In this document: one piece after another, positions 1-64,000 of the stretch
How the letters are laid out: the number at the start of each line of letters is the position of its first letter
How positions within the stretch are numbered: the stretch's first letter is position 1
Assembly (NCBI GenBank): GCA_947454955.1
Contig: CANGLW010000003.1
Span: 62,001-126,000, forward strand
Direction: 5' to 3'
DNA from: Comamonadaceae bacterium
GTDB taxonomy: Bacteria; Pseudomonadota; Gammaproteobacteria; Burkholderiales; Burkholderiaceae_C
DNA: 64,000 nt
Translations under genes and position numbers: made by a program
Notes under the pieces: generated by a model
Databases searched by the model: none
Told to the model about the DNA's origin: nothing
Seen by the model: only the letters and a program-made list of their open reading frames with translations

Positions 1-502
1 TTTCCGCCGCGCTGTGCGCGCCGGTGACGATGTGCACCTTGGCTTCCAAGCGGATGCCGCTCATGCCGATGGGCTCGCGCACATCTTGGCCGTCGATGAT
101 GAACTCTTGCGGCTCAACCAACAACAAACGCTGGTCGGTCGAGATGTTGATGGCCTTGGCGGTTTCCACCACGCGGCCCACGTCTGCCGCGGTGACTTCG
201 CGGTCTTTGACGGCCACCATGCCGCTGGAGTTGATGCCGCGAATATGGCTGCCGGTGATGCCGGTGTAAACGCGGCTGATTTTGCAGTCGGCCATCAGCT
301 CGGCTTCTTTCAAAGCCTGCTGAATGCTTTGCACGGTGGCGTCGATGTTGACCACCACACCGCGCTTGAGGCCGTTGCTCGGGGCCACACCCAGGCCAGC
401 GAGTTTGAGTTCGCCCCCGGGCTGCACCTCGGCCACCACCACCATGATTTTGGCCGTCCCGATGTCCAGGCCAACCACCAAGTCTTTGTACTCTTTTGCC
501 AT
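1..502 (-). CDS. ftsA: Cell division protein FtsA (N-terminal part; cut by window edge)
   Basis: FtsA is the actin-like ATPase that tethers FtsZ filaments to the inner membrane and recruits later divisome proteins. The visible 167 residues begin MAKEYKDLVVGLDIGTAKI, which carries the phosphate-1 motif of the actin/Hsp70 fold (DIGT), and continue into the FtsA-specific 1C subdomain. The C-terminal half, including the membrane-binding helix, lies beyond position 1. The ATG at 502 follows the ftsQ stop by 13 bases, and the gene is last of the visible dcw cluster, as in most proteobacteria. The identification rests on sequence and gene order together. Confidence 0.95.
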   Translation of the reverse strand, partial: MAKEYKDLVVGLDIGTAKIMVVVAEVQPGGELKLAGLGVAPSNGLKRGVVVNIDATVQSIQQALKEAELMADCKISRVYTGITGSHIRGINSSGMVAVKDREVTAADVGRVVETAKAINISTDQRLLLVEPQEFIIDGQDVREPIGMSGIRLEAKVHIVTGAHSAAE

Positions 503-515
503 AGTGCGTCTTTCC

Positions 516-1289
516 TTATTTCTTTTTCACATCAGCGCTGGTCGTCACACCGCGCAAACGAAGGGCGTAGCCATCCTCGTAGCGCAGATCGGCGGATTCC
601 AAAGCGTTGAGGCGCCGTCCGTAGCGCGAGGTCACTTGCGTCACGGTTCTTAAAAAACGTTGGGTGCGAGCGGTCACTTCTTCTTCGTTACCGCGGCCCA
701 GCTCCACCACCGCGCCGGTGTCCAAAGACACGCGCCAGCTGCCGCGGTTGCTCATTTCCAAATCGGTCAGGGGCAGGTCCACCGCGTCAAACACCGGCAA
801 CAAGGCGCGGTACATGGCCAGCACCGAGCCCGCTTGGTTGAGCGGGCCGTTCAGGCGTGGGAGTTCTTGCTCCAGATCGTCCACATTGGCCTCGAACACC
901 TCGCCTTGGGTGTTGATGAGGGTGGAGGCACCGTCATCGCCCCAGAAGGCTACGGGCTTGTGTTCTTCCAAAATCACTTGCAGGCGGTTGGGGAACTCGC
1001 GGCGCACCACCGCTTTGCGCACCCAGGGCGCAGACTCGAACACCTCGCGGGCTTGCGCCAAATCCACCGTCAGGAAGGTGCCGTTCAAACGCGAGGCCAC
1101 GTTGGCACGCAAGGTCACCGCGTTGTTGTGGCTCACATCGCCGGTGACGGTGATGCCGCGGATGTCAAACACCTCATGGCGCACCACCCAGCTCACCAAA
1201 GCGCCCGCGCCCAGCAGCACGAAGCACAGCACCAACAACTGGGTGCTGAGGTTCATGAGCCGGATGTCGACGCTTTGGGGCATGTCCAT
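516..1289 (-). CDS. ftsQ: Cell division protein FtsQ
   Basis: FtsQ is a bitopic inner-membrane protein linking early and late divisome components through FtsB/FtsL. The 257-residue product has a short cytoplasmic N-terminus, one membrane segment at about residues 16-38 (STQLLVLCFVLLGAGALVSW), a POTRA domain (about 42-112) and the FtsQ beta domain. The frame stays open upstream to 1487, but that extension overlaps ddl and looks like shadow coding. The ATG at 1289 is two bases past the ddl stop and gives a normal FtsQ N-terminus, so I chose it. Confidence 0.93.
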   Translation of the reverse strand: MDMPQSVDIRLMNLSTQLLVLCFVLLGAGALVSWVVRHEVFDIRGITVTGDVSHNNAVTLRANVASRLNGTFLTVDLAQAREVFESAPWVRKAVVRREFPNRLQVILEEHKPVAFWGDDGASTLINTQGEVFEANVDDLEQELPRLNGPLNQAGSVLAMYRALLPVFDAVDLPLTDLEMSNRGSWRVSLDTGAVVELGRGNEEEVTARTQRFLRTVTQVTSRYGRRLNALESADLRYEDGYALRLRGVTTSADVKKK

Positions 1290-1291
1290 GG

Positions 1292-2242
1292 TCAGGCCTT
1301 GGTCTGGTCCAGGGTGGCGCTTTGCAGCAAGCGCACACACAGTTCGTCGTAAGCGATGCCACTGGCCTTGGCCGACATGGGCACCAGCGAGTGCCCGGTC
1401 ATGCCAGGCGCGGTGTTGATTTCCAACAAGTAGGGTTGACGGGTGCGCGCATCGATCATCACATCGGCACGCGCCCAACCGCGGCAACCCAAGGTCTTGT
1501 AGGCCTTGAGCACCAGGGCTTGGATGGCGGCCTCTTCACCGGCGGGCAAACCGCAGGGCACCAGGTACTGGGTGTCGTCGTTGAAGTATTTGTTTTGGTA
1601 GTCGTAGTTGCCACCGGGCGCCACGATGCGAATCACCGGCAGGGCTTGGGCGCTGGCGCCACTGCCCAGCACCGGCACGGTGACTTCATCACCGGCAATG
1701 AACTGCTCGCACAAAACCTGTGGGTCGTGCTGCGCGGCGGCTGTGTAAGCGGCTTCGCATTGCGCGATGTCCATCACCTTGGTCAGGCCGATGGTGGAGC
1801 CTTCGCGCGCGGGCTTAACAATCATCGGTGCGCCCAGGGCCTTGAACGCGGCTTGCGTGGCCTGCACGCTGTCCACCTGTTGCCAAGCGGGGGTGGACAA
1901 ACCTTCAGCGCGCCAAATGCGCTTGGTCATGGTTTTGTCGATGGCGATGCTCGAGGCCATCACGCCTGAGCCGGTGTAGGGAATGCCCAGCAATTCGAGC
2001 GCGCCTTGCACCGTGCCGTCTTCACCAAAGCGGCCATGCAAGGCAATGAAGCAACGATCGAACCCTTCGCGTTTGAGGTCGCTCAAATCGCGTTCTTTCG
2101 GGTCAAACGCGTGGGCGTTCACACCGCGTTCTTGCAATGCTTTCAACACACCACTGCCCGACATGATCGAGATGTCGCGCTCAGCCGACGAGCCGCCCAT
2201 GAGCACCGCCACTTTGCCTAAATTGATCGAGCCCGTGCTCAT
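1292..2242 (-). CDS. ddl: D-alanine--D-alanine ligase
   Basis: This cytoplasmic ATP-grasp enzyme joins two D-alanines to make the dipeptide that MurF adds to the peptidoglycan precursor. The 316 residues match the DdlB length. Visible motifs are the N-terminal loop [17 protein letters not shown], the ATP-grasp lysine region [14 protein letters not shown], and the metal/nucleotide segment [20 protein letters not shown]. The start overlaps the murC stop by four bases (ATGA), and ftsQ follows after two bases, so translation is probably coupled on both sides. Confidence 0.97.
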
Positions 2243-3660
2243 GCTTTTCCCTCTGCTTTGTTTTCTGCTTTAGTTTTGGTAGCACCAGGCACAGCACCCA
2301 TGCTGCCTGCACCCATACACATCACCACATCCCCAGCACGTGCGTTGTCCACAATGGCTTGCGGCATGGCGGCAATGTCATCCACAAATACCGGTTCAAC
2401 CTTGCCCGCCACCCGCAGTGCGCGCATGAGGGCGCGGCCATCGGCCGCCACAATCGGCGCTTCGCCAGCGGCATAAACCTCGCTGAGCAAGACCGCATCA
2501 GCCTGGCCCATGACACGCACGAAGTCTTCAAAACAATCGCGGGTGCGGGTGTAACGGTGCGGCTGAAAGGCCAGCACCAAACGCTGCCCCGGGAAGGCGC
2601 CACGCGCAGCGGCCAAGGTGGCCGCCATTTCCACCGGGTGGTGGCCGTAGTCGTCAATCAAGGTGAAGGTGCCGCTGCCGTTTTTCACCGGCAGCTCGCC
2701 GTAACGCTGGAAGCGGCGGCCCACCCCTTTGAACTCGGCCAGGGCTTTGAGCAAGGCGGCGTCGTCAACTTCCAACTCGGCAGCCACCGCGATGGCCGAG
2801 AGCGCGTTGAGCACGTTGTGCATGCCAGGCAGGTTGAGCACCACTTCCAGGTCGGGCATGACCACGCCGTTACGGCGCTGCACGGTGAAATGCATTTGCG
2901 CACCCACTGCACGCACGTTCACCGCACGCACTTGCGCTTCGTCGTTCAAGCCGTAGCTGGTGATGGGGCACGACAAATCTTGCGCCACTTCGCGCACCGC
3001 GGCGTCGTCGGTGCACAAAATCGCGGTGCCGTAAAACGGCATGCGGTGCAGGAAATCGACAAACGCTTTTTTGAGCTTGTTGAAATCGTGCCCGTAGGTT
3101 TCCATGTGGTCGGCGTCGATGTTGGTCACCACCGCCATCACCGGCAAGAGGTTGAGGAAAGACGCGTCCGACTCGTCGGCCTCCACCACGATGTAGTCGC
3201 CACTGCCCAGACGCGCATTGGCGCCTGCGCTGTTGAGGCGGCCACCAATCACAAAGGTTGGGTCCAGCCCAGCCTCGCCCAACACGCTGGCCACCAAGCT
3301 GGTGGTGGTGGTTTTGCCGTGGGTGCCGGCAATTGCGATGCCACGCTTGAGGCGCATGAGCTCGGCGAGCATGAGCGCACGCGGCACGATGGGGATGTGC
3401 TTGGCACGCGCCGCCACCACCTCGGGGTTGTCGCTCTTCACCGCTGTGGAGGTGACCACCGCATCGGCACCAGCGATGTTGTCGGGCGTGTGGCCAATGT
3501 GCGTGCGGATGCCCAAAGAGGCCAAACGCTGCAAGGTGGCGCTGTCCGACAGGTCAGAGCCGGAGATGACATAACCCAGGTTGTGCAGCACCTCGGCAAT
3601 GCCCGACATGCCCGAACCACCCAGGCCCACAAAATGGATGTGACGGATGGCGTGCTTCAT
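2239..3660 (-). CDS. murC: UDP-N-acetylmuramate--L-alanine ligase
   Basis: MurC adds L-alanine to UDP-MurNAc, the first amino-acid step of peptidoglycan precursor synthesis. The 473-residue protein has the three Mur-ligase domains: a Rossmann-like UDP-binding domain with [14 protein letters not shown] near the N-terminus, the ATPase P-loop [11 protein letters not shown] (about 111-121), and a C-terminal domain containing the conserved DDYGHHPVE segment. The histidine in the P-loop (GTHGKTT rather than GTNGKTT) is typical of MurC and separates it from MurD/E/F in the same cluster. It overlaps murG and ddl by four bases each. Confidence 0.98.
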
Positions 3661-4736
3661 GCGGCCAACGCCTCGCAGCTGGCCACCACCTCGCGCGTGG
3701 CGTGGGTTTTAGCCAGGCTTTGTGCCTTTTGCGCCCAATTCAAAAGGGTGGCGCGCTCTAAATTCTGCAGCATGTCTGCTAATTTTTCTGAAGTCAAATC
3801 GGCTTGTTGGATCAGCACGCCTGCACCTTGCGACACCAGAAATTGCGCATTGCTGGTTTGGTGGTCGTCCACCGCAAAGGGGAAAGGCACGAACAGGGCC
3901 GGCGCACCCACCGCTGCCAGTTCGGTCACGGTACTGGCACCGGCGCGCGCAATCACCAGATCGGCTTGTGCAAAGGCTTCAGCGGTGTTGGTGATGAAAG
4001 GCGTGAGTTCGGCTTGCACACCTGCAGCTTGGTAGTTGGCGCGCAGGGCGTCGATTTGTTTGGCACCACTTTGGTGGGTGACGATGGGGCGCTGGTCTGC
4101 GCTGATCAGACCTAAGGCAGCGGGCACCACCTCGTTCAACACTTTCGCGCCTAAGCTGCCGCCCACCACCAACACACGCAGAGGACCTGTGCGGCCTGCA
4201 AAGCGCGTGGCCGGGTCGGCCTGATGCAAGAACTCAGCGCGAAGCGGGTTACCCACCCAATGCGCTTTGGGCAGCACATGCGGAAACGCGGTGAACACGC
4301 GGTCAGCCACTTGCGCCAAAATTTTGTTGACCATGCCGGCCACAGAATTTTGCTCATGCAAGATCAGCGGCTTGCCCAGCAACACCGCCATCATGCCGGC
4401 CGGGAAGGTGATGTAGCCGCCCAAGCCCACCACCACATCGGGCTTGACGCGGCGAATGACCGAGATGCTTTGCGCAAAAGCTTTGAGCAAACGCAGGGGC
4501 AAGAAGGCCAAGGTGCTCACGCCCTTGCCACGCACGCCTGAGAAATCAATCGTCTCGAACGCGAAACCTTGCGGGGGCACGAGTTGGCTTTCCATGCTGG
4601 GCGACTCGGCGCTGCCGCGCCCACCCAACCAATGCACGCGCCAGCCTTTGTCGCGCAAGGCGGTTGCCACGGCCAAGCCCGGGAAGATGTGCCCACCCGT
4701 GCCGCCCGCCATGACCAGTGCGCAGGGTTGGGTCAT
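3657..4736 (-). CDS. murG: UDP-GlcNAc:lipid I N-acetylglucosaminyltransferase MurG
   Basis: MurG transfers GlcNAc onto lipid I to form lipid II on the cytoplasmic face of the membrane. The 359-residue product has the N-terminal glycine-rich loop ([17 protein letters not shown]), a second glycine loop ([13 protein letters not shown]) and the GT28 donor-binding region [23 protein letters not shown]...DDHQTSNA. The frame is open to 4826, but the upstream part is the tandem repeat at the ftsW-murG junction. The ATG at 4736, preceded by GGAGG at a good distance and overlapping the last mini-ORF stop as ATGA, is the sensible start. Confidence 0.96.
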
Positions 4737-4822
4737 ACACGTCCTCCGTGCATCAGCCACGTTACTGGCGCAACGTGACGCGCTGCGCGCGTTTGCCCAT
4801 TTTGCAGAAACAAGCAGCTCAT
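4733..4822 (-). CDS. 29-residue mini-ORF B, second 86-bp repeat (ftsW-murG junction)
   Basis: This small reading frame translates as [20 protein letters not shown] then TWLMHGGRV, 29 residues. A GGAGG ribosome-binding site sits six bases before its ATG. Its ATG overlaps the stop of mini-ORF A as ATGA, and its own TGA overlaps the murG ATG in the same way. It differs from mini-ORF A at two residues (PV for SA), and both end in MHGGRV like FtsW itself. Whether it makes a stable peptide, or only passes ribosomes from ftsW to murG, cannot be told from sequence. No known family is recognised. Confidence 0.45.
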   Translation of the reverse strand: MSCLFLQNGQTRAARHVAPVTWLMHGGRV

Positions 4823-4925
4823 ACACGGCCTCCGTGCATCAGCCACGTTGCTGACGCAACGTGGCGCGCTGCGCGCGTTTGCCCATTTTGCAGAAACAGG
4901 CAACTCATACACGGCCTCCGTGCAT
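4734..4925. repeat. Tandem 86-bp repeats between ftsW and murG
   Basis: Two full 86-bp units (4734-4819 and 4820-4905) and a 20-bp third start (4906-4925) begin at the same CATACACG[T/G]CCTCCG word with an exact 86-bp period. The two full units differ at only a few positions. Each unit also holds two internal inverted repeats: CCACGTTG/CAACGTGG at the second unit (4852-4873 region) and GCGCGC-T-GCGCGC. The repeats sit in a cluster where all other junctions are overlapping or nearly so, so they are an insertion or local duplication. Confidence 0.9.
4819..4908 (-). CDS. 29-residue mini-ORF A, first 86-bp repeat (ftsW-murG junction)
   Basis: This frame translates as [20 protein letters not shown] then TWLMHGGRV. 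Its ATG overlaps the ftsW TGA (ATGA), and its TGA overlaps the ATG of mini-ORF B. A GGAGG lies six bases upstream, but that site and the start codon fall inside a predicted 21-bp RNA hairpin. The repeat period of 86 bases equals a 90-base ORF minus a 4-base overlap, so the coupling geometry has been kept in each copy. The function is unknown; the frame may simply be a by-product of duplicating the junction. Confidence 0.45.
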
Positions 4926-4938
4926 GAGTTGCCTGTTT
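4894..4938 (-). promoter_or_regulatory. Long RNA hairpin over the end of ftsW, sequestering a start codon
   Basis: On the minus strand the arms AAACAGGCAACTCAT (4938-4924) and ATGAGTTGCCTGTTT (4908-4894) are exact reverse complements. The intervening bases GCACGG-AGG-CCGTGT extend the stem by six pairs including one G-U, giving 21 pairs with an AGG triloop. GGAGG (4919-4915) lies half in the stem and half in the loop, and the ATG of mini-ORF A is fully paired. Such a stem could restrain translation downstream of ftsW or act as an RNase processing site. That role is inferred. Confidence 0.6.
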
Positions 4939-6161
4939 TCATAATCAACCCTCAAGACCACGGCGATGGCCACCAGGTTCATCAGGATGGCCGAACCGCC
5001 GTAACTCATGAGTGGTAGCGTGAGGCCCTTGGTGGGCAAGGCGCCGAGGTTCACGCCCATGTTGATGAAGGCTTGGAAGCCCACCCAAATGCCCACACCT
5101 TGTGCCACCAGGCCTGCAAAGATGCGGTCCATGGCGATGGCTTGGCGGCCGATGTGCATGATGCGGCGGGTCAGCCATAGAAAGAGGCCAATCACGGTGA
5201 TCACGCCCACCAGGCCGAATTCTTCGCCGATGACGGCGAGCAAAAAGTCGGTGTGCGCTTCGGGCAACCAGTGCAGCTTTTCAATGCTGCCACCCAGGCC
5301 CACACCAAAAATTTCGCCACGGCCAATCGCAATCAGCGAGTGCGAGAGTTGGTAGCCCTTGCCCAGCGCGTGCTTCTCGTCCCAAGGGTCGAGGTAGGCA
5401 AAAATGCGTTCGCGGCGCCATTCGCTGGTCATGATGATCATGCCGAAGGCCAGCACCAGAATCGCGGCGATCAGGAAGAACATGCGGGCGTTCACGCCAC
5501 CCAGAAACAAGATGCCCATGGCGATCACCGCGATCACCAAGAAGGCACCCATGTCAGGCTCGGCCAGCAAGAGCGAACCCACCAGAGCCACAGCCACGCC
5601 CATGGGCAGCACGGCGCGGAAGAAGCGCTCTTTGACTTCCATCTTGCGCACCATGTAGTCCGAGGCGTAAATGAGGACTGCGAACTTGGCAAGTTCTGAG
5701 GGCTGGAAGTTCATGATGCCCAGCGAGATCCAGCGGCGCGCACCGTTCACACCTTTGCCAATCACCGGGATCAGCACCACCACCAGCAACAAGATGGAGG
5801 CCACGAACAACCAGGGCGCCATTTTTTCCCAGGTCTTGATGGGCACCTGAAACGCCAACAAAGCACCAATGAAAGCCACCACCAGCGAGAGCATGTGGCG
5901 GGTCAGGAAGTGGGTGTGGGCGTAGCGCGCGAACTTGGGGTTGTCGGGCATCGCGATCGATGCGGAATACACCATCACCATGCCCCAGGCCAGGAGTGCG
6001 ACCACCACCCAGATGAGGGTCTGGTCAAAGCCCAGCACGCGGTTGGGACGCACGGTGGTGCTGCCGTAATCGTTACCCAGGCGCACCGGCAGCACGTCTT
6101 GCGCGGCCTCGGTGGCACGGCCAAACCAGCCTTTGATGTTGGGCAGGCTCAGCGCGCTCAT
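4905..6161 (-). CDS. ftsW: Lipid II-linked peptidoglycan polymerase FtsW (SEDS family)
   Basis: FtsW is the septal SEDS glycosyltransferase that works with FtsI. The 418-residue protein has about ten hydrophobic segments and the SEDS signatures [17 protein letters not shown], the acidic loop segment [20 protein letters not shown], and the C-terminal [20 protein letters not shown]. It overlaps the murD stop by four bases. Its last residues (RQLMHGGRV) and stop codon lie inside the tandem repeat, so the extreme C-terminus may have been rewritten by the repeat. The catalytic core looks intact. Confidence 0.97.
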
Positions 6162-7993
6162 GCAAGCACCCCCATGTCCACCCCAGCGTCTTGGGCCAAG
6201 GCTTGCACCGCTTGCACAAACACTTGCGCGCGGTGCGCGTAGTTGTCAAACATGTCCAGGCTGGCGCAGGCGGGTGACAGCAGCACCGCATCACCGGCTT
6301 GCGCGGCTTGCGTGGCCAGCTTGACCGCATGCGGCAAATCAGCCGCGTCATGCAGGGCCACGCTGGTGTGGCTCAAAGCTTCGCGGATGAGTGCGGCGTC
6401 ACGGCCGATCAACACCACCGCACGCACACAAGCTTGCACCGGTGCGGCCAGTGGCGAGAAGTCTTGGCCTTTGCCGTCACCCCCCAAAATCACCACCAGC
6501 TTGCGGTCTTCGCCCAGGCCTTGCAAGGCAGCCACGGTGGCGCCCACATTGGTGCCTTTGCTGTCGTCGATGTACTCGACCTCGTTCACAATGGCTACGC
6601 TTTCTGCACGGTGCGGCTCACCGCGGTACTCACGCAGGCCATACAACATGGGTGCGAGAGTGCAGCCCGCGGCTTGCGCTAATGCCAAGGCTGCGAGCGC
6701 GTTGGTGGCGTTATGGCGACCGCGGATGCGCAAAGCGTCTGCAGGCATCAAACGCTGGATGAAAATTTCTTCGACCTCATCGCGACGGCGCTTTTGGGTT
6801 TCATCGGCCTCTTGGGCACGCACCAACCAGCGCATGCCATTGACCACCTCGATGCCGTAGTCACCCGGGCGCTGGGGCATGTCGCCGCCAAACTGGGTGT
6901 TGGCACGCTGCACAAACTTGCCGCCCTTCATGCGCACTGGTGCAGGCAGCATGGCCATGACCGCCATGTCTTCGCGGTTGAGCACCATGAGCGCGCGTTC
7001 ACCAAAAATGCGCGCCTTGGCTGCGGCGTAAGCGCTCATGCTGCCGTGCCAGTCCAGGTGGTCTTGGGTGAGGTTGAGCACCACCGCGGCGGTAGGCTCG
7101 AAACCACGCACCTCGTCCAATTGAAAACTGGAGAGCTCCAGCACCCAGACCTGGGGCAAGGTTTGCGCATCCAGATGTTCGGCCAGGGTGTCGAGCAGTG
7201 TGGGGCCGATGTTGCCGGCTACCGCCACGGTTTTGCCCGCACGCGCCACCAGCTGACCGGTCAGCGAGGTGACGGTGGTTTTGCCGTTGGTGCCGGTGAT
7301 CGCCAAGACCTTGGGCAGGTAGCGACCATCGTCTTCAGGCTCGGGCGGTGGCAGGTTATCCAGCACGGGCAGCGGTTCGTCGTCTGCGTCGTCGGTTGAT
7401 GTAGCAACTTCACCAACTTCATCTTGGGCTGGCGACGAGGTGTCAGCCTGTGCATCAACCGTGGTGTCTGCGGTGATCTGTGTTGCCACATCAGCAGGCG
7501 ATTGCGCAGGCAACTCAGTTGTAGCATCTGCTACTGAATCAATAGCACCTTCAGTAGTTGATTCGGCTCCAAGCTGTTCGTTCGCCTCAACCCCCGTCTC
7601 TACATCCGAATCTACATCTCCCTCAACAGACGCACCCTCTTCCACCAAGGGGTTGGCCAGGTCATGCAAGGCTGCCGCAAACAAGTCCAACTCGCCGCCC
7701 GTCCACAAGCCGATCGCGCGTGCAGCGTTCCACACCGGGGCAACAGACTCAGGGCTCAAGCCTGGGCTCTTGAAGACCGCGCGCACGTCAGCGTTTAACA
7801 AACCTTCGGTGAATTCACCGCCAACAAAATTCACCTGCGGCAAATGCTCCGCCAACCACGCACGTTGAGGCGGGTTCTCACGTGTGTCAGCCACGGTGAC
7901 TTGCGCGCCGCAGCGCATGCACCAGCGGGCCATGGCCAGGCCTGAGGCACCCAGCCCCAGCACCAGCACATGAAGTCCGTTCAGGTTGCGCAC
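6158..7993 (-). CDS. murD: UDP-N-acetylmuramoylalanine--D-glutamate ligase with acidic insertion
   Basis: MurD adds D-glutamate to UDP-MurNAc-L-Ala. The protein has 611 residues, against about 440-500 for most MurD. The N-terminal Rossmann-like domain ([16 protein letters not shown]) is normal to about residue 116. A low-complexity stretch rich in Asp, Glu, Thr, Ala and Val follows to about residue 222. The Mur-ligase core then starts with [13 protein letters not shown] (about 232-244) and runs normally, including [11 protein letters not shown] and a [20 protein letters not shown] tail motif. The insertion joins domain 1 to domain 2, away from the active-site loops. mraY ends three bases upstream. 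Confidence 0.95.
7530..7546. repeat. 17-nt palindromic element (degenerate), inside murD insertion
   Basis: GCTAC-TGAATCA-ATAGC, one base off the perfect 5-7-5 form in the left arm. It lies in the acidic insertion of murD. A second overlapping inverted repeat, CTACTGA (7531-7537) with TCAGTAG (7551-7557), is also present. Confidence 0.5.
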
Positions 7994-7996
7994 GTC

Positions 7997-9175
7997 TTAC
8001 CTCAGCTTCAAGGTGGACAAACCCACCAAACACAAGAGCATGGTGATGATCCAAAAACGAACCACCACCTGGGTTTCTTTCCAACCGCTTTTCTCAAAGT
8101 GGTGGTGCAGCGGCGCCATCTTCAAGATGCGACGGCCTTCGCCGTACTTGCGCTTGGTGTACTTGAAGTAGCTCACCTGCAGCATCACCGAGAGGGCCTC
8201 CACCACAAAAATGCCGCCCATGATGGCCAGCACAATTTCTTGACGCACGATCACGGCGATGGTGCCCAAGGCACCCCCCAAAGCCAGCGCGCCCACATCG
8301 CCCATGAAGACCTGCGCGGGGTGGGTGTTGAACCACAAAAACGCCAAGCCCGCGCCTGCCATGGCCGAGCAGAAAATCAACAACTCACCCGAGCCGGGGA
8401 TGTAGGGGAAGAACAGGTATTTGGAATAGACCGCACTGCCGGTGACATACGCGAACACACCCAGGGCCGAGCCCACCATCACCACCGGCATGATGGCCAG
8501 GCCGTCCAGACCATCCGTCAAGTTGACCGCGTTGCTCGAACCCACGATGACCAGGTAAGTCATGATCACAAAACCGAACACACCCAGCGGGTAGCTGACC
8601 TCTTTGAAGAAGGGCAAGAGCAAACCGGCTTTGGGCGGCAGGTTCACATCAAAGCCCGACTTCACCCAGGTGTAGAAGAGTTCGAGCACGCGCAGGTTGC
8701 TGCTCTCAGAAATGCTGAACACCAAATAGAGGGCGGCCAACAAACCGATGGCCGATTGCCACATGTATTTCTCGCGCGAGCGCATGCCCTCGGGGTCTTT
8801 GTGCACCACCTTGCGCCAGTCGTCGGCCCAACCAATCGCACCAAAGCCCAAGGTGACCAGCAGCACGATCCACACAAAGCGGTTGCTCCAGTCAAACCAC
8901 AACAGCGTGGAGATGGCGATCGACAACAGAATCAACACACCCCCCATGGTGGGCGTGCCGCTTTTGCTCAAGTGGCTTTGCATGCCGTAGCCGCGGATGG
9001 GCTGACCGATCTTCAAAGACGTCAAACGGCGGATCACCCAGGGGCCAGCCACCAGGCCCATGAGCAGCGCGGTCAAGGCGGCCATGACGGCGCGGAAGGT
9101 GAGGTACTGGAAGACCCGGAAGAACCCGAAATCGGGCGACATACTTTGCAACCATTGGGCCAGGCTAAGCAGCAT
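7997..9175 (-). CDS. mraY: Phospho-N-acetylmuramoyl-pentapeptide-transferase MraY
   Basis: MraY is the integral membrane enzyme that makes lipid I from UDP-MurNAc-pentapeptide and undecaprenyl phosphate. The 392-residue product has about ten membrane segments and the family signatures KSGTPTMGG near the N-terminus, the catalytic [13 protein letters not shown], and the cytoplasmic histidine loop APLHHHFE near the C-terminus. The start [11 protein letters not shown] resembles characterised MraY N-termini. It overlaps the end of murF by 11 bases. Confidence 0.98.
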
Positions 9176-10547
9176 GGACCGACTCCTCGTGGGCCATGAT
9201 GGCTTGCACCACCTGTTCCATCTTCATGAACCGTGAACCCTTGACCAGCACACTGCGGTGCGCGGGCAAGGCCGTGCGAACAGCGGCCTGCAAAGCGGCC
9301 ATGTCGCTGAAATGTTGTGCGCCGGCGTGTGCGGCCAAGGTGCCCAAGGTGTAGACGCTGCTCAGGCCCTGCTGGCGCGCATAAGCACCGACCTCGGCAT
9401 GGAACGCAGGGCCTTGATTGCCCACCTCGCCCATGTCGCCCAGCACCAGCAATTGCGGGCCAGGCAAAGCGGCCAGCACATCAATGGCGGCACGCACCGA
9501 GTCGGGGTTGGCGTTGTAGCTGTCGTCCACCACCGTGATCTCTTGGCCCGCCACATGCACACGCAAAGCGCGTGAACGGCCTTTGACAGGTTCGAAAGCA
9601 GCCAAGCCCTGGGCAATGGCAGCGAGCGGCACACCCGCGGCCAAAGCGCACGCGCTAGCAGCTAAGGCGTTTTTGACGTTGTGCAAGCCGGCGATGTGCA
9701 ACTGCGTGTTGAGCACGCCAGCAGGCGATTGGGCACTCACCTGCCAAGCACCGCTTTGCCACACCGCTCTGATGCTGTGCACATCGGCTTGCTTATCTTC
9801 TAGCGCGAAGGTGATCGTCTTGCGCTGGCCTGCCAACGCTTGCCACAAGGGGGTGTAAGCATCATCGGCCGGGAACACCGCGGTGCCAGTGGCAGGCAGC
9901 GCGCTGATGACCGCGCCGTTCTCTTGAGCCACCGCATCGATGGTGTGCATGAACTCGAGGTGCTCGCGCTGCGCGTTGTTCACCAGCGCCACCGTGGGTT
10001 GAGCGATAGCGGCAAGTTGCGCAATTTCACCAGGGTGGTTCATGCCCAACTCCACCACGGCGAGTTGGTGCGCAGCACGCAAGCCACTCACGGTGAGGGG
10101 CACGCCAATGTCGTTGTTCAAATTGCCTTGGGTGGCCAAGGTGGCTTGCGGGGCATGCGCGCGCAAGATGCTGGCGATCATTTGCGTGACGGTGGTTTTG
10201 CCGTTGCTGCCCGTCACGGCGATGAGCGGCAAAGTAAAGCGTGCACGCCAGGCGGTGGCCAAGGCGCCCAATGCGGCCTTGCTGTCTGGCACCACCACGC
10301 CGCTCAAACCGGCGGCTTGCAAACGTGTTGCAGCATCACCCTGACACAGCGCAGCCACAGCGCCTGCGGCCTGGGCCTGCGGCAGAAAATCATTCGCATC
10401 GAAGCGATCGCCCTTGAGGGCCACGAACAAATCGCCAGCCTGCAAGCTGCGGGTATCGGAATGCACACGGTTCACCCACAAGGCGCCATCGCCCACCAGG
10501 GTGCCACCGGTCATGGCTGCCACGTCGCGGAGTTGCAGCATGCTCAT
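9165..10547 (-). CDS. murF: UDP-MurNAc-tripeptide--D-alanyl-D-alanine ligase
   Basis: MurF adds the D-Ala-D-Ala dipeptide to complete the pentapeptide precursor. The 460 residues show the MurF N-terminal domain ([16 protein letters not shown]), the P-loop [18 protein letters not shown] (about 115-132), and [16 protein letters not shown] in the C-terminal region, which is diagnostic for MurF. The start overlaps the murE stop by four bases. A second in-frame ATG two codons downstream is possible but makes little difference. Confidence 0.97.
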
Positions 10548-12016
10548 ACGCTCACCCCGCGGGCTTGCAAGGCACGCAGGGCGTGCTCGCGGTCGGAGAA
10601 AGGCAGTTTTTGACCCGCTACTTCTTGCGTGGCTTCATGGCCTTTGCCCGCGATCAGCACCACATCACGCACATCGGCGAGTTGCAGGGCGTGGCCAATG
10701 GCATGCGCGCGGTCGGCTTGCACCTGCACCGCTTGTTGGCCGGCCACACCACGCAAGATTTGGCTGATGATGGCCTGCAGGTTTTCGCTGCGCGGGTTGT
10801 CGCTGGTGAGCACCACGCGGTCGGCCCACTGATCGGCCACGGCCCCCATCAAGGGGCGCTTGGCGGGGTCGCGGTCACCACCGCAACCAAACACACACCA
10901 CAGTTGGCCACCGCGCTGCTGCGCAACTTTGCGCAGGGTGTGCAGGGCTTTTTCTAAAGCATCGGGCGTGTGGGCATAGTCCACCACCGCCAGGGGCGCG
11001 TTGTCGCCACCCAGGCAATCCATACGGCCAGGCACGGGCTCCAGGTGGGTGCAGGCTTGCACCGCATCGGCCAGAGGCACGCCCAGGCTGCGCAAACCGG
11101 CGATCACGCACAGCAAATTGGCCACGTTGTAGTCACCCAGCAAACGGGTGCGCAGCAGGTGCGAGGCATCGCCCTCACACACCTCAAACACCAAGCCTTG
11201 TTGCCAGGCGATGTTGCGGGCTTGCAAGCGCGCGCTGCGTTGGCAAGAGATGGTCCAAAGGTCCAGGCCTTGCAGTTGATCGGCGAGCATGGCGCCTTGC
11301 TCGTCGTCGATGTTGAGCACCGCAGCCTGCAGGCCTGGCCAGGTGAACAACTCAGCCTTGGCGGCCCAGTACGCAACCATGCTGCCGTGGTAATCCAAGT
11401 GGTCTTGCGTGAAATTGGTGAAGAGCGCGGTGTGGATGTGCGTGCCGTCCAAACGGCGCTCCACGATGCCGATGCTCGACGCCTCCAAAGCACAGAAAGG
11501 CACGCCGGCATCGGCCAGGGCGCGCAGCGTTTGTTGCAAGACCACCGGGTCAGGTGTCGTTAAACCGGTGGGCACGAGTTGCTGCAAACGGCCCACACCC
11601 AAAGTGCCCATCACACCGCAAGCCAAAGGCTCGGGCAAGACGGCCAGGGCTTGGGCCAGCCACCAGCTCACCGAGGTTTTGCCGTTGGTGCCGGTGACTG
11701 CCAGCACTTTGACTTGTTGAGAAGGTTGCTCGTAATAAGCCGCAGCAATCAAGCCTGTTTGAGCCTTCAAGCCATTCAGGGTTTTCACCGCATCGCTATC
11801 AAATCGATAGCTATCGACGCCTGCATGCTCCACCAGGCAAGCTGCAGCACCCTGCTTCAAAGCCGCGCCCACATACGCCCGGCCATCGGTGGCCGCACCG
11901 GGCCAGGCAATGAAACCGTCACCGGCTTGCACCTGGCGACTGTCGGTACGCAAAGCGCCGCGCACGTTCGCACGCAGCCAGCTGGCCGCCTCTTGAGCGC
12001 TGTGGAGTTGCGCCAT
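10544..12016 (-). CDS. murE: UDP-MurNAc-L-Ala-D-Glu:meso-diaminopimelate ligase
   Basis: MurE adds the third residue of the stem peptide. The 490-residue protein has the Mur-ligase P-loop VTGTNGKTSVSWWLAQAL and the DNPRSENLQ segment; DNPR is the motif associated with meso-diaminopimelate rather than lysine, which fits a Gram-negative wall. Around residues 67-80 (GVDSYRFDSDAVKTL) the DNA is AT-richer and contains a perfect 17-nt palindrome, suggesting a small in-frame insertion in the N-terminal domain. Its ATG and the ftsI TGA share one base (TGATG in the minus-strand text). Confidence 0.97.
   Translation of the reverse strand: MAQLHSAQEAASWLRANVRGALRTDSRQVQAGDGFIAWPGAATDGRAYVGAALKQGAAACLVEHAGVDSYRFDSDAVKTLNGLKAQTGLIAAAYYEQPSQQVKVLAVTGTNGKTSVSWWLAQALAVLPEPLACGVMGTLGVGRLQQLVPTGLTTPDPVVLQQTLRALADAGVPFCALEASSIGIVERRLDGTHIHTALFTNFTQDHLDYHGSMVAYWAAKAELFTWPGLQAAVLNIDDEQGAMLADQLQGLDLWTISCQRSARLQARNIAWQQGLVFEVCEGDASHLLRTRLLGDYNVANLLCVIAGLRSLGVPLADAVQACTHLEPVPGRMDCLGGDNAPLAVVDYAHTPDALEKALHTLRKVAQQRGGQLWCVFGCGGDRDPAKRPLMGAVADQWADRVVLTSDNPRSENLQAIISQILRGVAGQQAVQVQADRAHAIGHALQLADVRDVVLIAGKGHEATQEVAGQKLPFSDREHALRALQARGVSV
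11795..11811. repeat. 17-nt palindromic element, perfect copy inside murE
   Basis: GCTAT-CAAATCG-ATAGC, with perfect 5-bp arms around a 7-nt centre. It overlaps a second perfect 12-bp palindrome, CGATAGCTATCG (11805-11816). The local AT content is higher than in flanking murE sequence. Confidence 0.75.
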
Positions 12017-13761
12017 CAGAAGCTCTCCTCCACGCCCTTGGCCACGATCTGGGGTTTGAACTCCAGGTCGGGTTGCACGCCCATGGTGCGCAGGGTTTGC
12101 TGCACCACATCGCTGAACACAGGGGCAGCCACCGCACCACCGTAGTACACGCCAGCACTGGGCTCGTCGATCATCACTGCGACGATGATGCGCGGGCTGC
12201 CAATGGGCGCCATGCCGGTGAACCAGGCGCGGTATTTGTTGCTGGCGTAGCTCTTGCCGATTTGTTTGTGCGCAGTGCCCGACTTGCCACCCACCGAGTA
12301 ACCGATGGTCTGCGCCTTGGGTCCGGTGCCGCCAGGGCCTGCGGCCATTTGCAGCATCTTGCGCACCGAGGCTGCGGTGTCGGGCGAGAACACTGGCACG
12401 CCCACCGCGGGCTGGTTGGTTTTGATGATGGTGGTGGGGATGATTTGCCCATCGTGTGCGAACACGGTGTACGAGCGCGCCATCTGGAACAGCGAGGCTG
12501 AGAGGCCGTAGCCATACGACATGGTGGCCTGCTCAACCGGGCGCCAAGTTTTGTAGGGGCGCAGACGGCCCGAGACCACACCCGGGAAATCAATTTGCGG
12601 CTTTTGCCCGAAGCCCGCGGCCGAGAAGGTCTCCCACATCTCGCGCGGCTGCATTTGCATGGCCATCTTGACCGTGCCCACGTTGCTGGACTTTTGAATC
12701 ACCTCTTCCACCGTCAACACGCCGTGGGGGTGCGCATCAGAAATCGTGGAGCCCGTAATTTGGATGCGACCAGGTGCAGTTTGGATGGGCGTGGCGGGTT
12801 TCACGCGGCCACTCTCCAGCGCCAAGCCAATGGTGAAAGGCTTCATGGTCGAGCCGGGCTCGAACACGTCGGTCAATGCGATGTTGCGCAGCTGACCGCC
12901 GGTGAGGTTCTGGCGTTTGTCGGGCACGTAGCTGGGGTAGTTGGCCAAGGCCAGCACCTCGCCTGTGACCGCATCGAGCACCACCACACTGCCGGCCTTG
13001 GCCTTGTTGGCCAGCACCGCGTCGCGCAGTTTTTGGTACGCGAAGAACTGCACCTTGGAGTCCACGCTGAGCTGGATGTCTTTGCCATCCACCGGTGGCA
13101 CCACCTCGCCCACGCCTTCCACCACACGGCCCAGGCGGTCTTTGATCACGCGGCGCGAACCGGCGCGGCCGGCAAGTGATTTGTCAAAGAACAGCTCAAT
13201 GCCTTCTTGGCCGTTGTTCTCCACATTCGCAAAACCCACCACGTGCGCAGCGGCTTCGCCCTCGGGGTATTTGCGCTTGTACTCTTTGCGGTCGTAAATG
13301 CCTTTGATGTTGAGCGCCATGATCTCTTTGACCACCGGCTCTTCCACCTGGCGCTTGATCCACACAAAGGTTTTGTCGTCGTCGTCGAGCTTTTTGTTCA
13401 GTTCAGCCAAGGGCATCTCGAGCAGCTTGGCCACCTTCACCAACTTGGCTTGGGTTTCTTTGTCGCTGCTGTCCACATCTTCAGGAATGGCCCAGATGCT
13501 GGGCGCCAACACATTCGAAGCCAAGACCAAACCATTGCGATCCAAAATGCGGCCGCGGTTGGCAGGAATTTCCAGCGTGCGGGCAAAGCGCACCGCGCCT
13601 TGGCGCTGGAAGAAATCATTGCCCACCACCTGCACATAAGCGGCACGTGCAGCCAGCCCCGCAAAGCCCAGGGCGATGGCGCCCACGATGAACTTGCTGC
13701 GCCACACCGGCGTGGGCGTGGCCAGCAAAGGGCTGGAGGTGTACTGGATGCTGCGGCTCAT
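12016..13761 (-). CDS. ftsI: Peptidoglycan D,D-transpeptidase FtsI (PBP3)
   Basis: FtsI is the class B penicillin-binding protein that cross-links septal peptidoglycan together with FtsW. The 581 residues comprise a membrane anchor at about 23-43, a dimerisation/pedestal domain (about 60-240), and the transpeptidase domain. The active-site triad is complete: SxxK in EPGSTMKPF, SxN in QKSSNVGTV, and KSGT in GGKSGTAHKQ. It overlaps ftsL by four bases and touches murE. I see no PASTA domain, as expected for a proteobacterial protein. Confidence 0.98.
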   Translation of the reverse strand: MSRSIQYTSSPLLATPTPVWRSKFIVGAIALGFAGLAARAAYVQVVGNDFFQRQGAVRFARTLEIPANRGRILDRNGLVLASNVLAPSIWAIPEDVDSSDKETQAKLVKVAKLLEMPLAELNKKLDDDDKTFVWIKRQVEEPVVKEIMALNIKGIYDRKEYKRKYPEGEAAAHVVGFANVENNGQEGIELFFDKSLAGRAGSRRVIKDRLGRVVEGVGEVVPPVDGKDIQLSVDSKVQFFAYQKLRDAVLANKAKAGSVVVLDAVTGEVLALANYPSYVPDKRQNLTGGQLRNIALTDVFEPGSTMKPFTIGLALESGRVKPATPIQTAPGRIQITGSTISDAHPHGVLTVEEVIQKSSNVGTVKMAMQMQPREMWETFSAAGFGQKPQIDFPGVVSGRLRPYKTWRPVEQATMSYGYGLSASLFQMARSYTVFAHDGQIIPTTIIKTNQPAVGVPVFSPDTAASVRKMLQMAAGPGGTGPKAQTIGYSVGGKSGTAHKQIGKSYASNKYRAWFTGMAPIGSPRIIVAVMIDEPSAGVYYGGAVAAPVFSDVVQQTLRTMGVQPDLEFKPQIVAKGVEESF

Positions 13762-14063
13762 TTCGCTGCTCCAGCGTCTGCGCCTGTGGCCTGGGCACTG
13801 CCTGGCGCGCTCACGTACTGTGTGATGGCCGGTGTGGCCACGCGCATTTGCAGTTGCTCACGTGCAATTTTGTCCACGCGCAGCGGTGTGGCTTGCGCGC
13901 GTTTTTCCAAGTTCAAACGCTCACGCTCGGCCTCGAGCTTGCGCGACTCGGCCAGGGCTTTGTCCATCGCGGTGAACAAACGACGCGACTCGTACTGCAC
14001 ATTGACCAGGTACATCGCACTAGCCAAGACAGCGAGCATCAGCACCACATTCAAGCGGGTCAT
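13758..14063 (-). CDS. ftsL: Cell division protein FtsL
   Basis: FtsL is a small bitopic membrane protein that forms a coiled coil with FtsB and activates FtsWI. The 101-residue product has an N-terminal membrane segment ([20 protein letters not shown], about 4-23) followed by a charged region with heptad-like hydrophobic spacing (about 25-65). FtsL is poorly conserved in sequence, so the call leans on size, topology and its place between rsmH and ftsI, with 4-base overlaps on both sides. Confidence 0.93.
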
Positions 14064-15004
14064 GCCACCCCCTCGGCGGTGCGCAGGGCCACACGCATGA
14101 TGGCGCTGCGGGCTCGCGGGTTGGCGGCCACCTCTGCCTCGGTGGGCTTGATGCGACCCAGGGCCACAAGCTTCATGGCCTGCGGCGCGGCAAAGGGTGC
14201 GCGGCGGTCATAGACCTCTTTGGCGTGCTTGGCGATGAACTGCTTGACGATGCGGTCTTCGAGCGAATGAAAGCTGATGACCACCAAACGCCCACCGGCT
14301 TTGAGCAGCGAGAGGCTGGCCTCTAGCGCTTGTTGAAGCTCTTCAAGCTCGGCGTTGATGAAAATCCGAAGAGCCTGAAATGTGCGCGTTGCAGGGTTCT
14401 GGCCCGGCTCGCGGGTTTTGACCGTGTCAGCCACGAGCTGGGCCAATTCAGTGGTGGTTGAAAGAGTGCCCCCTGCTTGTCGGCGAGCCACAATCGCCTT
14501 TGCAATCTGGCCAGCAAACCGTTCTTCTCCATAGTCACGTATCACCTCCGCTATTTGTTGTGTCTCGGCTGTGGCTAACCATTCGGCCACACTTTGGCCG
14601 CGGGTCGTGTCCATGCGCATGTCCAAGGGGCCATCGAACCGAAAACTGAAACCGCGCTCGGGCGTGTCGATCTGCGGCGAGCTCACACCCAGGTCCATCA
14701 GCACGCCGTCCACGCTGTGCGCGGGCAACTCGCCCATGTGCGCAAAGCCTTCATGGCGGATGGAGAATCGTGCGTCGCCGATGGTCTGCGCTTCGGCAAT
14801 GGCCTGCGGGTCTTTGTCAAAGGCGACCAAGCGGCCTTGCGAGCCGAGTTGCGAGAGGATGCGGCGTGAATGCCCACCGCGGCCGAAGGTGCCGTCCACA
14901 TAGGTGCCCGACTCGGGGGTGTCCTCAGCACGCTGCGATTGGAACAAAGCGTCGACGGCTTCGCTCAAAAGGACAGTGGTGTGGGTTCCTGCATGTTGTT
15001 GCAC
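14060..15004 (-). CDS. rsmH: 16S rRNA m4C1402 methyltransferase RsmH (MraW)
   Basis: RsmH N4-methylates cytosine 1402 of 16S rRNA using S-adenosylmethionine. Recognisable segments are [13 protein letters not shown], the SAM motif [34 protein letters not shown] and [15 protein letters not shown]. The frame remains open to 15097 inside mraZ, but that stretch has no RsmH character. Two adjacent GTG codons (15007 and 15004) follow a GAGG. The second gives a six-base spacing and 314 residues, the usual length, so I place the start there; it is eight bases past the mraZ stop codon. Confidence 0.94.
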
Positions 15005-15012
15005 CACAGGCC

Positions 15013-15441
15013 TCAGAACGAAAAGTCCTTGAAGACATCGGGCATGTCGCCCTGCATGGCCTGCGCTTCTTGAGCCTCGTAGGTGGCTTTGTCCCACAGC
15101 TCGAAGTGGGTGCCCATGCCCAGCAGCAAGGTGTCGCGGCCAATGCCGGCGGCTTCACGCAGTTCGGGCGAGATCAGCACACGGCCGGTGCCGTCCATGT
15201 CCACATCCATGGCGTTGCCCAGGAACACACGCTTCCACCATTGGGCCGACATGGGCAAGGCGTTGATGCGCTCGCGGAATTTCTCCCACTCAGGGCGGGG
15301 AAACACCATCAAGCAGCCATGCGGGTGCTTGGTGACGGTGAGCTGACCCTGCGCGGTGGCAGACAGCACATCGCGGTGACGCGTCGGGACCGACAAGCGA
15401 CCCTTGGCATCTAAACTCAGCGATGAAGCACCTTGAAACAC
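15013..15441 (-). CDS. mraZ: Transcriptional regulator MraZ
   Basis: MraZ is a ring-forming DNA-binding protein that represses its own dcw operon. The 142 residues contain two SpoVT/AbrB-like halves, each with the typical [15 protein letters not shown] and [18 protein letters not shown] segments. The product opens [16 protein letters not shown], as in characterised MraZ proteins. It is first in the cluster, and its predicted binding boxes lie 48-83 bases upstream of the start codon, which supports autoregulation. Confidence 0.97.
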
Positions 15442-15488
15442 GAACGCGCCTTTTTAACGGGACAGAACACCATGCAAATCCGTGGTTG

Positions 15489-15524
15489 CACTTTTCACCA
15501 CTTTTTTGCACTTTTTTGCACTGT
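15489..15524 (-). promoter_or_regulatory. MraZ operator: four boxes with 10-bp period
   Basis: On the minus strand four AAAGTG-type words repeat every 10 bases: ACAGTG (15524-15519), AAAGTG (15514-15509), AAAGTG (15504-15499) and AAAGTG (15494-15489). MraZ operators are known to be short direct repeats one helical turn apart (AAAGTG-like in Mycoplasma, TGGGA-like in E. coli). Position upstream of mraZ, spacing and sequence all agree. Binding itself is inferred. Confidence 0.75.
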
Positions 15525-15547
15525 ACCAGCAAAACCAAGGTCTGCAA
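15520..15547 (-). promoter_or_regulatory. Candidate sigma70 promoter of the dcw operon
   Basis: Reading the minus strand, TTGCAG (15547-15542) and TACAGT (15525-15520) are 16 bases apart, a plausible -35/-10 pair. The -10 overlaps the first MraZ box, which would suit repression. The region upstream to about 15700 is clearly AT-richer than the genes on either side. Other hexamer pairs in this AT-rich stretch are possible. Confidence 0.4.
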
Positions 15548-15713
15548 GCGGGTTGTCACAAAAAATTTCAATGAAATCAAGGACTTAGAGAGCTTTTGTA
15601 CAATTTTTGACGATCAAAATTCGTTCAAAATGAAGCACTTACAGCACCTTGTGAAGGTGATGCTTGAAGGGTTTAGGGCTACAAAAAATTTTTGATCCAA
15701 AACAGCCACGCGC

Positions 15714-15741
15714 AAAAAAAAGCGCCCGATTCAGGGGCGCT
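15714..15741 (-). terminator. Rho-independent terminator after the DksA-like gene
   Basis: On the minus strand AGCGCCC (15741-15735), a 7-base loop, and GGGCGCT (15727-15721) form a GC-rich stem followed by a run of eight T residues. It lies about 32 bases past the stop codon of the DksA-like gene and separates it from the mraZ promoter. Confidence 0.85.
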
Positions 15742-15772
15742 GTCGCGGGGGCGGGGTTCAGCCGGGGCTGAA

Positions 15773-17116
15773 TCAATCCCCAAACATCTTCTGTTTGAGC
15801 TCACGGCGCTGCTGCGCTTCGAGCGACAAGGTAGCCGTAGGACGGGCCAGCAAGCGGCCCACACCGATGGGCTCACCGGTCTCGTCGCAGTAGCCGTAGT
15901 CACCGCCGTCAATGCGGCTGATGGACTGCTCGATTTTCTTGAGCAATTTACGCTCGCGGTCGCGGGTGCGCAGCTCCAGGGCGTGCTCTTCTTCAATCGT
16001 GGCGCGGTCGGCCGGGTCAGGCACCACCACGGTGTCTTCGCGCAGGTGCTCGGTGGTTTCACCGGCGTTGGCCAAGATGTCGTTCTTGAGCTGCACCAGG
16101 CGGTGACGGAACGCAGCGAGTTGCTTGTCGTTCATGTACTCGTCGTCGGGCATGGCCATCAGCTCCGCATCGCTGAGTTTGTCAGCGGGCGTGGTTTTCC
16201 AGTTGTTGGCCAATTTGGGGTCTTTTTTGATGCTGGATGGCAAGGGCGGGGCAATCATGGGGTTCGATTCAATCTGGGCGTAACTGGCCTTAGCGGCGGT
16301 GGAGGCCACCGACTGCGCCATGGACGGTACGGTCAGGGACGCCAGCCGTGACGACGGGCGACCCGCACGCGGGATGCCCCCCGAGGAGGCGGTACCGATG
16401 GGCATGAGCACAGGCGAGCCAGTGGCCACTTTAGCGGGGGCGGCTGCAGGCGTTGCAGCTTTTTCAGCCGGTTTTGCCGCGCTTTTCGCAGCTTCTTTCC
16501 CAGCGGCTTTGGCTGGTGCGGCAGCTGAGGCCAGTTTCAAGGCGGGTTGAGCCGCGGTTTTGGCCACTGGTTTGGCAGGGGCGGCCGCTGGCTTCTTGGC
16601 AAGAGCTTTCACAGTTTCTTTCACAACAGCTTTGGGGGCTGATTTGGACGGCGCTTTGGCCGCCACTTTGACAGGGGCCTTGGCAGCTGGTTTGACAACG
16701 GGCTTGGCCGCGGCTTTCACAACTGCTTTGACGGGGGCTTTCACCGGCGATTTCACCGGGGCTTTGGATTTAGGCGCCACTTTGGCTTTGACCGGTGCAG
16801 GCTTGGCTTTCACCGCCGACTTCACCACCGTTTTCACCCCTGGCTTGGCTGCTGTGGTGCCCTTGGCTTTGACAGCCGTTTTCACGGGCGCTTTAACTGC
16901 GGCCTTTGCGGGGGCCTTAGCGGGTGGCTTCGTGGGTGATTTCACAGAAGCCTTAGCCGCTGGTTTCGCAGCGACTTTGGGCTTAGCCACGGGCTTGGCC
17001 GCAGGTTTGGCAAGAGGTTTTTTGGCGGTCGCCTTCGCTTGGCCCGTCACCAACTTGACGGGTTTGGCAGAAGACTTCTTCGCAAGTGCTGCTTTGGTTT
17101 TGGCTTGGGTCGACAC
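15773..17116 (-). CDS. DksA/TraR-type RNA polymerase-binding protein with histone-H1-like N-terminus
   Basis: The last 136 or so residues are a DksA homologue: a coiled-coil region (DKQLAAFRHRLVQLKNDIL...) and a finger region (DGGDYGYCDETGEPIGVGRL). DksA binds the RNA polymerase secondary channel and works with ppGpp. Only the first of the four usual zinc cysteines remains; the others read Thr, Ser and Ala, so zinc-independent folding is likely. Residues 1 to about 235 are Lys/Ala/Pro-rich repeats (AKPAAKPVAKP-like), resembling histone H1 or AlgP tails and probably able to bind nucleic acid. I prefer the GTG at 17116, six bases after GAGGAGAG, over the GTG at 17122. Confidence 0.85.
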   Translation of the reverse strand: MSTQAKTKAALAKKSSAKPVKLVTGQAKATAKKPLAKPAAKPVAKPKVAAKPAAKASVKSPTKPPAKAPAKAAVKAPVKTAVKAKGTTAAKPGVKTVVKSAVKAKPAPVKAKVAPKSKAPVKSPVKAPVKAVVKAAAKPVVKPAAKAPVKVAAKAPSKSAPKAVVKETVKALAKKPAAAPAKPVAKTAAQPALKLASAAAPAKAAGKEAAKSAAKPAEKAATPAAAPAKVATGSPVLMPIGTASSGGIPRAGRPSSRLASLTVPSMAQSVASTAAKASYAQIESNPMIAPPLPSSIKKDPKLANNWKTTPADKLSDAELMAMPDDEYMNDKQLAAFRHRLVQLKNDILANAGETTEHLREDTVVVPDPADRATIEEEHALELRTRDRERKLLKKIEQSISRIDGGDYGYCDETGEPIGVGRLLARPTATLSLEAQQRRELKQKMFGD

Positions 17117-17275
17117 GATCACCTCTCCTCGTTCTCAATCCCGTGGCGGCAGACAGGCTGCAGCAGCGGTCATGGCGTTGTTATAAGGCTAAATCCGGCC
17201 TCGTCGTGGGTGGGGTGCTTGCGCGCTTGTGCACACGACTTGGCGGGCGAGTGTACAGGCTTTATGGGACAAGTC

Positions 17276-18346
17276 CTAAACGAGGCTTTGTTCGAGGCCC
17301 TGCAAGAAGATGTCGCGGGGCAAATCCAGGCCAATGAACACCATCTTGCTGATGCGCGTTTCGTCCTTGCCCCACTCGGGGCCGAGGTCGCTGCCCATGA
17401 GCTGGTGCACGCCCTGGAAAATCACTTTGCGCTCGGTGCCCTTCATATTCAGCACACCTTTGTAGCGCAGCATGCGCGGGCCGTAGATGTTCACGATCGC
17501 GCCCAAGAAGTCTTCGAGCTTGGCCGGGTCAAACGCGCGCTCGGAACGGAACACAAAGCTCTTCACATCGTCATCGTGGTGATGGTGGTGGCCATGGCCG
17601 TGCTCGTGGTCATGCTGGTGGGAGGGGTGGCTGCAGTGCTCACCATGTTCATGATCGTGGTGCTCATGACCGTGGTCATGCCCTTCGCTCAGGAAGTCAG
17701 GGTCGATGTCGAGCTTGGCGTTGAGGTTAAAGCCGCGCAGGTCAAACACGTCTTTGATCGCCACCTCACCAAAATGCACCGCTTTTTGCGGCGCGCGCGG
17801 GTTCATGTGCTTCAAGCGGTGCATCAGCGCGTCGGTCTCTTCGGCGCTCACCAAATCGGTTTTGCTGATGAAAATCTGGTCGGCAAAGCCCACCTGGCGG
17901 CGCGCCTCCTGGCGGTCGTTGAGCTGCTGGGCGGCGTGTTTGGCATCCACCAGGGTCAGGATGGAGTCGAGCAAAAAGCTCTCGGCAATCTCGTCGTCCA
18001 TGAAAAAGGTTTGCGCCACCGGGCCGGGGTCGGCCAGGCCGGTGGTTTCAATCACCACCCGCTCAAAGTCCAGCAAGCCTTTGCGCTTTTTGGCCGCCAG
18101 CAGCTGCAAGGTAGAGCGCAGGTCTTCGCGGATGGTGCAGCAAATGCAACCATTGCTCATCTGGATGATCTGCTCGTTGGTGTCGCTCACCAAGATGTCG
18201 TTGTCGATGTTTTCTTCACCGAACTCGTTCTCAATGACCGCAATCTTCTGGCCGTGCGCCTCTTGCAGCACGCGCTTGAGCAGGGTGGTTTTGCCCGACC
18301 CCAGGAAACCGGTGAGGATGGTGGCAGGAATCAAAGACATGGGCAA
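17276..18346 (-). CDS. CobW/COG0523-family GTPase, probable zinc metallochaperone
   Basis: COG0523 proteins are G3E GTPases that deliver metals, often zinc, to client enzymes. The 356-residue product has the P-loop GFLGSGKTTLLKR near the N-terminus, the family metal motif NGCICC (a CxCC site), an SKTDL guanine-specificity motif, and the CobW C-terminal domain. Between the two domains lies a stretch of about 45 residues dominated by His, Asp and Glu with one Cys (GHDHGHEHHDHEHGEH and following), a likely metal-binding loop. No Zur box is obvious nearby, so zinc regulation is not shown. Confidence 0.9.
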   Translation of the reverse strand: MPMSLIPATILTGFLGSGKTTLLKRVLQEAHGQKIAVIENEFGEENIDNDILVSDTNEQIIQMSNGCICCTIREDLRSTLQLLAAKKRKGLLDFERVVIETTGLADPGPVAQTFFMDDEIAESFLLDSILTLVDAKHAAQQLNDRQEARRQVGFADQIFISKTDLVSAEETDALMHRLKHMNPRAPQKAVHFGEVAIKDVFDLRGFNLNAKLDIDPDFLSEGHDHGHEHHDHEHGEHCSHPSHQHDHEHGHGHHHHHDDDVKSFVFRSERAFDPAKLEDFLGAIVNIYGPRMLRYKGVLNMKGTERKVIFQGVHQLMGSDLGPEWGKDETRISKMVFIGLDLPRDIFLQGLEQSLV

Positions 18347-18421
18347 AGCTTTCTCAGGTTGATCTCAGGGGGCGCAATTTGCCTCAGATGAGGCTAGGCG
18401 CGACGATTTTCAAGGGGTTTT

Positions 18422-19621
18422 TCACAGCCCAGTTCTCTGCACCACCAGACCCTTGAGGTACTCGCCCTCGGGGAAGTTCAGGGTCATCGGGTGATCGGCC
18501 GCGCCGCCCAGGCGCTGGGTGATGTAGCCGTTCACGTTAGCATCAGTTCCTGCAGATGCGACGATTTTATGGAACAAATCGGCGCTGATGCCGCCAGAAC
18601 ACGAATAAGTGAAGAGCACACCACCGGGTGCAAGCAGCTTCAACCCCAGGCGGTTGATGTCTTTGTAGGCCCGAGCCGCTCGCTCGGCGTGCGCGGCAGT
18701 GGGAGCGAATTTGGGCGGGTCGAGCACGATGGCATCAAACACCTCACCCTGCTCACCGAGTTTTCGCAGCGTGGCGTTGACATCTGCATCCAAAAACACG
18801 CATTTGTCGTCATCAAAGCCGTTCAAGACCACATTGGCACGGGCTTGGGCCAAAGCCGGGCCCGACGAATCGACCGACACCACATGGTCCGCGCCCCCAG
18901 CCAAAGCCGCCACGGTGAAGCCCCCGGTGTAGCAATAACAGTTCAGCACCCGCTTGGCCTTCAGGCGACGCACGGCATGTGCAAAGTTCAGACGGCTGTC
19001 GCGCTGGTCCAGATAAAACCCGGTTTTGTGGCCCAAGGCAATGCTCAGCCCCAGCTTCCAGCGGTGCTGGGCATCGAACTCTTCAATGACCAAGTCGGTG
19101 GATCCCTCGCCGCGCAACCAACCCGTAGCCTCACTCAAGCCTTCCAGGGCGCGGGCGTTGGTGTCGGAGCGTTCATACAACTTGCTCAAACCGGTGGCTT
19201 TGAGCAGGGCATCAGCCAACACATTCTTGAAACGCTCCACCCCGGCCGATAAAAACTGCGCCACCAAGGTGTCGCCATAGCGATCCACGATCAAACCGGG
19301 CAAACCGTCGGACTCGCCATGGATCAGCCTGGCGCTGTCGCTTTGAATGTCAAAACCAGCCCTGGCCCTGACTGCGGCTTGCACCAATGCATCTAAAAAA
19401 GGAGCGTCGATGCGCTGGGCTTCGTCAAAGCTCCAGACCCGCGCGCGGATTTTCGAGGAAGGGCTGAACGCGGCCCAAGCCAGAAAACGGCCATCGGCCG
19501 CGGTGATGCGCACCGTCTCACCCGCATCGGCGCTGCCTTTGGCCACGGCCGATTCGAACACCCAGGGGTGGTGGCGTTGCAAAGAGCGTTCTTTGCCTTC
19601 TTTGAGACGGATGGATTTCAT
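18422..19621 (-). CDS. Class I rRNA methyltransferase, RlmI-like (23S m5C1962)
   Basis: The 399-residue protein has the RlmI layout: an N-terminal PUA-like RNA-binding domain (MKSIRLKEGKERSLQRHHPW and following, about 1-75), a central domain, and a Rossmann methyltransferase domain with NCYCYTGGFTVAALAGGADHV and the motif LDPPKFAP. E. coli RlmI (396 residues) methylates C1962 of 23S rRNA. The family match is good, but the exact target is by homology only. The gene stands alone between the GTPase and the divergent cheW. Confidence 0.85.
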   Translation of the reverse strand: MKSIRLKEGKERSLQRHHPWVFESAVAKGSADAGETVRITAADGRFLAWAAFSPSSKIRARVWSFDEAQRIDAPFLDALVQAAVRARAGFDIQSDSARLIHGESDGLPGLIVDRYGDTLVAQFLSAGVERFKNVLADALLKATGLSKLYERSDTNARALEGLSEATGWLRGEGSTDLVIEEFDAQHRWKLGLSIALGHKTGFYLDQRDSRLNFAHAVRRLKAKRVLNCYCYTGGFTVAALAGGADHVVSVDSSGPALAQARANVVLNGFDDDKCVFLDADVNATLRKLGEQGEVFDAIVLDPPKFAPTAAHAERAARAYKDINRLGLKLLAPGGVLFTYSCSGGISADLFHKIVASAGTDANVNGYITQRLGGAADHPMTLNFPEGEYLKGLVVQRTGL

Positions 19622-19742
19622 ATTCAGCGAAAAAGTGCCGATCTAGTCAGCAAACAGCGAGGCAAACACGGTTTTCATCTCACGTACGGCACCAGCCCCT
19701 CGTCACCACAATGCTCCATCTGCCCGACATAAGGACCGCGCC

Positions 19743-20252
19743 ATGAACCCCGGGATCCACGCAGGCTCCCCGTCTGCCAACACCCACGCCATCACGCATC
19801 TGCGTGAGTTTTTGGCGTTCAAGTTGGGGCAGGAGGAGTACGGCATCAACATTCTACGGGTGCAGGAAATTCGCTCTTACGAAGAGCCCACCCAAATTGC
19901 CAATTCCCCGCCTTACATCAAGGGGGTGGTGAACCTGCGCGGCGTGATTGTGCCCATCGTCGACATGCGCATGAAGTTCAACCTCGCGCAGGTCAGCTAC
20001 GACGAGTTCACCGTGGTGATTGTGCTCAACATCGACGACCACGTGATTGGTATGGTGGTCGATGCAGTGTCGGATGTGATCAACCTCAGCCCCCAAGACA
20101 TGCGGCCTGTGCCCGCCCTGAACATCGCCATCAACACCGAGCATCTGCTGGCCATCGGCTCGGTGGCTGAGCGCATGTTGATTTTGCTGGACATCGAAAA
20201 ACTCATGCGCAGCAGCGACATGGGCTTGATCAACCCAGTCACCCAGCATTAA
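19743..20252 (+). CDS. cheW: Chemotaxis coupling protein CheW
   Basis: CheW connects chemoreceptors to the CheA kinase. The 169 residues include the conserved core FLAFKLGQEEYGINILRVQEI, IKGVVNLRGVIVPIVDMRMKF and a C-terminal LDIEKLM segment. It is followed after 16 bases by a chemoreceptor gene on the same strand, so the two are probably co-transcribed. No cheA, cheB or cheR is visible here, so the rest of the pathway must be elsewhere. Confidence 0.95.
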   Translation: MNPGIHAGSPSANTHAITHLREFLAFKLGQEEYGINILRVQEIRSYEEPTQIANSPPYIKGVVNLRGVIVPIVDMRMKFNLAQVSYDEFTVVIVLNIDDHVIGMVVDAVSDVINLSPQDMRPVPALNIAINTEHLLAIGSVAERMLILLDIEKLMRSSDMGLINPVTQH

Positions 20253-20268
20253 CCCCAAGAGTGCAACC

Positions 20269-21984
20269 ATGAACTTTTTTTCTAACTTCGGTCTGACCAA
20301 GCGTCTCTACACCGTCTCGGCCATCCTGGTCGCGCTGCTGATCGGCGTGGCGGTGGAGGCTTTCTTCTCGGCATCCAACAACGGCAGCTCGCAAGAGGGT
20401 GGCGGCCGCACCGGGCAACTCATGCGCATTGCCGCTCTTGAGCTCAATGTCACCCGCGTTTCGCTGCAGCTGCGCCACGGCATGCTGGTGAAAAACCAGG
20501 CTGATTTGGGCGCCACCCTGGCTGATGTGAGCGAGAAGCGCAAGCTCATCGAGCAAACCCTGGCCGAGTATGAGAAACACCTGGTGGACGGCACCGGGCA
20601 AGAGGCCATGAACAAAATGACGCCGCTGTTCAAGACCTTCTGGGAAGTGGGCGAGACCAACCTCAAACTCATCCAGGACGGCCGCAAGGAAGACGCTTTT
20701 GACTTCCTGGTGGCTCGCACCATTCCCGCACGCAACGCCCTGCTCAATGCCCTGGCCGCCGAGACCAAACGCCAAGGCGACCGCCTGGCGCTGGACCAGC
20801 GCACCATGCAAGACAACGCGCGCAGCACCAGCAACCAGCTCATCGTGTTGGTGACTTTGGTGGCGCTGAGTTTGCTGGGCTTTTCTTGGTACATGGGCCA
20901 GCAGCTGCGCCGCCGTGTGAGCCAATCGCAAGACGCCATCAACCGCGTGCGAGACGGTGACTTGACCACCCGCAACAACGACCAAGAGAACGACGAGTTC
21001 ACACCGCTCTTAGCCTCGCTCGAAGAGATGCAAGCCGCGCTGTCCAACATCGTGACCACCGTGCGCCAAAGCTCGGACTCGGTGGCCACCGCCAGCTCAC
21101 AAATTGCGCAGGGCAATGCCGACATGAGTGCGCGCACCGAAAGCCAAGCCAGCGCTTTGGAAGAGACTGCCGCGTCGATGGAAGAGCTGAGCTCTACCGT
21201 GCGTCAAAACGCTGACAACGCGCGTCAGGCCAACCAACTCGCGCAAAGCGCCTCCACCGTGGCGGTGCAAGGTGGCGAGGTGGTCTCGCAAGTGGTCGAC
21301 ACCATGAAAGGCATCAATGACGCGAGCCGCAAGATTGCCGACATCATCAGCGTGATTGATGGCATTGCGTTCCAAACCAACATCTTGGCGCTCAACGCCG
21401 CGGTGGAAGCGGCGCGCGCCGGTGAACAGGGCCGCGGTTTTGCGGTGGTGGCCTCCGAAGTGCGCAACCTGGCCGGGCGAAGCGCCGAAGCGGCCAAAGA
21501 AATCAAGTCGCTCATCACCGCCAGCGTGGAGCGGGTGGAGCTGGGCAGCACCTTGGTGGGCCAAGCCGGCACCACCATGGATGAAATCGTCAACTCGATC
21601 CGCCGTGTGGCCGACATCATGGGTGAGATCAGCGCGGCCAGTGCCGAGCAAAGCGCCGGCGTGAGCCAGGTGGGCGAAGCGGTCACGCAAATGGACCAGG
21701 CCACCCAACAAAACGCTGCCTTGGTGGAAGAAATGTCAGCCGCAGCAGCCAGCCTGCGCTCGCAAGCCCAGGAGTTGGTGCAGGCGGTGGCGGTGTTCAA
21801 GGTGGGCGGCAACTTCAACCCAGCCCCCAAGGTGAGCAGCATGAACTTTGCCAGCGCGGCCGTGTCTCAACCCACCTTCAGCAAGCCGATGGTCAAGTCT
21901 TACAAGTCGATGGACAAGCCCGCCCTCAAACCCGCGCCCAAGGCCAGCAAGGCAGCGGACGACGGCGATTGGGAGTCGTTTTAA
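20269..21984 (+). CDS. Methyl-accepting chemotaxis protein
   Basis: This 571-residue chemoreceptor has membrane segments at about 13-33 and 188-207 flanking a periplasmic domain of about 150 residues resembling the four-helix-bundle MCP sensor. A HAMP domain (about 210-260) and a long signalling coiled coil follow, with the tip sequence ISVIDGIAFQTNILALNAAVEAARAGEQGRGFAVVASEVRNLA split across conserved blocks. The chain ends in DWESF, fitting the xWxxF tether bound by CheR/CheB, so it may be a high-abundance-type receptor. The ligand cannot be predicted. Confidence 0.95.
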   Translation: MNFFSNFGLTKRLYTVSAILVALLIGVAVEAFFSASNNGSSQEGGGRTGQLMRIAALELNVTRVSLQLRHGMLVKNQADLGATLADVSEKRKLIEQTLAEYEKHLVDGTGQEAMNKMTPLFKTFWEVGETNLKLIQDGRKEDAFDFLVARTIPARNALLNALAAETKRQGDRLALDQRTMQDNARSTSNQLIVLVTLVALSLLGFSWYMGQQLRRRVSQSQDAINRVRDGDLTTRNNDQENDEFTPLLASLEEMQAALSNIVTTVRQSSDSVATASSQIAQGNADMSARTESQASALEETAASMEELSSTVRQNADNARQANQLAQSASTVAVQGGEVVSQVVDTMKGINDASRKIADIISVIDGIAFQTNILALNAAVEAARAGEQGRGFAVVASEVRNLAGRSAEAAKEIKSLITASVERVELGSTLVGQAGTTMDEIVNSIRRVADIMGEISAASAEQSAGVSQVGEAVTQMDQATQQNAALVEEMSAAAASLRSQAQELVQAVAVFKVGGNFNPAPKVSSMNFASAAVSQPTFSKPMVKSYKSMDKPALKPAPKASKAADDGDWESF

Positions 21985-22019
21985 AGTTTTCTCCTCCCTG
22001 CAACGAGGGTTGTGGGTTC

Positions 22020-22051
22020 AAGGCTCTTCGCTCCGGTGAAGAGCCTTTTTT
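22020..22051 (+). terminator. Rho-independent terminator after the chemoreceptor gene
   Basis: AAGGCTCTTC (22020-22029), an 8-base loop, and GAAGAGCCTT (22038-22047) form a perfect 10-bp stem leading into a run of six T. It lies about 35 bases past the receptor stop and before the convergent xerC. Confidence 0.9.
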
Positions 22052-22078
22052 CATGCCTGAGTTTGAAGGCTTGGCTTT

Positions 22079-23011
22079 TCAGGTTTTGGGTTTGTGAGCG
22101 CGCGGATGCGCCGCGTCATACACCTTGGCCAGGTGCTGAAAATCCAAGCGGGTGTAAACCTGGGTGGTGCTGATGTTGGCGTGACCCAGGAGCTCTTGCA
22201 CCGCTCGCAGGTCACCGCTGGACTGCAGCACATGGCTGGCAAACGAGTGGCGCAGCATGTGTGGGTGCACCGGTGCGCTCAAGCCCGCTTGTTGGCTGCG
22301 GGTGCGCAAACGCCCCCAGATGGCGCGCGCCGTCAAACGCGTGCCACGCTCGTTCACAAACAAAGCCGTCTCCGCTGTTTTGAGCATGGTAGGGCGCAGG
22401 GCCAGCCACTCGCGCAAGGCAGCCAAAGCGGCTTGCCCTACCGGCACCGTGCGGCGTTTGCTGCCTTTGCCCAGCACATGGGCCTCGGCGGCTTGCAGAT
22501 CCACCCAGCCTGCAGCTTCTGAACTGGCTTGCACATCCAAGCCCACCAACTCACCCACCCGCAGGCCACTGCTGTAGAGCAACTCCACCAAGGCGCGGTC
22601 GCGCGCTTCCAAGCTGGGCGATGCGCCTTCTTGCTTGTAGTCGGCCAACTGCACCGCTTCGTCCACGCTCAGCGCTTTGGGCAAAGGCTTGGCGGCTTTG
22701 GGCGCGCGCACGCCTTGCACGGGGTTGCTGGCCACCAAACTTTCTTTGCCCAGCCAGTTGTAAAAACCGCGCCAGCCCGAGAGGATGAGCGCCATGCCGC
22801 GTGGGCTGCGCCCGCCGCTGTGCATCTGCGCCACCCAGCGGCGGATGTGGTGCGGCCCCACCGCCAGCAGGGTGGTGCCAGCGTCTTGGGCGTGCTGCTG
22901 TAGTTTTTTCAGATCTTCGGTGTAGAGCGCGTGGGTGCGCGCGGCAAGTCGCTTGTCGAAGCGCACATGGTCCAGGTAGCGCTGAACCAGGGTGGCGTCG
23001 TCAGGCGACAT
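22079..23011 (-). CDS. xerC: Site-specific tyrosine recombinase XerC
   Basis: XerC resolves chromosome dimers at dif together with XerD. The 310-residue product has an N-terminal SAM-like core-binding domain (about 5-95) and a catalytic domain with the full set of residues: Arg in YSSGLRVGELVGLD, Lys in GKGSKRRTVPVG, His/Arg in HPHMLRHSFASHVL, His in GHANISTTQ and the nucleophile Tyr in VYTRLD. The frame is open upstream to 23143, but that part overlaps DUF484. The ATG at 23011 leaves a 4-base gap. The dapF-DUF484-xerC order is common in proteobacteria. Confidence 0.96.
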   Translation of the reverse strand: MSPDDATLVQRYLDHVRFDKRLAARTHALYTEDLKKLQQHAQDAGTTLLAVGPHHIRRWVAQMHSGGRSPRGMALILSGWRGFYNWLGKESLVASNPVQGVRAPKAAKPLPKALSVDEAVQLADYKQEGASPSLEARDRALVELLYSSGLRVGELVGLDVQASSEAAGWVDLQAAEAHVLGKGSKRRTVPVGQAALAALREWLALRPTMLKTAETALFVNERGTRLTARAIWGRLRTRSQQAGLSAPVHPHMLRHSFASHVLQSSGDLRAVQELLGHANISTTQVYTRLDFQHLAKVYDAAHPRAHKPKT

Positions 23012-23015
23012 AGGC

Positions 23016-23684
23016 TCAACGCAAGCGCGCCAGCACTGCGCCCGCCATGTCGGCGAGCCTGAGCAAAAAGTCGGTGCCCATGGTGCCGGTGTAGCGCTGC
23101 GAATCGGGCGAGGCCAACACCAACATGCCAAAGGTGGTGCCACCTGCGCGCAAGGGCATCAAGGCCACCGAGGCAGCTTGCCCGGGCTCAGACAACCACT
23201 GCAACACAGCTGCGCCATTGTTCACGCCGCAGTACAGGTCGGTCACGCTCACCGCGTAGTCTTTGGCCTCGTCGCTCACGCCCTTTACCTCGGGCAGTTC
23301 GCTGCAAGTGGCGGGCACATCCCACAGCTTGAGGGCCACTTGGGGCACCGAGAACTGTTGCGCGATCGAGGTGGCCACATGCGCGGGCAAAGCGGCCAAG
23401 TCACTCAAGCCCAGCAACTCACGCGCCCAGCGCAGCAAGCGGTCAGACAACACCAGGTTGTCGTTGCCGTGGCGAATCATCTCCATGATGCGCATCTCCA
23501 ACATGCGGATCTTGTCGCGCAGCATCTCGGCCTGTCGCTCTTGCAAGCTCACGGTGCGACGGCTGATCGGGCTGGTGAGTTGCACCGTGGCCAGCAGGTC
23601 GGCATGGCGCTCGAAAAATTCGGGCGTGTTGCTCAGGTAGTGGGCGATGTCGTCTTCGGTGATCGGAGGGATGGAGGCGGTCAT
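23016..23684 (-). CDS. DUF484 family protein
   Basis: This is a 222-residue member of the DUF484 family, a GAF-like domain protein usually encoded between dapF and xerC, exactly as here. It starts MTASIPPITEDDIAHYLSNT and has the family pattern of an N-terminal helical part (PEFFERHADLLATVQLTSPI) followed by a GAF-like domain (about 85-220). No enzymatic role has been established for the family as far as I know. It lies 46 bases after dapF. Confidence 0.9.
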   Translation of the reverse strand: MTASIPPITEDDIAHYLSNTPEFFERHADLLATVQLTSPISRRTVSLQERQAEMLRDKIRMLEMRIMEMIRHGNDNLVLSDRLLRWARELLGLSDLAALPAHVATSIAQQFSVPQVALKLWDVPATCSELPEVKGVSDEAKDYAVSVTDLYCGVNNGAAVLQWLSEPGQAASVALMPLRAGGTTFGMLVLASPDSQRYTGTMGTDFLLRLADMAGAVLARLR

Positions 23685-23730
23685 GTGTTGATGTCTGTGG
23701 TGAATTTTTTAAAAATGGGGCCTGGCTTGC

Positions 23731-24642
23731 TTAGGGATTACTCAGGTTATCAGGCACATCCACCGTGCCATGGAACACCGTGGTGGCAGGCCCGGTCATG
23801 TGCACGCTCAAGCGCAGGTTGTTGTGGGTTACGCCGTCCCAAGCGATGGTGAGCACACCCCCACGGGTTTGCACATCCACTTGCGCGTCCAGCAGGCCCA
23901 AGCGTATGCCAGCCACCACCGCGGCGCATGCGCCCGTGCCGCAGGCCAGGGTCTCACCCGCGCCGCGCTCGTACACACGCAGCTTCACATGGCGGCGGTC
24001 GATGATCTGCATGAAGCCCGCGTTCACACGCTTGGGGAAGGTGGGGTGGTGTTCGATCCACGGGCCTTGCACGGCCACCGGGGCGTGGTCGACATCGTCC
24101 ACCAGCTGAACCGCATGGGGGTTGCCCATGGACACAGCAGCTACCAAAACAGGAGCAACACCTTCAACACCGGCAAGGCTAGAGGGCGGATTCAAAGCCC
24201 ATTGCTCCCAGGCACCCACGCTCACTTGCTGGGCGACTTGCGGGTCAAAAGGAATGCGGGCTAAGTCAAACACCGGCGCGCCCATGTCCACCGTCACTCG
24301 GCCATCGGCGGTGAGCAGCGGCTCGATGATGCCGCTCATGGTCTGCACGCGGATACGGTCTTGGGTGGTCAGCCCCTGGTCGCGCACAAAACGCGCGAAG
24401 CAACGCGCACCATTGCCGCACTGCTCCACCTGCGCGCCATCAGCGTTGTGAATGATGTACTCGAAGTCCACCCCCGGTGTCGGCCCGGGCCGCACGGTGA
24501 GGATCTGGTCCGCACCCACACCGAAATGCCGGTCGGCCAACCAACGGTATTGCGCGGTGCTCAAGCCCAGCTGCTGGCGTGTTTCGTCCAGCACCACAAA
24601 GTCGTTGCCCGCACCTTGCATTTTCGTAAAGCTCACTTGCAT
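23731..24642 (-). CDS. dapF: Diaminopimelate epimerase
   Basis: DapF interconverts LL- and meso-diaminopimelate for lysine and peptidoglycan, feeding MurE in the dcw cluster. The 303 residues start [20 protein letters not shown], as is typical. Both catalytic cysteines are present: [12 protein letters not shown] and [12 protein letters not shown] short segment near residues 160-175 ([18 protein letters not shown]) precedes the conserved GNPHAV motif and contains a degenerate 17-nt palindrome. The longer open frame to 24690 has no epimerase character upstream of the chosen ATG. Confidence 0.97.
24140..24156. repeat. 17-nt palindromic element (degenerate), inside dapF
   Basis: GCTAC-CAAAACA-GGAGC keeps the 5-7-5 layout, but the arms no longer pair fully. 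The right arm GGAGC is the same as in the copy at 33129. Confidence 0.35.
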
Positions 24643-24761
24643 GGCGCGATTATCCGGCCATTTCATGCGTGAAACTACGTGCGCCCTCACCCAGCCGCCA
24701 CCTTATGCTTGAGCGCGATGTTGCACTGGCAACACCCCCTCAACCCTCAAGGCAAACCGCG

Positions 24762-25307
24762 ATGCGCATTCCCGACTGGACCCCCGAACTCAAAGCCCAA
24801 CCCCAAGACCTGGTGGACGCCATCCTGGCGCGCCGCGGCGGGCAATTCATCAACCTGGACAAAGCCCTGTTGTGGAGCGAGCCGGTGGCACGCGGCTGGA
24901 ACGTGTATTTGAAGGCGGTGCGAACCGAGTTGCCCACCAGCCGCGAACTGCGCGAGCTGGGCATTTGCACCGTGGCGCTCTTGACCGGCGCGCACTACGA
25001 ATACCACCACCACGCCCCTGACTACCTCACCGCTGGCGGCACCCAAGCCAAGCTGGACGCCTTGGGCGCTTTTGTCAAAGCCAACCCGCGCGGCGTGCCC
25101 ACCGATGCGGCCTTGACCGAGCTGGATGCCTTGGTGATTCGCTACGCCGCGCAAATGACGCTGGATGTGAAAGTCAGCGACGAGGTGTTTGAAGCCCTGC
25201 GTACCCACTTTGACACCACGGGCCTGGTGGAGCTCACCAGCGCAATTGCCACCTACAACATGGTGGCGCGCTTTTTGGTGGCGCTGGGCGTATCGCCCGA
25301 AGCTTAA
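24762..25307 (+). CDS. Carboxymuconolactone decarboxylase-family (AhpD-like) protein
   Basis: The 181-residue product (MRIPDWTPELKAQPQDLVDA...) fits the AhpD/carboxymuconolactone decarboxylase fold: an all-helical protein with the core LGICTVALLTGAHYEYHHHAPDYLTAGG. The CxxC redox motif of true AhpD is absent; only a single Cys precedes the His-rich EYHHH segment, so peroxidase-type activity is doubtful. The frame is open from 24669, but the upstream residues overlap the dapF leader region and look non-coding. The start at 24762 is the best supported. The substrate is unknown. Confidence 0.75.
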   Translation: MRIPDWTPELKAQPQDLVDAILARRGGQFINLDKALLWSEPVARGWNVYLKAVRTELPTSRELRELGICTVALLTGAHYEYHHHAPDYLTAGGTQAKLDALGAFVKANPRGVPTDAALTELDALVIRYAAQMTLDVKVSDEVFEALRTHFDTTGLVELTSAIATYNMVARFLVALGVSPEA

Positions 25308-25321
25308 AGCTTGACACAGCG

Positions 25322-25342
25322 GGTGGCCCCTAGCGGGCCACC
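25322..25342. terminator. GC-rich hairpin between convergent genes
   Basis: GGTGGCCC (25322-25329), a 5-base loop, and GGGCCACC (25335-25342) form a perfect 8-bp stem between the CMD-family gene and the convergent receptor gene. No T-run follows on either strand, so it is only a candidate terminator or RNA-stabilising stem. Confidence 0.4.
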
Positions 25343-25361
25343 TGCATCAGTCAGACCTGCA

Positions 25362-26336
25362 TCAATCAGGTTTGATGTTGTTGTCTTTGACCACCTTGGC
25401 CCAGGTGTCGATTTGCTTGTCGATGAACACCCGTGCGGCCTCGGGCGTACCGCCCACCACGTCAATGCCTTGAAGGTCGAGCTTCTTGGCCACCTCGGGG
25501 TTTTTCAGGGCCTTGCTCACCTCTTCGTTCATGCGCTTGATGATCTCGGGTGGGGTTTTGGCAGGCGCCAAAATCGCCCACCAAGCCGGCGCTTCAAAAC
25601 CGGGGTAACCGCTCTCGGCCACAGTGGGCACATCGGGCAGATCAGCCGCGCGTTTGGAGGTGGTCACCACCAGCGGGCGCATGCGCTTGGAGTCGATGTG
25701 CGGCTTGGTCACAAACACCGAGCCAATCGACAAGGGCACATGGCCGGCGACCGCGTCGTTCATCAGCGGGCCACCGCCCTTGTAGGGAATGTGCTGCCAG
25801 TCCAGACCACCACCGCGGCCCAGCAGCACCATGGCCACGTGGCCCAAGCTGCCTGAACCGATCGAGCCGTAACTCACGTTTTTCTTGGCCTTGGCCGCGG
25901 CCACCACATCGGCAAAGGTTTTGTATTCCGACCCGACATGCGTGGCCAGCACCATGGGCGAGGTGCCCACCAGGCTGATGGGCGTGAGGTCTTTGCGGGT
26001 GTCGAACGGCAAGCCAGGTATGAGCGAGGGGTTCACGCCGTGCGTGTCAAACACCACCGCGAAGGTGTAGCCGTCCGGCGCGGCGGCGGCCACTTGCGCG
26101 GTGCCGATCGAGCCTGAGGCACCGCCCTTGTTTTCCACCACGATGCTTTGGCCGAGTTGCTGCTGCAGCGGGCCTTGCAAAATGCGCGCGACCTGGTCGA
26201 CCGAGCCACCGGGCGGGAACACCGCCACAAATTTGATGGGCTGCTTGGTGGGCCAGGCCTGGGCCATGACGCTCCAAGGGGTGGCCAGGGCCAGGCAAGC
26301 GGTGGTCAGCATCAGGCTGCGGCGAAGGATGGACAT
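25362..26336 (-). CDS. Bug-family (TctC) periplasmic substrate-binding protein
   Basis: This 324-residue protein has a clear signal peptide (MSILRRSLMLTTACLALATP, cleavage near AMAQA/VMAQA) and the Bug/TctC fold: KFVAVFPPGGSVDQVARIL and VENKGGASGSIGTAQVAAAAPDGYT near the N-terminus, and IPYKGGGPLMNDAVAGHV in the middle. Such receptors bind carboxylates or similar small molecules and are greatly expanded in Burkholderiales, mostly as orphans. No TctA/TctB membrane genes lie nearby, so the transport partner and ligand are unknown. Confidence 0.92.
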   Translation of the reverse strand: MSILRRSLMLTTACLALATPWSVMAQAWPTKQPIKFVAVFPPGGSVDQVARILQGPLQQQLGQSIVVENKGGASGSIGTAQVAAAAPDGYTFAVVFDTHGVNPSLIPGLPFDTRKDLTPISLVGTSPMVLATHVGSEYKTFADVVAAAKAKKNVSYGSIGSGSLGHVAMVLLGRGGGLDWQHIPYKGGGPLMNDAVAGHVPLSIGSVFVTKPHIDSKRMRPLVVTTSKRAADLPDVPTVAESGYPGFEAPAWWAILAPAKTPPEIIKRMNEEVSKALKNPEVAKKLDLQGIDVVGGTPEAARVFIDKQIDTWAKVVKDNNIKPD

Positions 26337-26408
26337 GCGAACTCCTAGGGGTGAAAACCCTGTCTGGCAGCGCGGTGTGGGCGCGCTAAATCAGGGCAGA
26401 ATGAAGTC

Positions 26409-28064
26409 ATGGTACGACCGAATCAACAACTTCATCCATCGCGAGACTACGTAGAAGCCAAGCCCGCAGCCACCGTGCTGCTGCTGCGCGACGGGCCCCA
26501 GGGCCTCGAAGTCCTGATGACCCGCCGCTCCTTGAAGGCCAGCTTTGCGCCCGGTGCTTATGTGTTTCCCGGCGGCGGGGTGGACGCGCTCGATGCGCAG
26601 TCGCACGCCCAAGCCCGCCGCCGCCCTGGCCAAAGCGACGCGCACCTGACCGAGTCGATCGCGGCCATTCGCGAAAGTTTTGAAGAGCTGGGTATTTTGC
26701 TGGCCCGCCGTGCGGACGGCACCGCTGTGGACGCCAGTGACATCGCGCAGCTCGACCGCAAAGCGCCGTTCATGGCGCAGTGCCAGGCCCGCGGTTTGAC
26801 GCTGTGCGCCGACGAGGTGTTTGTGCTGGCCCACTGGACCACCGACCGCGATTTGCCGCGCCGCTTCGAGGTGCCGTTTTTGGTGGCGCGCATGCCCGCT
26901 GACCAAACCCCGGTGGCCGATGAGAGCGAGCAGTTCGACCCGGTGTGGGTGCGCCCGGCCGATGCGCTGGCCCGCCACAAGGCTGGCGACTTTTTCATCA
27001 TCTTCCCCACCATCCGCACGCTGGAGCGCCTGCAGGCCTGGGCCACGGTGCAAGGGGTGTTGGACGCTTGCGCCGCCACCGAAGAGCCGCTGTGGACGAG
27101 TTGTCCGCGCGGTGGCTATTTGGCTGGGCGCGAGGTGCGTTACATGGAAACCGACGCGCCGTTTGGCGAACTGGCCTTGGTCTGCCCCGATGGGCAAATG
27201 CTGCACCACCTCGACTGGGAGCACGAAGCCCCTCGCCCCCTGTTGCGCAATGTGGCGCGCCTGACTTGCGGCAACCCCAGCTTCATGACCGGGCCGGGCA
27301 CGAACAGCTACATCGTGGGTGACGCGCAAACCGGTTTCGTGGTGATCGACCCCGGCCCAGAAGACGCGGCCCACCAAGACCGCTTGTGGCGCGCCTGTGG
27401 CGGCGACATCCGCGCCATCATCTGCACCCACTCGCACTCGGACCATTCGCCCGGTGCCAAGCCTTTGCAGGCACTGTGCCAGGCACGTGGTGCCCCGCTC
27501 GGCGTGCCCGCCATTTATGGTTTGAAGTCGCTGCCCACTGCGCGCCCCAACAGCCATTTCACGCCCGACAAAACGCTCTCAAATTCAGAGCGCTTTACCC
27601 TGTCATATGAAGGCCCGCAAGGCAAAATCACCCACACCCTGATGGCGGTGCACACCCCAGGCCATGCGGCTAACCATCTGTGCCTGGCTTTGCTCGAAGA
27701 CGGTTTGTTGTTCTCGGGCGACCACATTCTCAACGGCAGCACCACCGTGATTGACCCGCCCGATGGCCACATGACGCAGTACCTCGAGTCGCTCGACGCG
27801 CTGAGTGCGGTGTGTGCCGAGCACCAGATTGCGTTCATTTTGCCGGCGCACGGCTATGTGCTGGGCAATGCGCCGGCGCAAATTGCGCACCTCAAAGCCC
27901 ACCGCTTGAAGCGCGAGGCCAAGATCATGGGCGTGATGCAGGCGCACCCCGAAGGCACCATCGATGACTGGTTGGCCCTGGCCTACGACGATGTGCCCGA
28001 GCGCGTCTGGCCGGTGGCCAAACGCTCCTTGCTGGCGCACCTGGAGCGCCTGCAAAGCTTGTAA
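26409..28064 (+). CDS. NUDIX-MBL-fold fusion hydrolase
   Basis: The 551-residue protein joins two hydrolase folds. Residues about 15-230 are NUDIX-like, with VFPGGGVD and a NUDIX-box core SIAAIRESFEELGILL (RExxEE helix). Residues about 270-550 are a metallo-beta-lactamase fold with metal ligands in THSHSDHSPGA, HTPGHAANHL and FSGDHILNG, related to the LACTB2/RNase Z-like group. The fusion resembles a nucleotide-sugar or CoA pyrophosphohydrolase joined to an MBL hydrolase, but no substrate is clear. A degenerate 17-nt palindrome falls in the MBL domain at residues 389-395. Confidence 0.85.
   Translation: MVRPNQQLHPSRDYVEAKPAATVLLLRDGPQGLEVLMTRRSLKASFAPGAYVFPGGGVDALDAQSHAQARRRPGQSDAHLTESIAAIRESFEELGILLARRADGTAVDASDIAQLDRKAPFMAQCQARGLTLCADEVFVLAHWTTDRDLPRRFEVPFLVARMPADQTPVADESEQFDPVWVRPADALARHKAGDFFIIFPTIRTLERLQAWATVQGVLDACAATEEPLWTSCPRGGYLAGREVRYMETDAPFGELALVCPDGQMLHHLDWEHEAPRPLLRNVARLTCGNPSFMTGPGTNSYIVGDAQTGFVVIDPGPEDAAHQDRLWRACGGDIRAIICTHSHSDHSPGAKPLQALCQARGAPLGVPAIYGLKSLPTARPNSHFTPDKTLSNSERFTLSYEGPQGKITHTLMAVHTPGHAANHLCLALLEDGLLFSGDHILNGSTTVIDPPDGHMTQYLESLDALSAVCAEHQIAFILPAHGYVLGNAPAQIAHLKAHRLKREAKIMGVMQAHPEGTIDDWLALAYDDVPERVWPVAKRSLLAHLERLQSL
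27575..27591. repeat. 17-nt palindromic element (GCTCT variant) inside the NUDIX-MBL gene
   Basis: GCTCT-CAAATTC-AGAGC. The arms pair perfectly although one base differs from GCTAT/ATAGC, a compensated change. The 7-nt centre is identical to that of the copy at 30307. Confidence 0.6.
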
Positions 28065-28066
28065 GT

Positions 28067-28384
28067 GTGAAGCCCGCCGATAAGCCGGATTCTGTGCAAC
28101 GGGGTTGCCCCCGAAGTGACCGCCATTAATCTGGGCCGGGGGTCGCCCACCCGGCTCGGTGCTACCTACCCGCCAGCTCAGCGGAACCACCTCAATGCTG
28201 GCCTATTTGGTATTGCTGCGCGTAGAGATTGCCCGTTTCACCCGGACTTAACCGGCTCGTCTCTGTTGCTCTGATCCTCACCTCACGGTGGAGAGGTGTT
28301 ACCTCCTACGCTGTCCTGTGCAGTCCGGACGTTCCTCCAGTGCCAGGTTTCCCATGCGGCACCAGCGACAGTCTGGCGTGCTTC
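28067..28384 (-). ncRNA. rnpB: RNase P RNA (class A)
   Basis: RNase P RNA is the catalytic subunit that matures tRNA 5' ends. On the minus strand the transcript begins near GAAGCACGCCAGACTGTCGC, contains the universal blocks GGAGGAACGTCCGGACTGCA (ending in ACAGG) and AGAGACGAGCCGGTTAAG, and ends with GCACAGAATCCGGCTTATCG. The 5' GAAGC pairs with the 3' GGCTTC as in E. coli. The length of about 318 nt is a little short of E. coli's 377. The exact ends are estimated to within a few bases. It is convergent with the NUDIX-MBL gene, whose stop is at 28064. Confidence 0.97.
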
Positions 28385-28396
28385 ACAACTACATTA

Positions 28397-28425
28397 TCCA
28401 CCCCCGAATTGATGCTCGGCAGGCC
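28397..28425 (-). promoter_or_regulatory. Candidate rnpB promoter
   Basis: On the minus strand GATAAT lies about 13-18 bases before the predicted RNA start, with a weak -35 (TGCCGA) 17 bases further upstream. The -10 is convincing; the -35 is poor. The region is shared with the divergent cysM leader. Confidence 0.4.
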
Positions 28426-28471
28426 AAGCACTGTGGGGGACCTGAGAGAATCCAACTTTTAGGAGACTGAC

Positions 28472-29389
28472 ATGAAAGCCCAGAACATTCTGCAAACCAT
28501 CGGCCACACCCCGCATGTGCGCATCAACCGCCTGTTTGGCCCTCAAGCCAATGTCTGGATCAAATCCGAGCGCGGTAACCCCGGCGGTTCGATCAAAGAC
28601 CGCATCGCGCTGGCCATGGTCGAGGCCGCAGAAGCCAGTGGCGAGCTCAAACCCGGCGCCACGATCGTGGAGCCCACCTCGGGCAACACCGGCGTGGGCC
28701 TGGCCTTGGTGGCCGCGGTGAAAGGCTACAAACTCATTTTGGTGATGCCCGACAGCATGTCGATCGAGCGGCGTCGCCTGATGCTGGCTTATGGCGCGAG
28801 CTTTGACCTCACCCCGCGTGAAAAAGGCATGAAGGGCGCGATTGCCCGCGCGCAAGAGATCGTGGCGGCCACGCCCGGTGCGTGGATGCCCCAGCAGTTT
28901 GAGAACCCGGCCAACATCGAGGTGCATGTGCGTACCACCGCGCAAGAGATTCTGGCGGACTTCCCGCAGGGCATCGACGCGCTGATCACCGGCGTGGGCA
29001 CGGGTGGTCACTTGACCGGCACCGCACGTGTGCTCAAAGAAAAGTTCCCCAAGCTCCAGGTGTACGCGGTCGAACCCACGGCCTCGCCTGTGATCTCGGG
29101 CGGCGCGCCCTCGCCCCACCCTATTCAGGGCATTGGTGCAGGCTTCATCCCCAAGAACCTCGACACCTCGGTACTCGATGGCGTGATTCAGGTCGAGGCC
29201 GAGCCAGCCCGCGAGATGGCACGACGCTGCGCGCGCGAAGAAGGCATGTTGGTGGGCATCTCCTCAGGAGCCACGCTGCAAGCCATCGCACAAAAATTGC
29301 CTGACCTGCCCGCGGGCGCTGTGGTGCTGGGCTTCAACTACGACACCGGCGAGCGCTACCTCTCGGTCGAAGGCTTCTTGCCCACCTGA
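28472..29389 (+). CDS. cysM: Cysteine synthase B (O-acetylserine sulfhydrylase)
   Basis: This is a fold-type II PLP enzyme that makes cysteine from O-acetylserine (CysM can also use thiosulfate). The 305 residues include the PLP lysine in [17 protein letters not shown], the [10 protein letters not shown] substrate loop, and the [15 protein letters not shown] phosphate-binding loop. Length and start ([20 protein letters not shown]) suit CysM better than CysK, but the two are hard to separate by eye. A good TAGGAG ribosome-binding site precedes the ATG. Confidence 0.9.
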
Positions 29390-29497
29390 AGTCTCGCAGC
29401 TGTTTGAAGAAGGTTCTTTGAAGGCCCCGCGTAAAATCGGGGCTCGTTTTGTCATTCCTTCCATTGCTTTTGCCTGATCACCACGGGCCTGCAAACC

Positions 29498-31393
29498 ATG
29501 ATCCGACTCACCGAGCTCAAGCTCCCGCTCGAGGCCCTGCCGGTTGAACACCGCCGTGCCGCCGACGCCCCCACCGAAACCGAAGCCGACCGCGCGCCCA
29601 CGCCCCAACCCATCGAGGCCTTGAGGGCTTTGGCCGCACAGGCCTTGCAGTTGCAGCCTGCAGACATTGCCGAGCTGCAAGTTTTCAAACGCAGCTTTGA
29701 TGCGCGCAAAGCGCAGCTGCAATCGGTGTTCATTGTGGACGTGTCGCTGGCAAGTGGCTTGAACGAAGCGCAGGTCTTGTCGCGCATCCAGTCACCGCAC
29801 ATCTCCCCCACCCCCGACATGGCCTGGCACGCGCCGGCACACGCGCCTGCTGGGTTTGGTGCGGCCGAGGGTGATCGGCCTGTGGTGGTGGGCTTTGGGC
29901 CATGCGGCATGTTTGCAGCGCTGACGTTGGCGCAAATGGGCTTCAAGCCCATCGTGATCGAGCGCGGTACCACCGTGCGCCAACGCACCAAAGACACCTG
30001 GGGCCTGTGGCGCAAACACACCCTCAAGCCCGAGTCCAACGTGCAGTTTGGCGAAGGCGGTGCAGGCACGTTTTCAGACGGTAAGCTTTACAGCCAAATC
30101 AAAGACCCGCGCTTTTTAGGCCGCAAAGTCATGCACGAGTTTGTGCAAGCCGGTGCGCCTGCAGAAATTTTGTACGAGGCGCACCCGCACATCGGCACAT
30201 TCAAGTTGGTGAAGGTGGTGGAAAACATCCGCGAGCAGATCATTGCGCTGGGCGGCGAGATTCGTTTCCAAGAGCGTGTTGTGGGCTTGGCATTTCAAAA
30301 TAATTCGCTATCAAATTCAGAGCAAAACCTCAAAGCTTTGCAGGTTCTCAAGGCCGATGGTGAGCCCTACACCCTGCCTGCCAAGCATGTGGTGCTGGCC
30401 CTGGGCCACAGCTCGCGCGACACCTTTGCCATGCTGTGGGACGCGGGTGTGGCCATGCAAAGCAAACCGTTTTCGATTGGCGTGCGCATCGAACACCCGC
30501 AGGGTCTGATCGACCGTGCGCGTTGGGGCCGGCATGCCGGTCACCCGCTCTTGGGGGCGGCCGATTACAAGCTGGTGCACCACGCGCAAAACGGCCGCGC
30601 GGTCTACAGCTTTTGCATGTGCCCCGGTGGCACGGTGGTGGCTGCCACCAGCGAGCCGGGCCGTGTGGTGACCAATGGCATGAGCCAGTACTCACGCAAC
30701 GAACGCAATGCCAATGCGGGCATCGTGGTAGGCATCGACCCACCGGACTTTTTACAGCTTGCTTCACATTTGATAGCGCTTGATGTTGATGCGAAGGCAC
30801 AGCTGCCTGAAGCCGCGCTCAACCCGCATGACCCGATTGATCGCGCAGGCTGGATCGCTGCCTTTGGCGACACCGATGGCGCACGCTACGCCGACGAGGC
30901 CGCGGCCATGGCGCGCATGCACCCGCCACAGTTCCACCCGCTCGCAGGCGTGGTGCTGCAGCGCCGCCTGGAGTCGCGCGCTTATGTGCTGGGCGGGGGC
31001 ACGTACGAAGCACCGGGGCAGTTGGTGGGCGACTTCATCCGCCAACAACCCTCGGCGCAATTTGGCGAGGTGCAGCCCTCTTACAAACCCGGGGTGAAAC
31101 TCGGCTCGCTGGCAGCGGCCTTGCCCATTTACGCGGTGCAAGCCATGCGCGAGGCCTTGCCTGTGTTCGGCAAAAAAATCAAAGGTTTTGATTTGGATGA
31201 CGCGGTACTCACCGGGGTGGAGACCCGCACCTCCTCGCCCCTGCGCATCACCCGGCGCGAGAACTACCAAAGCAGCAATGTGAATGGCCTGTACCCCGCG
31301 GGTGAAGGCGCGGGCTTTGCAGGCGGCATTTTGTCGGCAGGGGTGGATGGCATCAAGGTGGCTGAGGCTTTGGCGCTGGCCATCACCGCCTGA
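29498..31393 (+). CDS. COG2509-type FAD-dependent dehydrogenase
   Basis: This is an uncharacterised flavoprotein family of about 550-630 residues. The N-terminal 100 residues form a ferredoxin-like/ACT-like region (VFKRSFDARKAQLQSVFIVDVSL). The FAD dinucleotide motif is VVVGFGPCGMFAALTLAQMGF (about 127-147), and further conserved parts are GEGGAGTFSDGKLYSQIKD, YSFCMCPGGTVVAATSEPG and the C-terminal GLYPAGEGAGFAGGILSAGVDGIK. The substrate is unknown. Two short AT-rich segments (near residues 270 and 425) each carry a 17-nt palindromic element, suggesting small insertions in loops. Confidence 0.88.
   Translation: MIRLTELKLPLEALPVEHRRAADAPTETEADRAPTPQPIEALRALAAQALQLQPADIAELQVFKRSFDARKAQLQSVFIVDVSLASGLNEAQVLSRIQSPHISPTPDMAWHAPAHAPAGFGAAEGDRPVVVGFGPCGMFAALTLAQMGFKPIVIERGTTVRQRTKDTWGLWRKHTLKPESNVQFGEGGAGTFSDGKLYSQIKDPRFLGRKVMHEFVQAGAPAEILYEAHPHIGTFKLVKVVENIREQIIALGGEIRFQERVVGLAFQNNSLSNSEQNLKALQVLKADGEPYTLPAKHVVLALGHSSRDTFAMLWDAGVAMQSKPFSIGVRIEHPQGLIDRARWGRHAGHPLLGAADYKLVHHAQNGRAVYSFCMCPGGTVVAATSEPGRVVTNGMSQYSRNERNANAGIVVGIDPPDFLQLASHLIALDVDAKAQLPEAALNPHDPIDRAGWIAAFGDTDGARYADEAAAMARMHPPQFHPLAGVVLQRRLESRAYVLGGGTYEAPGQLVGDFIRQQPSAQFGEVQPSYKPGVKLGSLAAALPIYAVQAMREALPVFGKKIKGFDLDDAVLTGVETRTSSPLRITRRENYQSSNVNGLYPAGEGAGFAGGILSAGVDGIKVAEALALAITA
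30307..30323. repeat. 17-nt palindromic element (degenerate), first copy in the COG2509 gene
   Basis: GCTAT-CAAATTC-AGAGC: intact left arm, right arm changed at one base. The centre is identical to that of the copy at 27575. Confidence 0.55.
30761..30777. repeat. 17-nt palindromic element (degenerate), second copy in the COG2509 gene
   Basis: GCTTC-ACATTTG-ATAGC: intact right arm, degenerate left arm. It lies 450 bases from the first copy in the same gene. Confidence 0.45.
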
Positions 31394-31443
31394 GACCATC
31401 GCTGGCTGAGCCCGTCCCTCTGAACGACATCCATTCAGGCGAC

Positions 31444-31472
31444 AAAAAACCAACCCGAGGGTTGGTTTTTTT
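31444..31472. terminator. Bidirectional rho-independent terminator
   Basis: AAAAAACCAACCC (31444-31456) and GGGTTGGTTTTTT (31459-31471) are exact reverse complements with a 2-base gap. The A-run and T-run on either side let it terminate both the COG2509 gene (plus) and htpX (minus), which converge here. Confidence 0.9.
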
Positions 31473-31484
31473 GTGAGGCTGTAT

Positions 31485-32354
31485 TCAGCTGTTTTGCAGC
31501 GCGGCAATGCGCTCTTCCAGCGGTGGGTGGGTGCTGAAGAGTTGGCCGATGCCACCGGCAATGCCGAAGGCTGCCACACTCTTGGGCAACTCACCCGCTT
31601 GCAGGCCACCCAAACGCGAGAGCGCGTTGATCATGGGTTGCTTGCGGCCCATCAGCTGCGCGGCACCTGCATCTGCACGGAACTCACGCTGGCGTGAGAA
31701 CCAGGCCACGATGATCGAGGCCACAAAGCCCAGCAGGATGTCGAGCACGATGCTGGTGATGTAGTAACCCATGCCTGGGCCTGAACTTTCTTCGTCGTTG
31801 CGGCGCAAAAAGCTGTCCACCGCGTAACCCACCACGCGGCTCAAGAACACCACAAAGGTGTTGAGCACGCCTTGAATGAGCGTCATGGTGACCATGTCGC
31901 CATTGGCGATGTGGGCCACTTCGTGACCAATCACGGCCTCGACCTCTTCACGGGTCATGCCTTGCAGCAAGCCGGTGCTGACCGCCACCAGTGCGGAGTT
32001 TTTGAAAGCGCCGGTGGCAAAGGCGTTGGGCTCGCCCTCGAAAATACCCACTTCAGGCATGCCAATGCCGGCCTTGTCGGCAAAGCCGCGCACGGTATCG
32101 ACAATCCAACGCTCATCGGCCGAGCCGCTGCCATCAATCACCGTCACCCCCGAGCTCCACTTGGCCACGGGTTTGCTGATGAGCAGCGAGATGAACGCAC
32201 CACCAAAGCCCATGATCAGCGCAAAGCCCAGCAAAGCGCCCAGGTTCAAACCGTTGGACGTGAGGAAGCGGTTCACGCCCAGCAAGCTGGCCACGACGCC
32301 CAGCACCACCACCACCGCCAAGTTGGTCAAGACAAACAAAATGATTCGTTTCAT
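31485..32354 (-). CDS. htpX: Membrane zinc protease HtpX (M48)
   Basis: HtpX is an inner-membrane metalloprotease that degrades misfolded membrane proteins in cooperation with FtsH. The 289 residues have two N-terminal membrane segments (about 4-24 and 35-58), the zinc motif [12 protein letters not shown] (HExxH), a second pair of membrane segments (about 150-215), the third ligand in [16 protein letters not shown], and [13 protein letters not shown] at the C-terminus. The usual length and gene boundary are intact, and an AGGAAACC ribosome-binding site precedes the ATG. Confidence 0.97.
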
Positions 32355-32467
32355 GGTTTCCTAGAAGCAGGCCCGACGGGACCTGATGTCGCGCATATTA
32401 GGGGCAGACCCTCAAAAATCAAGGCTTAGGCCCTTCAACCACAGGTGTTTTAAGGTCAATACCGGGT

Positions 32468-33328
32468 TCAGCCCGCTGGGGATTTCGGTGGGCGAAACAC
32501 GGTTGCATCATCGTAAAAAGACGCGTTGTCGTTTTCCGCCCACCAGCCCGGCACGCCCAGCACCGGCAAGGGCGCGTAAGGCTTGGTCTGCAGATGATCT
32601 GCACGCAGGGTTTGCGCCAGAAGACCATCCCAAGCCGCCACAGGCATGGGCTGGCCATGCACAGGGTTGTGAGCGCTGGTGAGCGCATCAGCCGGCAAGA
32701 CCAGCACATGCGCAGTGATGGCTTTGCGCGGGTGCACCAGTTTTTCCAGCAAGGCGTGGCCAAACAGCAGCAACTGAGACTGCGCCCACAAATCGCGGTG
32801 GGTTACCCACAAAGCCTGCCAGTCTTTGGCCAGCAAGGCTTGCCACAAGGGCTTGGGTGCGGCCAAGAGCGCGGCGTTTTCATCGAACAAGGTCAGCGCA
32901 TCGCGCACCGGACCGCGGTGGGTTTGCACACCCACGCGCTCAATTTGCGCGGCTTGCATGGCATTGAGGTGCGCCTTGAGATGCGGGAAATGCAGCCAGG
33001 CCAGACCGTTGAAAAAGTCATGCAAGCCGTCGCGTGTGGGCACACGCCGCTCATCAAAAATGAATTGCTCGTAGGCCATGCCTACAGGCAATTCCGCTTG
33101 CGGCACAAACAGGGGCGCCGAAGGACTTGCTATGGATTCAGGAGCTGTTTTTCCAGGCAGCAAGGCCTCTGCAGGCACTTTCTCTGTTCTAACCAACTCA
33201 GCACCCGCATTCAACGCCTGCGCCACCGTGGCGCCTTGCACCACCTGCTGCGCCAAGACTTGCCCCAGCGCGCGGTAAGGCGCGAGCCAGGGGGCAGCCC
33301 AGTCGATGTGCTCTAAACCATGCGCCAC
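32468..33328 (-). CDS. DUF3025 domain-containing protein
   Basis: This 286-residue protein matches the DUF3025 family of proteobacterial proteins with no assigned function. Recognisable parts are [41 protein letters not shown] and a C-terminal [22 protein letters not shown]. The likely start is a GTG at 33328 that overlaps the end of pyrC by 16 bases, implying co-transcription. Residues 61-67 are encoded by a degenerate 17-nt palindrome in a weakly conserved, proline-rich stretch. Confidence 0.8.
33129..33145. repeat. 17-nt palindromic element (degenerate), inside the DUF3025 gene
   Basis: GCTAT-GGATTCA-GGAGC: intact left arm, right arm changed to GGAGC, as in the dapF copy. Confidence 0.4.
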
Positions 33329-34359
33329 GGCAGGGCTTCACCGGCGCGCAGGGGTTTGAGTTCGGCGTTGCCAAAGGCAAAAGATGCAGGTGGCGTCCAG
33401 GCCTCGCGCTTGAGGGTGATGGTGCCGCTGTTGCGTGGCAGGCCATAAAAGTCAGCGCCGTTGAAGCTGGCAAAGGCTTCGAGCTGATGCAAAGCGCCTG
33501 CGTTGTCAAAGGCTTCGGCGTACATCTCGATGGCCGCGTGCGCGGTGTAGCAACCGGCGCAGGCACTGGCGTGTTCTTTGAGGTGCGCGGGGTGCGGCGC
33601 GCTGTCGGTGCCCAGGAAAAACTTAGCGCTGCCGCTGGTGGCTGCTTCCACCAAGGCCAGGCGGTGCACCTCCCGCTTGAGCACCGGCAGGCAGTAGTAG
33701 TGCGGGCGCACGCCGCCCACAAAAATCGCGTTGCGGTTGTAGAGCAAGTGGTGCGCGGTGATGGTGGCGCCCACAAGCCGATCAGCATCACGCACATAGT
33801 GCGCAGCCTCGCGGGTGGTGATGTGCTCAAACACAATTTTGAGTTCTGGGAAATCACGGCGCAGCGGGATGAGTTGCTGCTCGATGAACACCGCTTCGCG
33901 GTCAAACAGGTCGATGTCTGAACTCGTCACCTCGCCGTGCACCAGCAACAGCACGCCTTCGCGCTGCATGGCTTCCAGGGTTTTGTAGATTTTGCGCAGG
34001 TCGGTCACGCCCGCATCGCTGTTGGTGGTGGCACCGGCCGGGTACAGCTTGCAAGCCACCACACCTGCGGCCTTGGCGCGCTTGATTTCTGCAGGCGGCA
34101 GCTTGTCGGTGAGGTAGAGCGTCATGAGCGGCTCAAAGCTGATGCCTGGGGGGACCGCAGCCTGAATGCGCGCCTTGTAGGCCAGGGCCTGCTCCGCGGT
34201 GGTCACCGGCGGCTTGAGGTTGGGCATGATGATGGCACGGCCGAACTGCGCTGCGGTGTGCGGCACCACGGTGTGCAGGGGCTCGCCGTCGCGCACATGC
34301 AAATGCCAGTCGTCGGGGCGGGTCAGGGTGAGGGTGTTGAGCGGCTTGGGGGTGTTCAT
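33313..34359 (-). CDS. pyrC: Dihydroorotase
   Basis: PyrC closes carbamoyl-aspartate to dihydroorotate in pyrimidine synthesis. The 348-residue length and the zinc motif [10 protein letters not shown] (HxH) place it in the class II (E. coli PyrC-like) group. Other conserved parts are [26 protein letters not shown] (with the carboxylated lysine), [18 protein letters not shown] and [14 protein letters not shown]. No other pyr gene is nearby. Confidence 0.96.
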
Positions 34360-34402
34360 GCCCCGATTTTCTCATTGAAGGCGCAGGCCTGGGGCCAGGC
34401 CC

Positions 34403-35398
34403 TCACAACAGGGCGATGGTTGGCAAAACTTCGGGGGGTGTTGCATCGTTTGGAACCTCGCCCGCAGGTGCATCCAGCGGATCTTGCACCACCGAGCAAT
34501 TGCGCCCACTGGCCTTGGCGCGGTACATGGCCTCATCGGCACAGGCAATCACCGCATCCATGTCGGCCCCCTCACAGGCTGGCACGATGCCCGCCGAGAA
34601 GGTGACCGGGGTGCTCAAAGGCACCGGGGCAAACGAGGCTGCAGCCAGAGCCTGACGCAAACGCTCCACGGCCAATTGCGCTTCTTGCAAATGGGTGTGG
34701 GGCATGAGCAGCAAAAACTCTTCACCGCCCCAACGTGAAATTTCATCCGTGGTGCGCAGGGTCTGGCGCATGGTGCGGGCAAAAATTTTGAGCACCACAT
34801 CGCCAGCGGCGTGGCCGTGAGCATCGTTGACCCGCTTGAAATGGTCCAGGTCCAGCATGGCCATGCACATCGGAGCGCGGGTGCGGCGTTGGCGCTGTTG
34901 CTCTCGCGCCATCAGGTCCACCATGTGGCGTCGGTTTGACAGACCGGTGAGTTCATCGTGCGTGGCGAGTTGCGTGATTTTGTGCACCGACACGCTCAAG
35001 GCATGTTCCTGCTGCTCAAAGTCACCTTGCCATTTGGCCTGCCTGCGCGCCAGCAAGTGCACCATGACCAACCCCAGTGTCAAGCTCAACCAGGTCGCCA
35101 AGGGCGAGGCCCACGCCCAGGGATCTGCCAGCGCCAGACCCTCCCACAGCATGAGGCCGCTGAGCACCGCCCACGAAGCCCCAGTGAGCCGGCGCGCCGC
35201 GGGATGGGCCTGGCCCAACAAGGCCAACATCCACACCAGCACCATGAGCAAGAGCACCACACCGCGCGCAGCACGCCCCTCGCTCAAGGGGTAAAGCACC
35301 AGGGCCAACACTGCGGCCAAGATCAACAGGGCCAACCAAGCCGACGGCCTCATGGGGTGCTGCACAGGCACCGCTGATGCGGGGGCCTGCAGCACCAT
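34403..35398 (-). CDS. Membrane-anchored diguanylate cyclase (GGDEF)
   Basis: The 331-residue protein has about five hydrophobic segments in its first 130 residues, then a linker and a GGDEF domain (about 165-325) that should make cyclic di-GMP. The active-site loop reads GGEEF, which is a functional variant, and RTTD lies five residues before it, matching the RxxD inhibitory site for c-di-GMP feedback. The frame extends to 35431 over the end of the ABC exporter gene, but the ATG at 35398, two bases past that gene's stop, is the simpler start. Confidence 0.9.
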   Translation of the reverse strand: MVLQAPASAVPVQHPMRPSAWLALLILAAVLALVLYPLSEGRAARGVVLLLMVLVWMLALLGQAHPAARRLTGASWAVLSGLMLWEGLALADPWAWASPLATWLSLTLGLVMVHLLARRQAKWQGDFEQQEHALSVSVHKITQLATHDELTGLSNRRHMVDLMAREQQRQRRTRAPMCMAMLDLDHFKRVNDAHGHAAGDVVLKIFARTMRQTLRTTDEISRWGGEEFLLLMPHTHLQEAQLAVERLRQALAAASFAPVPLSTPVTFSAGIVPACEGADMDAVIACADEAMYRAKASGRNCSVVQDPLDAPAGEVPNDATPPEVLPTIALL

Positions 35399-35400
35399 GC

Positions 35401-37278
35401 TCACCCTTCGCTGCTTTGTTGGAGTGACCACATGTGCGCGTACACGCCAGACTGGGCCAACAAGTCGTTGTGGGTGCCGCGCTCCACAATGCGCCCACCC
35501 TGCATCACCAAAATTTCATGGGCGTCCACCACGGTGGACAAACGGTGCGCAATGACCAGCGTGGTTTTGTTTTGCGACACACTTTGCAACTCGGCTTGAA
35601 TCGCGCGCTCGTTGGCCGAATCCAGGGCCGAGGTGGCTTCGTCAAAAATCAGCACCGGCGGGTTTTTCAGCAAGGTGCGCGCAATCGCCACCCGTTGTTT
35701 TTCACCGCCGCTGAGTTTCAAGCCGCGCTCGCCCACCATGGTGTCGTAACCCTTGGGGGTGCTGACGATGAAGTCGTGGATGTGCGCGGCTTTGGCCGCA
35801 GCCTCCACCTCTTGCTGGCTCGATCCGGGGCGGCCATACGCGATGTTGTAGGCCACGGTGTCGTTGAAGAGCACCGTGTCTTGCGGCACGATGCCAATCG
35901 CTTGGCGCACCGAAGCTTGCGTGACCTCGCGGATGTTTTGTCCACCGATGGTGATGCGCCCGCCCTCATTCGGGTTGCTCACGTCATAAAAACGGAACAG
36001 CAAACGCGCCAGCGTGGACTTGCCCGCGCCAGACGCACCCACCACCGCCACGGTTTTACCGGCAGGAATCACAAAACTCACGCCTTCCAAAATCGGGCGC
36101 TTGGGGTCGTAAGCAAAGCTCACGTTCTCAAAACGCACCTGTGCGCCTTCATGGGCGTCATCGATGACCAGCGGTTGCGCACCGGGCGCATCCGCCACTT
36201 CCCGCTCTTTCTCGAGCAGTGCAAACATCTTGTCAAGGTCAGTGAGACTTTGTTTGATCTCGCGGTAGATCACCCCCAAAAAACCCAAAGGAATGTAGAG
36301 CTGGATCATGAAAGCGTTGATCATCACCAGGTCACCCAAGGTCATGCGCCCATCAATCACGCCCTGGGTGGCGCGCCACAGCATGGCCACCAAAGCCACC
36401 GCGATGATGAGTTGCTGCCCCGCGTTGAGCATGCTCAGCGTGGTTTGGCTCTTGATGGCGGCCAAGCGGTATTTCTCCAGGTTCTCGTCGTAACGACGCG
36501 CCTCAAACGTTTCGTTGCCGAAGTACTTCACGGTTTCGTAGTTCAGCAGCGAGTCGATCGCACGGCTGTGCGCGGCCGAGTCGAGCTCGTTCATGGTGCG
36601 ACGAAAACGCGTGCGCCACTCAGTCACCGTCACGGTGAAGGTCACGTACAGCACCAGCGCGGTGATGGTGATCCAGGCAAACCACACATCGAACTTCACC
36701 GCCAGCAAGGTGAGCACCAGGGCCACCTCAATCAAGGTGGGGATGATGCTGTAGAGCGAGTAGGAGATGAGCGAGTTGACCGCGCGCGTGCCACGCTCGA
36801 TGTCGCGCGTCATGCCGCCCGTTTGCCGCTCCAGATGGAAGCGCAGGCTCAGGTTGTGCAGGTGACGAAACACCTGCAGCGAGATGGTGCGTGAAGCCCC
36901 CTCAGTGGCTTTGGCAAACACCAGTTCACGCAACTCGGTGCACAACGTGGCACTCAAGCGCAATGCGCCGTAAGCCAACAACAAAGCCACGGGCACCGAG
37001 GCGGCCAAGACCGTGGCTTGTGTGCCGGTCAACGTTCCCGCAGCAGCCGCATTGGGCGCCACGCCCAGGCCGGCGGCCATGGTGTCGATCAGCTCTTTGA
37101 GCAGCACCGGCACCCCCACATTGGCCAGCTTGGCGCCCACCATCATGCTCAGAGCAATCAGCACGCGCCATTTGTAGGCCCACAGGTAGGGGAACAGCCG
37201 CTGGAGCGTGGCCCAGTCCGAGCGTTGAGGGGTTGGCCCACTCGCAGGTGCGGTGGGCATGTTGGCTAAATGGCGCAT
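35401..37278 (-). CDS. Atm1/HMT-type ABC exporter (permease-ATPase)
   Basis: This 625-residue half-transporter has six membrane helices (about 25-330) and a C-terminal nucleotide-binding domain with Walker A GASGAGKSTLARLLFRF, signature LSGGEKQRVAIAR and Walker B VLIFDEATSALDSA. The membrane domain, including RGTRAVNSLISYSLYSIIPT and NYETVKYFGNETFEARRYDE, resembles Atm1-like exporters of glutathione-linked compounds or metals. It overlaps no neighbour and diverges from the YciA-type thioesterase. The substrate is unproven. Confidence 0.88.
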   Translation of the reverse strand: MRHLANMPTAPASGPTPQRSDWATLQRLFPYLWAYKWRVLIALSMMVGAKLANVGVPVLLKELIDTMAAGLGVAPNAAAAGTLTGTQATVLAASVPVALLLAYGALRLSATLCTELRELVFAKATEGASRTISLQVFRHLHNLSLRFHLERQTGGMTRDIERGTRAVNSLISYSLYSIIPTLIEVALVLTLLAVKFDVWFAWITITALVLYVTFTVTVTEWRTRFRRTMNELDSAAHSRAIDSLLNYETVKYFGNETFEARRYDENLEKYRLAAIKSQTTLSMLNAGQQLIIAVALVAMLWRATQGVIDGRMTLGDLVMINAFMIQLYIPLGFLGVIYREIKQSLTDLDKMFALLEKEREVADAPGAQPLVIDDAHEGAQVRFENVSFAYDPKRPILEGVSFVIPAGKTVAVVGASGAGKSTLARLLFRFYDVSNPNEGGRITIGGQNIREVTQASVRQAIGIVPQDTVLFNDTVAYNIAYGRPGSSQQEVEAAAKAAHIHDFIVSTPKGYDTMVGERGLKLSGGEKQRVAIARTLLKNPPVLIFDEATSALDSANERAIQAELQSVSQNKTTLVIAHRLSTVVDAHEILVMQGGRIVERGTHNDLLAQSGVYAHMWSLQQSSEG

Positions 37279-37312
37279 GGTGCAGAATCGTCCTTTTGAA
37301 GGATTGTGCTTG

Positions 37313-37735
37313 ATGTCTACCTACACGCCGCCCGTGCCGCCCTCGAACGAAGAGTTGGTGCTCAAGGTCATCCCCATGCCGGCGGACTGTAACGCCAATG
37401 GCGATATTTTTGGCGGGTGGGTGATGGCCCAGGTGGACTTGGCCGGCTCGGTGATTCCAGCGCGCTACGCGGGTGGGCGCATGGCCACGGTGGCGGTGAA
37501 TGAATTCATCTTCAAGCAGCCGGTGCGGGTGGGCGACATCTTGTCGTTTTACGCACGCATCTCACGCATCGGGCGCACCTCGATCACCGTGCAGGTGGAG
37601 GTGTATGCCGAGCACTACCGCTCGCAAGGCCGTTATGTGAAAGTGACCGAGGCCACGGTGACTTATGTGGCGATTGATGAGCACGGCAAGCCGCGACCAC
37701 TACCGAAAGACACCAAAGATCAAGACACGATGTAA
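37313..37735 (+). CDS. Acyl-CoA thioesterase, YciA type
   Basis: This is a hotdog-fold thioesterase that hydrolyses acyl-CoA. The 140 residues include the YciA-type core NANGDIFGGWVMAQVDLAGSV and VNEFIFKQPVRVGDILSFYARI. The frame is open from 37253, within the first codons of the divergent ABC exporter. The ATG at 37313 gives the typical N-terminus. Its last 16 bases overlap the convergent PaaI-like gene. Confidence 0.88.
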   Translation: MSTYTPPVPPSNEELVLKVIPMPADCNANGDIFGGWVMAQVDLAGSVIPARYAGGRMATVAVNEFIFKQPVRVGDILSFYARISRIGRTSITVQVEVYAEHYRSQGRYVKVTEATVTYVAIDEHGKPRPLPKDTKDQDTM

Positions 37736-38205
37736 GAGCCGCTGCCGCACGACAGCAATTTGCCGTCGGTGCCCGCGAACTCCATGCGGGTCGAACCCAC
37801 GCGCGAACCCAGGCGCAAGACTTCAGCGCGCAGTACAAATTGCTCGCCGATGCCCGGGCGCAAATAGTCCACCCGCAAATCGATGGTGCCGAGTTTGGCG
37901 AAGCGCTGCATGCGCTGTAGCGGCGGCTCGTCCATGTGGCGCGCACCCATGGCGGCCATGCACGCCAGGCCACCCATGGTGTCCAAACAAGCGCTGATGA
38001 CGCCACCGTGGATGCGGTTATAAGAGAAATGCCCTACCAGCTCATGCCGCATGTCGATGGTGGCGGTGACCACCGTGGGCGTGATGCTGGTGACCTTCAG
38101 ACCCAGCACCTCGTTGAAGACAATTTTTTTCTCAAAAATGTCTTTCACCCCGGCGATGAACTCGTCCTCAAACACCACGTTGTGTGGTGGCATATCTTTT
38201 TTCAT
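37720..38205 (-). CDS. PaaI-type acyl-CoA thioesterase
   Basis: The 161-residue product (MKKDMPPHNVVFEDEFIAG...) is a second hotdog thioesterase, with the PaaI-like segment FSYNRIHGGVISACLDTMGGLACMAAMGAR split around the catalytic helix and RVDYLRPGIGEQFVLRAEVLR. It lies at the end of the beta-oxidation gene group and may release CoA from stalled intermediates; this is inferred from position. Confidence 0.85.
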   Translation of the reverse strand: MKKDMPPHNVVFEDEFIAGVKDIFEKKIVFNEVLGLKVTSITPTVVTATIDMRHELVGHFSYNRIHGGVISACLDTMGGLACMAAMGARHMDEPPLQRMQRFAKLGTIDLRVDYLRPGIGEQFVLRAEVLRLGSRVGSTRMEFAGTDGKLLSCGSGSYIVS

Positions 38206-38248
38206 ACAGCGATTTTAAGGTCTGAGCCTCAGCCAAGCTTGCAAAGCA

Positions 38249-38265
38249 GCTATTATTTTTATAGC
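38249..38265. repeat. 17-nt palindromic element, perfect copy at the end of the enoyl-CoA hydratase gene
   Basis: GCTAT-TATTTTT-ATAGC with perfect arms; a flanking A/T pair extends the stem to six. It straddles the last codons and stop of the hydratase gene in an AT-rich patch. Confidence 0.75.
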
Positions 38266-39029
38266 TTAGAAAAATCAGGCTTGCGCTTTTCCATGAAGGC
38301 GGTGAACGCCTCGCGGGCTGCGGGTTCGCGCAACATGCGCCCAAAACTCTTGCCTTCTTCGGCCATGCGTTGGGTGACCGCCTCGGCTTGGCCACCCTTC
38401 ATCAAGCGCTTGGTTTCCACCAGCGCGCTCAAAGGTTTGGCCGCGAGTTTGTGGGCCTGCGCTTGCGCAAACGCATTGGTTTCTGTGGGTGGCAAGATCT
38501 TGTTGACCAAGCCCACTTCCATCGCAGCTTCAGCAAAAAACGCCTCGCCCAACAACAGCGCTTCGGCCGCGCGGTGGTAACCAAACATTTGCGGCACCAA
38601 CAGGCTCGAAGCCGCTTCGGGGCACAAACCCAGGTTCACAAAAGGCATGGAAAACGCCGCGTTGTCACCGGCGTACACCAGGTCGCAATGGAAGAGCAGC
38701 GTGGTGCCAATGCCCACTGCAGGGCCGTTGACCGCGGCAATCACCGGCTTGGGGCAAGCGGCGATGTTGCGCAGGAAACGAAACACTGGTGCGTCTTCAC
38801 CTGATGGGGGCTTTTCTAAAAAGTCGCCAATGTCGTTGCCCGCGCTGAAGATGGTTTCATCGCCCTGCAGTACCACCACGCGGATGACGGCATCGGCGGT
38901 GGCAGCCTGCATGGCATCGGCCATGGCGGCGTACATGTCGGAGGTGATGGAGTTCTTGCGCGCGAGACGGTTGAAGCTGATGGTGCACACGCCGGCTTCG
39001 GTGTGAACGAGGATGTCTGACATGGTCAC
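38259..39029 (-). CDS. Enoyl-CoA hydratase/isomerase family protein
   Basis: This 256-residue crotonase-fold enzyme has the oxyanion-hole segments FSAGNDIGDF and ITAVNGPAVGIGTTLLFHCD, and FSMPFVNLGLCPEAASSLLVPQ around the position where the second hydratase glutamate is usually found. It may be a hydratase or an enoyl-CoA isomerase; the residue at that second position (Glu in CPEAAS) is kept. Its start overlaps the upstream double-hotdog thioesterase by four bases, so it belongs to the beta-oxidation operon. Confidence 0.88.
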   Translation of the reverse strand: MTMSDILVHTEAGVCTISFNRLARKNSITSDMYAAMADAMQAATADAVIRVVVLQGDETIFSAGNDIGDFLEKPPSGEDAPVFRFLRNIAACPKPVIAAVNGPAVGIGTTLLFHCDLVYAGDNAAFSMPFVNLGLCPEAASSLLVPQMFGYHRAAEALLLGEAFFAEAAMEVGLVNKILPPTETNAFAQAQAHKLAAKPLSALVETKRLMKGGQAEAVTQRMAEEGKSFGRMLREPAAREAFTAFMEKRKPDFSKL

Positions 39030-39841
39030 TCCTTGTAATAAACGATTTGGTGAGAGGTGGTGAGGATCTGCCCGGCTTCATTCCACAACTGGGCGGTCTG
39101 GTCAAAAAAGCCGTTGTGAAATTCTTGTGCTTTGGCTTGGCCCAGCACATAGCCTTCACCTGTGGCCGCCATGGTGGCGGCATCGGCATGGAAATACACC
39201 GTCATGGACACCGTGCCCGCAGGCACGCGCAGCGCGCGACGCAACCAGATACGCGGGTAAAACACATCCGACAAAGCCGTCAGCGTCAGGTGGTCCACCG
39301 CGCGCGGCTGGGCATCGCGCATCCAGAGCTGCATCAGGCTTGAACTCAAGCGGCCATCCCACACACTGGGCTTGCCCCCGGTGATGAGGCGGGTCTCGTA
39401 ACGCTTGATCCATTCCACTTGGTCAAACAAAGGCTGAGGTTCGCAATCGGCAGGGCGTGGCACCTCAGGCACGGGCACATCGGATTGCGACCAGGTCTCG
39501 CGCCGCACCGCAGTGAGCACGGTGGCGGTGGTGTTGATGCGCCACTGACCATCGGCCTCGCATTGCCAAATGGCGGCTGTCCAGTGCTGGGTCGAACGGT
39601 TGGTGCGCGCCACATCCAGGCGCACCTCAAACGCGCCCTCACCCAACGCACCTGCGTAGTTGACGGTGAGCGAGACCGGCTCACCCAAACAGTCGGGGTG
39701 GCTGAGCACCGCTTTGAGCAAAGTGGCCGCGGTGGCGCCACCAAACGGCCCCACCATGCTCCAGTACGCCGCGCTGCTGTGCCCGCGGTACACGCCAGGG
39801 GACAGCGCTTCAAGGCTCAGGGCTTGGTCAAAGGGGTGCAT
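39026..39841 (-). CDS. Acyl-CoA thioesterase, double-hotdog (TesB-like) family
   Basis: The 271-residue protein resembles the TesB-like/4HBT_3 thioesterase family: an N-terminal hotdog with WSMVGPFGGATAATLLKAVL and a C-terminal hotdog ending LGQAKAQEFHNGFFDQTAQLW. It is the third thioesterase in 3 kb. It lies 100 bases after the thiolase gene and overlaps the hydratase, so it is probably part of the same transcript. The acyl chain specificity is unknown. Confidence 0.85.
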   Translation of the reverse strand: MHPFDQALSLEALSPGVYRGHSSAAYWSMVGPFGGATAATLLKAVLSHPDCLGEPVSLTVNYAGALGEGAFEVRLDVARTNRSTQHWTAAIWQCEADGQWRINTTATVLTAVRRETWSQSDVPVPEVPRPADCEPQPLFDQVEWIKRYETRLITGGKPSVWDGRLSSSLMQLWMRDAQPRAVDHLTLTALSDVFYPRIWLRRALRVPAGTVSMTVYFHADAATMAATGEGYVLGQAKAQEFHNGFFDQTAQLWNEAGQILTTSHQIVYYKE

Positions 39842-39941
39842 GGTCGCTGATGAAGGTCAGAAGGTCAAACCCAGATCGTAAGCGACCCAGCCCCCAGCCC
39901 CAAGCTGGGTGCGTCACCCAGGTGATGGGCGCAGGGCTGCG

Positions 39942-41138
39942 TCACACGCGCTCAAAAATGCCCGCAGCGCCCTGCCCCATGCCCACGCACATGGTGACCA
40001 TGCCGTACTTCAGGTTCTTGCGGCGCAAGGCGTGCACCACCGTGGCGGAGCGGATGGCGCCGGTGGCCCCTAATGGGTGTCCCAGAGCAATCGCGCCGCC
40101 CATGGGGTTGACCTTGGCCGGGTCGAGCCCCAAGGTGTTCATGACCGCCAGTGACTGCGCAGCAAAAGCTTCATTGAGCTCATACCAGTCGATGTCGTCT
40201 TGCTTCAAGCCCGCGTACTTGAGCGCAGCAGGGATGGCTTCGATCGGGCCAATGCCCATGATGTGCGGTGGCACACCGCGGCTGGCGTAGCTCACAAAGC
40301 GCGCCAAAGGTGTGAGGCCAAAGCGCTTGACCGCAGCCTCGCTGGCCAGCATCAGCGCGCCTGCGCCATCCGAGGTTTGCGAGCTGTTGCCCGCCGTCAC
40401 CGAGCCACGTGCAGCAAACACGGTCTTGAGTTTGGCCAGACCTTCCAAAGATGTGTCAGGCCGCGCACCTTCGTCCAGGCTGAGGGTGCGTGTGCTGGTT
40501 TTCACCTCACCACTGGCCAGGTCAGGCGTGCGGTCGGTGATCTCAAAAGGCGTGATCTCGCTGGTGAACTCACCCGCAGCCATCGCGGCCAAGGCACGTT
40601 GGTGCGACTGCACCGCAAACGCGTCTTGCGCATCGCGGCTGACTTTCCATTGCGTGGCAACCTTCTCAGCGGTCAGGCCCATGCCGTAGGCAATGCCGAT
40701 GTTCTCGTCATTCAAATACATGGCTGGCGAGAGCGAAGGTGTGTTGCCCATCATGGGCACCATGCTCATGCTCTCCACACCGCTGGCGATCATCACATCG
40801 GCCTCACCCACACGAATGCGGTCGGCCGCCATTTGCACCGCGCTCAAGCCCGAGGCACAAAAGCGGTTGACGGTGATGCCGCCCACGCTGTTGGGCAAAC
40901 CAGCCAGCACCGCGCCAATGCGCGCGATGTTCAGGCCCTGCGCACCTTCGGGAATGGCGCAACCGCAAATCACGTCTTCAATGGCAGCGGGGTCGAGGCT
41001 GGGCACTTGGCTCAGGACTGATTGCAGCACCTTGACCAGCAACTCATCAGGCCGGGTGTGGCGAAACGCGCCGCGGTGCGAACGGCCGATGGGCGAGCGC
41101 GTGGCGGCGACGATGTAAGCGTCTTGAACTTGTTTCAT
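39942..41138 (-). CDS. fadA: Acetyl-CoA C-acyltransferase (3-ketoacyl-CoA thiolase)
   Basis: The thiolase cleaves 3-ketoacyl-CoA in the last beta-oxidation step. The 398 residues have the nucleophile cysteine in NRFCASGLSAVQMAADRI, NEAFAAQSLAV, GHPLGATGA and the second cysteine in TMCVGMGQGAAG. The ATG at 41138 follows a GAGG at a suitable distance and lies eight bases past the fadB stop. A possible earlier TTG at 41150 overlaps fadB and is less likely. Confidence 0.95.
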   Translation of the reverse strand: MKQVQDAYIVAATRSPIGRSHRGAFRHTRPDELLVKVLQSVLSQVPSLDPAAIEDVICGCAIPEGAQGLNIARIGAVLAGLPNSVGGITVNRFCASGLSAVQMAADRIRVGEADVMIASGVESMSMVPMMGNTPSLSPAMYLNDENIGIAYGMGLTAEKVATQWKVSRDAQDAFAVQSHQRALAAMAAGEFTSEITPFEITDRTPDLASGEVKTSTRTLSLDEGARPDTSLEGLAKLKTVFAARGSVTAGNSSQTSDGAGALMLASEAAVKRFGLTPLARFVSYASRGVPPHIMGIGPIEAIPAALKYAGLKQDDIDWYELNEAFAAQSLAVMNTLGLDPAKVNPMGGAIALGHPLGATGAIRSATVVHALRRKNLKYGMVTMCVGMGQGAAGIFERV

Positions 41139-41146
41139 GGCGGTCC

Positions 41147-43543
41147 TCAATTACGAAGGGGTTTGCCACTGTTCATCATGGCCATGATGCGGGCTTGTGT
41201 TTTGGGGTGGGTCAGCAGGCTGCAAAAAGCCTGGCGCTCCAGCGTCATGAGGTAAGCCTCGTTGACCAGCGTGCCGTCGTTGATGTCGCCCCCGGTGACC
41301 ACCTTGGCGATCAAGCTGGCAATGTGGAAATCATGCGCGCTGATGAAGCCACCATCGCGCATGTTCACCAACTGCCCGGTGATGGTGGCCAAGCCACTGC
41401 GACCGGCCACTGCGAACTGGCGCGGGTGCGGCGGGCGATAACCCGAAGCGCTCATGCTGCGTACTTCGTTGATGGCCACAAACAACAGCTCGTCTTTGTG
41501 CGGCACCACCACATCGCTCTCCAGCAGATAGCCCAGCTTGCGCGACTCCAGCGCGCTGGTGCCCACCTTGGCCATGGCCGCGGCCGTGAAGCCCTCGGTC
41601 ACGAAAGGCAGCAAATCTTTGCCAGTAGAAGCCGCGGCGTTTTCAGCAGCGCGTCGGGCAATGTAGGTCAAGCCACCGGCACCGGGCACCAGGCCCACGC
41701 CCACTTCCACCAGGCCGATGTACGACTCCATCGCCGCCACACGTTTGGCGCAGTACACCGCCATCTCACAACCGCCCCCCAAAGCCAAGCCTTGAACGGC
41801 AGCCACGGTGGGCACACTGGCGTAACGCAGGCGCAGCATCAAGTTTTGCAACTCGGCTTCCACGCCTTCGATCATGCCCACGCCACCCACCATGAAGGCG
41901 GGCAACATGGATTGCAAATCAGCACCCACCGAGAACATCTCATCGGGCGACCAGATCACCAAGCCTTGGTAGTTCTTCTCGGCCAAGTCCACCGCGCGCA
42001 TCAGGCCTTCGGTCACATCGGGGCTGATGGCGTGCATCTTGGTTTTGATGCTGGCAATCAAGACCTCGTTGTCCAGCGTCCAGATGCGCAGCGCGCTGTC
42101 CTCGAACAAGGTGGTGCCACTTAGCATGGCTTGAGGGGCTTGCGCGCCCAACACGTCTTGCGGGAAGTGCTGGCGCGCGTACACCGGCAATGCGCGCTTG
42201 GCTTCAAACTGTTGGGTGCTCGGGTTCCACGAACCCTGCGGGGTGTGCACACCACCGGCATCGGCCACGGGGCCTTTGAAGACCCAGTCAGGCAGCGGTG
42301 CAGAACACAAGGTTTTGCCCGCGGCAATGTCCTCTTGGATCATCTGCGCAACCTCGATCCAACCGGCGTCTTGCCAGAGCTCAAACGGGCCTTGCTTCAT
42401 GCCAAAACCAAAGCGCATGGCGAAGTCCACATCGCGCGCGGTGTGGGCAATACTGGCCAGATGAATGGCCGCGTAGTGAAAGCTGTTGCGCAAAATCGCC
42501 CACAAGAATTGGCCTTGCGCGCCTTCGCTGTGACGCAACAATTTCAAACGCTGAGCAGCTGGCTTTTTGAGCATGCGGCCATAGACCTCATCGGCCTTGG
42601 CACCGGCGGGCACGTAGTCGCCTTCCTTCAGGTCAAAGCGCTGGATGTCGCGCCCCACCTTCTTGAAAAAACCTGCCTTGGTTTTTTGACCCAAATGACC
42701 TTTTGCCAAAAGTGTCTTGAGCACCTCAGGCGTGGCAAAGCTGCCGTAGAAAGGGTCGGTCTCCAGGCTCAGGTTGTCTTGCAACGTTTTGATGACGTGG
42801 GCCATGGTGTCCAAGCCCACCACATCCGCAGTGCGGAAGGTGCCTGAACTCGCGCGGCCGAGTTTTTTACCGGTGAGGTCGTCCACCACATCGGGCGTCA
42901 AGCCGAAGTTCTCCACCTCTTTCATGGTGGCCAACATGCCGGCAATGCCGATGCGGTTGGCGATGAAGTTGGGCGTGTCTTTGGCGCGCACCACGTTCTT
43001 GCCCAGCCCGCTGGTGACAAAGGTTTCCAGGTCATCCAGGATGTGCGGCTGGGTCGCCGGTGTGGCGATCAGCTCCACCAGCGTCATGTAACGCGGCGGG
43101 TTGAAAAAGTGGATGCCGCAAAAGCGCGGGCGCAGTGCTTCAGGCAAGGCTTCACTGAGTTGCGTGATGGACAGGCCCGAGGTGTTGGAGGCCACGATGG
43201 TGTGCTTGGCGATGTGCGGCGCGATCTTTTGATAGAGATCGCGCTTCCAGTCCATGCGCTCGGCAATCGCCTCGATGATCAGGTCACAACCCTTGAGCAA
43301 GTTCAGGTGTTGCTCGTAGTTGGCCGCTTGAATCAGTTCAGCATCAGCCGCCACACCCAAGGGCGAGGGCTTGAGTTTTTTCAAACCCTCGATGGCCTTG
43401 GTCACGATGCCGTTGGGGCTGTCTTTGCCGGGCAGATCAAACAAGACCACCGGCACCTTGACGTTGACCAGGTGCGCCGCAATTTGCGCACCCATCACGC
43501 CCGCGCCGAGCACGGCGACTTTTTTCACCAGAAAACGGGACAT
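41147..43543 (-). CDS. fadB: 3-hydroxyacyl-CoA dehydrogenase/enoyl-CoA hydratase, bifunctional
   Basis: The 798-residue fusion performs the hydration and NAD-dependent oxidation steps of beta-oxidation. The dehydrogenase comes first (KVAVLGAGVMGAQIAAHLVN, NRIGIAGMLATMKEVENFG) and the crotonase-fold hydratase comes last (VQGLALGGGCEMAVYCAKRV, GLVEVGVGLVPGAGG). This is the reverse of the E. coli FadB order but common in Burkholderiales. It lies 10 bases past the acyl-CoA dehydrogenase and just before fadA. Confidence 0.93.
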   Translation of the reverse strand: MSRFLVKKVAVLGAGVMGAQIAAHLVNVKVPVVLFDLPGKDSPNGIVTKAIEGLKKLKPSPLGVAADAELIQAANYEQHLNLLKGCDLIIEAIAERMDWKRDLYQKIAPHIAKHTIVASNTSGLSITQLSEALPEALRPRFCGIHFFNPPRYMTLVELIATPATQPHILDDLETFVTSGLGKNVVRAKDTPNFIANRIGIAGMLATMKEVENFGLTPDVVDDLTGKKLGRASSGTFRTADVVGLDTMAHVIKTLQDNLSLETDPFYGSFATPEVLKTLLAKGHLGQKTKAGFFKKVGRDIQRFDLKEGDYVPAGAKADEVYGRMLKKPAAQRLKLLRHSEGAQGQFLWAILRNSFHYAAIHLASIAHTARDVDFAMRFGFGMKQGPFELWQDAGWIEVAQMIQEDIAAGKTLCSAPLPDWVFKGPVADAGGVHTPQGSWNPSTQQFEAKRALPVYARQHFPQDVLGAQAPQAMLSGTTLFEDSALRIWTLDNEVLIASIKTKMHAISPDVTEGLMRAVDLAEKNYQGLVIWSPDEMFSVGADLQSMLPAFMVGGVGMIEGVEAELQNLMLRLRYASVPTVAAVQGLALGGGCEMAVYCAKRVAAMESYIGLVEVGVGLVPGAGGLTYIARRAAENAAASTGKDLLPFVTEGFTAAAMAKVGTSALESRKLGYLLESDVVVPHKDELLFVAINEVRSMSASGYRPPHPRQFAVAGRSGLATITGQLVNMRDGGFISAHDFHIASLIAKVVTGGDINDGTLVNEAYLMTLERQAFCSLLTHPKTQARIMAMMNSGKPLRN

Positions 43544-43553
43544 GGCAGTTCCT

Positions 43554-45350
43554 TCAGGCCAGGGCCAAATCGGTGTCCATCAAAGGCGCAGCGCCTGCAC
43601 GCGCGGTGCGTATGAGGGTGGCGGTCTCGGGCATGAGCTTGGCGAAGTAAAAACGCGCGGTCTGCAACTTAGCCGGGTAGAAGGGATCAGCGTTGCCCGC
43701 AGCGATTTCACGCAACGCCACTTGCGCCATGCGCGCAAAGAAATACCCAAACACCAGGTGCCCTGCCACACGCAGGTAGTCCACCGCGGCAGCGCCCACT
43801 TCGTCGGCGTTTTGGAAACCTTTGAAACCAATCTCGGTGGTGAACTTGGTGATTTGCTCACCCAGCACCGCCAGGGGGGTGATGAACTCGGCCATCTTCT
43901 CGTTCACGCCCTCTTCTTCCACCAGCGCGGCCACCAGCTTGCCAAACTTCTTGAGTGTGGCGCCGTTGTTGCCCAGCACTTTGCGGCCCAACAGGTCCAG
44001 CGACTGCACGGTGTTGGTGCCTTCGTAAATCATGTTGATGCGGGCATCGCGCACATACTGCTCCATGCCCCACTCTTTGATGTAGCCGTGGCCACCAAAG
44101 ACCTGCTGGCACATCACCGTGGCTTGGAAGCCGTTGTCAGTCAAAAACGCTTTGATGATGGGCGTGAGCAAGGCCAGCATGTCGGCACTGTCTTTGCGCA
44201 CTTTCTCCTCGGGGTGGTTGAGCTCTTTGTCGAGCAGCAAGGCACAGTAGGTCGCGAGTGCGCGTCCGCCTTCGGCATAGGCTTTGGCCGTGAGCAGCAT
44301 CTTGCGCACATCGGGGTGCACGATGATCGGGTCAGCCGGTTTGTCTTTGGCTTTCACGCCCGAGAGTGAACGCATTTGAATGCGGTCTTTGGCATAGGCC
44401 AAAGCGTTTTGGTAGGCGACTTCGGTCAAGCCCAGTGACTGGTTGCCCACGCCCAAACGCGCGGCGTTCATCATCACAAACATGGCTTGCAAGCCCTTGT
44501 TGGGCTCGCCCACCAGGGTCCCCACCGCGTCGTCCAAAACCATCTGGCAAGTAGCGTTGCCGTGGATGCCCATCTTGTGCTCCAAGCCGCCGCAGTAAAT
44601 ACCGTTGCGCGACCCTACGGAGCCGTCCGCATTCACATTGAACTTGGGCACCACAAAGAGGCTGATGCCTTTGGAACCCACCGGTGCATCAGGCAGACGC
44701 GCCAGCACCAGGTGCACGATGTTGGGGGCCAGGTTGTGTTCACCCGCGCTGATGAAAATCTTCGCGCCATTGATCTTGTACGTGCCATCGGCCTGGGGCT
44801 CGGCCTTGGTGCGCAGCATGCCCAAATCTGTGCCGCAATGCGGCTCGGTCAGGCACATGGTGCCGGTCCATTCACCGCTGACCAGCTTGGGGAGGTACAA
44901 GGCTTTTTGCGCCTCGGTGCCGTGCGCGTGCAAGCACTCGTAAGCGCCGTGGCTCAAGCCGGGGTACATGGTCCAGGCTTGGTTGGCCGAGTTGAGCATC
45001 TCGTAAAAGTTTTGGTTCACCACAAACGGCAAACCTTGCCCCCCGTAGGCCGGGTCACAGCTCAAAGCGGGCCAACCACCGGCCACATACTGGGCATAGG
45101 CCTCTTTGAAACCGGCAGGTGGCGTGACTTCATGGGTGGTTTTGTCGAGTACACAACCTTGCGCGTCCCCACTGATGTTGAGGGGGAACGCCACCTCGGC
45201 TGCGAACTTACCGCCCTCTTCGAGCACAGCGTTGATGGTGTCAACGTCAATGTCTGCGTGCTTGTCGCAGACCTTGAGTTCGTCGACCACGTGGAAAACT
45301 TCATGCATCAAAAATTGCATGTCGCGCAGGGGTGGGGTGTAGCTGGGCAT
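43554..45350 (-). CDS. Acyl-CoA dehydrogenase (large, extended C-terminal domain)
   Basis: This FAD enzyme starts beta-oxidation by 2,3-dehydrogenation of acyl-CoA. The 598-residue protein has the flavin/substrate blocks MCLTEPHCGTDLGMLRTKA and NGAKIFISAGEHNL, the QVFGGHGYIKEW segment, and the catalytic-base region RINMIYEGTNTVQSLDLLGRKV, followed by a long C-terminal domain of about 110 residues. It is first in the fad operon behind a good promoter. Confidence 0.94.
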   Translation of the reverse strand: MPSYTPPLRDMQFLMHEVFHVVDELKVCDKHADIDVDTINAVLEEGGKFAAEVAFPLNISGDAQGCVLDKTTHEVTPPAGFKEAYAQYVAGGWPALSCDPAYGGQGLPFVVNQNFYEMLNSANQAWTMYPGLSHGAYECLHAHGTEAQKALYLPKLVSGEWTGTMCLTEPHCGTDLGMLRTKAEPQADGTYKINGAKIFISAGEHNLAPNIVHLVLARLPDAPVGSKGISLFVVPKFNVNADGSVGSRNGIYCGGLEHKMGIHGNATCQMVLDDAVGTLVGEPNKGLQAMFVMMNAARLGVGNQSLGLTEVAYQNALAYAKDRIQMRSLSGVKAKDKPADPIIVHPDVRKMLLTAKAYAEGGRALATYCALLLDKELNHPEEKVRKDSADMLALLTPIIKAFLTDNGFQATVMCQQVFGGHGYIKEWGMEQYVRDARINMIYEGTNTVQSLDLLGRKVLGNNGATLKKFGKLVAALVEEEGVNEKMAEFITPLAVLGEQITKFTTEIGFKGFQNADEVGAAAVDYLRVAGHLVFGYFFARMAQVALREIAAGNADPFYPAKLQTARFYFAKLMPETATLIRTARAGAAPLMDTDLALA

Positions 45351-45383
45351 GGGGGTCTCCTAGAGATTAATCAAGTGAAGGTA

Positions 45384-45434
45384 TTACGCTCACGCAAAGA
45401 CAAGCGTATGAATTAGCGGGTATTTAGATGTCAA
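45384..45434 (-). promoter_or_regulatory. Candidate promoter and inverted repeat of the beta-oxidation operon
   Basis: On the minus strand TTGACA (45434-45429) and TCATAC (45411-45406) are 17 bases apart. The -35 lies at the very end of the TetR gene. Immediately downstream, TACGCT and AGCGTA (45384-45389 and 45403-45408) form an inverted repeat with a 13-base gap that overlaps the -10, a plausible operator. The regulator bound is not shown. Confidence 0.45.
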
Positions 45435-46102
45435 GCCTTTGAATCACTGGCGTAGCGCAAGATGATGTGTTCAAAGCCACGGTGGGCCCGCTCGATCGAG
45501 CCCGGGGTTTTGAGGAAGCGCGCTTCGTAATGCAAGGCCAAAATCAGGCCGTGGATCTCAAACACAATTTGCGCGGCATCGGTGTCGGCGCGCAGCTGGC
45601 CATCGTGGGTGGCTTGCACCACCGCGCGCTCCACCGCACCCAACCAGGTTTTGACCGAGCTGGCCAGCGCGTCGCGCACGATGCCGGGGCGGTCATCAAA
45701 CTCCACCGCGCCGCTGATGAAAATACAGCCCGACTGAATTTCTTGCGCCACGCGCTTCATCCAGTTGCCAAACAGGGCGCGCAAGCGCGGCAGGCCGCGC
45801 GGCTCGTCGAGCGCGGGGTAAAACACCTCTTGCTCAAAGCGGGTGAAGTACTCGCGCACCACGGAAATCTGCAGCTCTTCACGCGAACCAAAGTGGGCGA
45901 ATACGCCCGACTTGCTCATCTGCGTGACCTCGGCCAGCACACCGATGCTCAGGCCCTCCAGCCCGATCTGCGAGGCCAAACCCAGGGCCGCATCGATGAT
46001 GACCAACTTGGTCTGCTGCCCCTTGTGCAGGGGCGCAGGCTTGGCAGCCAATTTAGGCGCCGGCTCTTTGGCGAGCTTGGTCAGGGGGGTAAGTTCTGTC
46101 AT
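45431..46102 (-). CDS. TetR-family transcriptional regulator, probable beta-oxidation repressor
   Basis: The 223-residue protein has a TetR helix-turn-helix (IGVLAEVTQMSKSGVFAHFGSREEL, about 54-78) and a C-terminal ligand domain. It lies just upstream of, and on the same strand as, the fad operon, so it may control that operon in response to acyl-CoA. An imperfect 12-bp palindrome (46114-46125, ACGAACGGTCGT), 12 bases before its start, resembles a TetR operator and suggests autoregulation. The effector is unknown. Confidence 0.85.
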   Translation of the reverse strand: MTELTPLTKLAKEPAPKLAAKPAPLHKGQQTKLVIIDAALGLASQIGLEGLSIGVLAEVTQMSKSGVFAHFGSREELQISVVREYFTRFEQEVFYPALDEPRGLPRLRALFGNWMKRVAQEIQSGCIFISGAVEFDDRPGIVRDALASSVKTWLGAVERAVVQATHDGQLRADTDAAQIVFEIHGLILALHYEARFLKTPGSIERAHRGFEHIILRYASDSKA

Positions 46103-46113
46103 GGCAAAATAAA

Positions 46114-46125
46114 ACGAACGGTCGT
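46114..46125. promoter_or_regulatory. Candidate TetR operator
   Basis: ACGAACGGTCGT is palindromic except at one base pair and lies just upstream of the TetR-family gene in an AT-rich leader. The sequence type is common for TetR repressors. No copy was recognised upstream of the fad operon. Confidence 0.4.
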
Positions 46126-46211
46126 GCTATTTTGCAACAAAAAAACTGGGCGCGCTAGGGGTCATGCCCTATTTATCGTCACCCCAGGCGCCTAACTTGA
46201 GGCTGGCGTAC

Positions 46212-47567
46212 TTACTTGCGGAAGTAAAACTCGCCCACCACCTGGTCGTAGATGGCGGGGACTTGGTCATGACCGACCGACTTGGCCAGGTTCACTACTT
46301 CGCCACGCACATTGCGAACCACCCGGTCCACACTGATACCAGGCTTTTGCATCTCACGCACGAAGATGCGGGTGAAGAGCCCATTCTTTTCTTTGTCGTT
46401 GGGACCTAGTTTGTCCAGGGCCTGCTGACCGGTGCCCGCAGAGAACACGACCATTTGACCCGTGGCCGCTGTGGTGGGAGCCAAGCCTCGGGCCATGCCA
46501 CCGATCGCACGCCCATTGCTTTTGAAAGGGTTGTCCCGGCAGGCATCCACCACGGCCAAGGTGAATTTGGCGCGCCGCTCGGACATGTCATCCAAGACTC
46601 GCTGCAAAGAGATGCCTTCATCGCGCATCTGTTCTTCGCCCTCGCCTGCCACATCGATGGGCACCAAGTAATTGGAATTGCCCAACTGCACGCCATGGCC
46701 TGCGTAGAAGAAAGCCACCTCATCACCCGCATCCACCTGACTCTTGAAAGCCCGGAGTGCAGCTTTCATTTCTTTCTCTGACAAATCGGTTTTGAGCGTG
46801 ACGTTGTAGCCCACGGTCTTGAGGTTATCGGCCATGACACGTGCGTCTTCTTTGGCGTTGACCAGCTTGGACACAAACTTGTAGCCATCATTGCCAATCA
46901 CCAAGGCTTTGCGGTTGGCAAAGACAGGCAAGGGTTCCAAAACGGCTGGTTGAGGCGCAGCGGCTGCAAGCGCAGGCTGAGAGTTTCTAGCGGCAGCGTC
47001 CGCGCGAAGCCGCGCCAGTTCAGCGGAGAGCTGCAACAACAACTCACGGTCCGTCAGGCTTGCAGTTTGAGGGGACGGCTCTTGTGGTGGGCGCTTGGCT
47101 TCTTGCGGTTTTTTCTCTGGCTCTTTCAGCGAAGCGGTCTGCACCTCTGCTGGCGCACGCGCATCTGCGCCCAAAGCCATGATGAGGTTTTTGGGCAATA
47201 TCGATCGACCGTTATCGACAACCACCACGCAACCACACTCCCGAGGGCAACTCTTGATGGCATTTCCCGCCAGAACTTGATTTCCAAAACCTTGGTTTGA
47301 CGCTCCATTGGTAATAGCAACTGATACGTCTGGGCATGATTCAGATGCAGCCACCACATAAGCGCGAGCAAATGATGCGACTTCTACGATTGGTTTACCC
47401 CAAGCTTTTGGAGTCTTCTTGGAGATGGGCAAATCTGTCAGGCAGCCTTTCTCCCCATCCGGATAAGTCAAGCTCAAACTGGTCGGGCAGGTGTTGGCCT
47501 GCGCTTGGATGGGCATCCAAAAGCACAAGGCGCAGAAGAGAAGTACAAGTTTTTTCAAAGAAGACAA
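46212..47567 (-). CDS. Exported caspase-like (peptidase C14) protein
   Basis: The 451-residue product has a signal peptide (about 1-24, FCALCFWMPIQAQA), a cysteine-containing N-terminal domain (about 27-130; Cys at 27, 42, 78, 107, 111 and 113), a Pro/Gln/Glu-rich linker (about 138-210) and a caspase fold (about 215-451). The catalytic dyad is present: His291 in FFYAGHGVQLG and Cys343 in VVDACRDNPF. Cleavage specificity for Arg/Lys would be typical of such bacterial metacaspase-like proteins. The substrate and role are unknown. Its base composition is somewhat more AT-rich near the 5' end than its neighbours. Confidence 0.85.
   Translation of the reverse strand: MSSLKKLVLLFCALCFWMPIQAQANTCPTSLSLTYPDGEKGCLTDLPISKKTPKAWGKPIVEVASFARAYVVAASESCPDVSVAITNGASNQGFGNQVLAGNAIKSCPRECGCVVVVDNGRSILPKNLIMALGADARAPAEVQTASLKEPEKKPQEAKRPPQEPSPQTASLTDRELLLQLSAELARLRADAAARNSQPALAAAAPQPAVLEPLPVFANRKALVIGNDGYKFVSKLVNAKEDARVMADNLKTVGYNVTLKTDLSEKEMKAALRAFKSQVDAGDEVAFFYAGHGVQLGNSNYLVPIDVAGEGEEQMRDEGISLQRVLDDMSERRAKFTLAVVDACRDNPFKSNGRAIGGMARGLAPTTAATGQMVVFSAGTGQQALDKLGPNDKEKNGLFTRIFVREMQKPGISVDRVVRNVRGEVVNLAKSVGHDQVPAIYDQVVGEFYFRK
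47302..47318. repeat. Possible 17-nt palindromic element (weak) in the caspase-like gene
   Basis: GCTCC-ATTGGTA-ATAGC has an intact right arm and a two-base-changed left arm. It could be chance. Confidence 0.2.
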
Positions 47568-47662
47568 TCGAGCTTGGTCAGGCCATGAACATTGAAGTCT
47601 AGGCCTAACCTTGGGTCGTCACAAGCAGATTTGGCTTTTTTGCTACAAGCAAGCCAACACGC

Positions 47663-48511
47663 TCACTTTTTGTAAGCGATGACCTCTTGGCGCTGCTCAC
47701 CTAGACCTGAAATGCCTAGTGTCATCACATCGCCTTTTTGCAAGAAGCGTTGCGGCTTCATGCCCATGCCCACGCCCGGTGGGGTGCCGGTGGTGATGAC
47801 GTCGCCGGGCATGAGGGTCATGAACTGGCTCACATAGCTCACGATCTTGGCCACGTTGAAGATCATGGTTTTGGTGTTGCCCGTCTGCACGCGCTGGCCA
47901 TTGAGGTCGAGCCACATGTCGAGCTTGAGCGGCTGGGGCAGCTCATCGCGGGTGACCAACCAGGGGCCGATGGGGCCGAAGGTGTCGCAGCCCTTGCCCT
48001 TGTCCCACTGCGAGCCGCGCTCGAGCTGGAAGTTGCGCTCGCTCACGTCGTTGATCAGGCAGTAACCGGCGACAAAATTCAAAGCGTCTTTTTGGGTGAC
48101 GTACTGGGCCTTGGTGCCAATCACGATGCCCAACTCCACCTCCCAGTCGCCTTTGGTCGCGCCCTTGGGCAGCATGACCGGGTCGTTCGGACCCTGGATG
48201 CAGCTGGTGGTTTTCATGAAAATCACCGGCTCGGTGGGGATGGGCATGCCGGCTTCTTTGGCGTGGTCGGTGTAGTTCAGGCCGATGGCCACAAACTTGC
48301 CGATGTTGGCCACGGGGCAGCCCATGCGGGGTTTGCCTTTGACCAAGGGCAGCTTGTCGATTTTGAGTTTGGCTAATTTAGCCAGCACTTTGTCATTGAG
48401 CTGGTCGGGGCCAATGTCGCCCACCACGCCCGACAGATCGCGCAGCTGACCCGCGGCATCCACCAAACCTGGTTTTTCTTTGCCACTCTGACCGTAACGT
48501 ACCAATTTCAT
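47663..48511 (-). CDS. Fumarylacetoacetate hydrolase-family protein
   Basis: The 282-residue protein has the FAH-superfamily metal and catalytic segments: AIGLNYTDHAKEAG, DWEVELGIVIG (the ExE metal ligands), NDVSERNFQ, KGCDTFGPIGPWLV and PGDVITTGTPPGVGMG. Members hydrolyse or decarboxylate C-C bonds of diketo acids in aromatic or ureide catabolism. The substrate cannot be assigned from this context; the neighbours are slmA and the caspase-like gene. The start at 48511 has a usable upstream GGAG. Confidence 0.88.
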   Translation of the reverse strand: MKLVRYGQSGKEKPGLVDAAGQLRDLSGVVGDIGPDQLNDKVLAKLAKLKIDKLPLVKGKPRMGCPVANIGKFVAIGLNYTDHAKEAGMPIPTEPVIFMKTTSCIQGPNDPVMLPKGATKGDWEVELGIVIGTKAQYVTQKDALNFVAGYCLINDVSERNFQLERGSQWDKGKGCDTFGPIGPWLVTRDELPQPLKLDMWLDLNGQRVQTGNTKTMIFNVAKIVSYVSQFMTLMPGDVITTGTPPGVGMGMKPQRFLQKGDVMTLGISGLGEQRQEVIAYKK

Positions 48512-48555
48512 GTTGTCTCCTGGAAAGTGAATGGCGTCATGCGCCGGGAAATGTC

Positions 48556-48572
48556 GCTATTATATTGATAGC
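48556..48572. repeat. 17-nt palindromic element, perfect copy at the 3' end of slmA
   Basis: GCTAT-TATATTG-ATAGC with perfect arms. It covers the last codons and stop of slmA, the same kind of position as the copy at 38249. Confidence 0.75.
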
Positions 48573-49183
48573 ATCAAGGCCAATGATTCTTTGAGCTGTT
48601 GGCTGGCAGGCCGCTTGAAACCCGAGCGCACATATCGCTGCAAACGCCCCATCAACAAGGCCGTGACGGCTGAAGCACAGGTGTTGGCCGCCACCGTGGG
48701 CGTGGGCGAGTTGATGTCGCGCAGACATTGTTTGAAACTGCTCTCGAGCTTGTCGAAATACAGGTTCATGCGTTCTTGCAAACGGGCGTGCTCCAGCACC
48801 AGGGCGTCGCCCACCATCACGCGGCACATGCCTGGGTTCTTCTCGGCAAACTCCACCGTCAGCGTCGCGATCAGCTGCACCTGTTGCACGCCATTCAAGC
48901 CTTGTGCTGCAGCGCGGTCTTGCACCTGGTTGACCAAGGTGAAGGTGCTGGTTTCGATGTAGTCAATCAGCGCCTCGAACATCTGCGCTTTGCTGGCGAA
49001 GTGGCGGTACAGCGCTGCTTCACTCACCCCCAAATGCGCGGCCAATGCTGCGGTGGTGATGCGGTCAGCACCAGGCTGCTCGAGCATGGCAGCCAGCCCC
49101 TGCAAAATTTGCAGACGGCGCTCCCCGGGCTTGAGCCGCTTGCGTGGCTCGTTCTCGGCAGAAGGCTGGTCAGCGGACTCCAT
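48560..49183 (-). CDS. slmA: Nucleoid occlusion factor SlmA (TetR fold)
   Basis: SlmA binds DNA and blocks FtsZ assembly over the nucleoid. The 207 residues have the SlmA-type N-terminus (ERRLQILQGLAAMLEQPGADRITTAALA split across the HTH) and the HTH segment LGVSEAALYRHFASKAQMFEALIDYIE, followed by a C-terminal dimerisation domain. The argB-slmA order, three bases apart, is usual in betaproteobacteria and supports the name. It could in principle be another TetR protein. Confidence 0.88.
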   Translation of the reverse strand: MESADQPSAENEPRKRLKPGERRLQILQGLAAMLEQPGADRITTAALAAHLGVSEAALYRHFASKAQMFEALIDYIETSTFTLVNQVQDRAAAQGLNGVQQVQLIATLTVEFAEKNPGMCRVMVGDALVLEHARLQERMNLYFDKLESSFKQCLRDINSPTPTVAANTCASAVTALLMGRLQRYVRSGFKRPASQQLKESLALMLSI

Positions 49184-49186
49184 AGC

Positions 49187-50149
<963 letters not shown>

Positions 50150-51184
50150 TCAGTGCTTGGCCAGAAAGCCCAGCAGCGCCGCATGGAACTTCTCAGGCAC
50201 TTCCAGGTGCGGCACATGGCCCACACCTTCGAGCTCCACCAACTCACTGCCCGCAATGCGCTCTTTGGCCGCACGCCCCAACACCGGGAAATTGCCCAGT
50301 GGCTTGACCACCTCGGGCGGCGCAAACCGGCGGCCAAACACGGTGCGGTCCAACTGGCCAATCACCAAGAGCGTGGGCGGCTTGAGCTTGGACAAGTCGC
50401 CGTGAATCGGTGCGTCGTAAATCATCTGGTAGGTCAGCGCCGACACATGGGCGTAGCGCGGGTATTCGCTGCTGAGTTGCACACGCGCAAATTGCTCCAC
50501 CATGCGCTCAAAGCCCGGCTGCCAATTGGGGAAGTAGCTCTTGAGGAAGTTGCGGTAAGTCACCGAGGTTTGAGCCATCTCCAACTTGACCAGGTTCTCG
50601 GTTTTTTGCGGGGGGATGCTCAGCACATAGTCTTCCAGGCCCAGCGGGTTTTCCAGCACCAAAGCGGTCACGCGCTGTGGGTGGCGCAGCGCGAAATGCA
50701 CCCCCACCATGCCGCCCATGCTGTTGGCCACCACAGCGGCACGCTCCACCTTGAGGTGATCCATCAGGCGTGCGGTGGTGTCGTTCAACCAGGCGAAGGT
50801 GTAGCGCATCTCGGGTTTAGACGAACGGCCAAAACCAATTTGGTCAGGCGCCAGCACACGGTAGCCTTGTGCGGCCAAGGCGGTGATGGTGCCGCCCCAG
50901 TAGTCTGAACCGAAATTTTTACCGTGCATCAGCACCACGGTTTTACCGTTGGGGTTCACGCCCTGTGGCGGCTTCACATCCATGTAAGCCATTCGCAGCA
51001 ACTTGCCTTCGTGCTCAAACTCAAAGCGCTGCACCGGGTAGGGGTAGGCCCAGCCTTCCATGGCCACGCCCAAAGGCTCGGCATCGGCATAAATCGGAAG
51101 GGGGGCTTGCGCCAGCGAGGGCTGGGCCAACATCAAGCCTGTGGCTGCGCACAAAGCGGTCAAGGCGTGGCGAATTGGGTGCAT
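50150..51184 (-). CDS. Exported alpha/beta-fold hydrolase
   Basis: The 344-residue protein has a signal peptide (about 1-26, LTALCAATGLMLAQPSLAQA) and an alpha/beta hydrolase fold: an oxyanion loop LMHGKNFGSDYWGG, nucleophile elbow VVANSMGGMVGVHFAL, Asp in IGQLDRTV and His in GVGHVPHLE. The elbow is A-N-S-M-G rather than the usual G-x-S-x-G. The ATG at 51184 after GGAGA fits the signal peptide; an upstream start at 51229 is less likely. The substrate is unknown. Confidence 0.85.
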   Translation of the reverse strand: MHPIRHALTALCAATGLMLAQPSLAQAPLPIYADAEPLGVAMEGWAYPYPVQRFEFEHEGKLLRMAYMDVKPPQGVNPNGKTVVLMHGKNFGSDYWGGTITALAAQGYRVLAPDQIGFGRSSKPEMRYTFAWLNDTTARLMDHLKVERAAVVANSMGGMVGVHFALRHPQRVTALVLENPLGLEDYVLSIPPQKTENLVKLEMAQTSVTYRNFLKSYFPNWQPGFERMVEQFARVQLSSEYPRYAHVSALTYQMIYDAPIHGDLSKLKPPTLLVIGQLDRTVFGRRFAPPEVVKPLGNFPVLGRAAKERIAGSELVELEGVGHVPHLEVPEKFHAALLGFLAKH

Positions 51185-51256
51185 GGGTGTCTCCGGTGTT
51201 TGCCGCATGCTAAAGCCACTGGGGCGCATGGCAGCGTTGAAACTACTTAGGGGTGT

Positions 51257-52192
51257 TCAGCCAAAGTTGTGCGCTTGCGCCAACCGGCCCAAACGACCGG
51301 TGATTTCAAAAAACTCACGCACCGTGTCGTCGATGATTTGTGCCGCCGTCTTGACCTCGTCAATCAAGCCCGCACTTTGCCCGGCCAGTGCAGGCGCGGC
51401 TTCCATGTCACCGTCAAAGTACACCTTCAAGATGCCGGAGAGCGCATCGGGCGCCATCACCCCGGCCTCAAAAATCGCCTGGGTGCGCTCTGATTTGAGC
51501 GAGCGTATGCAAGGGGTGGATTTTTTGTTGAGCATCCAGGTGCCGGTTTCGCTGGCGTTGACGATGGCGTTTTTGAAATTGGCATGCACCGGGCTTTCTG
51601 CACAGCTCAAAAAGCGCGTGCCCATCTGCACCGCTTCAGCCCCCAACGCAAAAGCTGCCGCCATGCCGCGCCCATCGCAAATGCCGCCTGCAGCCACCAG
51701 GGGCACATCCACCTTGGCGCGAATGGCTTGCAGCAAGACCAGGGTGGAGACCTCCTCAGGGTTTTTGAAGCCACCGCCCTCGGCGCCCTCCACCACCAAG
51801 CCGTCTATGCCAGCGTCCACACATTTCAAAGCAGCTTCGACGGTGGGCACCGCGTGATAGACCACGATGCCTGCGCTCTTGAGCGGCGCGATGAACTTGG
51901 CCGGGCTGCCGGCAGACGTCGTGACGAACTTCACGCCCGATTCGCAAACGAAGCGCAGCATGGCGTCGTCTTTCAAAAAGCGAATCGGCAGGTTCACCCC
52001 AAAGGGCAAGCCCAGCGCGCTCATTTTTTTGATTTCAGCCTGGCAATTGGCGGTTTCGCCCGATGAGGTTTCGATGATGCCCAAGCCACCCGCTCGCGAG
52101 ACCGCCGAGGCCAAAGGGGTGCGGGCGATCCAGCCCATGGGGGCCTGGATGATGGGGAATTTGGCGCCCGTGTGGGCCAGTACGCGGTTCAT
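51257..52192 (-). CDS. Nitronate monooxygenase family protein
   Basis: This is a 311-residue FMN-dependent TIM-barrel enzyme of the 2-nitropropane dioxygenase/nitronate monooxygenase type, with the N-terminal KFPIIQAPMGWIA, FVTTSAGSPAKFIAPLKSAG, the VVEGAEGGGF flavin region, and AAGGICDGRGMAAAFALGAEAVQMGTRF split across the phosphate loop. It detoxifies nitronates or acts on related substrates. An AAAGGAG lies before the ATG. The family also contains enoyl-ACP reductase-like members, so the exact reaction is not certain. Confidence 0.88.
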   Translation of the reverse strand: MNRVLAHTGAKFPIIQAPMGWIARTPLASAVSRAGGLGIIETSSGETANCQAEIKKMSALGLPFGVNLPIRFLKDDAMLRFVCESGVKFVTTSAGSPAKFIAPLKSAGIVVYHAVPTVEAALKCVDAGIDGLVVEGAEGGGFKNPEEVSTLVLLQAIRAKVDVPLVAAGGICDGRGMAAAFALGAEAVQMGTRFLSCAESPVHANFKNAIVNASETGTWMLNKKSTPCIRSLKSERTQAIFEAGVMAPDALSGILKVYFDGDMEAAPALAGQSAGLIDEVKTAAQIIDDTVREFFEITGRLGRLAQAHNFG

Positions 52193-52340
52193 AAGTCTCC
52201 TTTTGTGGCTTTTGCCTTATTTAATTTATCGCAGGGCTTGCCGATCTTGATGGTCAAGGCGTCATGCCACCGGCCCATTGTCTCAGCCCATCGGCTGTAC
52301 GGGTCAACCGACCTAATGAGCTGGATGAAAGGGGTTAGCG

Positions 52341-55300
52341 ATGAACATCACGAGTTTCAAATCTTATTCGCCCAGTGACATGGCCAATTTGGCCGCCAGC
52401 GATCTGGCCAATGTGACGGCCGATGTGGCCAAAGGTTTGTCAAGCAACCAAATTCAAGCCCTGCAAAGCGATCAGGTGGCCGCCCTGTCTGGCGTGATTT
52501 TCAGTTTGAGCTCGCAGCAGATTGCAGCCTTCACGCCTTACCAGATCGAGTCAGGCTTGAGCACGGCCTCCATCGCGCAAGCCAGTGGCAAACAACTGCA
52601 GTCTTTGAGCAATTCGCAAGTGCAGGCCATGAGCGTGGACCAGATCAACGCCATCACCGACAGCAGCTTCAAAGATTTGACGGTCTCACAGGTCAAGGCC
52701 TTAACGGCCGATCAGCTCTTGGGCATGGATGCAGCGCAAATGAGCCAGATGAGCGTTCAGCAAGTCACCTCGCTCTCAGGCGAGCAGCTCGATGCGATTG
52801 GCAACTTGGGCAACAACATCAAGAACCTCTCGATCGCACAGTTCACGGCCTTGACCGATGCGCAAGTGGCCAGCATCGACCCGAGCCAAATCTCTCAAAT
52901 CACCCTGGCGCAATTGGGCACCTTGGGCGACCGGGTGAACCTGCTCAACGAAGACCAGGTGGCCCAGCTCAGCGCCTCGCAAACGCGCAGCCTGAGCGCA
53001 TCACAACTGACGGCTTTGGACACCGCAGGCACCTTGGCTGCCCTGTCGAACACCGCGGTGGCGGCCTTGCAAAAAACACAGCTGGCTGGCTTTGCCGGTG
53101 TGAGCCACATGACCGAAGCGCAACTGGGCGCCTTGTCTGGCAGCCAGGTGGGCTGGCTCTCGGCCACACAACTCAATGCCCTTAGCACCGACCAGGTGAG
53201 CGCTCTGAGCGCAGCGGGCGTTGGCAAGATCGCCAAAGACCAAGTGGCCAGTTTGTCCACCGCGTTTGTGGGCGCCTTGAGCACCACCCAAGTGGCCAAG
53301 TTCACCGCACCGCAGGTGAGCCAGCTCACCGCCGGACAACTGCAGGTGCTGGGCAATGAGCAGATCAGCAGCCTCTCCAGCAGCGCGGTGGGTGCATTGA
53401 CAGCCACACAAATAGACAGCCTGAGCGACACACAAATTCAAAGCCTGAGCGCCGGTCAAGCGGAGAAGCTTTCACGCGCAGCCATCGAATCGCTCAACGC
53501 CACGCAAGTGGGCAGCCTGACCTACGAATCGCTGGCCAAAGTGGCCAGCAAGCTCAAGGTCAACGCGGGTGGCAGCGTGAACCAGATCGCGGCACTCACC
53601 AACGATCAGGTGCAAAGCCTGAGCTATGGCAAGGTGGTCAACGGCGTGGCTGGGCCGAATGTGATTGGCAGTTTCACGGGCGCGCAAATCGCAGCCTTGG
53701 GCAGCAAGATTCAATCGTTCTCAACCGACCAGATGGGCGCCCTGACGCTCAATCAGGTCAAGGCCTTGACCACCGGCAACGGCGGCCAAATCGCCAGCTT
53801 AGACATCGACCAGATCGCAGCCATCAAGCCCGCTGCAGCGCGTGGTTTTACCGCCAGCCAAATTGCTCAGATGACCGCGCCTCAAGTGCGTGGTCTTTTG
53901 AGTGCTTCGACGGTGAACGGCAGCTCGCAATTGAGCAACACCCAACTTGCGGCCATCGACAAAGCGTTGATTGGCGTGCTGGACATGGGCACCTTGAGCA
54001 CCACCCAACTCAAAGCCTTGACGGGTGACCAAGTGGGCAAGCTCAGCAATGCGCAGCTTGGGCAACTCAGCACCGGCAACGCCGGCCAAATGCGTGCGCT
54101 CACCAGCACGCAACTGCAAAGCCTGAGCGCTGACCAGATCCGCGCTTTGGGTGATGCGCAAGTGGCTGACCTGAGCGACACCCAAGTACGCGCCTTCACC
54201 ACCACCCAAGTGCAAGCGCTTGAAGCCGCTGATGTGACGGCCCAGGGTGGCAACCTCACCGCCACCCAAACCCAAAGCCTGAGCGCCACACAAATCCAAG
54301 GCATCGGCACGGGCAACGGGCAATTGGGCGTGTTCACCAACGCGCAACTGCGCAACCTCACCAACACCCAAGTGCAAGCCCTGACCTACCAGCAAGTGGC
54401 GGGCTTGAGCAGTTCACAAATCCAGCAGTTCAGCGCGCAGCAGTTGGGCAACTTGAGCGCTGGCCAGGTGGCTGCGCTTGAAACCAGCGATGTCAGCAGC
54501 CTGCAGGTCAGCCAGGTGCGCGGCTTGCTCAGCACGCAGATGCAGGTCATGTCGTCTGCCCAAGTGCAGGCGCTGAGCACCGAGCAATTGCAGTCCTTGG
54601 ACAACAGCCAACTTGCCGCCATCTTGCCCAAGCTCTCGGCCACGCAGAACAACAACCAATTCGGCGCCTTGAGCAAATCACAGTTTGCCAACTTGACCGC
54701 CACGCAACTGAGCACTCTGAACAACGCGCAAATTGGCAAGCTCTCCACCGAGCAGATCCAATCGCTCAGCGGCGCACAACTCGGCGCCATCAGCATTCTG
54801 AGTGCCGACCAAACCAAGCTGCTCAGCGCTGCGCAACTGGCCGACAGCGACGCCAACCTGGGCTCGTTGACCTATGCCCAGGTCAACGCCTTGACCGACT
54901 TGCAAATCCAATCACTGAGCAGCAGCAAGCTGGGCGACATCGCCGTCAAAATGAGTGGCGCACAAATCGCTAACCTCAGCCCCGACCAGGTCTCGGGTTT
55001 GTCGATGTCCCAGCTCAACAACGGCCAGGTCGCGGCCTTGGGCGATGCCCAGTTGGCCATCCTCAGCAGCACACAGTTGACCGATTTGGGTGAGCGCGTG
55101 TCACGCATTTCCGCAGCCCATTTGGCCACCTTGGCGCCGCAACAAGTTGCAGCCCTCGACACCACGCAAATCACCGCGTTCACGGTGGACCAGGTCTCGG
55201 CGTTGACCGAACCGCAGTTGCGCAGCTTGAGCAACTCGCAAGTTCAAGCGCTGGTGTTCACCAACGGCAGCAACGACAACCAAATGACCGCACTTCGCCC

Positions 55301-55661
55301 CGATCAGGTGGGTCAACTCAGCGATGAGCAACTCGACACCGCTTCGACCAACACCATCAGCAGCTTCTCCAGCGCTCAGGTGGCCCAGCTCAGTGCCTCG
55401 CAACTCAATGGGCTGGATGCCTCGCAAATCAACGCCTTGACCAACGACCAGTTGGCCGAGATCTCAGCCAGCACGCTGGCCGGGCTGGACACCGCGGTCT
55501 TCAACACCTTCAGTGGCTCACAAGTGGCAGCTTTGTCTGAGAACCAAATTGCAGGGCTCTCAGACAGCTACATCGCAGGGCTCGACAGCAGCATCAAGTC
55601 GGCCTTCACCGCTGACCAGCAAGCGGTGATGACCCAGGCTCAGCGCGATGCTTTGATTTGA
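52341..55661 (+). CDS. Giant octapeptide-repeat protein of unknown function
   Basis: This 1106-residue protein is almost wholly built from an 8-residue repeat of the form [V/I/L]-x-x-L-[S/T]-x-x-Q, seen clearly in runs such as VQALTYQQ-VAGLSSSQ. Well over 100 units are present. At intervals of roughly 80-110 residues the array is broken by short Gly/Asn-rich loops (for example TGNGGQIA, GTGNGQLG, NGSNDNQM). There is no signal peptide, membrane segment or cysteine-rich domain, and no recognised catalytic motif. The pattern suggests an elongated solenoid, perhaps a secreted or surface fibre exported without an N-terminal signal. That is inference. The gene stands alone, flanked by nitronate monooxygenase and the coq7-like gene. 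Confidence 0.85.
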   Translation: MNITSFKSYSPSDMANLAASDLANVTADVAKGLSSNQIQALQSDQVAALSGVIFSLSSQQIAAFTPYQIESGLSTASIAQASGKQLQSLSNSQVQAMSVDQINAITDSSFKDLTVSQVKALTADQLLGMDAAQMSQMSVQQVTSLSGEQLDAIGNLGNNIKNLSIAQFTALTDAQVASIDPSQISQITLAQLGTLGDRVNLLNEDQVAQLSASQTRSLSASQLTALDTAGTLAALSNTAVAALQKTQLAGFAGVSHMTEAQLGALSGSQVGWLSATQLNALSTDQVSALSAAGVGKIAKDQVASLSTAFVGALSTTQVAKFTAPQVSQLTAGQLQVLGNEQISSLSSSAVGALTATQIDSLSDTQIQSLSAGQAEKLSRAAIESLNATQVGSLTYESLAKVASKLKVNAGGSVNQIAALTNDQVQSLSYGKVVNGVAGPNVIGSFTGAQIAALGSKIQSFSTDQMGALTLNQVKALTTGNGGQIASLDIDQIAAIKPAAARGFTASQIAQMTAPQVRGLLSASTVNGSSQLSNTQLAAIDKALIGVLDMGTLSTTQLKALTGDQVGKLSNAQLGQLSTGNAGQMRALTSTQLQSLSADQIRALGDAQVADLSDTQVRAFTTTQVQALEAADVTAQGGNLTATQTQSLSATQIQGIGTGNGQLGVFTNAQLRNLTNTQVQALTYQQVAGLSSSQIQQFSAQQLGNLSAGQVAALETSDVSSLQVSQVRGLLSTQMQVMSSAQVQALSTEQLQSLDNSQLAAILPKLSATQNNNQFGALSKSQFANLTATQLSTLNNAQIGKLSTEQIQSLSGAQLGAISILSADQTKLLSAAQLADSDANLGSLTYAQVNALTDLQIQSLSSSKLGDIAVKMSGAQIANLSPDQVSGLSMSQLNNGQVAALGDAQLAILSSTQLTDLGERVSRISAAHLATLAPQQVAALDTTQITAFTVDQVSALTEPQLRSLSNSQVQALVFTNGSNDNQMTALRPDQVGQLSDEQLDTASTNTISSFSSAQVAQLSASQLNGLDASQINALTNDQLAEISASTLAGLDTAVFNTFSGSQVAALSENQIAGLSDSYIAGLDSSIKSAFTADQQAVMTQAQRDALI

Positions 55662-55686
55662 TGGGTTTTGAAAAGACGGCGCGGTC

Positions 55687-56220
55687 TTAAACCCGCCGCG
55701 CCAACACCACCGCTGCGGCTGAGCCACTGCCCACCACAGCACACCAAGCGCGCAACCACCCAGGCACCTGGCCCGCCAGGGCCGCAGCCTCATCGCGGTG
55801 ATGGCATTCATCGGCTTGGCAGCGCAGCATCAAGGGCAACAAACCCTCGGGACCACCGTGCGTTTGCAGGTGGTCGATTTGCTGTTGGTAATGTTGATCG
55901 ACAAAGGTTTCCACCGCCGCAATGGTGGCGTAAACCGCGCGTCGGCCTAACAAGGCAGGCAACGCACCAGTGAGCCAACCCGCCAAACGCCAAGGCCCCA
56001 GCAATCGGCTGCGTTGCTGCGTTGGTAACCAAGCCTCAATCAGTTGCAGATGCTCAGCCTCGGTTTGGCCATGCGCTGTAGCAAAGCGCATCAACTCGGC
56101 ATCGCCTCGCCATGCCGCCACGGTGGCAATGCCGCGGTAGATGAACACCGCGCCGGTTTCACCGGCGTGGTCAGACCGCAGCTCGCGCTTGAGGTAATTT
56201 GAAAACACCTGTTCTGTCAC
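55687..56220 (-). CDS. coq7: Demethoxyubiquinone hydroxylase (Coq7-like, diiron)
   Basis: This is a ferritin-like diiron hydroxylase that would perform the C6 hydroxylation of ubiquinone synthesis. Metal-ligand patterns are SDHAGETGAVFIY, GQTEAEHLQLIE, AVETFVDQHYQQQ and CQADECHHRDEA. The likely start is a GTG at 56220 with AGGAG five bases before it; this GTG overlaps the TGA of the photolyase-like gene as GTGA. The frame is open to 56286, but the extra residues are photolyase-gene shadow. The resulting 177 residues are shorter than most Coq7, mainly at the N-terminus. Confidence 0.85.
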   Translation of the reverse strand: MTEQVFSNYLKRELRSDHAGETGAVFIYRGIATVAAWRGDAELMRFATAHGQTEAEHLQLIEAWLPTQQRSRLLGPWRLAGWLTGALPALLGRRAVYATIAAVETFVDQHYQQQIDHLQTHGGPEGLLPLMLRCQADECHHRDEAAALAGQVPGWLRAWCAVVGSGSAAAVVLARRV

Positions 56221-57416
56221 AACAACTCCTGGGCTTGCTTCAAGCCACGCGTGGCACGCGTCCACCATTGAGAAAAACTGCTGCAAGGCCGGTCCACTTT
56301 GGGGAACAGCGCGGGTGCAGCATCCAGTTCGACAAAAGTTTCAAGCCAAGGTGTGATGTGCGGGTCATCCACACTGCGGACCTGGGCTGCGCCAGCAAGC
56401 GCTTGGTGCAAACTCTGTTGATCGGCAAAGACGCAGTGACTGGCGACCTCACGCATGGACGCATCCACCCAACGCCACCGGCGCTCAGGCCACGGCCAAC
56501 GGGCGTGGTGCTCATGCAGATAAACACCCAACACCAGGGCTGTGCTGGGGACATCCACCCCACGCAGCGCCCAAGGGTGCACCAGCCACACCTCACGCCC
56601 TTGCACCAACTGCGCTATGTCTTCCATAGCATCTAGGCCAATATCTGCAAGAGGTTCAGCGTGCAACGCTGGCTCTACAACGAGTTCGCCAATGACTTGA
56701 TGTGGCGCAGCAAAAGCCTGCCGTGCGCCGCGCGCGATCTGGTCCAGATCATCGTAAGACCTGTCAAGCACCGAGCCTGGGCTGTGCCAAATCGGTGGTG
56801 CAAAGCGCGCCACATTGTCTGCGTTAAACAAATACGGCTTGCTGCTGCCAGTGCCCGCCACCCACTGCCAACTCAGGTGGTTGCTGCCCAAGTCACCATC
56901 GAACAAATGCGCCACCATCCAGTCAGCCCCTGCGCGCCAATGCACGCGCCGCAGATGCACCACATAACTGGCCAGCCACATGCGGGCATGGTTGTGCAAG
57001 GTGCCTGTGGCGTAGAGCGTGCGGACCGCCATGTCGATCACCGGCACACCAGTGCGACCCTCGCGAATGTCTGCAGGTAGTTCTGGGGCGTAAGCCTCAT
57101 CTGGCAAGGGTCCAGCATGCAAAGACTGCGCAATACCCTGCCCGTGATGCGACCAAGCGTGGCGAAAAAACTCACGCCAACCGAATTCGTAAACCAGCTT
57201 GTGCTGAATGTCTAAGGACTCATCAGCCAGCAGATGCGTGAGCACCTCGCGCAATGTCAGCACCCCATGGGTGATGTAAGGCGACAAACGTGTGACGGCG
57301 CCCTCCAGGTGGTTGCGGGTGCGTGCATAAGCCTCGGGCTGCACCGCGTCCATGCGTGCACGTGCAGCGGCTTGACCGGGCCAGGCGTCAAGCCCACTGA
57401 AGTCGCTCAAGCTCAT
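56217..57416 (-). CDS. Photolyase/cryptochrome-like protein with rearranged domain order
   Basis: The 399-residue protein begins at once with the FAD-binding helical domain of photolyases: TRLSPYITHGVLTLREVL, YEFGWREFFRHAW, TLHNHARMWLASYVVHLRRV and DLGSNHLSWQWVAGTGSS. The N-terminal alpha/beta antenna domain is missing. Instead a C-terminal part (about 275-390; VWLVHPWALRGVDVPS, RWRWVDASMREVASH, CSSFSQWWTRATRG) looks like a degenerate alpha/beta domain moved to the end. Light-dependent DNA repair or sensing is inferred from the FAD domain only. It overlaps the genes on both sides by four bases. Confidence 0.8.
   Translation of the reverse strand: MSLSDFSGLDAWPGQAAARARMDAVQPEAYARTRNHLEGAVTRLSPYITHGVLTLREVLTHLLADESLDIQHKLVYEFGWREFFRHAWSHHGQGIAQSLHAGPLPDEAYAPELPADIREGRTGVPVIDMAVRTLYATGTLHNHARMWLASYVVHLRRVHWRAGADWMVAHLFDGDLGSNHLSWQWVAGTGSSKPYLFNADNVARFAPPIWHSPGSVLDRSYDDLDQIARGARQAFAAPHQVIGELVVEPALHAEPLADIGLDAMEDIAQLVQGREVWLVHPWALRGVDVPSTALVLGVYLHEHHARWPWPERRWRWVDASMREVASHCVFADQQSLHQALAGAAQVRSVDDPHITPWLETFVELDAAPALFPKVDRPCSSFSQWWTRATRGLKQAQELL
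56614..56630. repeat. 17-nt palindromic element, perfect copy in the photolyase-like gene
   Basis: GCTAT-GTCTTCC-ATAGC with perfect arms. It encodes part of the linker between the FAD domain and the C-terminal domain (around residue 263). Confidence 0.7.
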
Positions 57417-57976
57417 GGGCTGGGGTAAAGCTGAGCCCCGAGCAACTGCCCTTGCGCGTTGACACGCACCAACACCATGTCACCCGAGCCGATGTTTTGC
57501 CCCATGAATTCTTGGATGTTCACATGGTGCGTGACCAGAATCAGCGCACGCGCGCCTTTGGCAGGCAAGGCTTTGGCAATGAAGTCTTGCAGCTGTTGAC
57601 GACTGGCAGAGGCCTTGTGGGGTTCATCAAAGAACGAAGCCAGGGCAGGCTCCACCGTGACCTTGCCGAACCGCAGCAACTCAGCCGTTTCTTGGCATCT
57701 GCACCAGATGCTGGTGTACACCGCAGCCTGGTCAACGCCTTGGGCTTTGAGCCACTGCCCTATACGTGTGGCTTGTTGTTGGCCCTCGTCATTGAGCACC
57801 CTTTGGGTCTCGCAGCGCGCCAGCGAGTACCCGGTAGGGTCACCCACGCCCGGGGCATAGGCGTGCCGCATCAAAAGCACGTGGTCTTTGGTTTTGAGCC
57901 GGTCGGAGAGTTCGCTGGCTTGTGCGTGCTGGACCAAGCTGAGCACCAAGAACAAGCAAGTCAAAAACTTTTTCAT
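57413..57976 (-). CDS. Exported histidine phosphatase-family protein
   Basis: This 187-residue protein has a signal peptide (MKKFLTCLFLVLSLVQHAQA) and a histidine phosphatase fold with the RHG-like motif LLMRHAYAPGVGDP and the second histidine in LILVTHHVNIQEFMG. Such proteins remove phosphate from small substrates; here it would act in the periplasm. The ATG at 57976 is inside a longer open frame to 58039 that overlaps the DCC gene. It overlaps the photolyase-like gene by four bases. Confidence 0.85.
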   Translation of the reverse strand: MKKFLTCLFLVLSLVQHAQASELSDRLKTKDHVLLMRHAYAPGVGDPTGYSLARCETQRVLNDEGQQQATRIGQWLKAQGVDQAAVYTSIWCRCQETAELLRFGKVTVEPALASFFDEPHKASASRQQLQDFIAKALPAKGARALILVTHHVNIQEFMGQNIGSGDMVLVRVNAQGQLLGAQLYPSP

Positions 57977-57978
57977 GG

Positions 57979-58383
57979 TCAGCCCTTGGCTTGTTTGAGC
58001 GCACGACGCTTGACCCAACGCTGCATGGCAGGACGCCAACGCAAGAACACATCGTATGCAGCGTTCATCACGGTCATGGCACCCGGCAAGCGACTGAGTG
58101 TGGCCAAGTGCCGCCAGCCGGGCAACTGCGCCCAGAGGTGCACAAAAGCAGGCGCACCATCGAGCAACTCGCCTTGGGCTGTGCGGACATGAAAGCGCTG
58201 CATCAACTGTTGCTGCGTGGTTCCAGGTGGCAGCGATTGATGGGGGTCAGACACATCCACCCAAGCCATAGCCTGCAGGGGTTGCAGCTTGCGGTAAAGC
58301 TCAATTTCTTTGGTGCACAACGGGCATGAGCCGTCATACATGACGCTGACGCAGGCAGGCTGTGTAGGGGAAGACATACGCAC
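57979..58383 (-). CDS. DCC-family (DUF393) thiol-disulfide oxidoreductase-like protein
   Basis: The 134-residue product (MRMSSPTQPACVSVMYDGSC...) carries the family motif YDGSCPLCTKEI near the N-terminus and a DAPAFVHLW-like segment (DGAPAFVHLWAQLPG). DUF393 proteins are thioredoxin-related, but their reaction is not established. It lies two bases before the histidine phosphatase gene and starts the photolyase-coq7 operon. Confidence 0.85.
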   Translation of the reverse strand: MRMSSPTQPACVSVMYDGSCPLCTKEIELYRKLQPLQAMAWVDVSDPHQSLPPGTTQQQLMQRFHVRTAQGELLDGAPAFVHLWAQLPGWRHLATLSRLPGAMTVMNAAYDVFLRWRPAMQRWVKRRALKQAKG

Positions 58384-58467
58384 AATTTAGCAGTGATCTG
58401 CGAGCATCACAGCCTATGCACAAATAACCATTCAGCGGTGCAGGTAGCACCGTCCTGATCGAAGGGA

Positions 58468-59685
58468 TCAGCCTTTTTCCAAAGCCCCAGCAAACAATGC
58501 CATTGGAGCCGTGTAGAGACCGCGGCCTAACAAGCCATGAACACCATCAGCCGCCAAAATGCCGATGTTCACCAAGGGGGTGATGCCGGATTGATGGACT
58601 TTCCTCACGTCCAGGCCACACCTCACCTGTGCGTTGTCATAGGCCGGGTGAACAGCCGACAAGATGTTAAAACTCGTCTGCTCGTAGTTCACCGGCAAGT
58701 AATTGACCAAGGAGGCCAACACATCCGGCGAGTTGCTCACCATTTGGCCACCAAAGCCCATGGCATCCACCACCGCACTGTCACCCACCACGCCAGAAGC
58801 CATGATGTTCGCATCTTGGTGAGGGAAACGCGCGCCCACCGGTGGTGTGGCAGTGGCTGTGATCCACTTGCCAGGCTCACGGCCTACCGAGAAGCCAACC
58901 GTCTCACCATTCGCCCCCATGCGGTTAACTAAGCTGCAATGCGCCACGTCGTCGCAGGCTGACAAATAAAGGCGGCAGGCAGCCATCCACAGGGTGAGGA
59001 AAAATCCAGGCGAAGCCGTCATCATGGCCGAGAACTTATCGATAGCAACCTGGTCAACTTGGGCCGCCAAAAGTCTGGGTAGCAAAGCCTGGTGCAAGGC
59101 TGCTGTCGCAGCCAAAGTGCGCGAATGCAACTCATCACCCTGGGCCAGGGCCAAGTTAGCAACGGCCACCAAGTCGATCGGCGTATCAAGCGCTTGCTGT
59201 AAGAGCGACTTCAACTCACCGTCGCGGTAGACCATGCTGGACAAACAACCCAAGTCGCGTGAGCCAAAGCGAAGGTCAGGTGCAGGGCCACTGGCCAACA
59301 AAGACCACACGGGAGGAAGCACACCCGCAGCATCCGCCACCTCCACCATCGTTGAGGAAGGTGTGATCACCGCAGCCAAGGGCGTCACACAGCCATGGTC
59401 TTGTGCGGGCAAGAGCTTGAGCTGGCCGCTTTGAATCAATGCCTCAGCTTGGGCTTCATCAGTGGCCCAGCCTTCGTACATGCAACTCAACACCATCGAA
59501 GATCGGATGGCCCCCGGCGGGTTACAAGGGTCGGCCAGCGGCGGGCCAGCATGCAAGATGGTGTGGTCATCGAGCGTCAAAGCCTCAGCTGCGCTAACAA
59601 CGCGCGTCCACACGGGATGTGCCGCGAACATTCGCGCCAACGCATGTTGGTTAGCGGCTTGCACAAGCGACTCAAGGTGTTCCAT
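58468..59685 (-). CDS. DUF1116 (YlbE/YahG, AllG-like) protein, possible carbamoyltransferase
   Basis: This 405-residue protein matches DUF1116, the group that includes E. coli YlbE/AllG, part of oxamate carbamoyltransferase. Characteristic parts are LHAGPPLADPCNPPGAIRSSMVL, CMYEGWATDEAQAEALIQSG, QDHGCVTPLAAVITPSSTMVEV and a C-terminal RKVHQSGITPLVNIGILAADG. The usual partners FdrA/AllF and AllH are not in the window; instead it lies nine bases past a livF gene. A role in using a ureide-, oxamate- or amide-type nitrogen compound imported by that transporter is likely, but inferred. Confidence 0.75.
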   Translation of the reverse strand: MEHLESLVQAANQHALARMFAAHPVWTRVVSAAEALTLDDHTILHAGPPLADPCNPPGAIRSSMVLSCMYEGWATDEAQAEALIQSGQLKLLPAQDHGCVTPLAAVITPSSTMVEVADAAGVLPPVWSLLASGPAPDLRFGSRDLGCLSSMVYRDGELKSLLQQALDTPIDLVAVANLALAQGDELHSRTLAATAALHQALLPRLLAAQVDQVAIDKFSAMMTASPGFFLTLWMAACRLYLSACDDVAHCSLVNRMGANGETVGFSVGREPGKWITATATPPVGARFPHQDANIMASGVVGDSAVVDAMGFGGQMVSNSPDVLASLVNYLPVNYEQTSFNILSAVHPAYDNAQVRCGLDVRKVHQSGITPLVNIGILAADGVHGLLGRGLYTAPMALFAGALEKG

Positions 59686-59694
59686 GATCGTCCA

Positions 59695-60414
59695 CTAAAT
59701 GCCCATGTAGGCTTGTCGCACTTGCGGGTTCGATGCCAGCGCCTCGCAGGTTCCACTCAGGCTGACCTTGCCCGACTCGACCACAAAGGCATGGGCAGCG
59801 AGATCGAATGCCGTGAACACATCCTGCTCAATCAACAAAATCGACAAGCCCGTCTGGTTCACACTGCGCAAAGCAGAGCACAGGCTTTCCACCGCCAGCG
59901 GCGCCAAACCCAAAGACAATTCATCAATCATCAACAAGGATGGGCGCGACATGATGCCCCTACCAATCGCGCACATTTGTTGCTCGCCACCCGACATGGT
60001 GCTGGCGTCTTGGTTGCGACGGTCTTTGAGGATGGGAAAGAAATGGTAGATCTGTTCAAGATCATGCTCGATGTCCGCGCGCGGGGCGTTGCGGTGGTAG
60101 GCGCCGAGCAGCAGGTTGTCGCGCACCGACAAGCCTTTGAACAAACGACGTCCCTCGGGCACATGTGCAATGCCAGCCGACAAAACATCCGCTGGTGTGG
60201 CGCCGGTCAAATCGTGACCTTTGAACGTCACCGTACCGCTGCGTGCCTGTACCAAGCCCGAGAGGGTGCGCAACAGGGTGGACTTGCCAGCACCGTTCGA
60301 GCCCACGATGCACGTGATCTCGCCTTGCCGGACCTGTAAATCCACACCCCACAGCACCTGAACATCGCCATAACCAGCGGTCAGACCTTGAACTTCTAAG
60401 ATCATGTCAGACAT
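59695..60414 (-). CDS. livF: Branched-chain/amide-type ABC transporter ATPase LivF
   Basis: This is one of the two ATPases of a high-affinity ABC importer. The 239 residues include Walker A GSNGAGKSTLLRTLSG, signature MSGGEQQMCAIGRGI, and Walker B LLMIDELSLGLAPL. The start overlaps the end of livG by eight bases; an ATG three codons in (60405) is an alternative. The substrate may be an amino acid or an amide/urea-type compound, given the DUF1116 gene that follows. Confidence 0.93.
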   Translation of the reverse strand: MSDMILEVQGLTAGYGDVQVLWGVDLQVRQGEITCIVGSNGAGKSTLLRTLSGLVQARSGTVTFKGHDLTGATPADVLSAGIAHVPEGRRLFKGLSVRDNLLLGAYHRNAPRADIEHDLEQIYHFFPILKDRRNQDASTMSGGEQQMCAIGRGIMSRPSLLMIDELSLGLAPLAVESLCSALRSVNQTGLSILLIEQDVFTAFDLAAHAFVVESGKVSLSGTCEALASNPQVRQAYMGI

Positions 60415-61186
60415 GGCTCACCTCGCCGGACTGGGCGGTTTCGTCGGCCATCTTGGCGGCAAATTTGCTGCCCAAATAAGCCTCGATCACTTTCGGGTCG
60501 TTGGCGACCGCTTGCGGTTCGCCTTGCGCAATCAACTCGCCGTGGTGCAAGACCAGCAAGCGGTCACACAAAGAAAACACCACCTTCATCAAATGCTCGA
60601 TCAACATGATGGTGATGCCACGTGCTGCAATTTTTCTGATCAGCTCAATCGCATCCACGATCTCGGCACTGTTCAAACCGGCATTGACTTCATCGAGCAA
60701 CAAGACCTTGGGTTGCATGGCCAAAGATTTGGCCAACTCCAAACGCTTACGCGAAGGCAGTGTCAGGGACATCGCGCTTCGCTGCGCCAAGTCAGCCAGG
60801 CCCACAAACTCCAGGCAATCCAGCGCCTGAGCCATGGCTTCATCACGCGTCTTGGCAGGTCCAGCGAACAATGCGCCCGCCAAAACATTTTCAAGCACCG
60901 TCATTTGCGGAAAGGGTTGCACGATTTGAAAGGTACGCGCCAAGCCACGTCGTGATGCCTGGTATGGCCTTTGATCGGTGATGTCTTCTCCGTTGAAGCG
61001 AACTGTGCCGCCACTCGGTCTGAGCACGCCAGTCATCAAATTCACCAGCGTGGTTTTGCCCGCGCCATTCGGGCCGATCAAGCCAACAATTTGACCCGCC
61101 TCGAGACTGAACGACACCTTGCTCACGGCGGCTACGCCACCGAAATTTTTACTGAGTTGATCGACCTGCAACAAAGGCGTACTCAT
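60407..61186 (-). CDS. livG: Branched-chain/amide-type ABC transporter ATPase LivG
   Basis: This is the second ATPase of the importer, 259 residues. Walker A is GPNGAGKTTLVNLMTG and Walker B VLLLDEVNAGLNSAE. The signature region reads LTLPSRKRLELAKSLAM rather than LSGGQ, which is common in this LivG-type group. It overlaps livM by four bases. Confidence 0.93.
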   Translation of the reverse strand: MSTPLLQVDQLSKNFGGVAAVSKVSFSLEAGQIVGLIGPNGAGKTTLVNLMTGVLRPSGGTVRFNGEDITDQRPYQASRRGLARTFQIVQPFPQMTVLENVLAGALFAGPAKTRDEAMAQALDCLEFVGLADLAQRSAMSLTLPSRKRLELAKSLAMQPKVLLLDEVNAGLNSAEIVDAIELIRKIAARGITIMLIEHLMKVVFSLCDRLLVLHHGELIAQGEPQAVANDPKVIEAYLGSKFAAKMADETAQSGEVSHV

Positions 61187-62148
61187 GACTTGGCCTCCTG
61201 CGGGTTCGTTTTAAAAAGACGCTGCTTGAGTTGCGTGAACAGCTTGCTGCGCAGCAAACCACCGGGTAGGAAAAAGATGAGGAACACAATGATCAAACCC
61301 AAGATGGCTTGGTTGTAATCCAGAAACCTGGACAGCACACTTTGCTCGATCACAACAAACACCAACGCACCCAGCACGGGGCCAAACAACGTGCCCGCAC
61401 CGCCCAGCATGGCCATCACCGGCACCTTCAAGGTCATGACGATGGAGAAAGCATCAGGCGGCGAGATGTAGGACACCCACGATGCCGAGATGGCACCAGA
61501 CGTTCCACAAAAAATAGCCGACAAGGCAAAGGCTGCAATCTTGGAGGCGTTGACATTCACACCCACCATGTCGGCTGCATCTTCGTTTTGCTCAATACAA
61601 CGCAAGCCAAAGCCTAAGCGGCTTCTGTCAACGATCACGGTGGCAATGACAGCCAACAGCATCAACACCAAAAACGCGTACAGAAACACCATGCCTGCGT
61701 AGTCAGGGCCACCTCGGAATATGGGCAAATTCAAACCCTCGCCGCCCCCCGTGAAGCTTGACCAAGACGCCGTGATCAGTCGCAAGATTTCAACGATGGA
61801 AATGGAACCAATGGCAAAGTAGTGGCCCTTCATGCGCAAAATCGCATACCCGAGGCACACGGCAAACAGCCCTGTGATGATCGTGGCAACGAACCAGGCC
61901 AACACCATAGGCATACCCGCGTTTTGCAGCAAGGCGCCTGCATAAGCGCCCAGACCGACAAAGGCGGATGTTGAAAACGATGGATAGCCGGTGTAGCCAC
62001 CGATGAAATTCCAAGACAAGGCCAGCGCGGCATACATGCACACAAAGCTGGCTTGCTGGACGACGTAGTTGTTGGCCATGAACGGCGTGAGCGCGAGCAA
62101 CACCGTGAGAGGCACAAACCACAGAAGACCGGAACGTAGAGAGTTCAT
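61183..62148 (-). CDS. livM: Branched-chain/amide-type ABC transporter permease LivM
   Basis: This is one of the two permease subunits, 321 residues with about nine hydrophobic segments and the family segments YTGYPSFSTSAFVGLGAYAGA and CIEQNEDAADMVGVNVNASK (the EAA-like loop). The frame is open to 62247, but the ATG at 62148 overlaps the livH stop as ATGA and starts a good membrane protein. Confidence 0.93.
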   Translation of the reverse strand: MNSLRSGLLWFVPLTVLLALTPFMANNYVVQQASFVCMYAALALSWNFIGGYTGYPSFSTSAFVGLGAYAGALLQNAGMPMVLAWFVATIITGLFAVCLGYAILRMKGHYFAIGSISIVEILRLITASWSSFTGGGEGLNLPIFRGGPDYAGMVFLYAFLVLMLLAVIATVIVDRSRLGFGLRCIEQNEDAADMVGVNVNASKIAAFALSAIFCGTSGAISASWVSYISPPDAFSIVMTLKVPVMAMLGGAGTLFGPVLGALVFVVIEQSVLSRFLDYNQAILGLIIVFLIFFLPGGLLRSKLFTQLKQRLFKTNPQEAKS

Positions 62149-63008
62149 TCGTAACCTGCCTTGCCCAATAGACCCGTGGGTCGGGTCATCAACAAAACGA
62201 TCATCAACACCGAGCCTGTGAGCACCGCGTTCTGCGGCCCCCACCAATTGCCCGAGAGGCTCTCAATCAAACCGAGCGCCAATCCACCAATCAGGGCTCC
62301 AGGCACACTGCCCAAACCACCCAGCACACACACCGCAAAGGCTTTGCCCAACAGCAAGCCAGAGATGTTGGTGGTGACTGGGAACGTGACGGCCATCAGC
62401 ACGCCACAAGCACCTGCCATCATGGCGCTGATGGCAAAGGTCACCGCATACACCCTGTTGATGGGAATGCCCATCAGGGCAGCCGCATCTCGGTCCATGC
62501 GCACCGCCACGATGGCTCGCCCCGTGCGTGATGTACGCATGACCCAGTACAAAATTCCTGTGAGGGCCAGCGCGAGCACCATCGCTAACAGACGGTCTCC
62601 GGGAAGCACCACATCCAAGAAAGAGACACTCCCGATGTCCATGGTGATGCGGCGTGGGGTTGCTTCAAACACCACGTTCATCACGTTGTACAAAATCATG
62701 TCCAACCCGAAAGTCAGGGTCAAGGTGGTGAGCACAGGCCTTGCGACCACTCGGTTGATCATCACAAACTGAAGCAGGTAACCGAGCAGAAACAACAAGG
62801 GCGGGACAATCAACAACATGAACAAGGGGTTGATCTTCAAGTGCAGCCACGCAAAATACGTGAGGTAGCCGCCTAGAATGATCATGGACCCATGCATCAT
62901 GTTGATGATGTTGAGGACGCCCCAAACCAGTGAGAAGCCCACGGCGATGCACGCGTAAAGTGCACCAAGCATGAGCCCGTTGGTCAGGACCTGGATGTAA
63001 GCCTCCAC
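62145..63008 (-). CDS. livH: Branched-chain/amide-type ABC transporter permease LivH
   Basis: This is the second permease subunit, 287 residues with about eight membrane segments. It starts MEAYIQVLTNGLMLGALYACIAVGFSL, has VAVRMDRDAAALMGIPINRVYA as its cytoplasmic coupling loop, and ends with GLLGKAGYE. It lies 13 bases past the receptor gene. Confidence 0.93.
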   Translation of the reverse strand: MEAYIQVLTNGLMLGALYACIAVGFSLVWGVLNIINMMHGSMIILGGYLTYFAWLHLKINPLFMLLIVPPLLFLLGYLLQFVMINRVVARPVLTTLTLTFGLDMILYNVMNVVFEATPRRITMDIGSVSFLDVVLPGDRLLAMVLALALTGILYWVMRTSRTGRAIVAVRMDRDAAALMGIPINRVYAVTFAISAMMAGACGVLMAVTFPVTTNISGLLLGKAFAVCVLGGLGSVPGALIGGLALGLIESLSGNWWGPQNAVLTGSVLMIVLLMTRPTGLLGKAGYE

Positions 63009-63021
63009 CTTGGTGCCTCGC

Positions 63022-64000
63022 TTACTTGATGATCTGCAAAGTGCCTTGCTTGATCACATCTGGGAAGAGCGGCACCACCTTACCCTTTTGCACTTGAACG
63101 ATGGGCAGATCGCGGCCTTGGTTCATGCCGTTAGGGCCAAATTTGATGGGGCCGTAAAAGGTCATGATGTCGGTGGCAGCCAGGGCGTCGCGCACTTTGG
63201 CTTTGTCCACAGAGCCCGCTTTTTCAATGGCTTTTTGCAGAGTGATCAAAGCAGCTGCGGCTGAAGCGTTCACGTAGTCAGGGTCACCCTTGCCTTGGGC
63301 CAGGAAGTCTTTGTAGAACTCTTGGGTAGAACCAAACACATCGTCGCTTTTGTACAGCGCGGAGTGGTGCCACCAGGATGCGCTGGTCACACCGTCTGCC
63401 ACAGGGCCTAAGGCGGTGATGAACTCTTGGTAAGCAGGGCCAGTGATCATGGTGATGATGGGCGCGGTGATTTTCAAATCAGCCATTTGCTTACGTGCCA
63501 GCACCAAGTCTTGGGTGTAGCCGCTGATGTAAATCCAATCAGGTGCACTGGCCTTGATTTTGGACAGGGCCGTGGCGTGGTCCAACATGCCCACAGGGTA
63601 GGTCTCGTTGTAAACCACTTGCAAACCAGCACGCTCGGCCGAGGCCTTCATTTCATTGGCCATGGATTTGGGAAACACATCCTCGCGGCCCAGAATCGCG
63701 ATTTTCTTGATGCTGGGTTGCACCTTGGTGAACATCTTGGCCATGTTCTCAGTGATGCCGCCATTCGGTGACAGCGTGCCAAATAGGTATTTGTAGCCTT
63801 GGTTGAACACCGATTCGCTAGATGCCACCGAGGCCATCACTGGCACGCCATAACGCTCAGCCACACCAGCCACCACCTTGGTGTGGCCAGACCCAAAGGG
63901 CGCCGTCAGGAAGTCGACCTTGTCTTGGGTGATGAGTTTCTCAGCGATTTGCTGGGCGCGCTTTTCGTCTGTCTGGTAGTCGACCTCAATGATCTCCACC
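63022..64000 (-). CDS. ABC transporter substrate-binding protein LivK-like (N-terminus beyond window)
   Basis: This is the periplasmic receptor of the importer. The visible 325 residues show the leucine-binding-protein fold: FLTAPFGSGHTKVVAGVAERYGVPVM, SVFNQGYKYLFGTLSPNGG, and a C-terminal YGPIKFGPNGMNQGRDLPIVQVQKGK. The 5' end, with the signal peptide, is to the right of position 64000. The ligand cannot be named, but the DUF1116 neighbour points to a nitrogen compound such as a ureide or oxamate. Confidence 0.88.
   Translation of the reverse strand, partial: VEIIEVDYQTDEKRAQQIAEKLITQDKVDFLTAPFGSGHTKVVAGVAERYGVPVMASVASSESVFNQGYKYLFGTLSPNGGITENMAKMFTKVQPSIKKIAILGREDVFPKSMANEMKASAERAGLQVVYNETYPVGMLDHATALSKIKASAPDWIYISGYTQDLVLARKQMADLKITAPIITMITGPAYQEFITALGPVADGVTSASWWHHSALYKSDDVFGSTQEFYKDFLAQGKGDPDYVNASAAAALITLQKAIEKAGSVDKAKVRDALAATDIMTFYGPIKFGPNGMNQGRDLPIVQVQKGKVVPLFPDVIKQGTLQIIK

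Follow-up and report, generated by a model that had tools for sequence, protein, structure and literature searches.

The tandem repeat between ftsW and murG in the analysed DNA (a 64,000-nucleotide stretch, here called the window) probably descends, worn and now without a core, from a repeat that is dispersed in Burkholderiales, lies at the ends of genes and copies the tails of its host genes, and it would be tolerated because the coupling of ftsW to murG is preserved. We assign this reading a probability of roughly 0.57.

Array, mini-ORFs and hairpins at the ftsW-murG junction

For positions 4733-4925 Tandem Repeats Finder reported an array of 2.2 copies with a period of 86 and 94% matches; it scores 344, and the next-best tandem array in the window 73. 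The repeat search returned two 86-nt copies with 93% identity, plus part of a third at 4905-4928. Both programs thereby recover the two 86-bp units at 4733-4904 that a preliminary description had read as duplications of the ftsW-murG junction, and Pfam domains agree with its naming of the flanking genes. Translation confirmed its two 29-codon mini-ORFs joined by ATGA overlaps. Their peptides differ at two residues (SA/PV) and share the C-terminal end MHGGRV with each other and with FtsW. The last ftsW codons, with region 1 lying within 4918-4938, form the tail that is copied in the units. The host is a freshwater bacterium, and both genes flanking the array are cell-wall genes. The features are as follows.

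3657..4736, minus strand: murG, its start codon within the last ATGA overlap (translation; Pfam PF03033, Glyco_transf_28, and PF04101, Glyco_tran_28_C)
4733..4756, minus strand: latter half of unit 2's tail copy, with GGAGG (4743-4747) and the ATGA for murG (sequence and repeat search)
4733..4818, minus strand: unit 2, 86 bp, adjoining murG, 93% identical to unit 1 (Tandem Repeats Finder and repeat search)
4733..4822, minus strand: mini-ORF B, 29 codons, with ATGA overlaps to mini-ORF A and murG (translation)
4794..4804, minus strand: region 3 of unit 2 (sequence reading)
4819..4842, minus strand: latter half of unit 1's tail copy, with GGAGG (4829-4833) and the ATGA for mini-ORF B (sequence and 24-nt repeat family D2)
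4819..4904, minus strand: unit 1, 86 bp, adjoining ftsW (Tandem Repeats Finder and repeat search)
4819..4908, minus strand: mini-ORF A, 29 codons, with ATGA overlaps to ftsW and mini-ORF B (translation)
4842..4865, minus strand: third hairpin of unit 1, 10-bp stem and GTCA loop, helix 3 of the alignment (sequence reading)
4865..4877, minus strand: small hairpin CGCGC-GCA-GCGCG of unit 1, helix 2 of the alignment (sequence reading)
4880..4890, minus strand: region 3 of unit 1, where the ftsW tail recurs in direct orientation but diverged, ENRQ to QNGQ (sequence reading; cross-species comparison)
4894..4914, minus strand: region 2, 3' arm of the long hairpin, containing the mini-ORF A start codon (repeat search, DNA fold, covariation)
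4905..6161, minus strand: ftsW (translation; Pfam PF01098, FTSW_RODA_SPOVE, E 2.6e-102)
4915-4919, minus strand: Shine-Dalgarno-like GGAGG, in and beside the loop of the long hairpin (sequence)
4918..4938, minus strand: region 1, 5' arm of the long hairpin, within ftsW (repeat search: 21 nt, 95% complementary, 3 nt between the arms)

Folded as DNA, the inverted repeat at the ftsW end reaches -23.3 kcal/mol against -5.5 for shuffled sequences (z -9.4); folded as RNA, the whole junction gives z -7.0. This 21-nt inverted repeat is absent from the preliminary description, as are the dispersed repeats treated below. The third hairpin of unit 1 has covarying pairs within the genus, and two of five covariation measures on the genus alignment do not stand clearly above shuffles (28 and 196 of 500). 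Searches of 6 and then 8 loci gave no match to Rfam models at the gathering score, and a known RNA family was dropped as a candidate. No promoter or intrinsic terminator was found in the insert by a scan of 4500-5300, whose sole terminator-like site lies inside murG at chance level; this candidate was also discarded.

Regions 1 and 2 form at least 8 of 11 outer pairs in 42 of the 71 inserts with the 36-nt tail, representing 22 genera, compared with at most 7 in 92 of 93 insert-free junctions. A script read 170 junctions; this count omits 6 of them whose tail has another length, and 2 contig-end loci were skipped. All 11 outer pairs are Watson-Crick in 27 of the 42 type A inserts. The mean number of outer pairs is 10.6 with the insert's own region 1 and 8.0 across genera, and none of 20,000 genus permutations was as good, a generous test because pairing was itself among the grounds for choosing the type A set. 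In these comparisons the two hairpin arms change together across the 22 genera. Region 2 matches region 1 at 263 of 280 positions, against 186 of 280 for region 3, and is the closer of the two at 35 of 40 loci; as aligned, this match was kept where region 3 diverged, a pattern that simple ageing of two neutral copies does not explain.

The reading relay and its distribution

A continuous frame path from ftsW through the mini-ORFs to murG had been proposed for the window, and among family inserts such a chain is kept far above chance, being intact in 69 of 71 where 35.3 would be expected with lengths kept and 26.2 with a free frame. The two breaks are in G004 and G318 (L045, L223). Insert-free family junctions carry an in-frame 4-nt overlap in 98 of 98 cases. 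In a separate set of order-level and weaker junctions, 22 of 24 are intact (family 15 of 15, order-level 7 of 9), and at order level the chain breaks at L232 and at the insert-free L233. As in coupled gene pairs, the ATGA overlap is in frame with the next gene. Termination-reinitiation coupling is characterized by an ATGA stop/start overlap and a Shine-Dalgarno-like site in the upstream gene (PMC6728339). The ftsW-murG junction shares both traits; it differs in that its relay runs through one or more mini-ORFs that are disposable.

The suggestion that the mini-ORFs are a new small-protein gene was not supported. Within the middle codons, differences at codon positions 1, 2 and 3 number 429, 334 and 395 (66 pairs of 12 genus units), so that these units carry no third-position excess and no codon-position signal of purifying selection on a 29-residue peptide. 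Units of 86 and 87 nt produce either two frames or one fused frame, and the peptides had no match in Pfam. Nearly every unit keeps the frame open, which speaks for a real protein, but the relay accounts for this openness; with the codon-position counts and frame shifts against it, we discarded a small protein of 29 residues as highly improbable. For annotation, such mini-ORFs resemble relays rather than genes, and it should be noted that some assemblies break within the arrays.

The expectation that relatives carry the unit was borne out, as it is present in 12 of 26 genus genomes: six have one unit, five have two and one has at least two split by contig ends, with 14 lacking it. Copy numbers at ftsW-murG in relatives range from 0 to 3, and the junction thus offers a natural series (0, 1, 2 or 3 units, with and without core) for gauging how strict FtsW-MurG coupling is. 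Model R1 matches 98 of 399 family genomes, 281 without a match entering as a tally count alone. Of 80 matches in family and order whose surroundings were read, 74 lie at ftsW-murG; those elsewhere are L236, L238, L244, L253, L256 and L257. A pattern scan of genome contigs gave 27 loci; at 18 the match adjoins murG or the tail of ftsW, and the remaining nine adjoin neither and look like chance. The junction sample is non-random, consisting of the 26 genus members, R1 matches and genomes nearest by MurG, with 23 of 150 listed matches left out, and related genomes as well as copies within one array were counted though they are not independent.

Presence and absence of the unit are scattered among the genomes compared, requiring 8 changes on the MurG tree, and 210 of 500 shuffles are as low. 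Close relatives with and without the unit, and the frequent gain and loss they suggest, argue against an essential role. As a check on tail swapping when a unit is gained, the last 36 nt of ftsW in near relatives differ at 1-7 positions in unit/no-unit pairs and at 6 and 7 in pairs of equal state.

A dispersed Burkholderiales core repeat

A core, CGGCGNAGGCTNA...GCCGNAGCCANAA, is present in 40 of 300 Burkholderiales genomes with at most 9 strict copies per genome, measures 43-66 nt in the copies measured and has GNA motifs at both ends. Its third-from-last base pattern, GNA, varies. Among the 31 copies not at ftsW, at 27 loci, an inverted copy of nearby host sequence accompanies 23, a direct copy 23 and either one 30, compared with 6, 19 and 23 of 233 random sites in the same loci. 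Two ftsW core loci were fetched twice (L264/L267, L265/L268) and are doubled among the 15 ftsW copies, with no bearing on the 31 others, where they are absent. At 17 core loci the upstream gene is named and complete at its end: argF (3), gapA (2), nrdA (2), proB (2), mraY, metK, pilT, acs, glmS, serS, pyk and dnaJ. Similar repeats in some relatives therefore stand behind further housekeeping genes. One genus has 9 members that could be read at gapA, 2 with the array and 7 with a plain tail. In eight other families ftsW, too, is followed by inserts of the core type, and for seven of these murG was read immediately downstream. Plasmid carriage found no support, a core-bearing 200-base stretch of G660 having no match in a plasmid collection.

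The window unit does not contain the core and retains GTTTC-TG-CAAAA alone at its position; it is therefore assigned to the family by position, by layout and by intermediate forms. Region 2, which repeats the beginning of the copied host sequence in inverted orientation, lies where it would immediately precede the core on the 5' side; on the 3' side the end of the host gene recurs in direct orientation (the 24-nt D2 and the diverged region 3), and the insertion site in ftsW, at the E-N codons of the tail, is that of core-bearing members. We infer that the window unit descends from the dispersed core family. Against this descent, the window's own genome has no match to the core patterns in full or shorter form, and no dispersed-core counterpart was shown for the two hairpins within the window unit's tail copy. 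BLAST of this genome with the unit matched the array locus and no second place, and a multicopy repeat in the genome was dropped; GTTTCNNCAAAAY occurs there in the two units and one other place only. The lasting match of region 2 to region 1 beside a diverged region 3, and the few broken chains, likewise count against the main reading.

Rickettsia palindromic elements (RPEs) lie inside proteins, whereas the ftsW-murG repeat makes a separate coupled mini-ORF and has host-derived arms. In the sections considered, RPEs appear as palindromic inserts inside ORFs, and REP/BIME sequences (GTAG- and CGTC-tagged) as small, dispersed, structured repeats, often near the 3' end of an upstream gene, often clustered and sometimes within ORFs (PMC3733652). 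The Burkholderiales repeat is alike in being small, dispersed, structured and at gene ends; it is unlike in its inverted and direct copies of a host gene end, which are not described in those sections (PMC3733652). It further differs in its 43-66-nt core with terminal GNA motifs, in arms that follow the host gene and, for the window unit, in occupying one place in its genome instead of reaching a high copy number. In the literature searched, we found no description of repeats with host-templated arms.

Origin and upkeep of the repeat

As laid out at ftsW, the unit comprises the tail (region 1), an inverted tail copy (region 2), the presumably lost core and a direct copy, which would consist of region 3 and the half carrying the Shine-Dalgarno site and ATGA. 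With GGAGG...ATGA closing the copied tail, each insertion or added copy would make a short frame with stop/start coupling on both sides, upstream to ftsW and downstream to murG, each direct copy supplying the start signal of the next frame. Selection would then maintain an open ribosome relay and not a peptide. Unit number probably shifts through recombination between direct copies, and also by gain or transfer; some mechanism of tail copying by the repeat is presumed. Since the region 1:2 hairpin would hide the Shine-Dalgarno site and ATG of mini-ORF A, mainly ribosomes arriving from ftsW may open it. Such start-site masking is conjectural, and the amount of MurG might be affected, perhaps with unit number.

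A broader reading is tentatively put forward as possible. It posits a Burkholderiales class of small elements with arms written from the host gene, in which the hairpin across the stop codon is kept as a translation-sensing device and ftsW-murG is a relay of disposable mini-ORFs. On arrival, the element would copy the start of its target inverted and the gene tail direct, and would therefore leave a complete gene end behind. The analysis leads from a local oddity to a class of bacterial repeats, with arms that would be host-templated, which can be put to the test.

Two further proposals concern what keeps regions 1 and 2 matched, and both are compatible with descent from the core-bearing repeat. 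Upkeep at the DNA level, which we regard as doubtful, would have hairpin-templated (quasi-palindrome) copying during replication keep the inverted repeat perfect without functional selection. A functional cis-regulatory RNA, in our view unlikely, would pair region 2 with region 1 (the ftsW tail) or region 3 (the tail copy) in an attenuator-like manner; ribosomes finishing ftsW would decide the openness of the relay start and therefore that of MurG. Attenuators form mutually exclusive hairpins. The junction may resemble them in its three segments, its 1:2 or 2:3 pairing and a choice that ribosome position could make, and differs in showing no leader peptide that carries control codons and in having the end of a full gene as segment 1.

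Wobble pairs bear on both proposals. The 1:2 stem at ftsW holds 5 G.T and 5 A.C cells of 462, where selection on an RNA helix should favour G.U, and this missing excess speaks for copying at the DNA level, as do the fully Watson-Crick type A inserts and unit 2, which lies apart from region 1 and matches it less well in G000, G013 and G021 (not in G010). In 32 dispersed copies, G.T cells outnumber A.C cells (8 versus 4) and the 1:2 match exceeds the 2:3 match (10.2 versus 8.2 of 12), in favour of an RNA, but these values use the best placement, which biases them upwards and favours 1:2. The good 1:2 match at many dispersed loci with arms 60-110 nt apart, together with the small G.T excess, in turn counts against DNA-level upkeep. 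Covariation of the arms across genera, the closer match of region 2 than of region 3 to region 1 and the Shine-Dalgarno site and ATG inside the hairpin suggest a regulatory RNA; the scattered presence in close relatives and the two covariation measures not clearly above shuffles weigh against one.

Mere tandem duplication of the gene junction, with no relation to the dispersed elements and kept as harmless, would suit a coreless unit found at one place in its genome. We consider it quite improbable, given that plain duplication makes no inverted copy and that the three-part layout recurs with a core at ftsW in other families and at other gene ends.

Organization of the ftsW-murG junction and its inserts

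Re-analysis of the window bore out the coordinates, period and peptide comparison given in the preliminary description for a tandem repeat between ftsW and murG. The junction is organized as follows:

4905-6161, minus strand, ftsW
4733-4904, minus strand, two 86-bp direct repeats separating ftsW from murG
3657-4736, minus strand, murG

Each repeat unit encodes one 29-codon frame (mini-ORF A next to ftsW, mini-ORF B next to murG) with ATGA overlaps at start and stop. A 21-nt inverted repeat, its arms 3 nt apart, is formed by the end of ftsW together with the start of mini-ORF A; the ATG falls within its 3' arm, and a Shine-Dalgarno-like GGAGG lies partly in the loop and partly next to it. Folded as DNA, this inverted repeat reaches -23.3 kcal/mol compared with -5.5 for shuffles, and the junction folded as RNA yields a z of -7.0. 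Tandem Repeats Finder identified further short tandem repeats in the window at 16656-16765 and 53405-53451.

A layout recurs among inserts at this junction in which the ftsW tail (region 1) is followed, past the stop codon, by its reverse complement (region 2) and then by a direct copy (region 3), the latter differing from the tail, by reading, through changes of ENRQ to QNRH or QNRQ, ENRT to QNRT and ENKL to QNKL. Of the 71 inserts among 164 junctions with a 36-nt ftsW tail (the other 93 have no insert), 42 from 22 genera (type A) show regions 1 and 2 paired, in a fixed register, at a minimum of 8 of the 11 outer positions; the average is 10.6 outer pairs within inserts versus 8.0 between genera. 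When partners were permuted using one insert per genus, none of 20000 permutations reached the observed 10.36 Watson-Crick pairs (they averaged 7.10 and peaked at 8.36), in a set of inserts chosen partly by pairing. The arms are diverse, with 28 distinct region 1 and 30 distinct region 2 sequences. At 35 of 40 loci region 1 is matched more closely by region 2 than by region 3 (less closely at 3, equally at 2), with 263 of 280 positions matching for region 2 and 186 of 280 for region 3. In type B inserts of several other genomes, the complement is located farther downstream and followed by a complete tail copy; in some of them, for example at loci L217 and L223, the long complement is, by reading, scarce or gone.

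Selection for an RNA helix and copying or repair at the DNA level could both be considered as the force maintaining this pairing. In the alignment of genus units, the counts of paired cells and of cells with both sides changed, like the covariation score, exceeded all 500 shuffles. Two other counts were not clearly above shuffles: pairs with both sides changed (28 of 500) and additional pair types (196 of 500). The stem between regions 1 and 2 at ftsW comprises 441 Watson-Crick cells, 5 G.T, 5 A.C and 11 others. Because wobble pairs are not favored, its composition speaks against plain RNA-helix selection and for maintenance through DNA-level copying or repair.

Distribution and turnover of the unit

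A covariance model (R1) built from 11 first units of the genus matched 98 of 399 genomes and 57 of 141 genera at the family level (E <= 0.001) and 14 of 399 genomes at the order level, the latter sample again including the window's own genome and other family members. Surroundings were read for 80 R1 matches, 74 of which lie at ftsW-murG and 6 elsewhere; loci L072 and L208 show one side of the junction each, their contigs ending in the array. At the junction itself, some weak matches such as L239, L242 and L249 consist of the short start-site palindrome alone, without an insert. Three-unit arrays are found at ftsW-murG in genomes G130 and G404.

The junction was read in all 26 genomes of the genus. 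Two units are present in the window's own genome (G000), G004, G010, G013 and G021, one unit in G001, G014, G019, G020, G022 and G024, and at least two in G002, whose contigs end inside the array. The remaining 14 have none, G003 and G023 among them carrying other inserts. As assemblies break inside the array, unit numbers from drafts are lower bounds; such breaks were seen at L012, L018 and L043 (G002) and at L072 and L208 (G165). In a MurG tree covering 25 genus members and two outgroup rows (G009, a partial sequence, was left out), unit presence requires 8 changes, or no fewer than 5 when judged by supported branches; 210 of 500 label shuffles were as low. Presence thus follows the tree no better than shuffled labels, indicating that the unit is frequently gained and lost.

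Contig C26 of G014 carries a second, split murG match (L048, L050), possibly contamination or a broken copy. Unrelated inserts of 187 and 175 nt separate ftsW from murG in L032 (G023) and L172 (G059), respectively, both keeping an open mini-ORF that ends in the ATGA of murG.

Ribosome passage and the mini-ORF peptide

The preliminary description proposed that translation can pass from ftsW through the mini-ORFs to murG, and that the chain may tune MurG levels or represent a new small-protein gene. When the chain of frames was traced from the ftsW stop codon through successive 4-nt overlaps, it led into the murG frame in 40 of 42 type A inserts, 15 of 16 of type B and all 14 others; six of these 14 have their first frame fused with murG, which it extends. 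Of the three exceptions, L072 reflects a contig end, and L045 (G004) and L223 (G318) are real breaks. With L072 left out, the chain is intact in 69 of 71 inserts, compared with 35.3 expected when the middle is shuffled with its length kept and 26.2 with a free frame. In separate further junctions it is intact in 15 of 15 cases at the family and 7 of 9 at the order level, with breaks at L232 (insert) and L233 (no insert), and all 98 insert-free family junctions of the main sample have an in-frame 4-nt overlap. An ungapped comparison of 12 genus units over codons 9-22 yielded 429, 334 and 395 differences at codon positions 1, 2 and 3. A chain kept above expectation together with evenly spread differences indicates that ribosome passage is maintained and the peptide is not.

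A different insert, a repeat bearing a CCCCCTTGGGGGGCAGCG-like palindrome, was observed at ftsW-murG in L166 (G160), L201 (G029), L161 (G278), L146 (G228) and L252 (G149). Translated in frame, it extends MurG at the N terminus, in L166 and L201 with a ARPPEGAKAPLGGSEDTPVPSVGA-like sequence.

A dispersed core family and the proposed origin of the unit

Order-level junction inserts contain a core, CGGCGNAGGCTNA - hairpins - GCCGNAGCCANAA, that is also found at loci other than ftsW-murG. The strict core pattern occurs in 40 of 300 Burkholderiales genomes (28 of 135 genera), its reversed control giving none among the matches listed; a shorter pattern gave one control match in 20 genomes. Core-bearing inserts follow ftsW in eight families beyond that of the window (f6, f8, f10, f21, f25, f26, f30 and f44), and murG was read directly downstream in f6, f8, f10, f21, f25, f30 and f44.

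Each of 46 core copies was checked for an upstream reverse complement of its 5' flank and for a directly repeated 3' flank. The 31 copies outside ftsW (27 loci) show an inverted copy in 23, a direct copy in 23, both in 16 and either in 30, all with shuffling p <= 0.02, versus 6, 19, 2 and 23 of 233 random sites in the same loci. Across 32 non-ftsW copies, regions 1 and 2 share 10.2 Watson-Crick matches of 12 and regions 2 and 3 share 8.2, in a comparison whose best-placement step favors the former; the stem of regions 1 and 2 in better-matched copies contains 8 G.T, 4 A.C and 15 other cells, a small G.T excess. NCBIfam named the upstream gene at 17 of the 27 loci, with matches extending to or near profile ends: ornithine carbamoyltransferase (L259, L271, L286), glyceraldehyde-3-phosphate dehydrogenase (L280, L288), ribonucleotide reductase alpha (L284, L299), glutamate 5-kinase (L273, L283), and MraY, MetK, a PilT-family ATPase, acetate-CoA ligase, GlmS, SerS, pyruvate kinase and DnaJ. 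By reading, where core copies from different families lie at one gene, they do so at the same codons. At gapA, arrays carry host tail between cores with a period of 143; in the array-bearing genus, cores are present in 2 of 9 readable loci and a plain tail in 7.

The window's unit shares its place, three-part layout and habit of tandem growth with core-bearing inserts. It lacks the core, just two bases being left between GTTTC and CAAAA, and at the same ftsW site other genomes have either the full core or a GGCGCAGCC remnant of nine bases (L213, L215, L217). A wearing-down series from full core through remnant to the window's unit is plausible. The mini-ORF itself is explained by the tail copy: since the copied tail carries GGAGG and ATGA, an insertion brings an additional frame into the relay. 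Overall confidence in this explanation is moderate, and marginally lower for the broken chains at L232 and L233 and the small G.T excess at non-ftsW copies. In one scheme for flank copying, synthesis primed at an ANAAY target would copy the core and then, ahead of joining, double back on the target strand, which would yield X - X1(reverse) - core - X. A literature search, with most subscription journals outside its scope, found no description of the ftsW-murG repeat or of repeats with host-copied arms, weakly suggesting that both are novel.

The sole additional GTTTCNNCAAAAY match in the window's own genome is L303 on contig C80. Insertions that look stacked, with two successive cores of different hairpins at one gene end, are seen in genome G673 at L270, whose gene tail we take to be ccmE, and at ftsW (L264/L267). 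In L258 (G355), a core copy lies within a gene, presumably an RND efflux transporter, whose frame seems interrupted upstream of the core.
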